Of a stretch of 41,461 bases of DNA, positions 1-41,461 are shown in pieces. Made by a program: the position numbers and the translations under genes. The notes below the pieces were generated by a model. The model saw nothing but the letters and a program-made list of their open reading frames with translations, made no database searches and was not told the DNA's origin. The stretch spans positions 26,908-68,368 of the forward strand of contig PKYW01000067.1 of NCBI GenBank assembly GCA_003132805.1, in the 5' to 3' direction. Every line of letters begins with the position of its first letter. Within the stretch, counting starts at the first letter, position 1. Source of the stretch: Candidatus Dormiibacterota bacterium (GTDB lineage Bacteria; Chloroflexota; Dormibacteria; Aeolococcales; Aeolococcaceae).

Positions 1-275
1 AGCAGGCACGCGCCGATGATCAGCGCCGACCGCCAGTGGATGAGCGTCAACCGCTCGCGAGGCACTCCCGGCCGGTGGGTGAACGCCAGGAGCACCAACC
101 CGGCGAGCACGAACCGCGCACCCGACATCAGCAGCGCCGGGATGGTCTCACTGGCGATGTGGATCGTCAGATAGGTCGAGCCCCAGATGAGATAGACCGC
201 GGCAAAGGCGATCACGATCTGTGTTCGAGACGCCTGAGGACGGGGGATCTGGGGCGTGGACACGTTCTGTGTCAT
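1..275 (-). CDS. DMT (EamA) family transporter, N-terminal part only
   Basis: Only the first 91 codons lie in the window; the gene runs off the left edge. The start ATG is at 275-273. After a short polar N-terminus comes a hydrophobic helix ending in YLIWGSTYLTI, then ARFVLAGLVLLAF. This is the first-helix signature of the EamA drug/metabolite exporters (YedA/RhaT type), which sit in the inner membrane. It is divergent from the MocR-type regulator at 294 with only 18 bp between the two starts. MocR regulators often sit opposite a DMT exporter that they control, so this transporter is probably its target. Substrate unknown. Confidence 0.85.
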   Translation of the reverse strand, partial: MTQNVSTPQIPRPQASRTQIVIAFAAVYLIWGSTYLTIHIASETIPALLMSGARFVLAGLVLLAFTHRPGVPRERLTLIHWRSALIIGACL

Positions 276-285
276 TTGTTATGAT
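257..285 (+). promoter_or_regulatory. Promoter of the MocR-type regulator (leaderless)
   Basis: TGGACA at 257-262, a 17-nt spacer, then TATGAT at 280-285. Eight bases later the ATG at 294 begins, so transcription should start at or next to the start codon. The -35 box lies inside the divergent transporter gene. Confidence 0.7.
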
Positions 286-290
286 ACAAA
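275..290. promoter_or_regulatory. Inverted repeat between divergent transporter and MocR genes
   Basis: TTTGT at 275-279 and ACAAA at 286-290 form an inverted repeat around TATGAT. On the minus strand the same bases give TATCAT (286-281), five bases before the transporter ATG. The element is thus both a candidate operator and two overlapping -10 boxes. Confidence 0.5.
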
Positions 291-293
291 GCG

Positions 294-1619
294 ATGAACG
301 TACCGATACGTTATCACATCACCGGACGCCGGGCGTCCGAGATCGCGGAGAGCGTCGAGCGCGGTATTCGCGAGGGTGAGCTCACCGCCGGGACGCGCCT
401 GCCCACCGTCCGATCGCTGGCGTCCCATCGCGGGATCAGCACCGCCACGGTCGCATCCGCGTACCGAGAATTGCGCCGGCGGGGACTGGTCGCGGGTGCA
501 GGGCGGCTCGGGACCACCATCGCTCCCCGGGTTCCACCGTCGCCGCGAGGCAGGCCGATCGTGCCGCCGGGGGTCGTCGACCTCCTGTCGGGCAACCCCG
601 ACCCCGAACTCCTGCCCGACCTCGGAGCGGCGTTCGCTTCGCTCCCATACGACCCCGTGATGTACGGAGCTGCGGGATCCGACGCGGAGCTGCTCGCCCT
701 GGCTGCGGCCCGTCTCGATCGCGACGGCGTGCCGAGCGACCACATGACCGTGGTCGGGGGTGCGCTCGACGGTGTTCAGCTCGCGCTCATGGCGCATGTG
801 CGCTCCGGCGATCGCATCGCCGTCGAGGACCCGTGCTATCCCGGGATCATCGATCTCGCCTCCGCCCTCGGTCTCACGGTCATCCCCATGGCGATCGATG
901 ACCGCGGTCCCAGCCCTGAGGGGCTGGCGCGCGCGCTTCGGGCCGGGGCCATCGCGTGCGCGATCACGCCTCGCGCTCAGAACCCCTATGGGGCGGCGAT
1001 CGACGCGGAGCGTGCGGAGGAGCTCCGAGGCGTGCTTGCCGCCCACCCGTCGGTGTTGGTTCTCGAGGATGACCATGCCTTTGACATCACAGAACGGCGG
1101 TGCCACTCTCTCTGTGAGCCGGGACGGGCTCGGTGGGCGCACCTCCGCTCGGTGTCAAAGTCGCTGGGACCCGACCTCCGCCTCGCGATCATGTCCGGTG
1201 ACGCGACCACGGTCGCCCGGGTCGAGGGCCGCCGTCTGCTCGCCGCCGGCTGGGTCTCGCATCTGCTCCAGCGACTCGTGGTACGTCTCTGGACCGACCC
1301 CGACGAAGCGCCACGTGCCGAGTCCGTTGCCGCCACCTACACCGCGCGTCGCGACGCGGTCCGTTCCGCGCTGCATGCCCGCGGCATCGAGTCACATGGG
1401 CGCTCGGGCCTCAACATCTGGATCCCGGTCGCTCACGAGGACGCCACCGTCGCGGCCTTGCAGGAGCGCGGCTGGGGGGTGCTGGCCGGGGATCGCTTCC
1501 GCATCGCCAGCCCACGCGCTATTCGAGTCACGATCTCGCGCCTGGAACCGCACGACGCCGCGCGCTTTGCCGAGGATGTCGAAGCGGCGCTGACCCCACA
1601 GCCGTCGCGGCTCAGCTGA
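294..1619 (+). CDS. MocR/PdxR-type regulator (GntR HTH + aminotransferase-like domain)
   Basis: 441 residues, the usual MocR length. Residues about 10-75 are a GntR winged helix (GTRLPTVRSLASHRGISTATVASAYREL). The rest is a fold-type I PLP aminotransferase-like domain with the PLP lysine at Lys289 in SVSKSLGPDLRLA. MocR proteins bind PLP or a PLP-amino-acid adduct and control vitamin B6, GABA or transporter genes. Start ATG 294 is supported by a good promoter whose -10 box ends 8 nt upstream and by the absence of a Shine-Dalgarno. The divergent DMT transporter is the likely target. The methyltransferase at 1625 follows after 5 nt and is probably co-transcribed. Confidence 0.88.
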   Translation: MNVPIRYHITGRRASEIAESVERGIREGELTAGTRLPTVRSLASHRGISTATVASAYRELRRRGLVAGAGRLGTTIAPRVPPSPRGRPIVPPGVVDLLSGNPDPELLPDLGAAFASLPYDPVMYGAAGSDAELLALAAARLDRDGVPSDHMTVVGGALDGVQLALMAHVRSGDRIAVEDPCYPGIIDLASALGLTVIPMAIDDRGPSPEGLARALRAGAIACAITPRAQNPYGAAIDAERAEELRGVLAAHPSVLVLEDDHAFDITERRCHSLCEPGRARWAHLRSVSKSLGPDLRLAIMSGDATTVARVEGRRLLAAGWVSHLLQRLVVRLWTDPDEAPRAESVAATYTARRDAVRSALHARGIESHGRSGLNIWIPVAHEDATVAALQERGWGVLAGDRFRIASPRAIRVTISRLEPHDAARFAEDVEAALTPQPSRLS

Positions 1620-1624
1620 CAGCG

Positions 1625-2407
1625 ATGGCGGAGATCGAGCCGGAGCACATCCACGAGGACCGGGTGCGCGCCCTCTCCTTCGGAGGTGTCGCCGCCCTCT
1701 ACGACAAGGCGCGGCCGTCGTACCCTTCCGCCCTCATCGATGCGTTGATGGCGCTCTCGCCGCGACGAGTCCTCGACGTGGGCTGCGGCACCGGCAAGGC
1801 GGCGCGGCTGCTCGTCGAGCGCGGATGCGACCTGCTCGGTGTCGAGCCCGACCCTTCAATGGCGGCGATCGCCCGGAGCCACGGGATCACGGTGGAGGAG
1901 GCGACGTTCGAGACCTGGGACCCGCAAGGGCGGATGTACGACCTCATCGTGTCCGGCCAGGCGTGGCACTGGGTGGATCCCGAAGTGGGGGTCGCCAAAG
2001 CGGGCTCGTTGCTCCATCCCGGGGGGCACCTCGGCGTGTTCTGGAATCGCGGCCGGCCGGACGCTGCCGCCGCCGAAGCGCTCGAGGCGGTGTATCAGCG
2101 AATCGCCCCTGAGATCGCCCAGACCAGCGTGGTCATCAAGTCGGGTCACGAACCGGACGATCGATTCCGGGAATTCGCCGCTGGGGGGCTCTTCACGGAC
2201 ATCAAGGGGCGGACCTTTTCCTGGGACGCGGTCTACGACCGGGCGAGCTGGACCGAATTCATCGCCACGCATAGCGACCACGTCCGGCTGCCTGAGACGC
2301 AACGACGCGCGCTGCTCGATGCGCTCGGCGACGTCATCGACGCGCTCGGCGGAAGGATGACGTACCACTACTCGACGCTCCTCGTGCTTGCGACACGGAG
2401 GACGTGA
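1625..2407 (+). CDS. Class I SAM-dependent methyltransferase
   Basis: 260 residues with the SAM-binding motif I VLDVGCGTGKAARLL near residue 40, an acidic residue ending the second strand (LGVEPD) and a motif IV-like segment YDLIVSGQAWHWVDP. This is the Methyltransf_11/25 type that also includes small-molecule and ubiquinone-like methylases, so the substrate cannot be told. It starts 5 nt after the MocR stop with no promoter of its own visible, suggesting co-expression with the regulator. Confidence 0.8.
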   Translation: MAEIEPEHIHEDRVRALSFGGVAALYDKARPSYPSALIDALMALSPRRVLDVGCGTGKAARLLVERGCDLLGVEPDPSMAAIARSHGITVEEATFETWDPQGRMYDLIVSGQAWHWVDPEVGVAKAGSLLHPGGHLGVFWNRGRPDAAAAEALEAVYQRIAPEIAQTSVVIKSGHEPDDRFREFAAGGLFTDIKGRTFSWDAVYDRASWTEFIATHSDHVRLPETQRRALLDALGDVIDALGGRMTYHYSTLLVLATRRT

Positions 2408-2464
2408 CCACCGCCGTACCATCGGTCGAATGGCCATGGCCGTCGCCCAGCTGAGCGGGCGGAG

Positions 2465-2674
2465 GTGAGCTACGTCGCCGATCAGGCGCGAGGACTCGGG
2501 TTGCGGCTGCTCTCGAGGCGGTGGGACGATCTGCCGCACACCATTGACACGATGGACAGCGCGATCGCAGAGCTTGCGGCACTGCGCCATGTCGCGGTCG
2601 ATTCGGAGGATATCGAGGCGTTGCAGGAAGTACTTGCGGAGCTCAACGAGATGCGCCGCCAGCTCGAGTCGTGA
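2465..2674 (+). CDS. Small protein of unknown function
   Basis: 69 residues, mostly helical and charged, with a C-terminal stretch (about residues 45-69) rich in Glu and Leu that could form a short coiled coil. No family recognised. The only plausible start in this frame is GTG 2465, with GGAGG directly abutting it; no in-frame ATG exists between the previous stop and this codon. Its TGA overlaps the GTG of the next gene (GTGA at 2671-2674), implying translational coupling to the channel-like protein. It may be a partner of that membrane protein, but that is inference. Confidence 0.55.
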   Translation: MSYVADQARGLGLRLLSRRWDDLPHTIDTMDSAIAELAALRHVAVDSEDIEALQEVLAELNEMRRQLES

Positions 2675-3774
2675 GCGTCACCGACGGGCTCCAGGTCGCC
2701 CTGGGCGCCGTGGTCGTTCTGGTGACGATCTACGACGTGTTCCAGTCCGTGGTCATGCCACGGCCGGCGGTGGGCCGTGTGCGCCTCAGCTTCACGCTCA
2801 TCCGCGGGGGATGGCGCGCTTGGAGAAAGATCGCGGAGATTCCAAAGAAGCTGCAGATGCGCGAGACGGCGCTTGCCGCATTCGCGCCGATGATGCTGGT
2901 CACCCTGCTCGTCATCTGGGGTTTCACGTTCATCCTCGGCTACGCGCTCATCTTCAGCGGACTGCACGCCGGCCTGCAGCCGCAGCCCGATTCATTCGGC
3001 ACGACGCTGTTTTTCTCAGCCGGCCGTATGCTCGCGTTTCCTGTAGACGGCATCGAGGCGACGGGCATCGCGACACGAACCTTCGCAGCCATCGAGGCGG
3101 CGAGTGGCTTTGGTCTCTTCGCGCTGGTCATCAGCCTGCTGTTCTCGCTCTTCAGCTCCTTCCAGCGGCGCGAGACGGCGGTGGTGGCGCTCGATGCGCT
3201 GGCCGGCGCACCACCCACCGGCATCCAGTTGCTCGAGACCTGCGCCAAGGACGGCATGCCGCAGCAGCTGATCGCCACCTTCGATGAGTGGCGGATGTGG
3301 ACCGTTGATGTCATCGAGAGCCACCTGTCGTACCCGCTGCTCTTCTACTTCCGGTCTTCCCACGACAACGAGGCGTGGGCCAATTCCTTCGGTGCCGTCA
3401 TGGATGCGTCGACCCTGGTGCTCACCACCATTGACGGCGGGCCCGTCGGCCAAGCGCGGCTCATGCACAAGGTCGGCGCCCATTTCGTCGCCGATATGCG
3501 CGACCACTTTCGCTACGTCGGAGAACCCGTCGTCGGCGTTGAACGTGAGGAGTTCGATGAGGCGTGCGGACGTCTCGAGCGCGCCGGATACCAGCTCCAC
3601 AATCCAGACAAGGCGTGGGCGGACTTCAGCATGATGCGCAGCAAGTACGGCGCGTGGCTCAACCAGGTGACCAAGGGCCTGGGTGTTCCGCCGGCACCCT
3701 GGATCGGCGATCGTTCATACCTGCCCCACCGCGAGCGCGCACTCCTGGGAGGCGGTCAGCGCCGGGTCGCCTGA
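2671..3774 (+). CDS. Ion-channel-like membrane protein with degenerate pore loop
   Basis: 367 residues. Helix 1 spans about 8-25. Helix 2 is about 70-95. A re-entrant-looking segment (SFGTTLFFSAGRMLAFPVDG) lies at about 108-127 and helix 3 at about 140-163. A long soluble C-terminal part (165-367) follows. The helix-pore-helix layout resembles two-helix potassium channels, but the TVGYG-type selectivity filter is absent, so potassium selectivity cannot be claimed. The C-terminal domain is rich in His, Asp and Trp and matches no domain I can name. The start GTG overlaps the stop of the small gene upstream. Function unknown. Confidence 0.6.
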   Translation: MSVTDGLQVALGAVVVLVTIYDVFQSVVMPRPAVGRVRLSFTLIRGGWRAWRKIAEIPKKLQMRETALAAFAPMMLVTLLVIWGFTFILGYALIFSGLHAGLQPQPDSFGTTLFFSAGRMLAFPVDGIEATGIATRTFAAIEAASGFGLFALVISLLFSLFSSFQRRETAVVALDALAGAPPTGIQLLETCAKDGMPQQLIATFDEWRMWTVDVIESHLSYPLLFYFRSSHDNEAWANSFGAVMDASTLVLTTIDGGPVGQARLMHKVGAHFVADMRDHFRYVGEPVVGVEREEFDEACGRLERAGYQLHNPDKAWADFSMMRSKYGAWLNQVTKGLGVPPAPWIGDRSYLPHRERALLGGGQRRVA

Positions 3775-3985
3775 CCACTGTCGCTGACAAACCCGTCGCA
3801 CCGGAGTACGGGCAGCGGCGGATAGCGCGGGAAGCGAGCGTCGGTGTCCGCGAGCCCGCAGCGGACGAAGGTGGATCGTGCACCCGGAACGAGTCGCGCG
3901 TGGACGCACGATGCACAGAGGCCTGGAGCCGGAGAAGGCGTCGTGCGCACAGGAATATGGTGCACGTGGCGATCGTACGAGCGCT

Positions 3986-3991
3986 TACCAT
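3986..3991 (+). promoter_or_regulatory. -10 box of the PrmC-like gene (leaderless)
   Basis: TACCAT followed after 9 nt by ATG 4001, with no Shine-Dalgarno. The 226-nt stretch 3775-4000 otherwise holds nothing I recognise. Confidence 0.45.
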
Positions 3992-4000
3992 GCGCGGGCT

Positions 4001-4888
4001 ATGCCCGCACTCACCGTCACCGAGCACATCGACAAAGCCATCCGAAAGATCGACAAGTCCACCGCGATCGACCACTGGGACCGGAACCTCGGGCGCTACG
4101 ACGCCGAGGAGTTGATGTCCGAGGTGCTCGGTCGAAAGCTCACTGCTTCGCTCCTCGAGCGAACCCTTGACGGCACATCAAAGAAGCGATATGCGGCGAT
4201 GGTGGCGCGCCGTGTCAAGGGTGAGCCCATCCCGCGCATCAAGGGACACTACGAGTTTCGCGGACTCGATCTCCTGATCAGGGACAACGTTTTCGTGCCG
4301 CGGGCGTCGAGCGAGTTGCTGGCGAAGGAGGCGATCAGGGCGCTGCGCCGGCACCGCGGGAAGCGCGTTGCGGTGGACGTCGCGACCGGCGCCGGGCCTG
4401 TCGCCCTCGCGGTTGCCAACGAGGTTCGCGACTCGGACGTGTGGGGTGTCGATATCTCGACCGACGCGGCCGCACTCGGCAAGGACAACGCGCGCCGGCT
4501 CCGGCTCGACAATGCGCACTTCCGCGCGGGTGACCTCCTCGACGCGCTGCCGAGACGGCTGCGCGGGACGATTGGTGTCTTCACCATCCATCCGCCGTAT
4601 GTGCTTCGCCGCGACCTAAAGGAGCTACCGCGAGAGATCCGCGAGTTCGAGCCGATCGTGTCGCTCACCGACGGTTCCGATGACGGGCTCGGTCTGGTGC
4701 GCAGGCTCGCCACAGAAGCGCACGAGTGGTTGAAGCCGGGTGGCGTGTTGCTCGTCGAGGTTGGAACGTACCTGTCGCGGCGAACGCAGGCGACGCTTCG
4801 TGCCGCCGGCCTCGTCGACGTGACGTGGACCAAGGATGACCTCGGCGTCACTCGCGTGGTGTCCGGCCGGACTCCGCGGCGCGCCTGA
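4001..4888 (+). CDS. PrmC/HemK-like SAM-dependent methyltransferase with variant HPPY motif
   Basis: 295 residues from ATG 4001, chosen because a TACCAT -10 box lies 9 nt upstream; a longer frame back to 3878 exists but has poor coding character. An N-terminal helical region (1-90) precedes a class I methyltransferase fold. The SAM loop is VDVATGAGPVALAVANE, the ribose-binding acid lies in WGVDIS, and the catalytic-motif region is IHPPYVL. PrmC methylates the GGQ glutamine of release factors using an NPPY motif whose Asn holds the glutamine side chain. Here that Asn is His197, so the substrate may differ. Probably a single-gene unit; its end abuts the convergent gadB. Confidence 0.7.
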   Translation: MPALTVTEHIDKAIRKIDKSTAIDHWDRNLGRYDAEELMSEVLGRKLTASLLERTLDGTSKKRYAAMVARRVKGEPIPRIKGHYEFRGLDLLIRDNVFVPRASSELLAKEAIRALRRHRGKRVAVDVATGAGPVALAVANEVRDSDVWGVDISTDAAALGKDNARRLRLDNAHFRAGDLLDALPRRLRGTIGVFTIHPPYVLRRDLKELPREIREFEPIVSLTDGSDDGLGLVRRLATEAHEWLKPGGVLLVEVGTYLSRRTQATLRAAGLVDVTWTKDDLGVTRVVSGRTPRRA

Positions 4889-4892
4889 CCGG

Positions 4893-6281
4893 TCAGTGGT
4901 GGAAGCGCTGCCGCTCGTGGTGCGGCTGCGTGGCGGTGGTATGTTTCAACAGGCTGACCTCGCGTTTGAGGTCGTCGACGAGGAGGTCGGCGAGGTCACG
5001 CGAGAACCCGTTGCGCACCACCACCCGGAGCACGGACGTGTTTTCGAGGTTGGCGCACAACGAGTACGCGGGCACCTGCCAGCCGCGCTTGCGCAGGGCG
5101 TCGGAGACGTCGTACACGCTGTACCCGGCGGCGGGATCGACCGTGAACGCGAAAACCGGAAGCTCATCCCCGTTGGTGAGCAGGTGGAACGGACCGAGCT
5201 TGGCGATATGCGCAGAGAGATACAGCGCAGTGTCCTGGCACGCCTGCTGCACGCGCCGGTATCCCTCGAAGCCGAGGCGGATCAGCTGGTAGTACTGCGC
5301 GACCACGTTGGATCCCGACCGTGAGAAGTTGAGCGCGAAGGTCGGCATGCTGCCGCCCAGATAGTTGACATTGAAGATGAGGTCCTCCGGCAGCGCCTCG
5401 CGATCCCGCCACACCACCCAGCCAACGCCTGGATACACCAGGCCGTACTTGTGTCCGGACGTGTTGATCGAGACCACCCGGTCCAGGCGGAAGTCCCACT
5501 CCAGATCGGGCTGCAGGAACGGCGCGATGAAACCGCCCGAGGCTGCGTCGACGTGCACCGGGACGTCCGGGCCTCCGCTCGCCGCCAATTGGTCCAGTGC
5601 CGCGGCGATCGCCTGCACCGGCTCGTAGCTGCCGTCCTGCGTCGACCCGAGGACCGCGACAACCCCGATCGTGTTCTCGTCGCAGAGCGGGATCGCCGTT
5701 TCGGCCGTGAGGTGGCGACGCTCACCCTCCATCGGCACGTAGCGGGGCTCGACATCCCAGTACCGGCAGAACTTCTCCCAGCACACCTGCACGTTGATGC
5801 CCATCACCAGGTTCGGCGTGTCGACCGGCAGTCCGGCGGCGCGCCGTCGCTCGCGCCAGCGCCATTTCAGCGCGAGTCCCGCGAGCATCGCGGCTTCGCT
5901 CGAGCCGGTGGTGGAGCAGCCCACCCCTGCATGCGCTCCGCGGGCATGCCAGAGCCCGGCGAGCATGTGGACGCAACGGCGTTCGAGCTCCGCGGTCTGT
6001 GGGTACTCGTCCTTGTCGATCGCGTTCTTGTCGAGCGACTCATTCATTAACCGCCGTGCCTGCGGATCCATCCAGGTGGTGACGAAGGTCGCGAGGTTGA
6101 GGCGCGCGTTGCCGTCCAGCATCAACTCGTCGTGCACGACCTGATAGGCGGTATCGGGCGACAGCTCTCCATGGGGCAAGTGGAGCTTCGGGACTGCCTG
6201 GGTCTCGCCCGCCCGGGCATAGAGGGGGTTGATCGCGATGGTCGCGTCGGCGGCGTCGTGGGCGCGGTGATGCAGCGGCAT
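4893..6281 (-). CDS. gadB: Glutamate decarboxylase
   Basis: 462 residues, near-identical in length to E. coli GadA/B (466). It carries the group II PLP decarboxylase signature with the Schiff-base lysine at Lys278 in INTSGHKYGLVYPGVGW and the upstream HVDAASGGF motif. It converts glutamate to GABA and CO2, consuming a proton, usually in acid resistance or GABA metabolism. It is the third gene of a minus-strand operon, starting 3 nt after the unknown gene at 6285. No glutamate/GABA antiporter (gadC) is seen here, so GABA export, if any, is encoded elsewhere. Confidence 0.93.
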   Translation of the reverse strand: MPLHHRAHDAADATIAINPLYARAGETQAVPKLHLPHGELSPDTAYQVVHDELMLDGNARLNLATFVTTWMDPQARRLMNESLDKNAIDKDEYPQTAELERRCVHMLAGLWHARGAHAGVGCSTTGSSEAAMLAGLALKWRWRERRRAAGLPVDTPNLVMGINVQVCWEKFCRYWDVEPRYVPMEGERRHLTAETAIPLCDENTIGVVAVLGSTQDGSYEPVQAIAAALDQLAASGGPDVPVHVDAASGGFIAPFLQPDLEWDFRLDRVVSINTSGHKYGLVYPGVGWVVWRDREALPEDLIFNVNYLGGSMPTFALNFSRSGSNVVAQYYQLIRLGFEGYRRVQQACQDTALYLSAHIAKLGPFHLLTNGDELPVFAFTVDPAAGYSVYDVSDALRKRGWQVPAYSLCANLENTSVLRVVVRNGFSRDLADLLVDDLKREVSLLKHTTATQPHHERQRFHH

Positions 6282-6284
6282 GGG

Positions 6285-7436
6285 TCAGCCGGGCGATGTG
6301 ACGTCGTCAGGGTTTTTCGCAGCCACCTCGCCTGCCAGCGGTGCCTGCCTCCCGGTCAGCTCGGTCGCCGGACGCGGGGTGGTCGGTACCCCGGTCAGGA
6401 GGGAATCGCCGTCATCGCCGCGCATCAACTGATGTTGCAGCATCTCCATCTCGTGCTCGAGCGCCACCTTGGCGTCGATGACGCGAAGCAGCTCATCGCG
6501 CAGCAACGCGGCCTGGTGGGCGGGGTCGGGGTCATGGGTGATCGCGGCAATGCGCTCCTCCTCGTGCTCGCGCCAGCGGATGGCGAGCAGGGTGGCGGTC
6601 CCGTCCGGGGGGCGATAGGAGCGAGCGCCGGCCTCGACCACACGGCGAATGATGGCAGGCCCGCTCGACGTGTTGAGGCGCTGGCGGAGGTGCAGGGGAT
6701 GGCGTGGCGGCGGATCGGCGAGCCGGAGCCGCGGCCAGTAGATGCGCACCGCGCCGTCGTAGACGGAAAGCATGCCCAGCCTTCTGGTGAGGCGATGCGA
6801 ATCCTCGACCCGAGGCATGACGAAGACGTGCGCGAGTCCGCAGAGCTCGCGGGCGGTGAGCGCCGGGTTGCCGGCGTCGACTGGGTAGACGCCATCCTCC
6901 TCCTTGATGGCGCTGAACAGCACCACCGGGAGACGCCGGCCGGGGTCGAGGAGACACGACTGCACGAACGAGTCGATCTGCTCACTCCCCACGATCGGCT
7001 CCGGAATAGCACGCAGACGTTGCGATCCGGCAGTCGCGCCGTCGCTGACGAAGTCATGAAGCAGCGCGACAAGTGGTGGCGCCAGCGGTGACGGCGGAAC
7101 TCGAAGATGGCGCAGATCCTGTTCCACCGACACTCCGACATCGACGGTTTGACCGGTGAGCACCGCGTCGACGGTGGTGAGCCAGAGCAACGATGGATCC
7201 CACTCGTCCGCGCGTTGCACGGTCACGCGACACAGTGATCGGCTACCGCTCTCGCAGCGAATCACGTGAATTTCCTGACCGTTTTCGATCAGCTCGCCCT
7301 CGGACAACACGTCCGCGGAAGTCTTAAGACCACTCGTTGCCCACTGCCAGGTTCGCTGAGCCGCCGCTTCGAAAAGCGCAGCTCCGGCCACCCCCTTATG
7401 GTCGAGGGTGAGTCTCGCCCCGAGGGCGCGGAACAT
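6285..7436 (-). CDS. Unknown protein between two PLP decarboxylases
   Basis: 383 residues, no family I can name. The N-terminal third reads like a beta-rich domain (RLTLDHKGVAGAALFEAAAQRTWQW). The centre holds LAHVFVMPRVEDSHRLTRRL followed by a VYDGAVRIYWPRL motif, resembling an alternating strand/helix core. Residues about 300-345 (HQAALLRDELLRVIDAKVALEHEMEMLQ) look like a coiled coil. The tail is low-complexity and polar. No signal peptide or membrane helix. It lies 6 nt after the aromatic decarboxylase and 3 nt before gadB, so it is translated from the same transcript. A regulatory or scaffold role for the decarboxylases is only a guess. Confidence 0.65.
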   Translation of the reverse strand: MFRALGARLTLDHKGVAGAALFEAAAQRTWQWATSGLKTSADVLSEGELIENGQEIHVIRCESGSRSLCRVTVQRADEWDPSLLWLTTVDAVLTGQTVDVGVSVEQDLRHLRVPPSPLAPPLVALLHDFVSDGATAGSQRLRAIPEPIVGSEQIDSFVQSCLLDPGRRLPVVLFSAIKEEDGVYPVDAGNPALTARELCGLAHVFVMPRVEDSHRLTRRLGMLSVYDGAVRIYWPRLRLADPPPRHPLHLRQRLNTSSGPAIIRRVVEAGARSYRPPDGTATLLAIRWREHEEERIAAITHDPDPAHQAALLRDELLRVIDAKVALEHEMEMLQHQLMRGDDGDSLLTGVPTTPRPATELTGRQAPLAGEVAAKNPDDVTSPG

Positions 7437-7442
7437 TGCGCT

Positions 7443-8918
7443 TCATCCTACATCGTCGATGGCACCTCGCAACGCCGCGATGATGCCGAGCACATGCCGC
7501 TGGTCCTGACGAAGGTTGCCGAAGGCAACGCGAATCGCGTAGTCACCGCGCAACTTCGTGTGACTCACGAAGAATCGTCCGGCGCTGTTGATTCGCTCGA
7601 CGACACGCTGATTCAATGAGTCGAGCGTTCCCGGATCATCGAGTCCGGGAGGATGCGCGCGCAGGCAGACGACACTGAGCGGTGCCGGTGCGAGCAACTC
7701 GAAATCGCGCTCAGCCTCAACCCAGCGCGCGAGCGCCGACGCATACTCGCAGTGCTCACGGATGCGCTGTGCGAGCGCGTCTGTGCCGAAATGGCGGATG
7801 ACCATCCACAGCTTGAGCGCGCGCATGCGACGGCCGAGCGACGTGCCGTAGTCCATGAGATTCGGGGCATCCTGCTCGGAGCCGTCGGTGGTGGTGAGGT
7901 ACTCGGGCACGATCGAGAAGGCGTCACGAAGCACGTCCGGCCGACGCGTCCACAACACGCTGCAGTCAATCGGCGTGAACAGCCACTTGTGCGGGTTGAT
8001 CACGATCGAGTCGGCTCGCTCGGCGCCTTCGAGCACCCAGCGCAGCTCTGGCGCGATCGCCGCAGAGCCGCCGTACGCCGCGTCGACGTGCAGCCAGAGG
8101 CCATGCTGTTCACAGAGCGCCGCGATTGCGGGAAGCGGATCGACGCTGGTCGTCGACGTCGTTCCGGCCGTGGCCACAACAGCGAACGGCCTGATCCCGG
8201 CGGCCATATCCTCGAGGATCGCCTGGCGCAGCGCCACCGGGTCCATGCGGAAGCGTTCGTCGACCGGGATCCGGCGGAGTCCATCGCGGCCGGCACCGAG
8301 CACGATGCCGGCCTTCTCGACTGACGAGTGTGCCTCGGTCGACGCGTAATACCGAAGGCGGGGCAGCTCCGGGCGTCCGGTCATGCCGAGCTCGCGAATG
8401 CGAAGGTCGGTCTGCGCTTCGCGCGCAGCTGCCAGCGCGTAGAGCGTGCTCGACGATGCGGTGTCGTTGATCACCCCGAAGAGTGGCCGGGGCAGGCCGA
8501 CCATCTGGCGCAGCCAGTCGAGCGTCACCTGCTCGAGCTCCGTCGCCGCCGGAGCGGTGCGCCAGAGCATCGCGTTGACATTGAATGCAGCGGCGATCGT
8601 CTCCCCGAGGATCCCCGGCGCCGACCCGGTCGACGCGAAGTAGGCCATGAATCCCGGCGACTGCCAGTGCGTTGTCGCTGGGACCAGCAATGCGTCGATG
8701 TCGGCGAGGACCGCGTCGATCGGCTCGCCCTGCTCCGGCGGCGATCCGGGCAGCCCTCTGCGTACCGATCCCGGCGCGGCCTGACTCAGCACCGGGAAGT
8801 CCTCGATGTCCCGAAGGTAGTCAGCGGTCCAGTCGGCCACCCGTCGCGCCGCCTGCCGGTAGGCCTCGGGATCCATGTCTCCGGTGTGCCGAGCGCCGGT
8901 ATCGATGTCGCCAGTCAT
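7443..8918 (-). CDS. Aromatic-L-amino-acid-type PLP decarboxylase
   Basis: 491 residues of the group II pyridoxal decarboxylase family (DOPA/tyrosine/tryptophan decarboxylase type). It has HWQSPGFMAYF near residue 85, the HVDAAYGGSA motif that holds the cofactor ring, and the PLP lysine Lys311 in INPHKWLF. Expected reaction: amine formation from an aromatic amino acid, with CO2 release. The exact substrate is not readable. ATG 8918 is the longest start; an alternative ATG at 8876 (MDPEAYRQAARR), preceded by GGAGA, would match the usual family N-terminus better. First gene of the operon with the unknown gene and gadB. Confidence 0.9.
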   Translation of the reverse strand: MTGDIDTGARHTGDMDPEAYRQAARRVADWTADYLRDIEDFPVLSQAAPGSVRRGLPGSPPEQGEPIDAVLADIDALLVPATTHWQSPGFMAYFASTGSAPGILGETIAAAFNVNAMLWRTAPAATELEQVTLDWLRQMVGLPRPLFGVINDTASSSTLYALAAAREAQTDLRIRELGMTGRPELPRLRYYASTEAHSSVEKAGIVLGAGRDGLRRIPVDERFRMDPVALRQAILEDMAAGIRPFAVVATAGTTSTTSVDPLPAIAALCEQHGLWLHVDAAYGGSAAIAPELRWVLEGAERADSIVINPHKWLFTPIDCSVLWTRRPDVLRDAFSIVPEYLTTTDGSEQDAPNLMDYGTSLGRRMRALKLWMVIRHFGTDALAQRIREHCEYASALARWVEAERDFELLAPAPLSVVCLRAHPPGLDDPGTLDSLNQRVVERINSAGRFFVSHTKLRGDYAIRVAFGNLRQDQRHVLGIIAALRGAIDDVG

Positions 8919-9001
8919 GTGGTCGCCAGATCGTGACGCTCAGGCGGCCTCCCGCGCTTGCAGGCGGAGCATTGCGGACCGGGGGCCTCGGTGGACAGCG
9001 C

Positions 9002-9007
9002 TAGACT
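9002..9007 (+). promoter_or_regulatory. -10 box of the CBS-citrate synthase gene (leaderless)
   Basis: TAGACT, then 6 nt, then GTG 9014; no Shine-Dalgarno. No convincing -35 box at the right distance. Confidence 0.45.
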
Positions 9008-9013
9008 GACACC

Positions 9014-10594
9014 GTGACCGCCTCACTGACCGTCGCTGATGTCATGCACAAGCCGGCGGTGGTCGTGCCGACCTCCATCACCCTCGCCGAGGCTTCGGTG
9101 ATCCTCGACGGCGCAAACGTTGGAGCTGCAGCCGTGCTCGATTCGCAAGGCCGGCTGAAGGGGATGATCAGCGAGCGCGATCTCCTCCGTTCGGTCGGCC
9201 ATGGCATCGACCCGGGCACCGCAAAGGTGGAAGAGGTGATGACCAAGGACCCGGTCACGGTGTCGGTCACCGACACGGTGGAGAAGGGGCTCGAGGTCTT
9301 CCGCGAGCGGCGCTTCCGCCACCTCCCGGTGATGGACGGTGATCGTGTCGCCGGCATCCTCTCCATCCGCCATGTGGTTCGAGTCGCGCACATCGAGGAC
9401 GTCCAGCCGGCCGGGTCGGCTCCTCCCGCTCTCGCACCACGAGGACTCGAGGGCGTCGCTGTCGCGGAGACCTCTGTCGGCGACGTGCGCGGCGAGGAGG
9501 GTTTCTTCCACTACCGCGGCTACAACGCCGTCGAGCTCGCTCGCCGCTGCTCCTTCGAGCAGGTGTGGCACCTCCTCGTCGAGGGCGAGCTGCCCGACAA
9601 CGCCCAGCTGAAGAAGTTCACCAAGCTTGCAGTCGAGGCTCGGTCGCTCCCGGACTCGGTCGCGGACATGCTGCCGCGGATCGCGGCGCTGCCCGGGTAC
9701 ACGCCGCTGATGGCGCTGCGCTCGGCAGTGTCGATCGCCGGGGCCGCTCTCGAACAGAAGCCCACCCTCGACATTCCCGCGGAGGAAGTCCGCAAGGAGT
9801 GCCTGAAGATGGCGGCGATCGTCCCGGTGCTGCTCATGCGCCTGCACCGGCATCACCTCGGTCTCGAGCCGGTCGAACCGGATGCGGACCTCGGTTATGT
9901 GGGCTCGTACATTCAGATGCTCACCGGGGAGCGACCGCACGACCGCGCGATCCGGGCACTCGAGCAGTACCTGATCCTCACCATGGACCACGGCTTCAAC
10001 TCGTCGACGTTCACCGCCCGGGTGATCACCTCGACGGGGTCGGACATTGGCTCGGCACTCACGGGAGCCATCGGTGCGCTGGCCGGTCCACTCCATGGTG
10101 GCGCGCCGTCGCGAGCGCTCGCGATGCTGGATGCGATCGGCACTCCCGATAAGGCCGAGGAGTACCTGCGTCATGAGATCTCCTCCGGCGAGCGCCTGAT
10201 GGGCTTTGGTCACCGCGTGTACAAGACCGACGATCCGCGCTCGACGCTGCTGCGCGAGGTCGCCATCGAGCTCGGTGGTGACCAGGCGGAGTTCGCCGTC
10301 CAGGTGGAGCGGACCGCGTTGCGCGTGCTCAACGAGCTCAAACCGGGCCGCCGTCTGTACACCAACGTGGAGTTCTACGCCGGCGTGGTGATGAACAGTG
10401 TCGGCATTCCGCCCGACATGTTCACGCCGACATTCGCATCCAGCCGTACCGTCGGCTGGACCGCGGCGATCGCTGAGCAGGCCGCCAACAACCGGCTCAT
10501 CCGGCCGTCGGCGCTGTACGTCGGACCGCAACCTCCGCGGCCACTGCCCGACGGATACGGCGCGGCAATCAAGAGCGCTGAACTCGCGCGCTGA
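9014..10594 (+). CDS. CBS-domain/citrate synthase fusion
   Basis: 526 residues, about 140 longer than a bacterial type I citrate synthase. Residues about 8-65 and 72-128 form a tandem CBS pair (VADVMHKPAVVV...GMISERDLL; VEEVMTKDPVTVSV...RHLPVMDGDRVAGILSIRHVV). CBS pairs bind AMP/ATP or related ligands. From about 140 to the end is citrate synthase with His326 (MDHGFNSSTFTAR), His361 (GPLHGGAPS), His400 (MGFGHRVYK) and the acid position in NVEFYAGV. That acid, Asp in the best-studied enzymes, is Glu453 here. The family condenses acetyl-CoA (or propionyl-CoA) with oxaloacetate; 2-methylcitrate synthase is an alternative. One uninterrupted frame, start GTG 9014 supported by the -10 box. Likely monocistronic. 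Confidence 0.9.
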   Translation: MTASLTVADVMHKPAVVVPTSITLAEASVILDGANVGAAAVLDSQGRLKGMISERDLLRSVGHGIDPGTAKVEEVMTKDPVTVSVTDTVEKGLEVFRERRFRHLPVMDGDRVAGILSIRHVVRVAHIEDVQPAGSAPPALAPRGLEGVAVAETSVGDVRGEEGFFHYRGYNAVELARRCSFEQVWHLLVEGELPDNAQLKKFTKLAVEARSLPDSVADMLPRIAALPGYTPLMALRSAVSIAGAALEQKPTLDIPAEEVRKECLKMAAIVPVLLMRLHRHHLGLEPVEPDADLGYVGSYIQMLTGERPHDRAIRALEQYLILTMDHGFNSSTFTARVITSTGSDIGSALTGAIGALAGPLHGGAPSRALAMLDAIGTPDKAEEYLRHEISSGERLMGFGHRVYKTDDPRSTLLREVAIELGGDQAEFAVQVERTALRVLNELKPGRRLYTNVEFYAGVVMNSVGIPPDMFTPTFASSRTVGWTAAIAEQAANNRLIRPSALYVGPQPPRPLPDGYGAAIKSAELAR

Positions 10595-10598
10595 GGCG

Positions 10599-10616
10599 GG
10601 GTAACGGCCGGGTAAC
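10599..10616 (+). repeat. Direct repeat GGGTAAC, 11-bp period
   Basis: GGGTAAC at 10599-10605 and again at 10610-10616, so the two copies lie on the same face of the DNA helix. It sits just after the citrate synthase stop and about 75 bp before the pilin start; a candidate activator site for the pilin. Confidence 0.3.
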
Positions 10617-10690
10617 AGGCGCCATTTCTTTGGCGATCACCGAAACAAGCTCGTCACCCAACCACAACGTGTGGCCGTGGCATGTGACTG

Positions 10691-10915
10691 ATGCTCATCG
10701 GCATGATCCCGGCATTCTTCCCCGCGTTGGTAGCCCTGGTGAGGTCGTGGACCGCTCCCGGCAACCGGCGGCGCGATGACGAACGTGGCCAGGGGCTCGT
10801 CGAGTACGGGCTCATCATCGTCCTGGTCGCGATCTTCGTGATCATCGTGGTCGGTGTTGTCGGACACCAGACGAACAACGTCTTCTCGAACGTCAGCAAC
10901 GGCCTGAACGCTTAG
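10691..10915 (+). CDS. Flp-type (type IVb) pilin
   Basis: 74 residues. The mature core begins at a prepilin-like site: DDERG followed by QGLVEYGLIIVLVAIFVIIVVGVVG. This Gly-x-GLVEYxLI pattern followed by about 20 hydrophobic residues is the Flp/Fap pilin signature. The N-terminal leader of about 33 residues is longer than usual; it contains a hydrophobic patch (MIPAFFPALVALV), and a start at ATG 10703 is also possible. Flp pilins are cleaved by a TadV-type peptidase and assembled by the Tad machinery for adhesion. No tad gene is near, so this is an orphan pilin locus. Confidence 0.85.
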   Translation: MLIGMIPAFFPALVALVRSWTAPGNRRRDDERGQGLVEYGLIIVLVAIFVIIVVGVVGHQTNNVFSNVSNGLNA

Positions 10916-10985
10916 CGCGACGGCGTCCCTGCGGGCAACGCAGCGTTCGCCGCCACGCAGTGAGGTTCAGCGCCGGGGCTTCTCG

Positions 10986-10991
10986 TAAGGT
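10986..10991 (+). promoter_or_regulatory. -10 box of mobA (leaderless)
   Basis: TAAGGT, 8 nt, then ATG 11000; no Shine-Dalgarno. Confidence 0.45.
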
Positions 10992-10999
10992 TGCGTCCA

Positions 11000-11644
11000 A
11001 TGGAGCCTCCATTCGCAACTGACGAAGACGCGATTCGGCGCGGCGATGCGCGTCCATCTGCGGGACTTGCCGGAGTGATCCTGTGTGGTGGCCAGAGCAC
11101 GCGCATGGGGGTCGACAAAGCGACCATCACGCTCGGCGGAACAACCCTGCTTGCGCGGGCGGTCGCGCACCTCGACGAGGTTTGCGATCCGGTGCTCATC
11201 GCTCCCGGTGATACAAGCATGATATTTGCCGGCCGCCAATCGGTTGCGGATGCGGTGCGCGACGCCGGCCCGCTCGGTGGGATCGTCGCGGCGTTGCGGG
11301 CATCACCGCACCCGCTCCTCGCGGTGGTGGCGGTGGACCTTCCCTGGATCGATCCGCGCCTCATCCGGATGCTTGCCGCGCTGGTCGGCGACTGCGATGC
11401 GGCGGTGTGCGAGACCGCCGGCGGTGTCGAACCACTCCACGCCGTCTACTCGAAGACCATTCTTGGTGCGGCGGAGGCAGCGCTCGCCGGCCCGGACCGC
11501 TCGCTCCGCGGGCTGATCGCGCGGGCGAAGGCTCGTCGCGTCACCGAGAGTGAGTGGCGCGCAGCGGGCATCTCGGAGATGTTCGCCCGGAACCTCAACA
11601 CCCCGGAGGACCTGGCTGCGGTCAGTCCGGAGACTCTCCGATGA
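11000..11644 (+). CDS. mobA: Molybdenum cofactor guanylyltransferase
   Basis: 214 residues, typical MobA length. It has the nucleotide-binding loop AGVILCGGQSTRMGVDKA at about residues 24-41, then ADAVRDAGPLGGIVAAL and AVDLPWIDP. MobA transfers GMP from GTP to Mo-molybdopterin, giving the guanine dinucleotide form used by DMSO-reductase-family enzymes. The RxMGxDK pattern is that of MobA rather than MocA. ATG 11000 is preferred over TTG 10991 because a -10 box sits 8 nt before it. Its 3' end overlaps the convergent small gene by 23 nt. With fdhD close by, it points to an MGD enzyme, such as formate dehydrogenase, elsewhere in the genome. Confidence 0.9.
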   Translation: MEPPFATDEDAIRRGDARPSAGLAGVILCGGQSTRMGVDKATITLGGTTLLARAVAHLDEVCDPVLIAPGDTSMIFAGRQSVADAVRDAGPLGGIVAALRASPHPLLAVVAVDLPWIDPRLIRMLAALVGDCDAAVCETAGGVEPLHAVYSKTILGAAEAALAGPDRSLRGLIARAKARRVTESEWRAAGISEMFARNLNTPEDLAAVSPETLR

Positions 11645-11915
11645 GCGATCGCACGACCGATGCCGCCTGGTCGATGGCGCCAGCCTGGGACACGCCCGAT
11701 CGGATGGCGTCCTGGACGAAGCGGCCGATCAGGTAGGCGGCGAGCGGAGCATTCTGGCGCTCGGTGGCGTGCGCGACGTCACGAGCGATCCGGAGCAGGC
11801 GCGCCCGACTGGCGAGGTCAAGCGGTTCGAGGGGATCCGTATCGCCGCGGGCAGCGCCCAGTTTCGCAGCAAGCTCGCCGAGCAGGTCGCTCGCGTTGTC
11901 GGGGGCGTCGGTCAT
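11622..11915 (-). CDS. DUF6457-like small protein
   Basis: 97 residues. The central ARLLRIARDVAHATERQNAPLAAYLIGRFVQ resembles the DUF6457 family, helical proteins found fused to or next to MobA in Actinomycetota. It has no catalytic motif. The end overlaps mobA tail-to-tail by 23 nt, and the start is 59 nt from fdhD on the opposite strand. Its placement between mobA and fdhD suggests a role in molybdenum cofactor handling or dinucleotide attachment; this is inferred from context only. Confidence 0.7.
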   Translation of the reverse strand: MTDAPDNASDLLGELAAKLGAARGDTDPLEPLDLASRARLLRIARDVAHATERQNAPLAAYLIGRFVQDAIRSGVSQAGAIDQAASVVRSLIGESPD

Positions 11916-11961
11916 GGAGCCAATGATGTCGTCCGGGCAGCCTCGAGCGTGGGGACGCCGC

Positions 11962-11967
11962 TATCGT
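11962..11967 (+). promoter_or_regulatory. -10 box of fdhD (leaderless)
   Basis: TATCGT, 7 nt, then ATG 11975; this spacing supports ATG 11975 over GTG 11966. Confidence 0.45.
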
Positions 11968-11974
11968 GGTCGGG

Positions 11975-12793
11975 ATGACCGTGCGCCACAGGCGTGTGAT
12001 GCAGGTCGCGGCCGGGGGTGCCGTGACATGGCGGACTGACGACGTCAGTACCGAGGAGCCACTCGAGATCCGGATCGGTGACGTCTCGCTCTCGGTCACG
12101 ATGCGCACCCCCGGGGACGATTTCGACCTGGTCGCCGGATTTCTCATCACCGAGGGCATCGTTCGCGGAGCCGATGAGATCGCATCGATGCGGATGTGCC
12201 CCGACGCCGCGGCCGCGACCGGAGAGCTCAACATCGTCGAGGTCACGCTCAACGCGGCCGCGGCATCCCGCGAGGTGACGCCGCGCGCCTTCTACATGAC
12301 GTCGTCGTGTGGGATGTGTGGCAAGGCGAGCATCGAAGCGGTGCGGACCACGTCGGCGTATGAGGTGGTGGACGACCCGCTCCGCGTCTCGCCGGCGCTC
12401 CTGCTCAGCCTTCCCGCCAACCAGCGTTCGGCGCAGCGACAGTTCTCGCGTACCGGTGGACTGCACGCCGCGGCGCTCTTCGACAGCGAGGGGTCGCTGC
12501 TCTGTCTGCGTGAGGACGTCGGCCGGCACAACGCGTTCGACAAGGTGATCGGATGGGCGGCGACGCAGGGGCGGCTGCCGCTGCGATCGCACATGATCCT
12601 CGCGTCGGGCCGCGCCAGCTTCGAGTTGACGCAGAAGGCACTGATGGCCGGCATACCTTTGCTGGCGGCCATTTCCGCGCCGTCCAGTCTCGCGGTCGAG
12701 CTCGCATCGGATTCGGGGATGACCTTGATAGGCTTCCTCCGCGGTGAGCAGATGAATGTCTACGCCGGCCACGAGCGGATCATTCGCGAGTGA
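11975..12793 (+). CDS. fdhD: Formate dehydrogenase accessory sulfurtransferase
   Basis: 272 residues. The sulfur-relay cysteines are Cys112 and Cys115 in SSCGMCGK. Other family motifs present are GDDFDLVAGFLITEGIV, GGLHAAAL and EDVGRHNAFDKVIG, ending with GEQMNVYAG. FdhD passes sulfur from a cysteine desulfurase to bis-MGD cofactor before its insertion into formate dehydrogenase. No formate dehydrogenase is in the window, so the client is elsewhere. The stop overlaps the start of mog (GTGA at 12790-12793), so the two are translationally coupled. Confidence 0.93.
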   Translation: MTVRHRRVMQVAAGGAVTWRTDDVSTEEPLEIRIGDVSLSVTMRTPGDDFDLVAGFLITEGIVRGADEIASMRMCPDAAAATGELNIVEVTLNAAAASREVTPRAFYMTSSCGMCGKASIEAVRTTSAYEVVDDPLRVSPALLLSLPANQRSAQRQFSRTGGLHAAALFDSEGSLLCLREDVGRHNAFDKVIGWAATQGRLPLRSHMILASGRASFELTQKALMAGIPLLAAISAPSSLAVELASDSGMTLIGFLRGEQMNVYAGHERIIRE

Positions 12794-13290
12794 CCGACGA
12801 GCATCGCTGGCGCGCGGCCGAGATCACTGTCAGTGACAGCCGCCGCGGCATCGATGCCGACGATCGCAGCGGCGACGTGATCGTCGCGCGATTCGCGCTG
12901 CTCCCCTCAGACATTGTCGCGCGTGAGAGCGTGCCCGACGACATCGAGTCGATTCGTGCGGCAGTGCGGCGTTGCGCGGAACACGCCGACGTGCTCATCC
13001 TCACCGGCGGCACCGGCCTCGGCCCTCGCGACGTGACCCCGCAGGCGCTGGTCTCGATGTTCGACTACGAGATCCCGGGAATGGCCGAGGTGATGCGTCA
13101 TGCGGGTATGACGTCAACGCCCCACGCGATGCTGTCGAGACAGGTGGTCGGCGTCATGACCAAGTGCCTCGTGATGACGTTACCCGGCAGCCCGACTGCG
13201 GTGGCGGAATGTCTCGACGCGGTCTGGCCCGCCCTTCCCCACGCGCTGACGCTGATCTCAGGCGACACACGGCATCTGGAGCAGCCCTAG
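12790..13290 (+). CDS. mog: MogA/MoaB-type molybdopterin adenylyltransferase
   Basis: 166 residues, single MoCF domain. TVSDSRRGIDADDRSG at about residues 13-28 and LILTGGTGLGPRDVTPQAL at about 70-88 are the molybdopterin and nucleotide binding signatures, and LPGSPTAVAECL follows. It adenylylates molybdopterin before MoeA inserts molybdate. MoaB-type and MogA-type proteins cannot be separated with certainty by eye. Overlaps fdhD by 4 nt upstream; its stop TAG interlocks with the stop of the convergent TauE gene (CTAG at 13287-13290). Confidence 0.88.
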   Translation: MTDEHRWRAAEITVSDSRRGIDADDRSGDVIVARFALLPSDIVARESVPDDIESIRAAVRRCAEHADVLILTGGTGLGPRDVTPQALVSMFDYEIPGMAEVMRHAGMTSTPHAMLSRQVVGVMTKCLVMTLPGSPTAVAECLDAVWPALPHALTLISGDTRHLEQP

Positions 13291-14072
13291 GCGATGGCCA
13301 GCCAGATGTACCTGATGCCGATGGCAAGCACGACGACCCCAAGCAAACGACGCACAGCTACTTCTGGAAGTCGGGGCTGCAAATATGCGCCGGCGTATCC
13401 GCCGCAGAGCCCACCCACCCCCAGCGCGATACCGACGGGCCAGTCAGGGCTGATTGAGCCATGGGTCTGCGTCGCAAGCAACACGAACGTCACCACGCCC
13501 GCAATCGACGTGAGAAACGTGGACGCTAGCGTGGCTGGTGCAACCACGGATGGGGGACGCCCAGTACCGATGAGGATCGGGGCAAGGATTGACCCTCCAC
13601 CGATCCCGTAGATACCCCCGACGCAGCCGACGGCGGCTGCGACGAGCACGAGGGTTGCGCCGGTAAGTCCCCAGCGCTGCCCCCGCGGCTCAGGACGACG
13701 AGCGACCAAGAGCCAGCCGCCGATCGGGAGAAGGACGAGGGCCACCGCGACGTCAAACGGTCGCGGCCCAGGGAGAAGCTCAACGCGAATTGTCGATCCG
13801 ATAACGACGCCGGGAAGTGTGCCAATGAGGAGTGGGCGAAGGAGGTGACCGCCACGTTGACCTTGCCGCCAGTACCGCCAGAGTGCTCCGGGTGTCGCAA
13901 CGACGTTGTAGAGCAAGTTCGTCGGCGTGACCGCCGGGCTTGGCGTTCCGAGGATGCTCACTTGAAAGGGGAGGAGAAGCACTGCTCCTGAAACACCCGC
14001 CGGGACTGTGGCGGTGGCGATGACGAACGCGGCGATGACCGCGGCCGCTTCTACGGACCAGCCACTCAGCAT
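13287..14072 (-). CDS. TauE/SafE family permease
   Basis: 261 residues from ATG 14072, with about eight hydrophobic segments. The family hallmark is two half-repeats: an N-terminal ATATVPAGVSGAVLLLPFQ and a central GCVGGIYGIGGGSILAPILI. TauE/SafE proteins export sulfite or sulfur-containing organic anions; the substrate here is unknown. Its position amid cofactor genes could be coincidental, or relate to sulfite from sulfur-transfer chemistry (speculative). A longer frame to 14306 would run through an intergenic hairpin and is unlikely. Confidence 0.85.
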   Translation of the reverse strand: MLSGWSVEAAAVIAAFVIATATVPAGVSGAVLLLPFQVSILGTPSPAVTPTNLLYNVVATPGALWRYWRQGQRGGHLLRPLLIGTLPGVVIGSTIRVELLPGPRPFDVAVALVLLPIGGWLLVARRPEPRGQRWGLTGATLVLVAAAVGCVGGIYGIGGGSILAPILIGTGRPPSVVAPATLASTFLTSIAGVVTFVLLATQTHGSISPDWPVGIALGVGGLCGGYAGAYLQPRLPEVAVRRLLGVVVLAIGIRYIWLAIA

Positions 14073-14082
14073 TGTTCGCGGT

Positions 14083-14088
14083 AGGGTA
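14083..14088 (-). promoter_or_regulatory. -10 box of the TauE/SafE gene
   Basis: On the minus strand TACCCT lies 10 nt before ATG 14072, giving at most a 2-3 nt leader. Confidence 0.35.
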
Positions 14089-14097
14089 CCGGCCCGG

Positions 14098-14151
14098 AGG
14101 CCCCCAGTTTGACGCCGTCGCCCGCGGCGATTGGCCGCACCTGGGGGGCTT
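14098..14151 (+). other. Large GC-rich hairpin in the form II cox leader region
   Basis: The 5' arm at 14098-14107 (AGGCCCCCAG) pairs with 14141-14151 (CTGGGGGGCTT) with one bulged G. The loop carries an inner hairpin, CGCCG...CGGCG. A short pyrimidine run TTTCT follows, like an intrinsic terminator on the plus strand, yet no plus-strand gene ends nearby. It could be an attenuator or leader structure for the operon starting at 14305, or a barrier between divergent units. I recognise no known riboswitch class. Confidence 0.45.
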
Positions 14152-14211
14152 TCTAACGGTGAGCATTGCAGGCGCGATGCGTGAGCCGCACTGAGACCGC
14201 ATTTGCTCTTT

Positions 14212-14226
14212 GTCGATTGGATCGAC
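14212..14226. promoter_or_regulatory. Inverted repeat upstream of form II cox operon
   Basis: GTCGAT, TGG, ATCGAC: perfect 6-bp arms with 3-bp centre, 79 bp before ATG 14305 and just upstream of a TTGACC at 14232. Candidate operator. Confidence 0.35.
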
Positions 14227-14304
14227 CGCGCTTGACCCTTCCCCTGACCGAATGCCAGCATGGCTCCGCCGTCGTTGGTCTGTCTTTCCGTCCGGGAGGT
14301 TTCC

Positions 14305-14832
14305 ATGACTCAGCCTGTCGCGCTGACCATTAACGGGAGGCGGAGGGACGATCAAGTTGAGCCCCGCCTGCTCCTTGTGCACTACCTGCGTGAGGTGGCT
14401 GGGCTCACCGGCACACACATTGCGTGCGACACCAGCCAGTGCGGCGCCTGCACCGTCCTCATTGACGGGGAGGCCGTGAAGTCGTGCAGCGTCTTTGCAG
14501 TCCAGGCGAACGGCCGGAAGGTCACCACCATCGAAGGTCTCGCCGAGAACGGCACGTTGCATCCCGTCCAGCAGGCGTTCTGGGAGGAGCACGGGCTCCA
14601 GTGCGGTTTCTGCACGCCAGGATTCATCATGGCCGCCGCCTATCTCCTGCAGCAAAACCCGTCGCCCACGGACGAGGAGATCGAGCGAGGTCTCGAAGGC
14701 AACCTCTGCCGGTGCACCGGCTACGAGAACATCAGGAGAGCTGTGCACTCGGCGGCCAGGGCGATGAGTGGCGCGACCGATGCGGCGTCCGCCCAACTCG
14801 TCGGATCTGCGGCCGCGCCGGTGGAGGACTAG
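14305..14832 (+). CDS. coxS: Form II-type CoxS, [2Fe-2S] small subunit
   Basis: 175 residues. Two [2Fe-2S] sites are complete: Cys41, Cys46, Cys49 and Cys61 (plant-ferredoxin type), then Cys100, Cys103, Cys135 and Cys137 (GFCTPG...LCRCTGY). It carries electrons between the molybdenum and FAD subunits. ATG 14305 has a clear Shine-Dalgarno, GGGAGG at 14294-14299. It opens an S-L-M operon, the order typical of form II CODH-like enzymes. About 15 residues longer at the C-terminus than the form I paralogue at 22555. Confidence 0.92.
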   Translation: MTQPVALTINGRRRDDQVEPRLLLVHYLREVAGLTGTHIACDTSQCGACTVLIDGEAVKSCSVFAVQANGRKVTTIEGLAENGTLHPVQQAFWEEHGLQCGFCTPGFIMAAAYLLQQNPSPTDEEIERGLEGNLCRCTGYENIRRAVHSAARAMSGATDAASAQLVGSAAAPVED

Positions 14833-14834
14833 CA

Positions 14835-17174
14835 ATGGCTGTCACCTCCTTGATCGGCGCGCGCATCCAGCGTCGCGAGGATCCCAAGCTCATCACCGGG
14901 CACGGCAACTTCATCGACGACGTCAACCTCGTGAACATGGCGCACATGTCGATCGTGCGCAGCCCCCACGCCCACGCCCGCATCCGATCGATTGACACGA
15001 GCGCGGCGCGGGCCGCGCAGGGCGTAGTGGCGGTCCTCGCCGCCGGCGATTTCAAGCCCCACATCCATGCACCGCTCCCGGTCACCAATGCCTTTGTCGC
15101 CGACAAGAAGCAGGTACCCGACCAGTTCGCGATTGCCGAGGACGAAGTCATCTATGCAGGCGAGCCGGTCGCGGTGGTGGTCGCGGAAGATCGATATCTC
15201 GCCGACGATGCCGCCCAACTCGTTGTCGTGGACTACGAACCCCTCCCCGCGGTGATGGACCTCGAGAAGGCGATGGCGCCGGACAGCCCGCTGGTGAAGA
15301 GCGACCGTTCCGACAACATCGGATGGGACGCAGCGTTCCCTGCCGGTGATATCGACGCCGCCTTCGCCGAAGCCGAGGTGGTGGTCAAGCAGCGGATCGG
15401 CCAGCAGCGCCTGTTCCCGACGCCGATGGAGACGCGAGGTTGCGTGGCCGACTACGTGCCCTATGACAACCGGGTGACTCTCTGGACGTCCACTCAGGTG
15501 CCGCACTTCGTCCGGCTCTTCGTCGGTGGCGCACTCGGCGTCCCCGAGTCGCAGTTCCGCGTCATCAGCCACGACGTTGGTGGCGGGTTCGGCTCCAAGA
15601 TCCGGCCGTACCTCGAGGAATATTTGACAACTGCAACATCGAAGATTGTCGAGCGGCCGGTGAAGTGGATCGAGGATCGCACCGAGAGCTTGCTGGCCAC
15701 GACGCACGGGCGCGGTCAGATCTTCGACGTGGAGGTTGCGGCCAGACGTGACGGTACGTTGCTTGGCCTGAAGTTCACGCAACTCCTCGACATCGGGGCG
15801 TATCACGGGGTCTTCAGTGCCTTTCAGGTGGTCGCATGCCTGATCGGTGGTGGCGCCTACGAGTGGAAGGCGATCAACGCGCGGAGCATCGGCATCTTCA
15901 CGAATCGCACGTCGACCGACCCGTATCGCGGCGCCGGCCGCCCCGAGGCGACGCACATGGTGGAGCGCATGGTCGACCTGGTCGCACTCGAGATCGGCAT
16001 GGATCCGGCCGAGCTCCGGCGGAAAAACTTCGTCAAGAGCTTCCCGCACACCAATAATTTCGGCCTCGTGTACGACTCCGGTGACTACCCGAAGACTCTC
16101 GATCGCGCGATGGCGAACATCGACTACACGGCGCTGCGCAAGCGCCAGGCAGACCTGCGTGCCCAGGGCCGTTACCTCGGCATTGGATTCAGCACGTACG
16201 TTGAGATCTGCGGTCTCGGTCCGAGCGCTGCGACCGCTCCGGCAGCGGGTGTCGCGCTCGTCGAGTCGTCAATGGTGCGCGTGCACCCGACCGGCTCCGT
16301 GACAGTCTCGGTGGGGACTCACGCACACGGCCAGAGTCACGAAACCACGTTCGCGCAGATCGTGGCCGACACCCTCGGCGTGCCGTACGACTCGGTCGAG
16401 ATCCACCACGGAGATACGGGCGACACGCCATTCGGCTATGGCACGTACGGTTCGCGGAGCCTCGCTGTCGGCGGCATGGCGATCATGGCGTCATGCCACA
16501 AGGTCGTGGAAAAGGCAACCAAGCTCGCGGCGCACGCGTTCGAGGCATCGGAGGAGGACATCGTCGTCGACCAGGGCCGGTACTTCGTGCGCGGTAATCC
16601 GGGCGAGGCGAAAAGCATTGCAGAGCTTGCCTTTGCCTCATACGGGGCGGGCCTTCCTGCAGGCATGGAGCAGGGGCTCGAAGCGGTCTCGTACTTCGAT
16701 CCGCCCAACTTTGTATGGCCGTTCGGCTGCCACATCTGCGCGGTCGAGGTCGATCCCGAGACCGGCGGGGTGAGCATTGATCGATACGTCGCGGTCGACG
16801 ACTGCGGCAACGTGATCAACCCGATGGTGGTGGACGGACAGCTCCACGGTGGTATCGCGCAGGGGATCTCCCAGGCACTGTTCGAAGAGGTGCTGTATGA
16901 CGAAGAGACCGGGCAGATGCTCACCGGCACCATGGTCGACTACCTCATCCCCACCATGGCTGAGATGCCGCACTTCGAGCTTGATCGCACGGTGACGCCG
17001 AGTCCTACCAATGAGCTGGGCGTCAAGGGAATCGGTGAAGCCGGGACGATTGCGTCGAGCATCGCCGTGATCAACGCGATCACCGACGCGCTGACGCCGT
17101 TCGGTATCAAACACGTCGAGATGCCGGCCCGCCCGGATCGCCTCTGGTCGATGATCAAGGAGGCACGCGCATGA
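14835..17174 (+). CDS. coxL: Form II-type CoxL molybdopterin large subunit (xanthine dehydrogenase family)
   Basis: 779 residues. ATG 14835 has GGAGGA at 14823-14828. Molybdopterin-family motifs include GGGFGSK, HGQSHETTFAQI and GVKGIGEAG with the catalytic glutamate at Glu735. The active-site loop reads PYRGAGR at 363-369, with Gly366 where form I enzymes have the copper-binding cysteine. This is the form II motif (AYRGAGR class), with Pro instead of Ala in the first position. Without the cysteine a Mo-Cu centre is not expected. CO oxidation by this group is doubtful and its substrate is unknown. Overlaps the next gene by 4 nt (ATGA). Confidence 0.9.
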   Translation: MAVTSLIGARIQRREDPKLITGHGNFIDDVNLVNMAHMSIVRSPHAHARIRSIDTSAARAAQGVVAVLAAGDFKPHIHAPLPVTNAFVADKKQVPDQFAIAEDEVIYAGEPVAVVVAEDRYLADDAAQLVVVDYEPLPAVMDLEKAMAPDSPLVKSDRSDNIGWDAAFPAGDIDAAFAEAEVVVKQRIGQQRLFPTPMETRGCVADYVPYDNRVTLWTSTQVPHFVRLFVGGALGVPESQFRVISHDVGGGFGSKIRPYLEEYLTTATSKIVERPVKWIEDRTESLLATTHGRGQIFDVEVAARRDGTLLGLKFTQLLDIGAYHGVFSAFQVVACLIGGGAYEWKAINARSIGIFTNRTSTDPYRGAGRPEATHMVERMVDLVALEIGMDPAELRRKNFVKSFPHTNNFGLVYDSGDYPKTLDRAMANIDYTALRKRQADLRAQGRYLGIGFSTYVEICGLGPSAATAPAAGVALVESSMVRVHPTGSVTVSVGTHAHGQSHETTFAQIVADTLGVPYDSVEIHHGDTGDTPFGYGTYGSRSLAVGGMAIMASCHKVVEKATKLAAHAFEASEEDIVVDQGRYFVRGNPGEAKSIAELAFASYGAGLPAGMEQGLEAVSYFDPPNFVWPFGCHICAVEVDPETGGVSIDRYVAVDDCGNVINPMVVDGQLHGGIAQGISQALFEEVLYDEETGQMLTGTMVDYLIPTMAEMPHFELDRTVTPSPTNELGVKGIGEAGTIASSIAVINAITDALTPFGIKHVEMPARPDRLWSMIKEARA

Positions 17175-17983
17175 TCACGGCGCCATTCGAGTACGCGCGA
17201 CCCGGCTCGGTCGATGAGGCACAGTCGCTGTTGACCAAGTTCGGTGACGACGCCAAGGTCATCGCGGGTGGGCAGAGCCTGATCCCGTTGATGCGACTCC
17301 GGCTCAGCCAGCCCACCGCGCTCGTCGATATTCAGGGTATTGGCGAGCTCAAGCAGGTCCGTCGCGACAACGGCACGATCGAGATCGGGGCGCTGGTGCG
17401 GCACGTCGACATCCAGCGCAATGCAGTGCTTCGCGAAACCCTGCCGATCCTCGTGGAGATGGCCAACGACGTGGGTGACAACCAGGTGCGCAACCTCGGG
17501 ACCATCGGCGGCGTGATCGCGCACGGGGACGCGGCCGGCGACTACAACGCTCTCGCGCTCATGCTCGACGCCGAGATTGTGACCAACAAGCGCCGCCACC
17601 AGGCACGCGATTTCTACCGCGATATCTTGACCACGGCGCTCGAACATGACGAGGTGGTCACCGCGGTGCGCTTCCCGGTCTCGACGGGTCGGTTCGCATA
17701 TACAAAGTTCCGGCGCAGGCTCTACGACTGGGCGCTCGCCGGCGTGGCGGTCCAGGAGTCGGGTTCGTCCTGGCGGGTCGGCTACGTCAACTTGGCGCGG
17801 ACGCCGCGTCGCGGCTCTGCGGTGGAAGCGGCACTCGCGAGCGGAGCGTCTGCGGCGGATGCCGCGGCGCAGAGCGGCTCCGACATTGACCCGACCTCGG
17901 ACGTCCGTGCGACGGCCGAGTACAAGCGGCACCTCACGGAGGTCCTCACCGTGCGGACCCTGCAGAAGGCGGCGGCCGTCTGA
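17171..17983 (+). CDS. coxM: Form II-type CoxM, FAD-binding medium subunit
   Basis: 270 residues. FAD-binding motifs are AGGQSLIPL at about 32-40 and NLGTIGGVIAHGDAAGDYN at about 108-126; the C-terminal domain ends with the YKRHL segment seen in CoxM/CutM. The second FAD motif is slightly unusual, with HGDAAGD where HADPAxD is common. It passes electrons from the iron-sulfur subunit to an acceptor such as quinone. ATGA overlap with coxL upstream. Last gene of the operon. Confidence 0.9.
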   Translation: MITAPFEYARPGSVDEAQSLLTKFGDDAKVIAGGQSLIPLMRLRLSQPTALVDIQGIGELKQVRRDNGTIEIGALVRHVDIQRNAVLRETLPILVEMANDVGDNQVRNLGTIGGVIAHGDAAGDYNALALMLDAEIVTNKRRHQARDFYRDILTTALEHDEVVTAVRFPVSTGRFAYTKFRRRLYDWALAGVAVQESGSSWRVGYVNLARTPRRGSAVEAALASGASAADAAAQSGSDIDPTSDVRATAEYKRHLTEVLTVRTLQKAAAV

Positions 17984-18008
17984 AGCGGAGCAGCCACGTG
18001 GGCGAGTA

Positions 18009-18025
18009 GGACCGGAATCGGTTCC
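18009..18025. terminator. Possible bidirectional terminator between coxM and moaC
   Basis: GGACCG, GAAT, CGGTTCC: a short stem with one bulged T between two convergent genes; no strong T-run on either side. Confidence 0.3.
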
Positions 18026-18034
18026 TTCGACTGC

Positions 18035-18529
18035 CTAACCGGCGTCGGAACGGTCGAGCGAACCGCTCCGTCCGCCCTCCTTGTGGACCAGGGTCACGTC
18101 GGTGATCGTTGCCCAGTGGTCCACCGCCTTGATCATGTCGATGACGGTAAGCCCGGCGATCGCGACGGCCGTCAGCGCCTCCATCTCGACGCCCGTCGCG
18201 CCCTCGACACGCGCCGTTGCCTCGATCACGACTCCGGGCGTCTCGGAGGTATCGAGGTGCAGGTCCACATCGATGTGACGGAGCGCGAGTGGATGGCAGA
18301 GAGGAATGAGATCCGATGTGCGCTTGGCGCCCATGATGCCGGCCAGCCGTGCCGTGTCGAGCACGCTGCCCTTGGCGATGCTGTCGCCGGCGATTCGCTC
18401 CACAGCCTCGGCGCTGCAACTGACGCGGCCCCGCGCGGTGGCGCTGCGCTGCGTCACTGCTTTGTCGCTGATGTCCACCATTCGGGCGCGACCGGCTGCG
18501 TCGACATGGGTGAGTCGTTGTTCTTTCAC
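18035..18529 (-). CDS. moaC: Cyclic pyranopterin monophosphate synthase
   Basis: 164 residues. Signature segments are GSVLDTARLAGIMGAKRTSDLIPLCHP at about 54-80, the helix VEMEALTAVAIAGLTVIDMIKA and the C-terminal KEGGRSGS. It works with MoaA to turn GTP into cyclic pyranopterin monophosphate. Last gene of the minus-strand moeA-moaA-moaX-moaC operon; its ATG overlaps the end of moaX by 4 nt. Confidence 0.94.
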   Translation of the reverse strand: MKEQRLTHVDAAGRARMVDISDKAVTQRSATARGRVSCSAEAVERIAGDSIAKGSVLDTARLAGIMGAKRTSDLIPLCHPLALRHIDVDLHLDTSETPGVVIEATARVEGATGVEMEALTAVAIAGLTVIDMIKAVDHWATITDVTLVHKEGGRSGSLDRSDAG

Positions 18530-19218
18530 GAGGCGCCCTCGACTGTGGTGCCGTGACGGGCGTCGACCCAGATCGCACCATCCGCACGGTGCTCACGCTT
18601 CCAGACCGGCACGGTGCTCTTGATCAGCTCCAGCGCCTCCTGGCACGCGGGAAATGCGGTGTCCCGATGCGGAGCTGCAACCACCACGACCACGCTCGCG
18701 TCGCCGATGAGCAGCGCACCGACGCGATGCACGATGGTGATGGTGCCGATCCCACCGCGCGCGAACAGCTCCTCGCCGATGCGGCGCATCTCGGCCTCGG
18801 CCATCTCGGCGTATGCCTCGTAGTCCATGCGCTGCACCGCAACGCCGTCATTGTGGTCGCGCACCCTGCCGATGAAGGTCGCAACCGCGCCGTCGCGCGA
18901 GGTCCCGGCACCGGCGATCACCGACCCGATGTCGATGGGACCGTTGGTGATCCACACGCGTACCGGCGAGCCGTCGTCGCTCCCACCCGCAACCGGGGGG
19001 ATGAACGCGACGGTGTCTCCGCCATGGACCACGGTGTTCCACTCACAGTAGCCGAGGTTGCGGGCCGCACGAACTGACGTGGCGTCAACAGCCGCAGCCG
19101 GATGGCGGCGCACGAGCTCGTCCCACACCTCCTGGACGGTGCCTCCGGCGACGCGGATCTCGCCAACGCCGACGCGCTCGCGCAGCGGTCCGAAGACGAG
19201 GACGGTGACGTCATCCAT
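18526..19218 (-). CDS. moaX: MoaD-MoaE fusion (single-chain molybdopterin synthase)
   Basis: 230 residues. Residues 1-79 are MoaD, a ubiquitin-like sulfur carrier ending FIPPVAGG with Gly78-Gly79. Residues about 87-225 are MoaE, with DGAVATFIGRVRDHNDG and a catalytic region IKSTVPVWKREHRADG containing the conserved lysines. MoaD must present a free C-terminal Gly as thiocarboxylate. Here it is followed directly by Ser80, so cleavage after Gly79 is expected, as is known for mycobacterial MoaX. It lies 3 nt after moaA and overlaps moaC by 4 nt. Confidence 0.92.
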   Translation of the reverse strand: MDDVTVLVFGPLRERVGVGEIRVAGGTVQEVWDELVRRHPAAAVDATSVRAARNLGYCEWNTVVHGGDTVAFIPPVAGGSDDGSPVRVWITNGPIDIGSVIAGAGTSRDGAVATFIGRVRDHNDGVAVQRMDYEAYAEMAEAEMRRIGEELFARGGIGTITIVHRVGALLIGDASVVVVVAAPHRDTAFPACQEALELIKSTVPVWKREHRADGAIWVDARHGTTVEGAS

Positions 19219-19221
19219 CGG

Positions 19222-20253
19222 TCACCCGCCGATGTACGACATCTCGATGCGTTCGCCGTCGGCAATGCCGAGCCCTCGCAACTCGGAGTAGCGATCGTCG
19301 CGACGCTTCCAACGATCAGCGACGATCCGACGCAGCGTGTCGTCGTCGGCGCCCGAACGCAGCGGCTCGCGAAGGTCGATCCCCGAGGTCGCGAAGAGGC
19401 AGGTGTAGAGCTTGCCGTCCACGCCGAGGCGCGCCCGTGTGCAGTCGCCGCAGAACGGGCGGCTCACGGAAGTGATCACACCGAGGTCGCCCGCCCCGTC
19501 GGCGAACCGGTACGTGCGGGCGACGGCTGTTGGATCGGGTGTTTCCTCGAGGAGCGGGTACACCCGGCGCACGCGCTCGAGGATCTCCTCACCGCTGACG
19601 ACGTCGGCGGGGCGCCACCGGTTGGTCGCTCCGACATCCATGTACTCGATGCAGCGCAGGCCGAGTCCCTCGCGGCGGGCGAAGCCGACCAGGTCGAGCA
19701 GCCCGTCCTCGTTGACGCCACGCTGCACGACGCAGTTCAGCTTGATGGGCTCGAGTCCGGCTTCACGCGCCGCGGCGATCCCATCGAGCACCTCGCGCAG
19801 CTCAATGCGCGAGTCACTCATGGCGGTGAAGACGGCCGGGTCGAGCGAGTCGAGGCTGACCGTCACTCGTTGGAGACCGGCGTCGCGCAGACGATCCGCC
19901 CAGCGCCGGAGCAGGGCGCCGTTGGTGGTCAGCGCGATGTCCGGCACACCGAGCTCGGCAATGCCCCCAACGATTTCCGCGAGGTCCGTGCGGAGGAGTG
20001 GCTCGCCGCCGGTCAGGCGGATCTTGGTTGCCCCGAGCGACGCGAACACACCTGCGAGCCGGACGATCTCGCCCGCGTCGAGCGCTTCGGCGCGAGGAAG
20101 AAAACGGTGTCCGGGCCCAAAGCGTGCCTTCGGCATGCAGTAGGGGCAGCGGAAGTTGCAGCGATCGGTGACCGAGATGCGCACGTCGCGCAGCGACCGG
20201 CCCAGGCGGTCGGGACCGGCCATCACGGTCGGTACCGCGGAAACGGCTGTCAT
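19222..20253 (-). CDS. moaA: GTP 3',8-cyclase (radical SAM)
   Basis: 343 residues. The radical-SAM cluster motif is CNFRCPYC near residue 32, with LRLTGGEPLLR, and the C-terminal second cluster site is FCGDCTRARLGVDGKLYTCLF. The protein ends in Gly-Gly, which is needed for catalysis in this family. It makes 3',8-cyclo-GTP, the first intermediate of molybdopterin. Its ATG overlaps the moeA stop by 4 nt. Confidence 0.95.
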   Translation of the reverse strand: MTAVSAVPTVMAGPDRLGRSLRDVRISVTDRCNFRCPYCMPKARFGPGHRFLPRAEALDAGEIVRLAGVFASLGATKIRLTGGEPLLRTDLAEIVGGIAELGVPDIALTTNGALLRRWADRLRDAGLQRVTVSLDSLDPAVFTAMSDSRIELREVLDGIAAAREAGLEPIKLNCVVQRGVNEDGLLDLVGFARREGLGLRCIEYMDVGATNRWRPADVVSGEEILERVRRVYPLLEETPDPTAVARTYRFADGAGDLGVITSVSRPFCGDCTRARLGVDGKLYTCLFATSGIDLREPLRSGADDDTLRRIVADRWKRRDDRYSELRGLGIADGERIEMSYIGG

Positions 20254-21482
20254 CGCAGGGGGATCGCCTCGACGACGGTCCCGGCCGCGATGACCTCGAG
20301 ATCTGCAGGAATCACGAGCAGGCAGTCGGCACGAGTCAGCGACTGCAGCATCGACGATCCCTGGTCGCCGGAACTGTATGCGCGCGGCAGGCCACCATCG
20401 TGCGACGCGTGGAGGATGGCGCGGGTATAGGTCTCGAGCCCGGCGGGTTTGGACATCTCCTCACCGGTCCGTACGAGCATCCGCCGCCGGTGCACCTCGC
20501 GCGCCCCCTGCATCTTGCGGATCACCGGTCGGGCGAAGAGCTCGAAGGTCACCGAGCTGCTGACCGGATTGCCGGGGAGGCCGATGAAGATTGCGTCTCG
20601 CAGCGTTCCGATGAGCACAGGCTTCCCAGGGCGCATGGCCACCCGCCAGGTCGAGATGGTCCCTAACTCTGCGGCCACCTCGCGGACCCAGTCGTGGTCG
20701 CCGACGCTGACACCCGCGCTGCTCACCACGAGGTCGGACGAGGATGCCGCCTCAAGCAGAGCGCGCACCGAGTCCTTTGAATCGTGTGCAATCCCAAGGA
20801 ACGTCGGGACGCCCCCCGCCTCGAGGACGGCGGCGGTGAGCATGGGAGAGTTGGAATCCACGAGCTGCGCCGGACCAGGAGGCGTCCCCGCCGGCACCAG
20901 CTCATCCCCGGTGGCGAGCAGGGCAACGCGTGGTCGCATGCCGACCAGGAGGCGGGCGTGACCGAGCGCCGCGGCCACACCGATATCGATGCTGGTCAGC
21001 TGCTGCCCGGGCTCGAGCACCGTGTCTCCGGCGCGCATATCCGCGCCGCGTGGACGCACGCTGGTGGCGAGTGGCGTCGCCACCTCGATGAGCACCGTGG
21101 GGCCGTCTCGCGACGTGTCCTCCTGGCGGACCACCGTGTCTGCGCCGGGAGGCATCGGCGCGCCGGTCATGATCCGCATCGCGGTCCCAGCGACGTGTGC
21201 GCCGGGAACGGCTCCGGCTCGCGATTCACCGATGACCGGGAGGCGCACCGGGGCGCCGGCCGACGCGCGCTCGATATCGGTGGCGCGCACTGCGTACCCG
21301 TCCATGGCGGAGTTGTCGAACCCGGGGAGATCGGTGGGCGAGGCGATCGGCTCCGCGAGGATCCGTCCCAGTGCCGCGTCGATGCCCACCGTCTCCGGCT
21401 CGAGCACGCCGACCTGATCGAGCAGACGCCGCTGCGCGCCGGCGACTGATTCGAGTTCGGTGGCAACGGCGTGCGTCAACAT
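20250..21482 (-). CDS. moeA: Molybdopterin molybdenumtransferase
   Basis: 410 residues. It has LPGFDNSAMDGYAVRATD at about 54-71, the MTGAPMPPGADTVVRQED strand, the MoCF domain with LATGDELVPAG and SSAGVSVGDHDWV, MRPGKPV, and GLPGNPVSSSVTFELF. MoeA inserts molybdate into adenylylated molybdopterin. First gene of the moeA-moaA-moaX-moaC operon. GGAGG lies 15 nt before the ATG, with a 12-bp palindrome between. A possible -10 TATGAT sits at 21533-21528. Confidence 0.95.
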   Translation of the reverse strand: MLTHAVATELESVAGAQRRLLDQVGVLEPETVGIDAALGRILAEPIASPTDLPGFDNSAMDGYAVRATDIERASAGAPVRLPVIGESRAGAVPGAHVAGTAMRIMTGAPMPPGADTVVRQEDTSRDGPTVLIEVATPLATSVRPRGADMRAGDTVLEPGQQLTSIDIGVAAALGHARLLVGMRPRVALLATGDELVPAGTPPGPAQLVDSNSPMLTAAVLEAGGVPTFLGIAHDSKDSVRALLEAASSSDLVVSSAGVSVGDHDWVREVAAELGTISTWRVAMRPGKPVLIGTLRDAIFIGLPGNPVSSSVTFELFARPVIRKMQGAREVHRRRMLVRTGEEMSKPAGLETYTRAILHASHDGGLPRAYSSGDQGSSMLQSLTRADCLLVIPADLEVIAAGTVVEAIPLR

Positions 21483-21484
21483 CG

Positions 21485-21496
21485 TCAGAGCTCTGA
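21485..21496. promoter_or_regulatory. 12-bp palindrome between moeA Shine-Dalgarno and ATG
   Basis: TCAGAGCTCTGA is a perfect palindrome that fills nearly all of the 15-nt gap between GGAGG (21502-21498, minus strand) and ATG 21482. In RNA it could fold with an AGCT loop and bring the Shine-Dalgarno close to the start, or in DNA it could be an operator. Confidence 0.4.
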
Positions 21497-21622
21497 TCCT
21501 CCACCCTGGGTCGGGATACCGACAACCATCATAGTCACCGTCGAGACAAGGGTATTTCCAATGTCATCCCTTCAGGTGCAGGCTGTTTTCGCCGCCTCCC
21601 TGGGTGGCGTACCCTTGAGATC

Positions 21623-21639
21623 TGTCCGCTCCCCGGACA
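21623..21639. promoter_or_regulatory. Inverted repeat upstream of form I cox operon
   Basis: TGTCCG, CTCCC, CGGACA: 6-bp arms, 41 bp before coxM. It could be an operator or an mRNA hairpin. I find no convincing -35/-10 pair between 21540 and 21660. Confidence 0.35.
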
Positions 21640-21679
21640 CGCCTCGAGAGTAAGTGAGCTCAAATCCCGGAGGTTTTGG

Positions 21680-22558
21680 ATGTTCCCTGCCGCGTTCGAC
21701 TACATCGCGCCGGGGGCGCTGGACGAGGTGCTCAGCCTGTTGAGTCAGCACGGTGATGATGCCAAGGTGCTCGCCGGAGGGCAGAGCCTGATTCCCTTGC
21801 TAAAACTACGATTTGCGGCCCCAGTCATCGTCGTGGATATAGGCCGAGTTGACGGGCTTGAGGGAGTCCGTAGAGAAAACGGGCATGTGCGGATAGGAGC
21901 ACGCACCCGTCATCGTGATGTTGAGAGTGCCAGCGACCTGCGCGGGACGCTCGATGTACTCCTTGATGCGGCACCACTCATCTCCGATCCGCTCATCCGC
22001 AACATGGGAACCGTCGGTGGCTCGGTCTGTCACGCGGATCCCGCCGGCGACTGGGGCGCCGTGATGCTCGCGGTGGGCGCCGAGTTCGTCGTCAAGTCCG
22101 CGGGCGGCGAGCGCGTGCTGCCGGCTGCCGGCTTTTTCGAAGGACCCTTCACCACCGGTCTGCACTCGGACGAGGTGATGACTGAGATCCGCATCCCGGT
22201 CGGCGCCGGGAGATCCGGCGGCACATACCTCAAGCTGGAACGCAAGGTCGGCGACTTCGCCAGTGTCGCCGCAGCGGTGCACGTGGTCCTGGGTGGTGAC
22301 GGCCGCATCGCGACTGCCGGCATCGGCCTGTGCGCCGTCGGCGCCCACAGCATCAAGGCGACCGCGGCTGAGGCAGTGCTCGCCGGCCAGGAGCCGACGG
22401 ACGCTGTGATCGCGGAGGCCGCCCGGCTGGCGGGCGAGGCGGCGGAGCCAAAGGCAGACATTCGGGGGAGTGCGGAGTACAAGCGCGACGTTGCACGCGT
22501 CTTCGTGCAGCGCGGCCTGCACACCGCGATCAATCGCGCCCAGGGAGCAGCGGCATGA
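21680..22558 (+). CDS. coxM: CO dehydrogenase form I, FAD-binding medium subunit
   Basis: 292 residues. FAD motifs are AGGQSLIPLL at about 32-41 and NMGTVGGSVCHADPAGDW at about 108-125. ATG 21680 has GGAGG at 21669-21673 with a 6-nt spacer. It opens an M-S-L operon, the gene order characteristic of form I aerobic CO dehydrogenase. It accepts electrons from CoxS and delivers them to the respiratory quinone pool. Four-nt overlap with coxS. It is separated from the divergent moeA operon by 197 bp that must contain both promoters. Confidence 0.94.
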   Translation: MFPAAFDYIAPGALDEVLSLLSQHGDDAKVLAGGQSLIPLLKLRFAAPVIVVDIGRVDGLEGVRRENGHVRIGARTRHRDVESASDLRGTLDVLLDAAPLISDPLIRNMGTVGGSVCHADPAGDWGAVMLAVGAEFVVKSAGGERVLPAAGFFEGPFTTGLHSDEVMTEIRIPVGAGRSGGTYLKLERKVGDFASVAAAVHVVLGGDGRIATAGIGLCAVGAHSIKATAAEAVLAGQEPTDAVIAEAARLAGEAAEPKADIRGSAEYKRDVARVFVQRGLHTAINRAQGAAA

Positions 22559-23039
22559 AGGTCACGTTCGAGATCAATGGAGCTGAGAAGAGCGTCGACG
22601 TCGAGCCGCGCACGCTCGTCGTCGACCTCATTCGCACCAAGCTGGGGATGACCGGGACGCACATCGGCTGCGACACGAGCAACTGCGGCGCCTGCACGGT
22701 GCTGCTCGACGGCCGGCCGGTCAAGTCCTGCACGCTGCTCGCGCCGATGCTCGAGGGCAAGAAGGTCACCACGGTCGAAGGTCTTGCCGCAGGCGGCAAG
22801 CTCGATGCGATCCAGGTGGGGTTCCACGCGGAACACGGCCTGCAGTGCGGCTTCTGCACCCCGGGGATGATGCTGGTCGGCAAGGCGCTCATCGAAGCCA
22901 ACCCGCATCCCACCGAGGACGAGATTCGCTGGGGCATCAGCGGCAACATCTGCCGCTGCACCGGTTACATGAACATCGTCAAAGCGATTCAGCACGCGGC
23001 AGCCGCGAACGCTGCTGAGAACACCGCGGGAGTAGCGTG

Positions 23040-23040
<1 letters not shown>
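22555..23040 (+). CDS. coxS: CO dehydrogenase form I, [2Fe-2S] small subunit
   Basis: 161 residues. Two complete [2Fe-2S] sites: Cys39, Cys44, Cys47 and Cys59; Cys98, Cys101, Cys133 and Cys135. Electron wire between CoxL and CoxM. It starts by ATGA overlap with coxM, and its TGA shares the A of the coxL ATG (TGATG). Confidence 0.95.
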
Positions 23041-25427
<2,387 letters not shown>

Positions 25428-25438
25428 ACGACCGACTG

Positions 25439-26398
25439 GTGACCCTGCTCGCCGAGAACGCCGCGTCGGGGCGTCCGTGCGCACTCGCAACCGTGGTGCG
25501 CACGGAGTCACCGACATCGGCGCATCCCGGCGACAAGGCCGTGATCACCGCTGACGGCGAGTTGCACGGATGGATCGGCGGCAGCTGTTCGGACGCGCTC
25601 GTCCGCCGCGAAGCGCTCGTGGCAATGAGCGATGGCTTGCCGAGGCTGGTGCGCATCCGTCCGGACGCCGACACGGGCGAGACCCGCACCGGCGGTGAGC
25701 TCACCGTGGCGACAACGTGCCCGAGCGGCGGGACGCTCGATATCTTCATCGACCCGCATCTCCCCAAGCCGCTGCTCGTGGTTATCGGCGAGAGCCCGGC
25801 CGCCCGGACCCTTGTCGAGCTCGGGCGCATCGTCGGCTTTCGCACCTGCGGCGTCCATCCCGGTGCGTCTGCCGCGGACTTCCCGCGCGCGGACCGCGTG
25901 CTCAACAGCCTCGACCTCAGCTCGCTCGCCGGTGAGAGGGACTGTTGGGTGGTGGTCGCAACCATGGGCCACTACGACGACGACGGCGTGCAGGCGGCAC
26001 TCGCCCTTGATGATGCCGACGTCGCACTGGTCGCGAGCGTGCGCCGCTCAGCCGCAGTCATGGAGACCCTGCGCCAGCGTGGGGTCTCCGATGAGCAGCG
26101 TGCTCGGGTTCGTGCTCCGGCCGGAGCGCGGCGCGCCGGGGCTCAGGAGGAGATCGCACTCCACGCGCTCGCCGAGGTGGTTGCCTTGCGGAACGAGCGC
26201 ATGACTGCGAACCCCGTTGCAGCGCCGGCGGCGCTTGCGGGATTCGCCGTCGACCCGGTGTGCGCCATGACCGTGGATACCAAGGACGCCGCGCACACCG
26301 CGACTCATAACGGCGCGACGTACTTCTTCTGTTGCTCGGGGTGCCGGGAGCAATTTGTCGCAGAGCCGGCGCGGTTCCTCCGAGCCACCGCGGGCTGA
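25439..26398 (+). CDS. XdhC-family maturation protein fused to a C-terminal YHS domain
   Basis: About 319 residues. The N-terminal part (ALATVVRTESPTSAHPGDKAVI...GWIGGSCSDALVRREAL) and the Rossmann-like part (LLVVIGESPAARTLVELGRIVGFRTCGV...VVATMGHYDDDG) are XdhC-like. XdhC proteins bind molybdenum cofactor, protect it and hand it on after sulfuration. Residues about 268-319 (VDPVCAMTVDTKD...YFFCCSGCREQFVAEP) form a YHS domain with four cysteines, a likely metal-binding module. The start is uncertain: GTG 25439 is the first usual codon, 11 nt after coxL, but family alignment would favour about five more residues, where only ATA (overlapping the coxL TAG) is available. Gene order coxMSL-this-mocA suggests a role in CoxL maturation. 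Confidence 0.82.
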   Translation: MTLLAENAASGRPCALATVVRTESPTSAHPGDKAVITADGELHGWIGGSCSDALVRREALVAMSDGLPRLVRIRPDADTGETRTGGELTVATTCPSGGTLDIFIDPHLPKPLLVVIGESPAARTLVELGRIVGFRTCGVHPGASAADFPRADRVLNSLDLSSLAGERDCWVVVATMGHYDDDGVQAALALDDADVALVASVRRSAAVMETLRQRGVSDEQRARVRAPAGARRAGAQEEIALHALAEVVALRNERMTANPVAAPAALAGFAVDPVCAMTVDTKDAAHTATHNGATYFFCCSGCREQFVAEPARFLRATAG

Positions 26399-27001
26399 GT
26401 GGTCGCGTCGAGGTCGGCGGGGGTCATCCTCGCCGCTGGGGCGTCGCGACGGATGGGCGAGCCGAAGCAGTTACTGCCGGTGCGGGGCCGGCCGCTCCTC
26501 GAGACAGCCCTCGCTGCGGCATGCGCCTCGCAGCTCGACGAGGTGGTGGTCGTCCTCGGTGCGCACGCCGATGAGATCAGGCGGTCGGTGCGCCTCGGCC
26601 GTGCTCGCGTCGTCGTCAATCCTGACCACGCCCAGGGGATGAGCACGTCGCTCAAGGCCGGGATCGCCAGCCTCGCGGCCAACGTGTCTCGCGCGGTGGT
26701 CATCCTTGGCGACCAACCTGATATCAGCGCCGAGATGGTGAACCGGCTCCTTGAGACTCAGGTCGCTTCCGGGCTGCCCGCCGCGGCGCTCAGCTTTGAC
26801 GGGCTGCTCCACCCGCCGGTGGTCCTCGCTCGCGAGCTCTGGGGCGACATCGACTCGCTCGAGGGAGACGTCGGCTGCCGTGCCCTGGTTCGCGCTCACC
26901 CGGAGCTGGTGGCGGCCGTCGCGGCCGAGAGGCCCGGCGGCCATCCGATCGACATCGACACTCGCGAGGACTTCGAGCGCCTCGCCGCTGACCCCGCCTG
27001 A
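26399..27001 (+). CDS. mocA: Molybdenum cofactor cytidylyltransferase
   Basis: 200 residues. The nucleotide-binding loop is AGVILAAGASRRMGEPKQLLPVRGRPLLE at about 7-35, with the RMGxPKQLLP pattern of MocA. ILGDQPDISAEMV and the C-terminal DIDTREDFERL follow. MocA joins CMP from CTP to Mo-molybdopterin, giving the cytosine dinucleotide form needed by CoxL and xanthine-dehydrogenase-family enzymes. GTG 26399 directly follows the stop of the XdhC-YHS gene; end of the coxMSL operon. Confidence 0.88.
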   Translation: MVASRSAGVILAAGASRRMGEPKQLLPVRGRPLLETALAAACASQLDEVVVVLGAHADEIRRSVRLGRARVVVNPDHAQGMSTSLKAGIASLAANVSRAVVILGDQPDISAEMVNRLLETQVASGLPAAALSFDGLLHPPVVLARELWGDIDSLEGDVGCRALVRAHPELVAAVAAERPGGHPIDIDTREDFERLAADPA

Positions 27002-27009
27002 CGCTCTGC

Positions 27010-27015
27010 TAGCCT
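27010..27015 (+). promoter_or_regulatory. Possible -10 box of the amidohydrolase gene
   Basis: TAGCCT about 35 nt before GTG 27050, which has its own Shine-Dalgarno GGAGG at 27039-27043. Confidence 0.3.
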
Positions 27016-27049
27016 CGGTCGGTTCAGTTCGCGGTCCCGGAGGTGTGAG

Positions 27050-28336
27050 GTGCCAGCACTCGTCATCGTCGCCGAGCGACTCATCGACGGTACCGGGCGC
27101 GACCCACTGGAGCGTGCTGCGGTCATCATCGAGGATGGAAGGCTCACCGCGGCGGGCGAGCGCTCGTCGCTGACGATTCCCGCAGACGCGCAGGTCCTCG
27201 AGGACGACGATCTCACGTTGCTTCCCGGGTTCATGGACATGCACGTCCACCTGGCGTCGTCGGGCACGAACCTGGTGCGCATCCTGATGACCCCTGCGTC
27301 GCTGGCACTGCTCAACTCGATCCCCAACAGCGCGCGCACCCTCGCGGCGGGTGTCACCACAGTCCGCGACGCGGGCCACACCCCGGTCGGCGTCCGCCTT
27401 GCTGCCGAGGCCGGGTACTTCCCGGCGCCGCGCATGGAGCTGGCGATCAGCCTGCTCAGCCAGACCGGCGGCCATGGTGACGACCTGATGCCGTGCGGCG
27501 CGCGTATCGGGTTGACCATGAATGTCGATGTGCCCCACGGCGTTGTCGACGGCGTCGACGACATGCGCCGCAAGGTTCGCCAGGTGCTGCAGGCCGGCGC
27601 GGACTGGATCAAGCTCTGCACCAGCGGCGGTGTGCTCAGCCCCGGCGATCTCCCCGACCACGCGCAGTTCTCGATCGAAGAGATCCGTACCGCCGTGGAG
27701 GAAGCCGCGGTCGTCGGCAAGCGCGTGATGGCCCACTCCATGTCTCCGGCGGGGATTCGCAACTCGCTCCTCGCCGGCGTCACGAGCATCGAGCACGGAT
27801 GCCTCCTCGACGAGGAGGGCATCGCGCTCATGAAGGAGAAGGGCGCGTACCTCGTTCCCACGCTCGTCGCGCCGGGCGATGTGATCGAAGGAGCCAGGAC
27901 CAGTGGCGGCCTCCCACCGGAGATGATCGCGAAGGCCGAACGGATCCGGGCCCTGCATCAAGCCGCCGTGTCAGCCGCAATCGCATCAGGCGTCAAGATC
28001 GCGATGGGCACCGATGCCGCGGTCGGGCCCCATGGGACGAACCTCCGCGAGCTTGGCGAGATGGTTCGGTGCGGGATGAGTCCGATGCAGGCGATCGTGG
28101 CCTCGACGCGAGTGCCTGCCGAGCTGCTTCGCCGACCCGACCTCGGTACGCTCGCCCCCGGGATGCTCGCCGACGTGGTCGCGGTTCGCGGCGACCCGCT
28201 CGCTGACATTGACATCCTTGCGGATCCGGGACATATCCGCCTGGTGGTCAAGGATGGGCGCATCGCGTGCGACTTCAGGGCGCGTTCGGCGGAGGCTCAG
28301 TCCTCGTCGGTCTCGTCGCCGAGAGCCGCCTCGTAA
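27050..28336 (+). CDS. Amidohydrolase-family metal-dependent hydrolase
   Basis: 428 residues. The metal-binding HxH motif is His65/His67 in PGFMDMHVHL. Further motifs are ADWIKLCTSGGV (possible metal-bridging Lys), AHSMSPAGIRNSLLAGVTSIEHGC and MGTDAAVGPHG, and the usual C-terminal ADVVAVRGDPL. This is the prolidase/imidazolonepropionase-like branch of the amidohydrolase superfamily; the substrate could be an N-acyl amino acid, dipeptide or cyclic amide. Start GTG 27050 has GGAGG with a 6-nt spacer. Nothing in the motifs links it to CO oxidation. The 3' end overlaps the convergent gene at 28297 by 40 nt. Confidence 0.82.
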   Translation: MPALVIVAERLIDGTGRDPLERAAVIIEDGRLTAAGERSSLTIPADAQVLEDDDLTLLPGFMDMHVHLASSGTNLVRILMTPASLALLNSIPNSARTLAAGVTTVRDAGHTPVGVRLAAEAGYFPAPRMELAISLLSQTGGHGDDLMPCGARIGLTMNVDVPHGVVDGVDDMRRKVRQVLQAGADWIKLCTSGGVLSPGDLPDHAQFSIEEIRTAVEEAAVVGKRVMAHSMSPAGIRNSLLAGVTSIEHGCLLDEEGIALMKEKGAYLVPTLVAPGDVIEGARTSGGLPPEMIAKAERIRALHQAAVSAAIASGVKIAMGTDAAVGPHGTNLRELGEMVRCGMSPMQAIVASTRVPAELLRRPDLGTLAPGMLADVVAVRGDPLADIDILADPGHIRLVVKDGRIACDFRARSAEAQSSSVSSPRAAS

Positions 28337-29352
28337 GGAGGGATTCGCCAGGCGGCCTCCTTGCCGAGCAGGCCACCGTGGCCGAGCGACGACAGGTATG
28401 CCGCGTCGAGCGGCAGGCCCGCATGGAGCCGCGCGATCAGCAGGTCGAGGGCGCTCCGGCGCGAGAACATCCCGCACGAGGCCACTCCAATGACCGGCCG
28501 GCCGAGCAGCTCGGCGATCCAGTAGCTGCTGCCCGGATGCATCGGCAGGCCACGACGGATCGACGTCGCGCCCGCGGCGAGGAGGCTCTGCCAGGTGACG
28601 TCGAGTGGATCGACGGATGCCACCCCGACAGCGAGCACGATGTCCGCCGAAACGGCGGCATCGATGAGCGCCTCGCGAACAGCGTCAGGGCTGTCGTCGA
28701 TGTAGCGCACCGGCTCGACGGTGCCGCCGAACCAGGCGCTGCGCATGCCCAGGGATTGCTCGAAACGCGCCCTCGCCTCGTCGGTGAGGTGCTGGCGCAC
28801 GATGGCGGCCACCCGCAGTGGGAGGAACGGCCGGACGCTCATGATCCCAGCCCCGCCATCTGCGGAAAGCACGGCCCGCTCAGCCTGCTCGAGCGACCAT
28901 TCGGAGATCGCCAGGGGGGTGATCTTGACCCCGGCCAGCGTCCTTCCGGCATCGACGTGGAGACCGTCGGGAACCGTGAACACGGTCACCCCGTCTACCG
29001 CGTTCACCGCCGCGAGCGCCTTGACGTCCACGGCGACCATCCCTCGCCAGGCGGCCACCAGGCGCGCCTGTGATTCCACCGGCGGCCGGGCGAATGTCCC
29101 GGGACCGGCGACAGCGGCTGCGATGCGTATCGCTGCTGCGTCCTCGCCCACGTCGCCTTCGTCGAGCCAGAGGACGTGCAGCTCATCGGAATCCGCTTCC
29201 CGCAAATGCGGCTCGTCCGAGGCCGAGAGCACGGTTCCCTTGAGGAGCACAGGGTGCTCGTTCCGGTCGAGGACGTCACGGCAGAGGACAGCGCCCACCC
29301 ACCGCGACGAGGGTCCATCGACCGCCGAGCCGGGAAGGACCTCCAGCCTCAC
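28297..29352 (-). CDS. Molybdopterin-binding (MoCF-like) protein
   Basis: 351 residues. The C-terminal half contains ADIVLAVGVASVDPLDVTWQ, LPMHPGSSYWIAELLGRPVIGVASCGMFSRRSALDLLIARLHAG. This resembles the MoCF/MogA-like domain of molybdopterin-binding proteins found with XdhC and Mo hydroxylases, with PxxPGS and a GxxxCxxxSxxSxxD-like loop. The N-terminal half is not recognised. GTG start overlaps the stop of the XdhC gene (GTGA), so the two are coupled; together they probably handle cofactor for a Mo hydroxylase. It lacks the standard TGGTG loop, so it is probably not a functional Mog. Confidence 0.65.
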   Translation of the reverse strand: MRLEVLPGSAVDGPSSRWVGAVLCRDVLDRNEHPVLLKGTVLSASDEPHLREADSDELHVLWLDEGDVGEDAAAIRIAAAVAGPGTFARPPVESQARLVAAWRGMVAVDVKALAAVNAVDGVTVFTVPDGLHVDAGRTLAGVKITPLAISEWSLEQAERAVLSADGGAGIMSVRPFLPLRVAAIVRQHLTDEARARFEQSLGMRSAWFGGTVEPVRYIDDSPDAVREALIDAAVSADIVLAVGVASVDPLDVTWQSLLAAGATSIRRGLPMHPGSSYWIAELLGRPVIGVASCGMFSRRSALDLLIARLHAGLPLDAAYLSSLGHGGLLGKEAAWRIPPYEAALGDETDED

Positions 29353-30425
29353 CCGGCAGGCGCTGCTGGAGCAGCGGACAGCGATCCCGCGTTGCGGCCA
29401 CGCCGCACGGCCACGATCTCGGCGAGGATGGCGATGGCGATCTCCTCGGGCGTGGCCGCGCCGAGGTTGAGCCCAACCGGGCTGTGGATGCGCGCAATGT
29501 CCGAATCGCTGAACCCCGCCTCACGAAGCCGCATCACGCGTTTTGCATGCGTGCCGCGACTCCCGATGGCGCCGATGTAGCCGGTCTCGGTCCGAAGCAG
29601 GGCGGTCAGCGCCGGGTCCTCGAACTTTGGATCGTGGGCGAGACACACCGCGGCGTCACGCGGTCCAAGGTCGAAGCGGGGCAGGGCCTCGTCAGGCCAC
29701 GCAGTGACAAGCCGTTCGGCGTCCGGGATTCGTTCAACGTTGTTGAAGGCCGTGCGTGGGTCGATCACCGACACGGTGAAGCCCGCAGCGCGAGCCATGG
29801 TGGTGAGCGCGATCGCGATGTGCACTGCCCCGATCACGACCAACTGTGGCGCGGGGACGATCGGATCGACGAAGACGCGCATGCCGGATATCTCCTCGAC
29901 GCCGGGGAGGCCGGACGCGATCCGTTCACGCGCAGCAGCAACGGTTTCAGCCATGGTCGATGACGCTCCGAGGCTGCCGACCAGACCGCCGTCAGCGGTG
30001 GTCGCGGCGCGGTTGCCGGACTGCTCGCCGTCCAGGACAGTGAGCAGTGCCACAGGCCGCGAGGTCTCGATGGCGCGCCGCACCTCCTCGATGACCGGGT
30101 CGGATCCGTCGCTCTCCAGGGTCTCGACGAAGATGTCGACCTCGCCACCACATGACAGGCCGACCGCCCAGCCCATCTCATCGCTGATGCCGTAGTGGAG
30201 CAGGCGAGGTGGAGCGTCGCCGGCGATGGTGGCCTGAGCCTCGAGGACCACGGCGGACTCGAGACAACCGCCGCTCACGGAACCAGCCATGCGACCGTCC
30301 CTGCTGACCAGGAGCCGGGCACCCATGGGCCGCGGCGTCGAACCCGACGTCCCCACAACGGTCGCGACTGCAACCAGGGGGTCACCCTCACTCCATTCAG
30401 ACAGTGTCGGCAGCAGATCTCGCAT
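29349..30425 (-). CDS. XdhC/CoxI-family molybdenum cofactor maturation protein
   Basis: 358 residues from ATG 30425. It has the N-terminal XdhC domain (VAVATVVGTSGSTPRPMGARLLVSRDGRMAGSVSGGCLESAVV) and the Rossmann C-terminal domain (LVVIGAVHIAIALTTMARAAGFTVSVIDPR...VCLAHDPKFEDPAL...YIGAIGSRGTHAKR). It is a complete, canonical member, unlike the divergent copy at 25439. XdhC-type proteins in cox clusters (CoxF/CoxI) are required for correct cofactor assembly. ATG 30425 has a -10-like GATACT 6 nt upstream. Divergent from coxG; the molybdopterin-binding protein follows with 4-nt overlap. Confidence 0.87.
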   Translation of the reverse strand: MRDLLPTLSEWSEGDPLVAVATVVGTSGSTPRPMGARLLVSRDGRMAGSVSGGCLESAVVLEAQATIAGDAPPRLLHYGISDEMGWAVGLSCGGEVDIFVETLESDGSDPVIEEVRRAIETSRPVALLTVLDGEQSGNRAATTADGGLVGSLGASSTMAETVAAARERIASGLPGVEEISGMRVFVDPIVPAPQLVVIGAVHIAIALTTMARAAGFTVSVIDPRTAFNNVERIPDAERLVTAWPDEALPRFDLGPRDAAVCLAHDPKFEDPALTALLRTETGYIGAIGSRGTHAKRVMRLREAGFSDSDIARIHSPVGLNLGAATPEEIAIAILAEIVAVRRGRNAGSLSAAPAAPAG

Positions 30426-30454
30426 GGCATGAGTATCCCCTTCCGCGGCCGGAC

Positions 30455-30482
30455 GGGACAAGCCGCGGTGGTGTCCCGCGGC
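30455..30482. promoter_or_regulatory. Interleaved inverted repeats between xdhC and coxG
   Basis: GGGACA (30455-30460) with TGTCCC (30472-30477), and GCCGCGG (30462-30468) with CCGCGGC (30476-30482). They lie within the 71-bp divergent promoter region and are candidate operators. CACAAT at 30484-30489 is a possible -10 for coxG, 7 nt before its ATG. Confidence 0.4.
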
Positions 30483-30496
30483 GCACAATTCCGGGA

Positions 30497-31219
30497 ATGC
30501 AAATCGAGAACGCCTTTGCTGTCAAGGCGCCGCCTGACCGGGTGTACGAGTTCCTGCTCGACGTCAACAACGTCGTCAGTTGCGTCCCTGGCGCGGAGCT
30601 GTCCGAAGTCGTGGATCCGAATACCTTCAAGGGCAAGGTCCGGATCAAGGTCGGACCGGTGACGGTGAGCTACAACGGCACGGCCCGGATCACCTCACGC
30701 GATGCCGGCACGCGCACCGCGACGCTCGAGGCCGAGGGACGCGAGACGACGGGTTCCGGCACTGCGCAGGCGACGACGATCATGGCCGTGGCCGCCGACG
30801 GTGACTCGTCGAAGGTCACCCTGACCACAGACTTCACGGTGGTGGGACGGATCGCCCAATTCGGGCGGGGGATCATGGAGGACGTCTCGCGCCACCTGGT
30901 GGGCCAGGCGGCAGAGTGCATTCAGTCGAAGCTCGAGGGTCCGCCGCCGAGTGCGACGCCGGCGACCGACGCGTCCGTGACGAACAGCTCGTCATCTGCC
31001 GCGGCTCCTGCTGTATCCGCACCGTCGCCCACGCCGGCGTCATCGGAGCCCCCGTCGCTCGACGCTCTCGCGCTCGGACGCGCCGTGGCCAAGGAGCGGC
31101 TGAGCCGGATCAATGTGCGCCCCGAGATGATCGCCGCGGCTTTCGCGGGACTGATCAGCCTGCTGCTGTTGCGCCGGGTGCGGCGATCCCGACGGCGGCG
31201 CCGCGAGGCGAACGGCTGA
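30497..31219 (+). CDS. coxG: CoxG-like SRPBCC protein with C-terminal membrane anchor
   Basis: 240 residues. Residues 1-150 form the CoxG SRPBCC (START-like) domain: MQIENAFAVKAPPDRVYEFLLDVNNVVSCVPGAE...FKGKVRIKVGPVTVSY. A Ser/Ala/Pro linker (about 150-190), a membrane helix (about 212-229, AAAFAGLISLLLL) and an Arg-rich tail follow. CoxG anchors CO dehydrogenase to the inner face of the membrane and, in some bacteria, supplies menaquinone to the enzyme. ATG 30497 is chosen because the SRPBCC domain begins there. The 3' end overlaps the convergent coxE by 65 nt. Confidence 0.9.
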   Translation: MQIENAFAVKAPPDRVYEFLLDVNNVVSCVPGAELSEVVDPNTFKGKVRIKVGPVTVSYNGTARITSRDAGTRTATLEAEGRETTGSGTAQATTIMAVAADGDSSKVTLTTDFTVVGRIAQFGRGIMEDVSRHLVGQAAECIQSKLEGPPPSATPATDASVTNSSSSAAAPAVSAPSPTPASSEPPSLDALALGRAVAKERLSRINVRPEMIAAAFAGLISLLLLRRVRRSRRRRREANG

Positions 31220-32366
31220 CGCGTCGAGGAAGCTGAGCGAGCAGCCTTCCAAGAGCGTCGAGAGCGTCGACGCTGTGGGCGCTCAGGAAATCGTCGCAGT
31301 AGGGGAGGGCGGCAGCCATGCCGCGCGTCTCCGGCTGGTATGAGCTGCTGCCGAGCAGCGGGTTGAGCCAGATCAGGCGGTGGCAGCTCCGGCGCAGGCG
31401 GGCCATCTCCCGGCCGAGCTGTTCGGGATCGCCGCGGTCCCATCCATCGCTGATGATCAGCACGACGGCGCCATGACCGAGCACGCGGCGTGCGTGGTCA
31501 CGCTGGAAGACATGCAGCGCATCCGCGATGCGAGTTCCCCCGCCGATGTCATGTACCTGGGTGGCCACGTGGTCGAGCGCCGAATCGATGTCGCCGTGAC
31601 GCAGCAGGTGCGTGATTCTCGTCAAGTGTGTCGAAAACGCGAAGGTCTCGACGCGCTCGCGCCTGCCGATGACGTGAGCGAAGACGAGCAGTTGACGTGA
31701 GTAGCGATCCATCGACCCGCTGACATCGCAGAGGATGACGATCGGACGGCGCTTGGTGCGCGCGCTCGCGCGGGCGAGCCGGTGGGCGTCCCCTCCCTGG
31801 CGCGCAGCGGCCCGCATCGTGCGGCGCAGCTCGACCGTGCCGCGGCGATCGGCACGCAAGCGGCGGGTTCTGCGCTCGGCCACCCTCCACGGAGACTGAC
31901 GGAGCAGCCGGCGCACCGCGGCGAGCTCCTCCCACGTCATCTCGCGAAAGTCGCGTTGACGCAGCAGTTCCTCGGCGCTGTACCCGGCGCTCGATGCGGG
32001 CGTCCCTTCGACCTCGCGGGCGACGCTGGGTGACGACAGTCCGAGGGCGTTCATCCATGCCAGCGCCTGTTTGGGGTCGAGTGCAAGAGGACGGCTGCGC
32101 CCGGGGATGGAACCGGCCTTGCCTTCGCCACCCGGTCTCGAGAAGAACAGATCGAAGGCCGCATCGAACACCGGCCCCTCCTCGCGCCGGGTCACGAAGA
32201 CAGCTCGAAGCGCGTAGCGGACCTCGTCCGGGTGTTCCAGGTCGATCGCCAGCAGCGCTTCGCACGCGTCTCGCACGCGCTCGGGACCGGTGGTGAGCCC
32301 GGCATCGCGGAGGAGGCGCGCGAAGAGCGTGACGCTCTCGACAGGATCCGGTGCGTTGCCGATCAT
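31155..32366 (-). CDS. coxE: CoxE, von Willebrand factor A protein
   Basis: 403 residues. The N-terminal half is helical and Arg-rich. From about residue 205 lies a VWA domain with an intact metal-ion site: VILCDVSGSMDRYSRQLL (DxSxS), the Thr in GGGTRIADAL, and VLIISDGWDRGD. CoxE partners the AAA+ ATPase CoxD in building the Mo-Cu centre of CO dehydrogenase; the pair resembles MoxR-VWA chaperones. ATG overlaps the coxD stop by 4 nt. Confidence 0.92.
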   Translation of the reverse strand: MIGNAPDPVESVTLFARLLRDAGLTTGPERVRDACEALLAIDLEHPDEVRYALRAVFVTRREEGPVFDAAFDLFFSRPGGEGKAGSIPGRSRPLALDPKQALAWMNALGLSSPSVAREVEGTPASSAGYSAEELLRQRDFREMTWEELAAVRRLLRQSPWRVAERRTRRLRADRRGTVELRRTMRAAARQGGDAHRLARASARTKRRPIVILCDVSGSMDRYSRQLLVFAHVIGRRERVETFAFSTHLTRITHLLRHGDIDSALDHVATQVHDIGGGTRIADALHVFQRDHARRVLGHGAVVLIISDGWDRGDPEQLGREMARLRRSCHRLIWLNPLLGSSSYQPETRGMAAALPYCDDFLSAHSVDALDALGRLLAQLPRRVSRSPRGAAVGIAAPGATAAG

Positions 32367-33256
32367 CTTCCGGCGTGCTCTGTGATCGCCTCCTCGCTTC
32401 GCTGGAGATCCTCCTGGTGCTTGACCGCCGCACCCATGGTCTCGCGCAGCGCCGCAGGCGTCGCCTCGGTGTGCCCGAGGGCTGCGAGCGCCCGCGCCCA
32501 GTCAACTGTTTCTGCCACCCCTGGCACTTTGTAGAGGTCGAGACCTCGGAGTCGCTGAGTCACCTCCGCAACCTGGCGGCCGAGATGCTCGGAGACCTCG
32601 GGCGCGCGAACGCGGACGATCGCGACCTCTCGTTCGAGGTCCGGGTAATCGATCCAGTGGTATAGACAGCGGCGCTTGAGCGCGTCGTGCACCTCGCGCG
32701 TTCGATTACCAGTGAGGATCACCAGTGGCGGATGGATCGCGCGAATCGTTCCCAACTCGGGGATGCTGATCGCGTAGTCGGCGAGGATCTCGAGCAGGAA
32801 TGCCTCGAATTCCTCGTCTGATCTGTCGATCTCATCGATGAGCAGCACTGGCGCCACCGGGTCGTGGTTGTCGATGGCATCAAGCAGCGGGCGCCGCAGC
32901 AGGAACTCGGGGCCGAAGACATCCTGCTCGGCGCGAGCACGGTCTTCGCTCTCGCCGACAAGACGGATGTGCAGCAGCTGGCGCGCGTAGTTCCATTCGT
33001 AGGCGGCGTGGGCCAGGTCGATACCCTCGTAGCACTGCAACCGGATGAGTCGAGCGCCTAGACCGGCGGCAAGCGCTCGCGCAGCCTCGGTCTTCCCAAC
33101 GCCGGCTTCGCCTTCGAGGAAGAGTGGCTTGTTGATGCGCATCGAGACGAGAATCGCCGTTGCCAGGCGCCGGTCGCACAAGTAGTCCTGCGCGGCGAGC
33201 AGCTCGACGACCGCGTCGACCGAAGCGGGCTGCGCGGCATCGGTCGATGCGTTCAT
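32363..33256 (-). CDS. coxD: CoxD, MoxR-type AAA+ ATPase
   Basis: 297 residues from ATG 33256. Walker A is FLEGEAGVGKTEAARAL near residue 50 and Walker B is VLLIDEIDRSD; ILTGNRTREVHDALKRRCLYHW supplies sensor 1 and the arginine-finger region. CoxD is an ATP-driven chaperone needed to sulfurate and load copper into the molybdenum site of CoxL. It heads the coxD-coxE unit. A possible own promoter is TTGACC (33292-33287), 18 nt, CAGGCT (33268-33263), 6 nt, ATG. Confidence 0.93.
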   Translation of the reverse strand: MNASTDAAQPASVDAVVELLAAQDYLCDRRLATAILVSMRINKPLFLEGEAGVGKTEAARALAAGLGARLIRLQCYEGIDLAHAAYEWNYARQLLHIRLVGESEDRARAEQDVFGPEFLLRRPLLDAIDNHDPVAPVLLIDEIDRSDEEFEAFLLEILADYAISIPELGTIRAIHPPLVILTGNRTREVHDALKRRCLYHWIDYPDLEREVAIVRVRAPEVSEHLGRQVAEVTQRLRGLDLYKVPGVAETVDWARALAALGHTEATPAALRETMGAAVKHQEDLQRSEEAITEHAGR

Positions 33257-33283
33257 GTGGTCAGCCTGACGAGTTCGCCGCAC

Positions 33284-33298
33284 TGCGGTCAAGCCGCA
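33284..33298. promoter_or_regulatory. Inverted repeat over the coxD -35 box
   Basis: TGCGG, 5 bp, CCGCA overlaps the putative -35 TTGACC of coxD in the 61-bp gap after modC. Candidate operator. Confidence 0.3.
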
Positions 33299-33317
33299 CG
33301 ACTGTGACGTGGCTGCG

Positions 33318-34370
33318 TCACTCGGGATAGACGTCGATCTCCGTCGCCTTGACGACCGCGAAGACTTCGCCGCCCTCGGCAAGCCGCAACTCGGCCGCGG
33401 CCGCCGGCGTCACCTCTGCCACGAGCGGAAACGGCCCGTCGAGCCGGATGCGCCAGCGATCACCCTCGGGGTCGACGCCCGCGACCGTGCAGCGCACCAC
33501 ATTGCGGGGACTGCCTTCTGGAGCCTGACGGTAGAGGGCGATCGCTCGGGGCTGGATGGTCGCCAGCGCGGGTCCGGCCACGTCGGTTGCCACGGTGAGC
33601 GAGGACCCGTCCTCGAGAAGGATGGCCTCACCGGATACGACGCCGCGCAACAGGTTCAGCCCGGCCATGCGCGCGATCCATGCCGATCGAGGCCGCGCGG
33701 ACACCTCGCTGAAGGGCCCCTCCTGGGTGACGTGACCTTCCTCGAGGACGATCACCCGGTCGGCGAGCGAGGCCGCCTCCAGGGGATCGTGGGTAACGAG
33801 CAACCGAACCCCGCTGAAGGTGGAGAGGTGCTCGCGCAGCGCCCGACGCAGCTCGAGACGGCCCGACGCGTCCACGGCGGCAAGCGGTTCGTCGAGGAGG
33901 AGTGCCTGGGGGTCGGTCACCAGGACGCGGGCGAGCGCGGCCCGTTGCGATTGGCCCCCGCTGAGAGCACTCGGGCGTGAATCGGCATATCTCCCGAGGT
34001 CGACTCGCTCCAGCCACTCATGAGCCTTCGTCGCTGCGACCTTGCGGTCCATGCCGCGTGCGCGGAGGCCGAACGCGACGTTGTCGAGGACGCTGAGGTG
34101 CGGGAACAATCCGTGGTCCTGGAACACGAATCCGACCCGTCGAGCTTCGGGCGCCAGCCACGCTCCGCTCTCGCTGTCCTCGAACACGACACCGTCCACC
34201 TCCACCCGTCCCTCGGCCACCGGAAGCAGGCCGGCGATGACGCGCAGGAGAGTCGTCTTGCCGGCGCCGTTCGGTCCGAGCACGGCGACGGTGACGTTGG
34301 AATCCACACTGACGTCGCAGTTGAGATGCAGGGTGCCGAGCTGCGTTTGCACGCGCGCCTGCAGGGTCAA
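33318..34370 (-). CDS. modC: Molybdate ABC transporter ATP-binding protein
   Basis: 350 residues. Walker A GPNGAGKTTLLRVIAGLL, signature ALSGGQSQRAALARVL, Walker B ALLLDEPLAAVD, and the switch His in LLVTHDPLEA. A C-terminal MOP/TOBE domain (about 285-350) is present. The start is TTG 34370, which overlaps the modB stop (TTGA). Reading further upstream in this frame runs antiparallel in phase with modB and is not coding. Drives molybdate uptake with modA and modB. Confidence 0.93.
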   Translation of the reverse strand: MTLQARVQTQLGTLHLNCDVSVDSNVTVAVLGPNGAGKTTLLRVIAGLLPVAEGRVEVDGVVFEDSESGAWLAPEARRVGFVFQDHGLFPHLSVLDNVAFGLRARGMDRKVAATKAHEWLERVDLGRYADSRPSALSGGQSQRAALARVLVTDPQALLLDEPLAAVDASGRLELRRALREHLSTFSGVRLLVTHDPLEAASLADRVIVLEEGHVTQEGPFSEVSARPRSAWIARMAGLNLLRGVVSGEAILLEDGSSLTVATDVAGPALATIQPRAIALYRQAPEGSPRNVVRCTVAGVDPEGDRWRIRLDGPFPLVAEVTPAAAAELRLAEGGEVFAVVKATEIDVYPE

Positions 34371-35167
34371 CGGAGTGCTCCGAGCCAGCGGTCGCGCAGC
34401 ACGACGAGCACCAGGATCGAGATGGCGAGCAGAAGCAGGGAGAGCGTGATCGCCTCGCCAACCTGTCCAGATCCCTCGAACGAGCTGTACGCCGCGATCG
34501 GCAGCGTCTCGGTGGTGCCAGGGAAGCTCCCGGCAAAGGTGATCGTGGCGCCGAACTCGCCCAGTGCGCGCGCCCAGCAGAGCGCGGCTCCGGCGGCGAT
34601 GGACGGCGCCGCCAGAGGCATCGTCACCTGCCAGAATCGCCGCCACGGTCGAGCCCCGAGGGTCGCGGCCACCTCCTCGAGGTGATCGTCGCGCTGGCGC
34701 AGGCCCGCCTCGACGGTGATCACCAGGAAGGGGAATCCGACGAACGCTTCGGCGATCGCCGCGCCCGCGGTGCTGAAGGGAAGCACGATCCCGAAGTGAT
34801 GAAGCACGGTGCCGATCGGGGTGGTGGTGCCGAACGCCGTCTGCAGCGCGATGCCTCCGACCACGGGCGGCAGCACCAGAGGGAGGGTCACCAGCCCGCG
34901 AAAGACCCGGCGACCCGGCAGCGAGGTGCGCGCCAGCAGATACGCGAGCGGCACCCCGATGACCAGCGCGATCACGACCGCGATGGCCGAGCACTCGAGC
35001 GAGAGCCGGAGTGCCGTGAGCACGTCCGTGGATACGAGCTCGGACGGCAGGTTGCTCCAGTCGACGTGGGCCAGCAGCCCGATCAGCGGGAGCGCGATGA
35101 ACAGAACGGCCACCGCCGCCGGGATGACGAGACCGATGAGCGGGCGTCGAGTGACGCCCCTGGTCAC
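34367..35167 (-). CDS. modB: Molybdate ABC transporter permease
   Basis: 266 residues, about six membrane helices. It holds LPLVLPPVVGGIALQTAFG and the permease EAA-like loop EVAATLGARPWRRFWQVTMPLAAPSIAAG, followed by RALGEFGATITFAG, typical of ModB. Start overlaps the modA stop by 4 nt and its own stop overlaps modC. Inner-membrane channel for molybdate. Confidence 0.94.
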   Translation of the reverse strand: MTRGVTRRPLIGLVIPAAVAVLFIALPLIGLLAHVDWSNLPSELVSTDVLTALRLSLECSAIAVVIALVIGVPLAYLLARTSLPGRRVFRGLVTLPLVLPPVVGGIALQTAFGTTTPIGTVLHHFGIVLPFSTAGAAIAEAFVGFPFLVITVEAGLRQRDDHLEEVAATLGARPWRRFWQVTMPLAAPSIAAGAALCWARALGEFGATITFAGSFPGTTETLPIAAYSSFEGSGQVGEAITLSLLLLAISILVLVVLRDRWLGALR

Positions 35168-35952
35168 GACTTCGGCGGCGGCAGGAATCCGGCCGACAGC
35201 AGGATGGACTGGATGTTGCCGGACACAGCCGAGGTGACGAACGCCTCTGCGGCGCCCAGGTTGCTGCTCGCTTTGACGGCGGCGATCTCGTACGTCCCGA
35301 TCTTGTTCTGCGCATCCGGGATCGGCACGCCGGTCACCTTGCCGGCTGCGCCGATCACGTCCGTGACGAACACGAGCGCCGCATTGGCGTCGCCCGACTC
35401 GAGTTGCTCGAGTACGGCTGCATCGCTGAGCTGGAGCGACACCGGATTGAACTTCAGCGAGTCAGAGGCTTCGATATCAGTCACATACTCGCCGACGGGC
35501 ACGCTTGGATCGCCGATCACCAGCTTGACCGCAGGGTTGCTGAGGTCGGCGAGGGTCTTGATGTTCAAAGGATTCCCCGGCGCCACCGCGATCTCGAGCT
35601 TGTTCTGGCAGAACGCGTCAGGAGTCTCCACCAGCCCCTTGGCGGTCAGCTGAGCCATCGTGTCGGTGTTGGCGGTCGCGATGACGTCCGCCGGAGCACC
35701 GTTGATGATCTGAGTGACGAGGTCCTGCGAGCCGGCGAACGAGTACGTCCCCTTGAAGCCTGGGTTGTCCACCTCCAGGCCCTTCTCGGCCGTGTTGAAC
35801 GCATTGGTTAGCGAAGAGGCTGCAAACACGGTCAGGTTCCCGCTGAACGGATTGGGGGGTGCTGAGGAGGCCAGCCCGCTCGAGCTGCCGCAGGCGGCGA
35901 GTGCCACAGCGGCGGTGGCGGTGATCGCCACGGGGCGGAAACGGATCTTCAT
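35164..35952 (-). CDS. modA: Molybdate-binding lipoprotein
   Basis: 262 residues. A signal peptide with lipobox LAAC (Cys21) indicates a membrane-anchored lipoprotein. The mature part begins LTVFAASSLTNAFNTAEKGLE, has FAGSQDLVTQIINGAPADVIATA and ends with the typical TYEIAAVKASSNLGAA segment. This is the ModA class, with Ser residues in the two AASSL/GSQ loops that hold the oxyanion. ATG 35952 follows GAGGAAG and shares its A with the TGA of the regulator upstream (TGATG). Confidence 0.93.
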   Translation of the reverse strand: MKIRFRPVAITATAAVALAACGSSSGLASSAPPNPFSGNLTVFAASSLTNAFNTAEKGLEVDNPGFKGTYSFAGSQDLVTQIINGAPADVIATANTDTMAQLTAKGLVETPDAFCQNKLEIAVAPGNPLNIKTLADLSNPAVKLVIGDPSVPVGEYVTDIEASDSLKFNPVSLQLSDAAVLEQLESGDANAALVFVTDVIGAAGKVTGVPIPDAQNKIGTYEIAAVKASSNLGAAEAFVTSAVSGNIQSILLSAGFLPPPKS

Positions 35953-36368
35953 CACTTCCTCGCCTGTGTCTCTGAGGATGGGGGCAACTCGATGACCACG
36001 TTTGTGGCCTTCACGGAAGCCACCGCGAGCATCCCCGGCTCCAGCCCGAGCTCGGCGACCGCCTCGCTACTGATCAGCGAGCTGATCCGGAATGGTCCTG
36101 CCTGGAGCTTGACGTGGGCCATCACCCCGTCGGTGGTGACATCGGTGACGAGTCCGCGGAAGTGGTTGCGTGCGGACTCGGTCACCGGCAGGGGCGGCTG
36201 ACTGCTCGCAAGCTCGACAGCGAATCTGGCGAGTGCGACACCGTCAACCACGCGGTGGCCGCCCTCGGTGCGAAGCGTTTCGACGCGGCCGGCGTCGGCC
36301 CAGCGTCGAACGGTGTCCACGCTGACGCCCAGCAATTCCGCGGCCTGACCCATCTTGTACGTCGGCAT
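35952..36368 (-). CDS. HTH-TOBE molybdate-responsive regulator
   Basis: 138 residues. Residues 1-50 form a MerR/excisionase-type helix-turn-helix (YKMGQAAELLGVSVDTVRRWADAGRV), followed by TEGGHRVVDG. Residues about 68-130 are a single TOBE/MOP domain (NHFRGLVTDVTTDGVMAHVKLQAGP...LGLEPGMLAVASVKATNVVIEL) that binds molybdate or tungstate in such proteins. ATG 36368 is chosen over 36380 because TAATGT ends 8 nt before it and TTGAGG lies 18 nt further upstream. It heads modABC and probably represses or activates it in response to molybdate. Confidence 0.88.
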   Translation of the reverse strand: MPTYKMGQAAELLGVSVDTVRRWADAGRVETLRTEGGHRVVDGVALARFAVELASSQPPLPVTESARNHFRGLVTDVTTDGVMAHVKLQAGPFRISSLISSEAVAELGLEPGMLAVASVKATNVVIELPPSSETQARK

Positions 36369-36369
36369 G

Positions 36370-36406
36370 GGCCGCGACATTAGCGCAAAAGCGGCCTTCT
36401 CCTCAA
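36370..36406 (-). promoter_or_regulatory. Promoter/operator of the mod operon
   Basis: Minus strand: TTGAGG (36406-36401), 18 nt, TAATGT (36382-36377), 8 nt, ATG 36368. GGCCGC (36370-36375) and GCGGCC (36391-36396) form an inverted repeat around the -10 box and may be an autoregulatory operator. Confidence 0.55.
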
Positions 36407-36447
36407 CCAGGCCTCGCGATTGCGGTCGCGCAGAACGGGTGTTGCGC

Positions 36448-36470
36448 GGGTCCTGTCACCGCGGGGACCC
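36448..36470. terminator. Hairpin after the Sco-like gene
   Basis: GGGTCC (36448-36453) and GGACCC (36465-36470) flank an 11-base loop, 55 nt past the stop at 36526. No T-run, so factor-independent termination is uncertain. Confidence 0.35.
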
Positions 36471-36525
36471 CTCGCCGTCGCGCTTTTGGGCGCGCCGGCG
36501 CTTCCTCCCGCGGTGCCACCCGCCG

Positions 36526-37182
36526 TTATTCCTGCGACACCACGGTGATCGCGTGGACCACGTCACTGGTGAAGAGCGGCGCGGGATAGACGACGCGCAC
36601 GTATCCCTGCGGATCGATGACGTCGAGGTAGTTCGTCTTTGGGGGTTCGAGTGGCTCCCCCCATTGCAGCCACGTGATCTTGAGGGTCGCGTCCGGGCCG
36701 AGCAGCCAGTGCCAGCCCGGATCCCACTGCGTTGTGAGGTTCGTCTTGATGAACTCCTTCACGTCGGCTGCGGTGCGGTCAGGCATCACGCTCACGATCA
36801 GCAGCACAGGCTTGATGGTCTTGGGGAGCGCCTGCTCGACGGCAACGATGTCACGACCGAGGATCGGGCAGAGGTTGACGCAGAGCGGGTCCATGAAGGC
36901 CAGGAGCACCACGTGGCCCTTCTCATCCGCCAGCGACACCACCCTTCCGTTCTGGTCGACGAGCCCGGTCAGCGGAGGGGTCGTCTCACGCGTGAGCGGG
37001 GCGCCGATCACGTTCGACGAGGGCGTGATGTTCACCTGGGCTGCGGTTGTCGACGCCCGCGGATGTATCGCGAGCGACACCACAGCCCCGATGCCGATGC
37101 CGCCTGCAAGCGCCAGCACCACGATGAGCGCCTGCCCGCGCTTGGTACGGGTGATCCCTCCGAGGTTCCCCGATGGTTTCAT
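36526..37182 (-). CDS. Sco/SenC-like membrane-anchored thioredoxin-fold protein, Cu-ligand His absent
   Basis: 218 residues from ATG 37182 (GAGG 8 nt upstream). One N-terminal anchor helix spans about 17-39. The Sco-type domain has the CxxxC motif Cys101/Cys105 in MDPLCVNLCPILG and a late IDPQGYVRVVYPA. Sco proteins use the two Cys plus a His just before this last motif to bind copper for CuA assembly. Here that stretch reads EPPKTNYLDVIDPQG, with no His. It may therefore act as a thiol-disulfide enzyme rather than a copper chaperone. It is divergent from the gene at 37317 and neighbours a CopC/CopD-type protein. Confidence 0.75.
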   Translation of the reverse strand: MKPSGNLGGITRTKRGQALIVVLALAGGIGIGAVVSLAIHPRASTTAAQVNITPSSNVIGAPLTRETTPPLTGLVDQNGRVVSLADEKGHVVLLAFMDPLCVNLCPILGRDIVAVEQALPKTIKPVLLIVSVMPDRTAADVKEFIKTNLTTQWDPGWHWLLGPDATLKITWLQWGEPLEPPKTNYLDVIDPQGYVRVVYPAPLFTSDVVHAITVVSQE

Positions 37183-37256
37183 CCACAAACCTCGCTCGCG
37201 CCCGGTTTGACTGTGTGATCCTCCCGCCCGCGAGGGTCGCGGCCAGCGCGGCGCCA

Positions 37257-37310
37257 ATTATGCCTCGCCCGACCCGCGGCTGTGACCCGGGTGGTGGGCG
37301 AGGGTATGCT
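37257..37310. promoter_or_regulatory. Back-to-back promoters of the Sco-like and four-helix genes
   Basis: Plus strand: GTGACC (37282-37287), 17 nt, TATGCT (37305-37310), 6 nt, GTG 37317 (leaderless). Minus strand: GTCACA (37286-37281), 18 nt, CATAAT (37262-37257). The two -35 boxes share the same bases, so polymerases would compete. Confidence 0.5.
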
Positions 37311-37316
37311 CCCCGC

Positions 37317-38021
37317 GTGATTCCCAATCGGCATATGCGGTTTGCCGCGTCGGGCGGCGTCATCCTGGCGCTTGTCGGGCTCTTCATCGGCCACACGCTC
37401 GAGTACCTCAGGGTGTGGGGATCCGCCGGGGTGGTCGCCTCGATGACCAACCCGGCGCATGTCTACATGCTCCCTGTGGCCGCCGTGCTGCTGGTGCTCA
37501 GCGCGGCGTTCGCGCTCCGGCTGGCCCGGGCGTGGCAGGCGCTGAACGACCGGCTCGACCGCGCCGGCGCGGGTGTGCGTCGCATCTGGCGCGGACGCTC
37601 TGAGCATGCCCCGGCCGCACGATCCGTGCGGTCGAATGCGGGATCGCGACTCCTCGCGATCTGGCTGCCACTGGCGGCAGCGCAGATCGTCCTGTATGTC
37701 ATCCAGGAGAACGTCGAGGCGCTTGCGACTTCGCAGCGCGCCCCAGGATTGGGTGCCATCACCGGGATCCACTGGGCTGCACCGCTGGTGCACCTCTACG
37801 TGTCGCTGGTACTCGCCGCCACAGTCCGCATCTGCCAGGTTCTGTTTCACCGGCGCGAAGTCGCTGTCGAACGCGTGGAGGCACTGCTCCGAGCAGTCGC
37901 CCGGCGCTGCCGGACCGCCGTCGTTGTCCGCCACATGCCTGCAGTCCGCTCCGTCTCGCCGCTCGAGCGCGTGGGGCTGCACCTCTGGCGACGGCCGCCG
38001 CCGCTTCTTCTCGCTGTCTGA
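37317..38021 (+). CDS. Four-helix membrane protein of unknown function
   Basis: 234 residues from GTG 37317, chosen because TATGCT ends 6 nt before it. Predicted helices: about 9-33 (GGVILALVGLFIGHTLEYLRVW), 47-68, 113-136 (LAIWLPLAAAQIVLYVIQENVE) and 155-180. His/Glu residues sit within or next to helices 1, 3 and 4 (GHTLEYL, QENVEAL, LVHLYV), a pattern that could bind metal or heme. The tail is Arg-rich. No family recognised. It is followed by a UUCG hairpin and the secreted protein at 38078. Confidence 0.65.
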   Translation: MIPNRHMRFAASGGVILALVGLFIGHTLEYLRVWGSAGVVASMTNPAHVYMLPVAAVLLVLSAAFALRLARAWQALNDRLDRAGAGVRRIWRGRSEHAPAARSVRSNAGSRLLAIWLPLAAAQIVLYVIQENVEALATSQRAPGLGAITGIHWAAPLVHLYVSLVLAATVRICQVLFHRREVAVERVEALLRAVARRCRTAVVVRHMPAVRSVSPLERVGLHLWRRPPPLLLAV

Positions 38022-38030
38022 TCGGCGTCC

Positions 38031-38046
38031 GTGAGCTTCGGCTCAC
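38031..38046 (+). terminator. UUCG-capped hairpin after the four-helix gene
   Basis: GTGAGC, TTCG, GCTCAC: perfect 6-bp stem with a very stable tetraloop, followed by CTTCG with no long T-run. Terminator or stabilising/processing element between 37317 and 38078. Confidence 0.45.
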
Positions 38047-38077
38047 CTTCGATCGTTCATCAACGAGGAGATATCAC

Positions 38078-38806
38078 GTGTGGAAGCTCAGCCTTCGCGC
38101 TTGCGCCGTCGTCGCGGGCATGCTCCTGGCACTGGCGATGTCCGTCGACGTCGCATCAGCGCATTACGTTTTCACGGCCGGTGAATACCGGATTGCCATC
38201 GGATGGCAGAACGAGCCGGCATCCGGTACCGACACGTTCGTCGGCGAACAGAATGCAATTCAGGTGTTCGTCGATATCGCGTCGGCGAACAATCCGCAAG
38301 GCACGCCGGTGAGAACCCTCAACCAGGACTGCACGCATCCGGACTTCCAGGTCACGGTGACCGTCGGGACGACAACGAGCAGCCCGTTCTGCCCGGCACC
38401 CGCATACGACTCCGACACCGGCAACGGCAGGCTCGACGAGTACGACTACGCGCTGATCCCAACGGTGGTCGGCACCTATACCTTCCACATCTTCGGCAGC
38501 ATCAACGGGATACCGATCGATCAGACGGTGACGTCAGGGCCGTCGACGTTCGATTCGGTCGCTGATTCGAGCGCTGTCGAGTTTCCCGTGGCAGTGCCGG
38601 CGGTGGCTGCTCTTTCGACGAAGGTCGATGCGGTCAACCAGCGGGCCGAGAGTGCGCTCGCGGATGCTCAATCGGCGACCACCAACGCAACCGCGGCCAA
38701 GTCCAGTGCGTCGACTGCGACGGTTCTCGCGATCGTCGCGATCGTGCTGGCGATGCTGCTCAGCGGGTTCAATGTGGCGATCGGGTCGCGCCGCCGGAGG
38801 ACGTAG
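38078..38806 (+). CDS. Secreted, membrane-anchored protein with N-terminal His after signal cleavage
   Basis: 242 residues. Start GTG 38078 has GAGGAG 7 nt upstream. The signal peptide is 1-28, ending in ASA; the mature protein starts HYVFTAGEYRIAIGWQNEP. A beta-rich domain (30-170) with two Cys (DCTHP and PFCPAP, possibly a disulfide), an Ala/Ser helical stalk (about 185-208), a C-terminal helix (about 210-232) and an RRRRT tail follow. A mature N-terminal His is a copper ligand in CopC and in lytic monooxygenases. It lies 3 nt upstream of the CopC-CopD gene, so a copper role is plausible but unproven. Confidence 0.7.
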   Translation: MWKLSLRACAVVAGMLLALAMSVDVASAHYVFTAGEYRIAIGWQNEPASGTDTFVGEQNAIQVFVDIASANNPQGTPVRTLNQDCTHPDFQVTVTVGTTTSSPFCPAPAYDSDTGNGRLDEYDYALIPTVVGTYTFHIFGSINGIPIDQTVTSGPSTFDSVADSSAVEFPVAVPAVAALSTKVDAVNQRAESALADAQSATTNATAAKSSASTATVLAIVAIVLAMLLSGFNVAIGSRRRRT

Positions 38807-38809
38807 GGC

Positions 38810-40792
38810 ATGCGCGCCAGGCCGGCATTCGCAGTCGCGCTCACGGTGGCGGTCGGAGCAGCGATCGGGCTGCCTTTGACGGTTGCCGCGCACGCGCTGC
38901 CGCAGAGCGCCGTTCCGCCCGAAGGTTCGGAGGTGCAGACCGCACCCAAGGTGGTGGAGATCACGTTCGGGGAGCCACCGGACCCGCGCCTGTCCAGCAT
39001 CACGGTCGTGAACGGCTCCGGGGTCAGCGTCGATGCCGGCCCAACGGTTGCCGTCCCCGGCCTTCCTACCGAACTCGAGGTGCCGCTCAAGCCAATCGGC
39101 AACGGCGTGTACACGGTGACGTGGAAGACGGTGTCCGAAATTGACGGCCACCTGGCCACGGGTGCGTATGCCTTCGGCGTCGGCGAATCGGCCACGAGCG
39201 CCAACGCTCACGCTGCCAAGTCCGTGGTGTCACCTCCGCCGTCGATCCTTGCCGTGGTTGCACGGTGGCTGTTCTTCATTGGCGTGATGGCGATCGTCGG
39301 GGTGGCGTCAACGTGCTTGATCGCATTGCGTGCGGTCCCCAGGTTCGCGAAAGGCATGCTCGCCGGCGCATGGGTGATCGCCGCCCTTGGTGTCGCCGGC
39401 ATCATCGAGGCGCAGCGAGAGGCGGCGGGCATCACCTTCAGCGCGCTGTTCGCTGCATCGCTTGGGATGACGGCGATCGAGCGCATCGTCGCGATTGCCG
39501 CGACAGGAGTCGCGATCGTGGTCGCCTGGTTCCTGGCAGGTGGCCTCTCGCGCATCGGCGTGTTGGCGGCCGGAATCGGTGCGGCAGCGTCGATGTGGGT
39601 GGACGTTGCGTCGAGCCACGCAGGCGCTCAGGCGCCCGTGGCCGCCAACCTCCTTATCCAGTGGGCGCACATCGTTGCCGGCGGCGTATGGCTCGGCGGA
39701 CTCCTGGTGCTCATCCTCGCGGTCCGGGGGGCGCCGTCCGACGTCAAGGGCGCCGCCGTCCGCCGCTTCTCGACCACTGCCGGGATTGCGATTGTGGTCG
39801 TCGCGTTGACCGGGACCTTTCGCGCGGTGATCGAGATCGGCTCCATCGGCCAGCTCTTCGGGAGCGCGTTCGGGATTCTCGTGCTCGTCAAGGTGGCGTT
39901 GTTCGTCGTGCTTGCCGGACTTGGGGCCATCAACCGCTACGGCAATGTGCCCCACGCGTCGACGGTGCTTCGCGGCCTGCGCCGAGTCGGGTCCACTGAG
40001 GTCGTCATTGGTGTCGCCGTGGTGCTGATCGCCGCGACTCTGGTGAATGTTGCGCCGCCGGTCGCATCGACGCAGTCCACTGCGGCGGTGCGCGCCAGCC
40101 AGCTCGTTGTGAACGGCAGCGACTTTGCCACGACGGTCAAGGTGCGCCTCACCGTGTCGCCCGGCACCGCGGGGTTCAACGAGTTCACGCTTCGCGTTAC
40201 CGACTACGACAGCGGAGCCACAGTGCACGCAAGCTCGGTGCAGCTCGAATTCACGCAGCCGCTCAGGCCTCAACTCGGCGAATCAACGCTCACGCTCAAG
40301 CGCGAACCCAACGGCACGTTTGCCGCTCGCGGAGGCAACCTTGCCGTCGCCGGCATCTGGGAGGTCGCGGCGATCATCGAGAATGCCGACAGCTCCACGG
40401 AGGTGCACCTGCAACTGACCACGATCACCCCCGCACCGTTTGTGACAGCGACACGATTCGCGGGGCTGCCGACGGTCTATTCGATCCAGCTGCAAAGCGG
40501 TTGGCTTGCTCAGGTGTATCTCGACCCTGATCATGCGGGTGCCGACGAGTTTCACGTCACGTTCGTCACGAACTCGAACGCGACCAGCGAGATCCCCATC
40601 GCGTCGGTGACCATCGGGATGACGCCGCCCGGCGGGACTCCCACGATCCTCGTCAGCCGCAGGCTCGATTCGAAGGGGCATTTCGTCGCAGACGCCACCG
40701 TGCCCGCAGGCGCGACGCGCTACGACATCATCGCCACCACGACGAGCGGCGTTGCGATCGCGACCTACGTGACCATCACGCCCGGATCGTGA
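38810..40792 (+). CDS. CopC-CopD fusion with extra C-terminal extracytoplasmic domain
   Basis: 660 residues. The signal peptide is 1-27; the mature end is HALPQSAVPPEGSEV. The CopC domain (28-125) keeps the Cu(II) ligands His28, Asp112 and His114 (EIDGHLATGAYAF). A CopD-type membrane domain with about eight helices (about 145-430) includes QWAHIVAGGVWLGGLLVLI. The last ~225 residues form beta-rich Ig-like extracytoplasmic repeats (VKVRLTVSPGTAGFNEFTLRV) similar to those after CopD in YcnJ-like proteins. Such proteins import or bind copper at the cell surface. Operon with the secreted protein upstream; its stop directly abuts the convergent hydrolase. Confidence 0.88.
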   Translation: MRARPAFAVALTVAVGAAIGLPLTVAAHALPQSAVPPEGSEVQTAPKVVEITFGEPPDPRLSSITVVNGSGVSVDAGPTVAVPGLPTELEVPLKPIGNGVYTVTWKTVSEIDGHLATGAYAFGVGESATSANAHAAKSVVSPPPSILAVVARWLFFIGVMAIVGVASTCLIALRAVPRFAKGMLAGAWVIAALGVAGIIEAQREAAGITFSALFAASLGMTAIERIVAIAATGVAIVVAWFLAGGLSRIGVLAAGIGAAASMWVDVASSHAGAQAPVAANLLIQWAHIVAGGVWLGGLLVLILAVRGAPSDVKGAAVRRFSTTAGIAIVVVALTGTFRAVIEIGSIGQLFGSAFGILVLVKVALFVVLAGLGAINRYGNVPHASTVLRGLRRVGSTEVVIGVAVVLIAATLVNVAPPVASTQSTAAVRASQLVVNGSDFATTVKVRLTVSPGTAGFNEFTLRVTDYDSGATVHASSVQLEFTQPLRPQLGESTLTLKREPNGTFAARGGNLAVAGIWEVAAIIENADSSTEVHLQLTTITPAPFVTATRFAGLPTVYSIQLQSGWLAQVYLDPDHAGADEFHVTFVTNSNATSEIPIASVTIGMTPPGGTPTILVSRRLDSKGHFVADATVPAGATRYDIIATTTSGVAIATYVTITPGS

Positions 40793-41461
40793 TCATCGGA
40801 TGGACGAGTTGATCAACTCCGCGACAACGGCCGGCTGCTCGAGATAGGGGAGGTGCGCCATTCCGTCGAGCATCTCGAACCGCGCCTGCGGCAGCCAGTC
40901 AGCGAGCTCCTTCGACCGCGCCACGATGAACGGCAGATCGAGGTTGCCGCAGGCGACCGTCACCGGCACGGTGATCTCTTCGAGGCGTGACCAGGCGACC
41001 AGCCCGCTCCTGCCCGATTCCTCAGGGATCTCGTTCTTCAACGCGATGGCGTTCATAGCCAGGGCGAGATCTCGAGCCGGGCCGGCAACGCGCCCTTCGG
41101 GTCCTGCGGGCCCGTCCAGCCAGAGCCACATCTCGACGCGGTTGATCTCGTCGATCTCGCCGGACGTCTGCGCCGCCTCCCACATGCGCACGAGGCGATC
41201 GGTGTCGCCATCGACCACGCCCGGTTCGGGTGCGCCGCTCACCGCCGGGGCGAGGAGCACCAGGCCGGCGACGCGTTCCGGCGATGTCAGCGCGGCGTCG
41301 ATCGCAATCTCGCCGCCCATCGAGCTGCCCACCAGCCACACCGGGCCGCTGGCCACCTGGTCGAGCACGGCATTGAGGTCGTCGAGGTGCGTGAAGCCGT
41401 AGGTTGCGCCTGACGTCTCCCCGTAGCCGCGCATGTCGTAGGCGACGACGCCCTTTGCGGG
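40793..41461 (-). CDS. Alpha/beta hydrolase, 5' end outside the window
   Basis: 222 codons are visible and the frame stays open to the right edge (PAKGVVAYDMRGYGET), so the true start lies beyond. An internal ATG at 41434 is not the start. The nucleophile elbow is GSSMGG (Ser), the acid is likely in ACGNLDLPF and the catalytic His is in GMAHLPYLEQP. DMRGYG is the oxyanion-side motif of esterase, haloperoxidase or epoxide-hydrolase-like enzymes. Substrate unknown. It converges on the CopC-CopD gene with no gap. Confidence 0.85.
   Translation of the reverse strand, partial: PAKGVVAYDMRGYGETSGATYGFTHLDDLNAVLDQVASGPVWLVGSSMGGEIAIDAALTSPERVAGLVLLAPAVSGAPEPGVVDGDTDRLVRMWEAAQTSGEIDEINRVEMWLWLDGPAGPEGRVAGPARDLALAMNAIALKNEIPEESGRSGLVAWSRLEEITVPVTVACGNLDLPFIVARSKELADWLPQARFEMLDGMAHLPYLEQPAVVAELINSSIR

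Follow-up and report, generated by a model that had tools for sequence, protein, structure and literature searches.

The window, the whole stretch of 41,461 nucleotides from a Candidatus Dormiibacterota bacterium that was analysed here, carries a gene in which a tandem pair of CBS domains precedes a citrate synthase in one polypeptide. The enzyme is known and the sensor module is known; their combination, with a conserved single site, appears to be undescribed. We propose, with a probability of roughly 0.58, that the product is a CitA-like citrate synthase under allosteric control by an adenosyl nucleotide, with AMP or ADP against ATP as the likeliest signal. Citrate synthase feeds the citric acid cycle and is one of the control points described in textbooks; the fusion, if this proposal is true, would be a simple, testable link of energy charge to that cycle, kept over deep divergence in two phyla. 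Most of the lineages that carry it are uncultured, and their central metabolism has been read from sequence alone.

The gene occupies positions 9014-10594 of the forward strand and is open for 526 codons (526 aa), from a GTG at 9014 to a stop at 10594. An in-frame TAG lies 12 bases upstream (9002-9004), so the start at 9014 is forced and no earlier one is possible. A Pfam search of the window protein found CBS (PF00571) in two tandem stretches (87.8 bits, cut-off 24), followed by Citrate_synt (PF00285) at residues 144-499, which spans profile positions 1-357 of 357 at 378 bits, above its cut-off. CBS1 covers about residues 4-62 (9023-9199) and CBS2 residues 72-126 (9227-9391; Pfam match 72-124), and an interdomain linker of about residues 126-143 (9389-9442) leads to the citrate synthase domain (9443-10510), all on the forward strand. 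The open frame and the Pfam matches bear out the first-pass annotation, which had described two CBS domains and then a complete citrate synthase in a single frame. An assembly or frame artefact, or a chance arrangement, is ruled out by the forced start, the recurrence of the fusion at 102 loci (see below) and the large contigs on which it lies, for example of 3.0 Mb (locus L102, genome G402) and 2.96 Mb (L082). A promoter and terminator scan found none.

The full-length AF2 model (55 sequences) reached a pLDDT of 84.8 and a pTM of 0.70, with confident CBS and enzyme cores, including a high-confidence beta-alpha-beta-beta-alpha fold for CBS1 and a CBS fold for CBS2. It was uncertain at the linker and enzyme N-terminus (residues 126-164, with pLDDT <50 at 126-136 and 140-164), as expected for the monomer of an obligate dimer. 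The best PDB fold for the full model, and the top match for the citrate synthase domain, was 2c6x, the structure of Bacillus subtilis CitA, which is also the closest solved sequence (309 bits).

The window protein probably works as a citrate synthase and belongs to the short CitA-like branch. In an alignment of 92 fused and unfused rows, the catalytic histidines His326 (9989-9991) and His400 (10211-10213, in a GFGHR motif) are invariant (92/92 rows each). The catalytic acid, Glu453 (10370-10372), stands in an N-V-E sequence also present in B. subtilis CitA; the position is Glu in 59/59 fused and 30/33 unfused rows, and Asp replaces it only in the canonical outgroup (L112-L114). The alignment agrees with the earlier placement of Glu453 at the catalytic Asp position, and also with the view that Glu should be compatible with activity, since the clade and its unfused relatives have it throughout, as does B. 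subtilis CitA; judged by these rows, Glu here is ordinary and marks the whole CitA branch, B. subtilis CitA included. An enzyme inactive owing to Glu453 was dropped as a candidate on the same grounds. Among NCBIfam models, the protein passed the citrate synthase subfamily NF009005 (341.3 against a cut-off of 332) and failed both methylcitrate synthase equivalogs (NF010636, 310 against 479; NF009006, 286 against 550) as well as the canonical GltA model TIGR01798 (201.6 against 485), with Glu453 and no Asp. Its best NCBIfam model by E-value was TIGR01800, ‘2-methylcitrate synthase/citrate synthase II’. Activity is likely because the catalytic residues are invariant, the Glu is shared with B. subtilis CitA and NF009005 is passed.

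The pocket of a CBS pair combines an adenine motif, h-y-y'-h'-P, with a ribose motif, G-h-h'-T/S-X-X-D/N, and in CNNM one CBS domain contributes strand beta2 to the cavity and the other its last strand and its helix (PMC6429129). In the window protein one predicted site, S1, is complete, pairing the CBS2 adenine motif FRHLP (residues 101-105; 9314-9328) with the CBS1 ribose motif GMISERD (residues 50-56; 9161-9181). The other, S2, is degenerate: the CBS1 strand VGAAA (residues 36-40; 9119-9133) lacks the proline of the adenine motif, which appears at position 40 in 0/102 rows, and the CBS2 ribose motif GILSIRH (residues 114-120; 9353-9373) has, in Dormibacteria, exchanged the ribose Asp for His. 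Across the 102 rows, position 120 is D in 70, H in 27, Q in 3 and E in 2. Of 49 distinct motif sets, 44 have a complete S1, the deepest fused branch (L143, L144, L149) included, and none has a complete S2; the five S1 exceptions (L013-L017) all belong to one genus of family f2.

Conservation follows the predicted pocket. The invariant CBS columns in alignment A2 (G50, E54, R55, D56, R102, H103, P105, V106, G114 and R119) are largely putative pocket residues and not a surface patch. The CBS module is under purifying selection and is less constrained than the enzyme. Its dN/dS is 0.04-0.09 within the genus of the window's genome (enzyme domain, 0.03-0.05) and 0.24-0.40 across genera (enzyme domain, 0.13-0.21), and its mean distance is 0.52 where that of the enzyme domain is 0.34. 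A CBS-only model (pLDDT 91) matched the fold of PAE2072 with AMP (TM 0.87); further matches were 3fhm, AcuB with AMP/ADP/ATP/Ap4A, CBSX2 with AMP and MJ0100 with MTA/SAM, and complexes with AMP, ADP or ATP were the commonest among the ligand-bound ones. With S1 complete and conserved and the nearest folds bound to AMP, ADP or ATP, sensing of an adenosyl nucleotide is the best reading of the module, in line with the adenine nucleotides named in the first-pass annotation. The idea of the CBS pair as a sensor holds for S1 and has to be narrowed for S2, which is degenerate in every lineage, so that only one site looks functional.

A domain search for CBS upstream of citrate synthase in the same frame, which had been suggested as a check, returned 102 fetched loci (partly overlapping, with some genomes represented twice), alongside 49 relatives lacking CBS. 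Protein searches placed the fused form across the order of the window's genome (families f1 and f2 of Dormibacteria) and in many Acidimicrobiia, whose proteins are 50-55% identical along the full length. It also occurs in a deep branch on the actinobacterial side, and among 396 sampled genomes of the Actinomycetota-side phylum about 20 full-length matches came up. The fusion is an old, conserved form, and the soil and water bacteria that share it, from two phyla, are mostly uncultured.

In a maximum-likelihood tree built from the citrate synthase domain alone (92 rows; 59 fused, 33 unfused), every fused protein falls inside one clade with support of 100/94. Unfused Chloroflexota enzymes, B. 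subtilis CitA and canonical citrate synthases lie outside it, and unfused actinomycete ‘CitA-like’ proteins nest within it. The fused/unfused label switches six times, a history best explained by a single gain followed by some five losses, although change counts by themselves are no proof of polarity. The inferred losses comprise two in Dormibacteria (L048/L052 and L011/L012/L053/L055/L060), L141, L142 and a large-genome actinomycete clade that includes Glycomyces/Phytomonospora. When an Acidimicrobiia fused-CBS query was run against five whole Dormibacteria genomes, the CBS of the fused gene was the only strong match; the next best reached an E-value of 2.6e-6 in one genome (G045), and none passed in the others. 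Moreover, CBS distances track those of the citrate synthase domain (Mantel r 0.81, with 0/2000 permutations as high; 0.79 within Acidimicrobiia). The sole strong CBS match and the co-varying distances support common ancestry of the fusion, and independent fusions in the two phyla are disfavoured by the CBS cross-search and by a tree with six changes and all fused rows in one clade. A stand-alone CBS gene serving the unfused Dormibacteria relatives was also considered and rejected, as no CBS match was found elsewhere in those loci. Repeated loss of the module supplies natural controls for what the sensor adds, in the form of fused and unfused orthologues >70% identical in the enzyme domain. The L013-L017 proteins (genus g10, family f2) are fused, have lost the S1 motif, branch with unfused actinomycete enzymes and adjoin an HTH-citrate synthase gene; they were probably transferred from Actinomycetota and are probably decaying as sensors.

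The same type of neighbour recurs elsewhere. A divergently transcribed gene joining a MerR-type HTH to citrate synthase adjoins the fused gene at L075-L079, L084, L089, L090, L092, L099 and L013-L017, and the unfused gene at L145, L146, L148, L150 and L151, and this common neighbour supports orthology of fused and unfused members. In its own right, the MerR-type HTH fused to a divergent citrate synthase domain, seen at L077:3750-4901 (reverse strand) and at 24 other loci, is a candidate metabolite-sensing regulator (Citrate_synt match of 178 bits). Judged by arrangement, we take the HTH/CitA-like pair to resemble citA3/citA4 of S. coelicolor. That pair is SCO5831/SCO5832 (PMC12323332). The HTH-citrate synthase neighbour is absent beside the gene in this window, and beyond its presence in some lineages no gene order was conserved across both phyla; a function read from an operon was rejected accordingly. 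In Glycomyces (L103-L110), genes for a phosphate acetyltransferase (Pfam PTA_PTB) and an acetate kinase-like protein follow the unfused orthologue downstream, hinting at a role in acetate use.

Within the window, the gene directly downstream (10691-10915, forward strand) encodes a 74-aa Flp/Fap-type pilin (Flp_Fap, 36.5 bits), a frame missing from the larger ORFs called. On the other side, a reverse-strand block (4893-8918), transcribed away from the citrate synthase, encodes two pyridoxal-dependent decarboxylases, one of them a glutamate decarboxylase (TIGR01788, 657 bits), and a 383-aa protein that matched nothing in Pfam; several Dormibacterota loci again have this protein next to the decarboxylase. 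Further downstream (10991-32366) extends a large molybdoenzyme region. It encodes MobA-like, FdhD and MoaB-like proteins, a CoxE-like VWA protein and two sets of [2Fe-2S] and molybdenum hydroxylase subunits, which points to enzymes of the CO dehydrogenase type.

Whether such a sensor could set entry into the cycle depends on the other citrate synthases of the cell, counted here as Citrate_synt-family genes, that is, homologous enzymes. The fused gene is the only one found in four Acidimicrobiia genomes (G402, G400, G500 and G566), with the CBS module confirmed by sequence in G500 and G566, and in G310 (89% complete). Most relatives also carry a canonical citrate synthase, among them the same-genus G159 (92%). 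In the window's own assembly, too, no citrate synthase gene besides the fused one was found; since that assembly is 82% complete and G159 has a canonical second copy, sole-enzyme status is not claimed for it. Aconitase-family genes are present in G000, G310, G159, G402 and G400. The coupling of TCA entry to energy charge put forward in the first-pass annotation would therefore hold only where the fused enzyme stands alone (G402, G400, G500, G566) and is weakened in most relatives, in which the canonical second enzyme may carry the main flux. If the proposal is true, the sole-enzyme Acidimicrobiia would read energy charge directly onto TCA entry.

In the mechanism we envisage, AMP or ADP, competing with ATP, would bind the single intact site S1, formed by the CBS1 ribose and CBS2 adenine motifs. 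Binding would reshape the CBS disc within the putative enzyme dimer, and the change would travel along the short linker into the citrate synthase domains, altering the ease of the domain closure they need for work. The likeliest sense, in which the sign is a guess, would be that AMP and ADP relieve or activate the enzyme and ATP restrains it, so that carbon enters the cycle at low energy. The fold neighbours and the precedent of AcuB make AMP or ADP against ATP the likeliest signal. AcuB is a CBS protein that senses energy charge and controls acetyl-CoA synthesis, which its AMP-bound form shuts down at low energy charge (PMC13121692). The module is not essential to catalysis, as about five losses and the broken S1 retained in L013-L017 indicate.

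Other CBS modules have SAM, c-di-AMP, NAD(H) or Ap4A as their ligand, or none at all. The ribose and adenine motifs of S1 would suit any adenosyl compound, and SAM/MTA-bound MJ0100 is among the fold matches, so the pair might instead report a second messenger or the redox or methyl state (through c-di-AMP, SAM, NAD(H) or Ap4A) and not energy charge. We consider this unlikely, given the predominance of AMP, ADP and ATP complexes among the ligand-bound fold matches. Within this group c-di-AMP stays a candidate since its cyclase (DAC) was found in six of the seven genomes searched, the exception being the window's own, 82% complete. DarB is a homologue of Listeria CbpB. CbpB is a c-di-AMP-binding CBS-domain protein (PMC8549634), and a B. 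subtilis precedent is given in PMC8822347. CoA or acetyl-CoA would be an unlikely ligand, as the 3'-phosphate of CoA should interfere with ribose binding by Asp56.

The CBS pair could also serve mainly in assembly or scaffolding (oligomer, filament or partner docking), with nucleotide binding secondary or vestigial. Citrate synthases often change assembly (PMC11615384), S2 is degenerate everywhere, the module has been lost repeatedly and genus g10 keeps the fusion despite a broken S1; against these points, the conserved residues sit in the predicted pocket and the deepest fused branches retain an intact S1, which makes a mainly structural role improbable in our view. It is more doubtful still that the main substrate is propionyl-CoA, with the enzyme a 2-methylcitrate synthase and the CBS pair regulating propionate use. 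The TIGR01800 match and the PrpD-family genes of G310, G402 and G400 fit such a role, but the protein falls far under both methylcitrate equivalog cut-offs, passes the citrate synthase subfamily model and has no recognised prp genes nearby. Furthermore, PrpD is absent from G500 and G566, where the fused enzyme is the only citrate synthase, which argues against a methylcitrate role there. Gating by AMP or ADP against ATP is the reading we favour.

No description of a CBS-citrate synthase fusion, and no series of characterised proteins of this architecture, was found in the literature searched, although the architecture is probably already in protein databases as automatic annotation. The term CBS is absent from a survey of citrate synthase assembly (PMC11615384). 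The known relatives of the enzyme each share part of its make-up. B. subtilis CitA (2c6x) has the same Glu for Asp and is the best sequence and fold match, without an N-terminal CBS pair. Actinomycete CitA-like proteins (NF009005, SCO5832 type) nest in the fused clade and share the HTH-citrate synthase neighbour, again without the pair. GltA type II shares the Pfam domain and the reaction, and is the second copy in many of these genomes (L112-L114); unlike the window enzyme, it has Asp at the catalytic acid, no CBS and only 31-35% identity. The HTH-fused citrate synthase (SCO5831 type) likewise joins a regulatory domain to the citrate synthase fold, with a DNA-binding N-terminus and about 28-33% identity to the citrate synthase part of the CBS enzyme.

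The modes of citrate synthase allostery otherwise known are NADH control of hexamers and direct ATP effects. NADH control of E. coli GltA depends on hexamers (PMC11615384). More tentatively than the gating itself, we suggest that an AMPK-gamma-like adenylate sensor in cis could be a third mode, acting directly in some Acidimicrobiia, with the unfused actinomycete CitA proteins as its sensor-losing descendants. In IMP dehydrogenase the Bateman domain is inserted in the catalytic barrel, whereas the window CBS pair is N-terminal. That enzyme, of a different pathway, also has a CBS pair in the same polypeptide and is controlled through it allosterically by nucleotides (PMC4660370). AcuB (a CBS-ACT protein of Bacilli) and AMPK-gamma/MJ1225 have the same fold and pocket motifs as the window CBS pair, and in AcuB the sensing of adenine nucleotides is likewise tied to acetyl-CoA metabolism (PMC13121692). 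These proteins act in trans, whereas the window CBS pair, with its one intact site, would act in cis on an enzyme of central metabolism.
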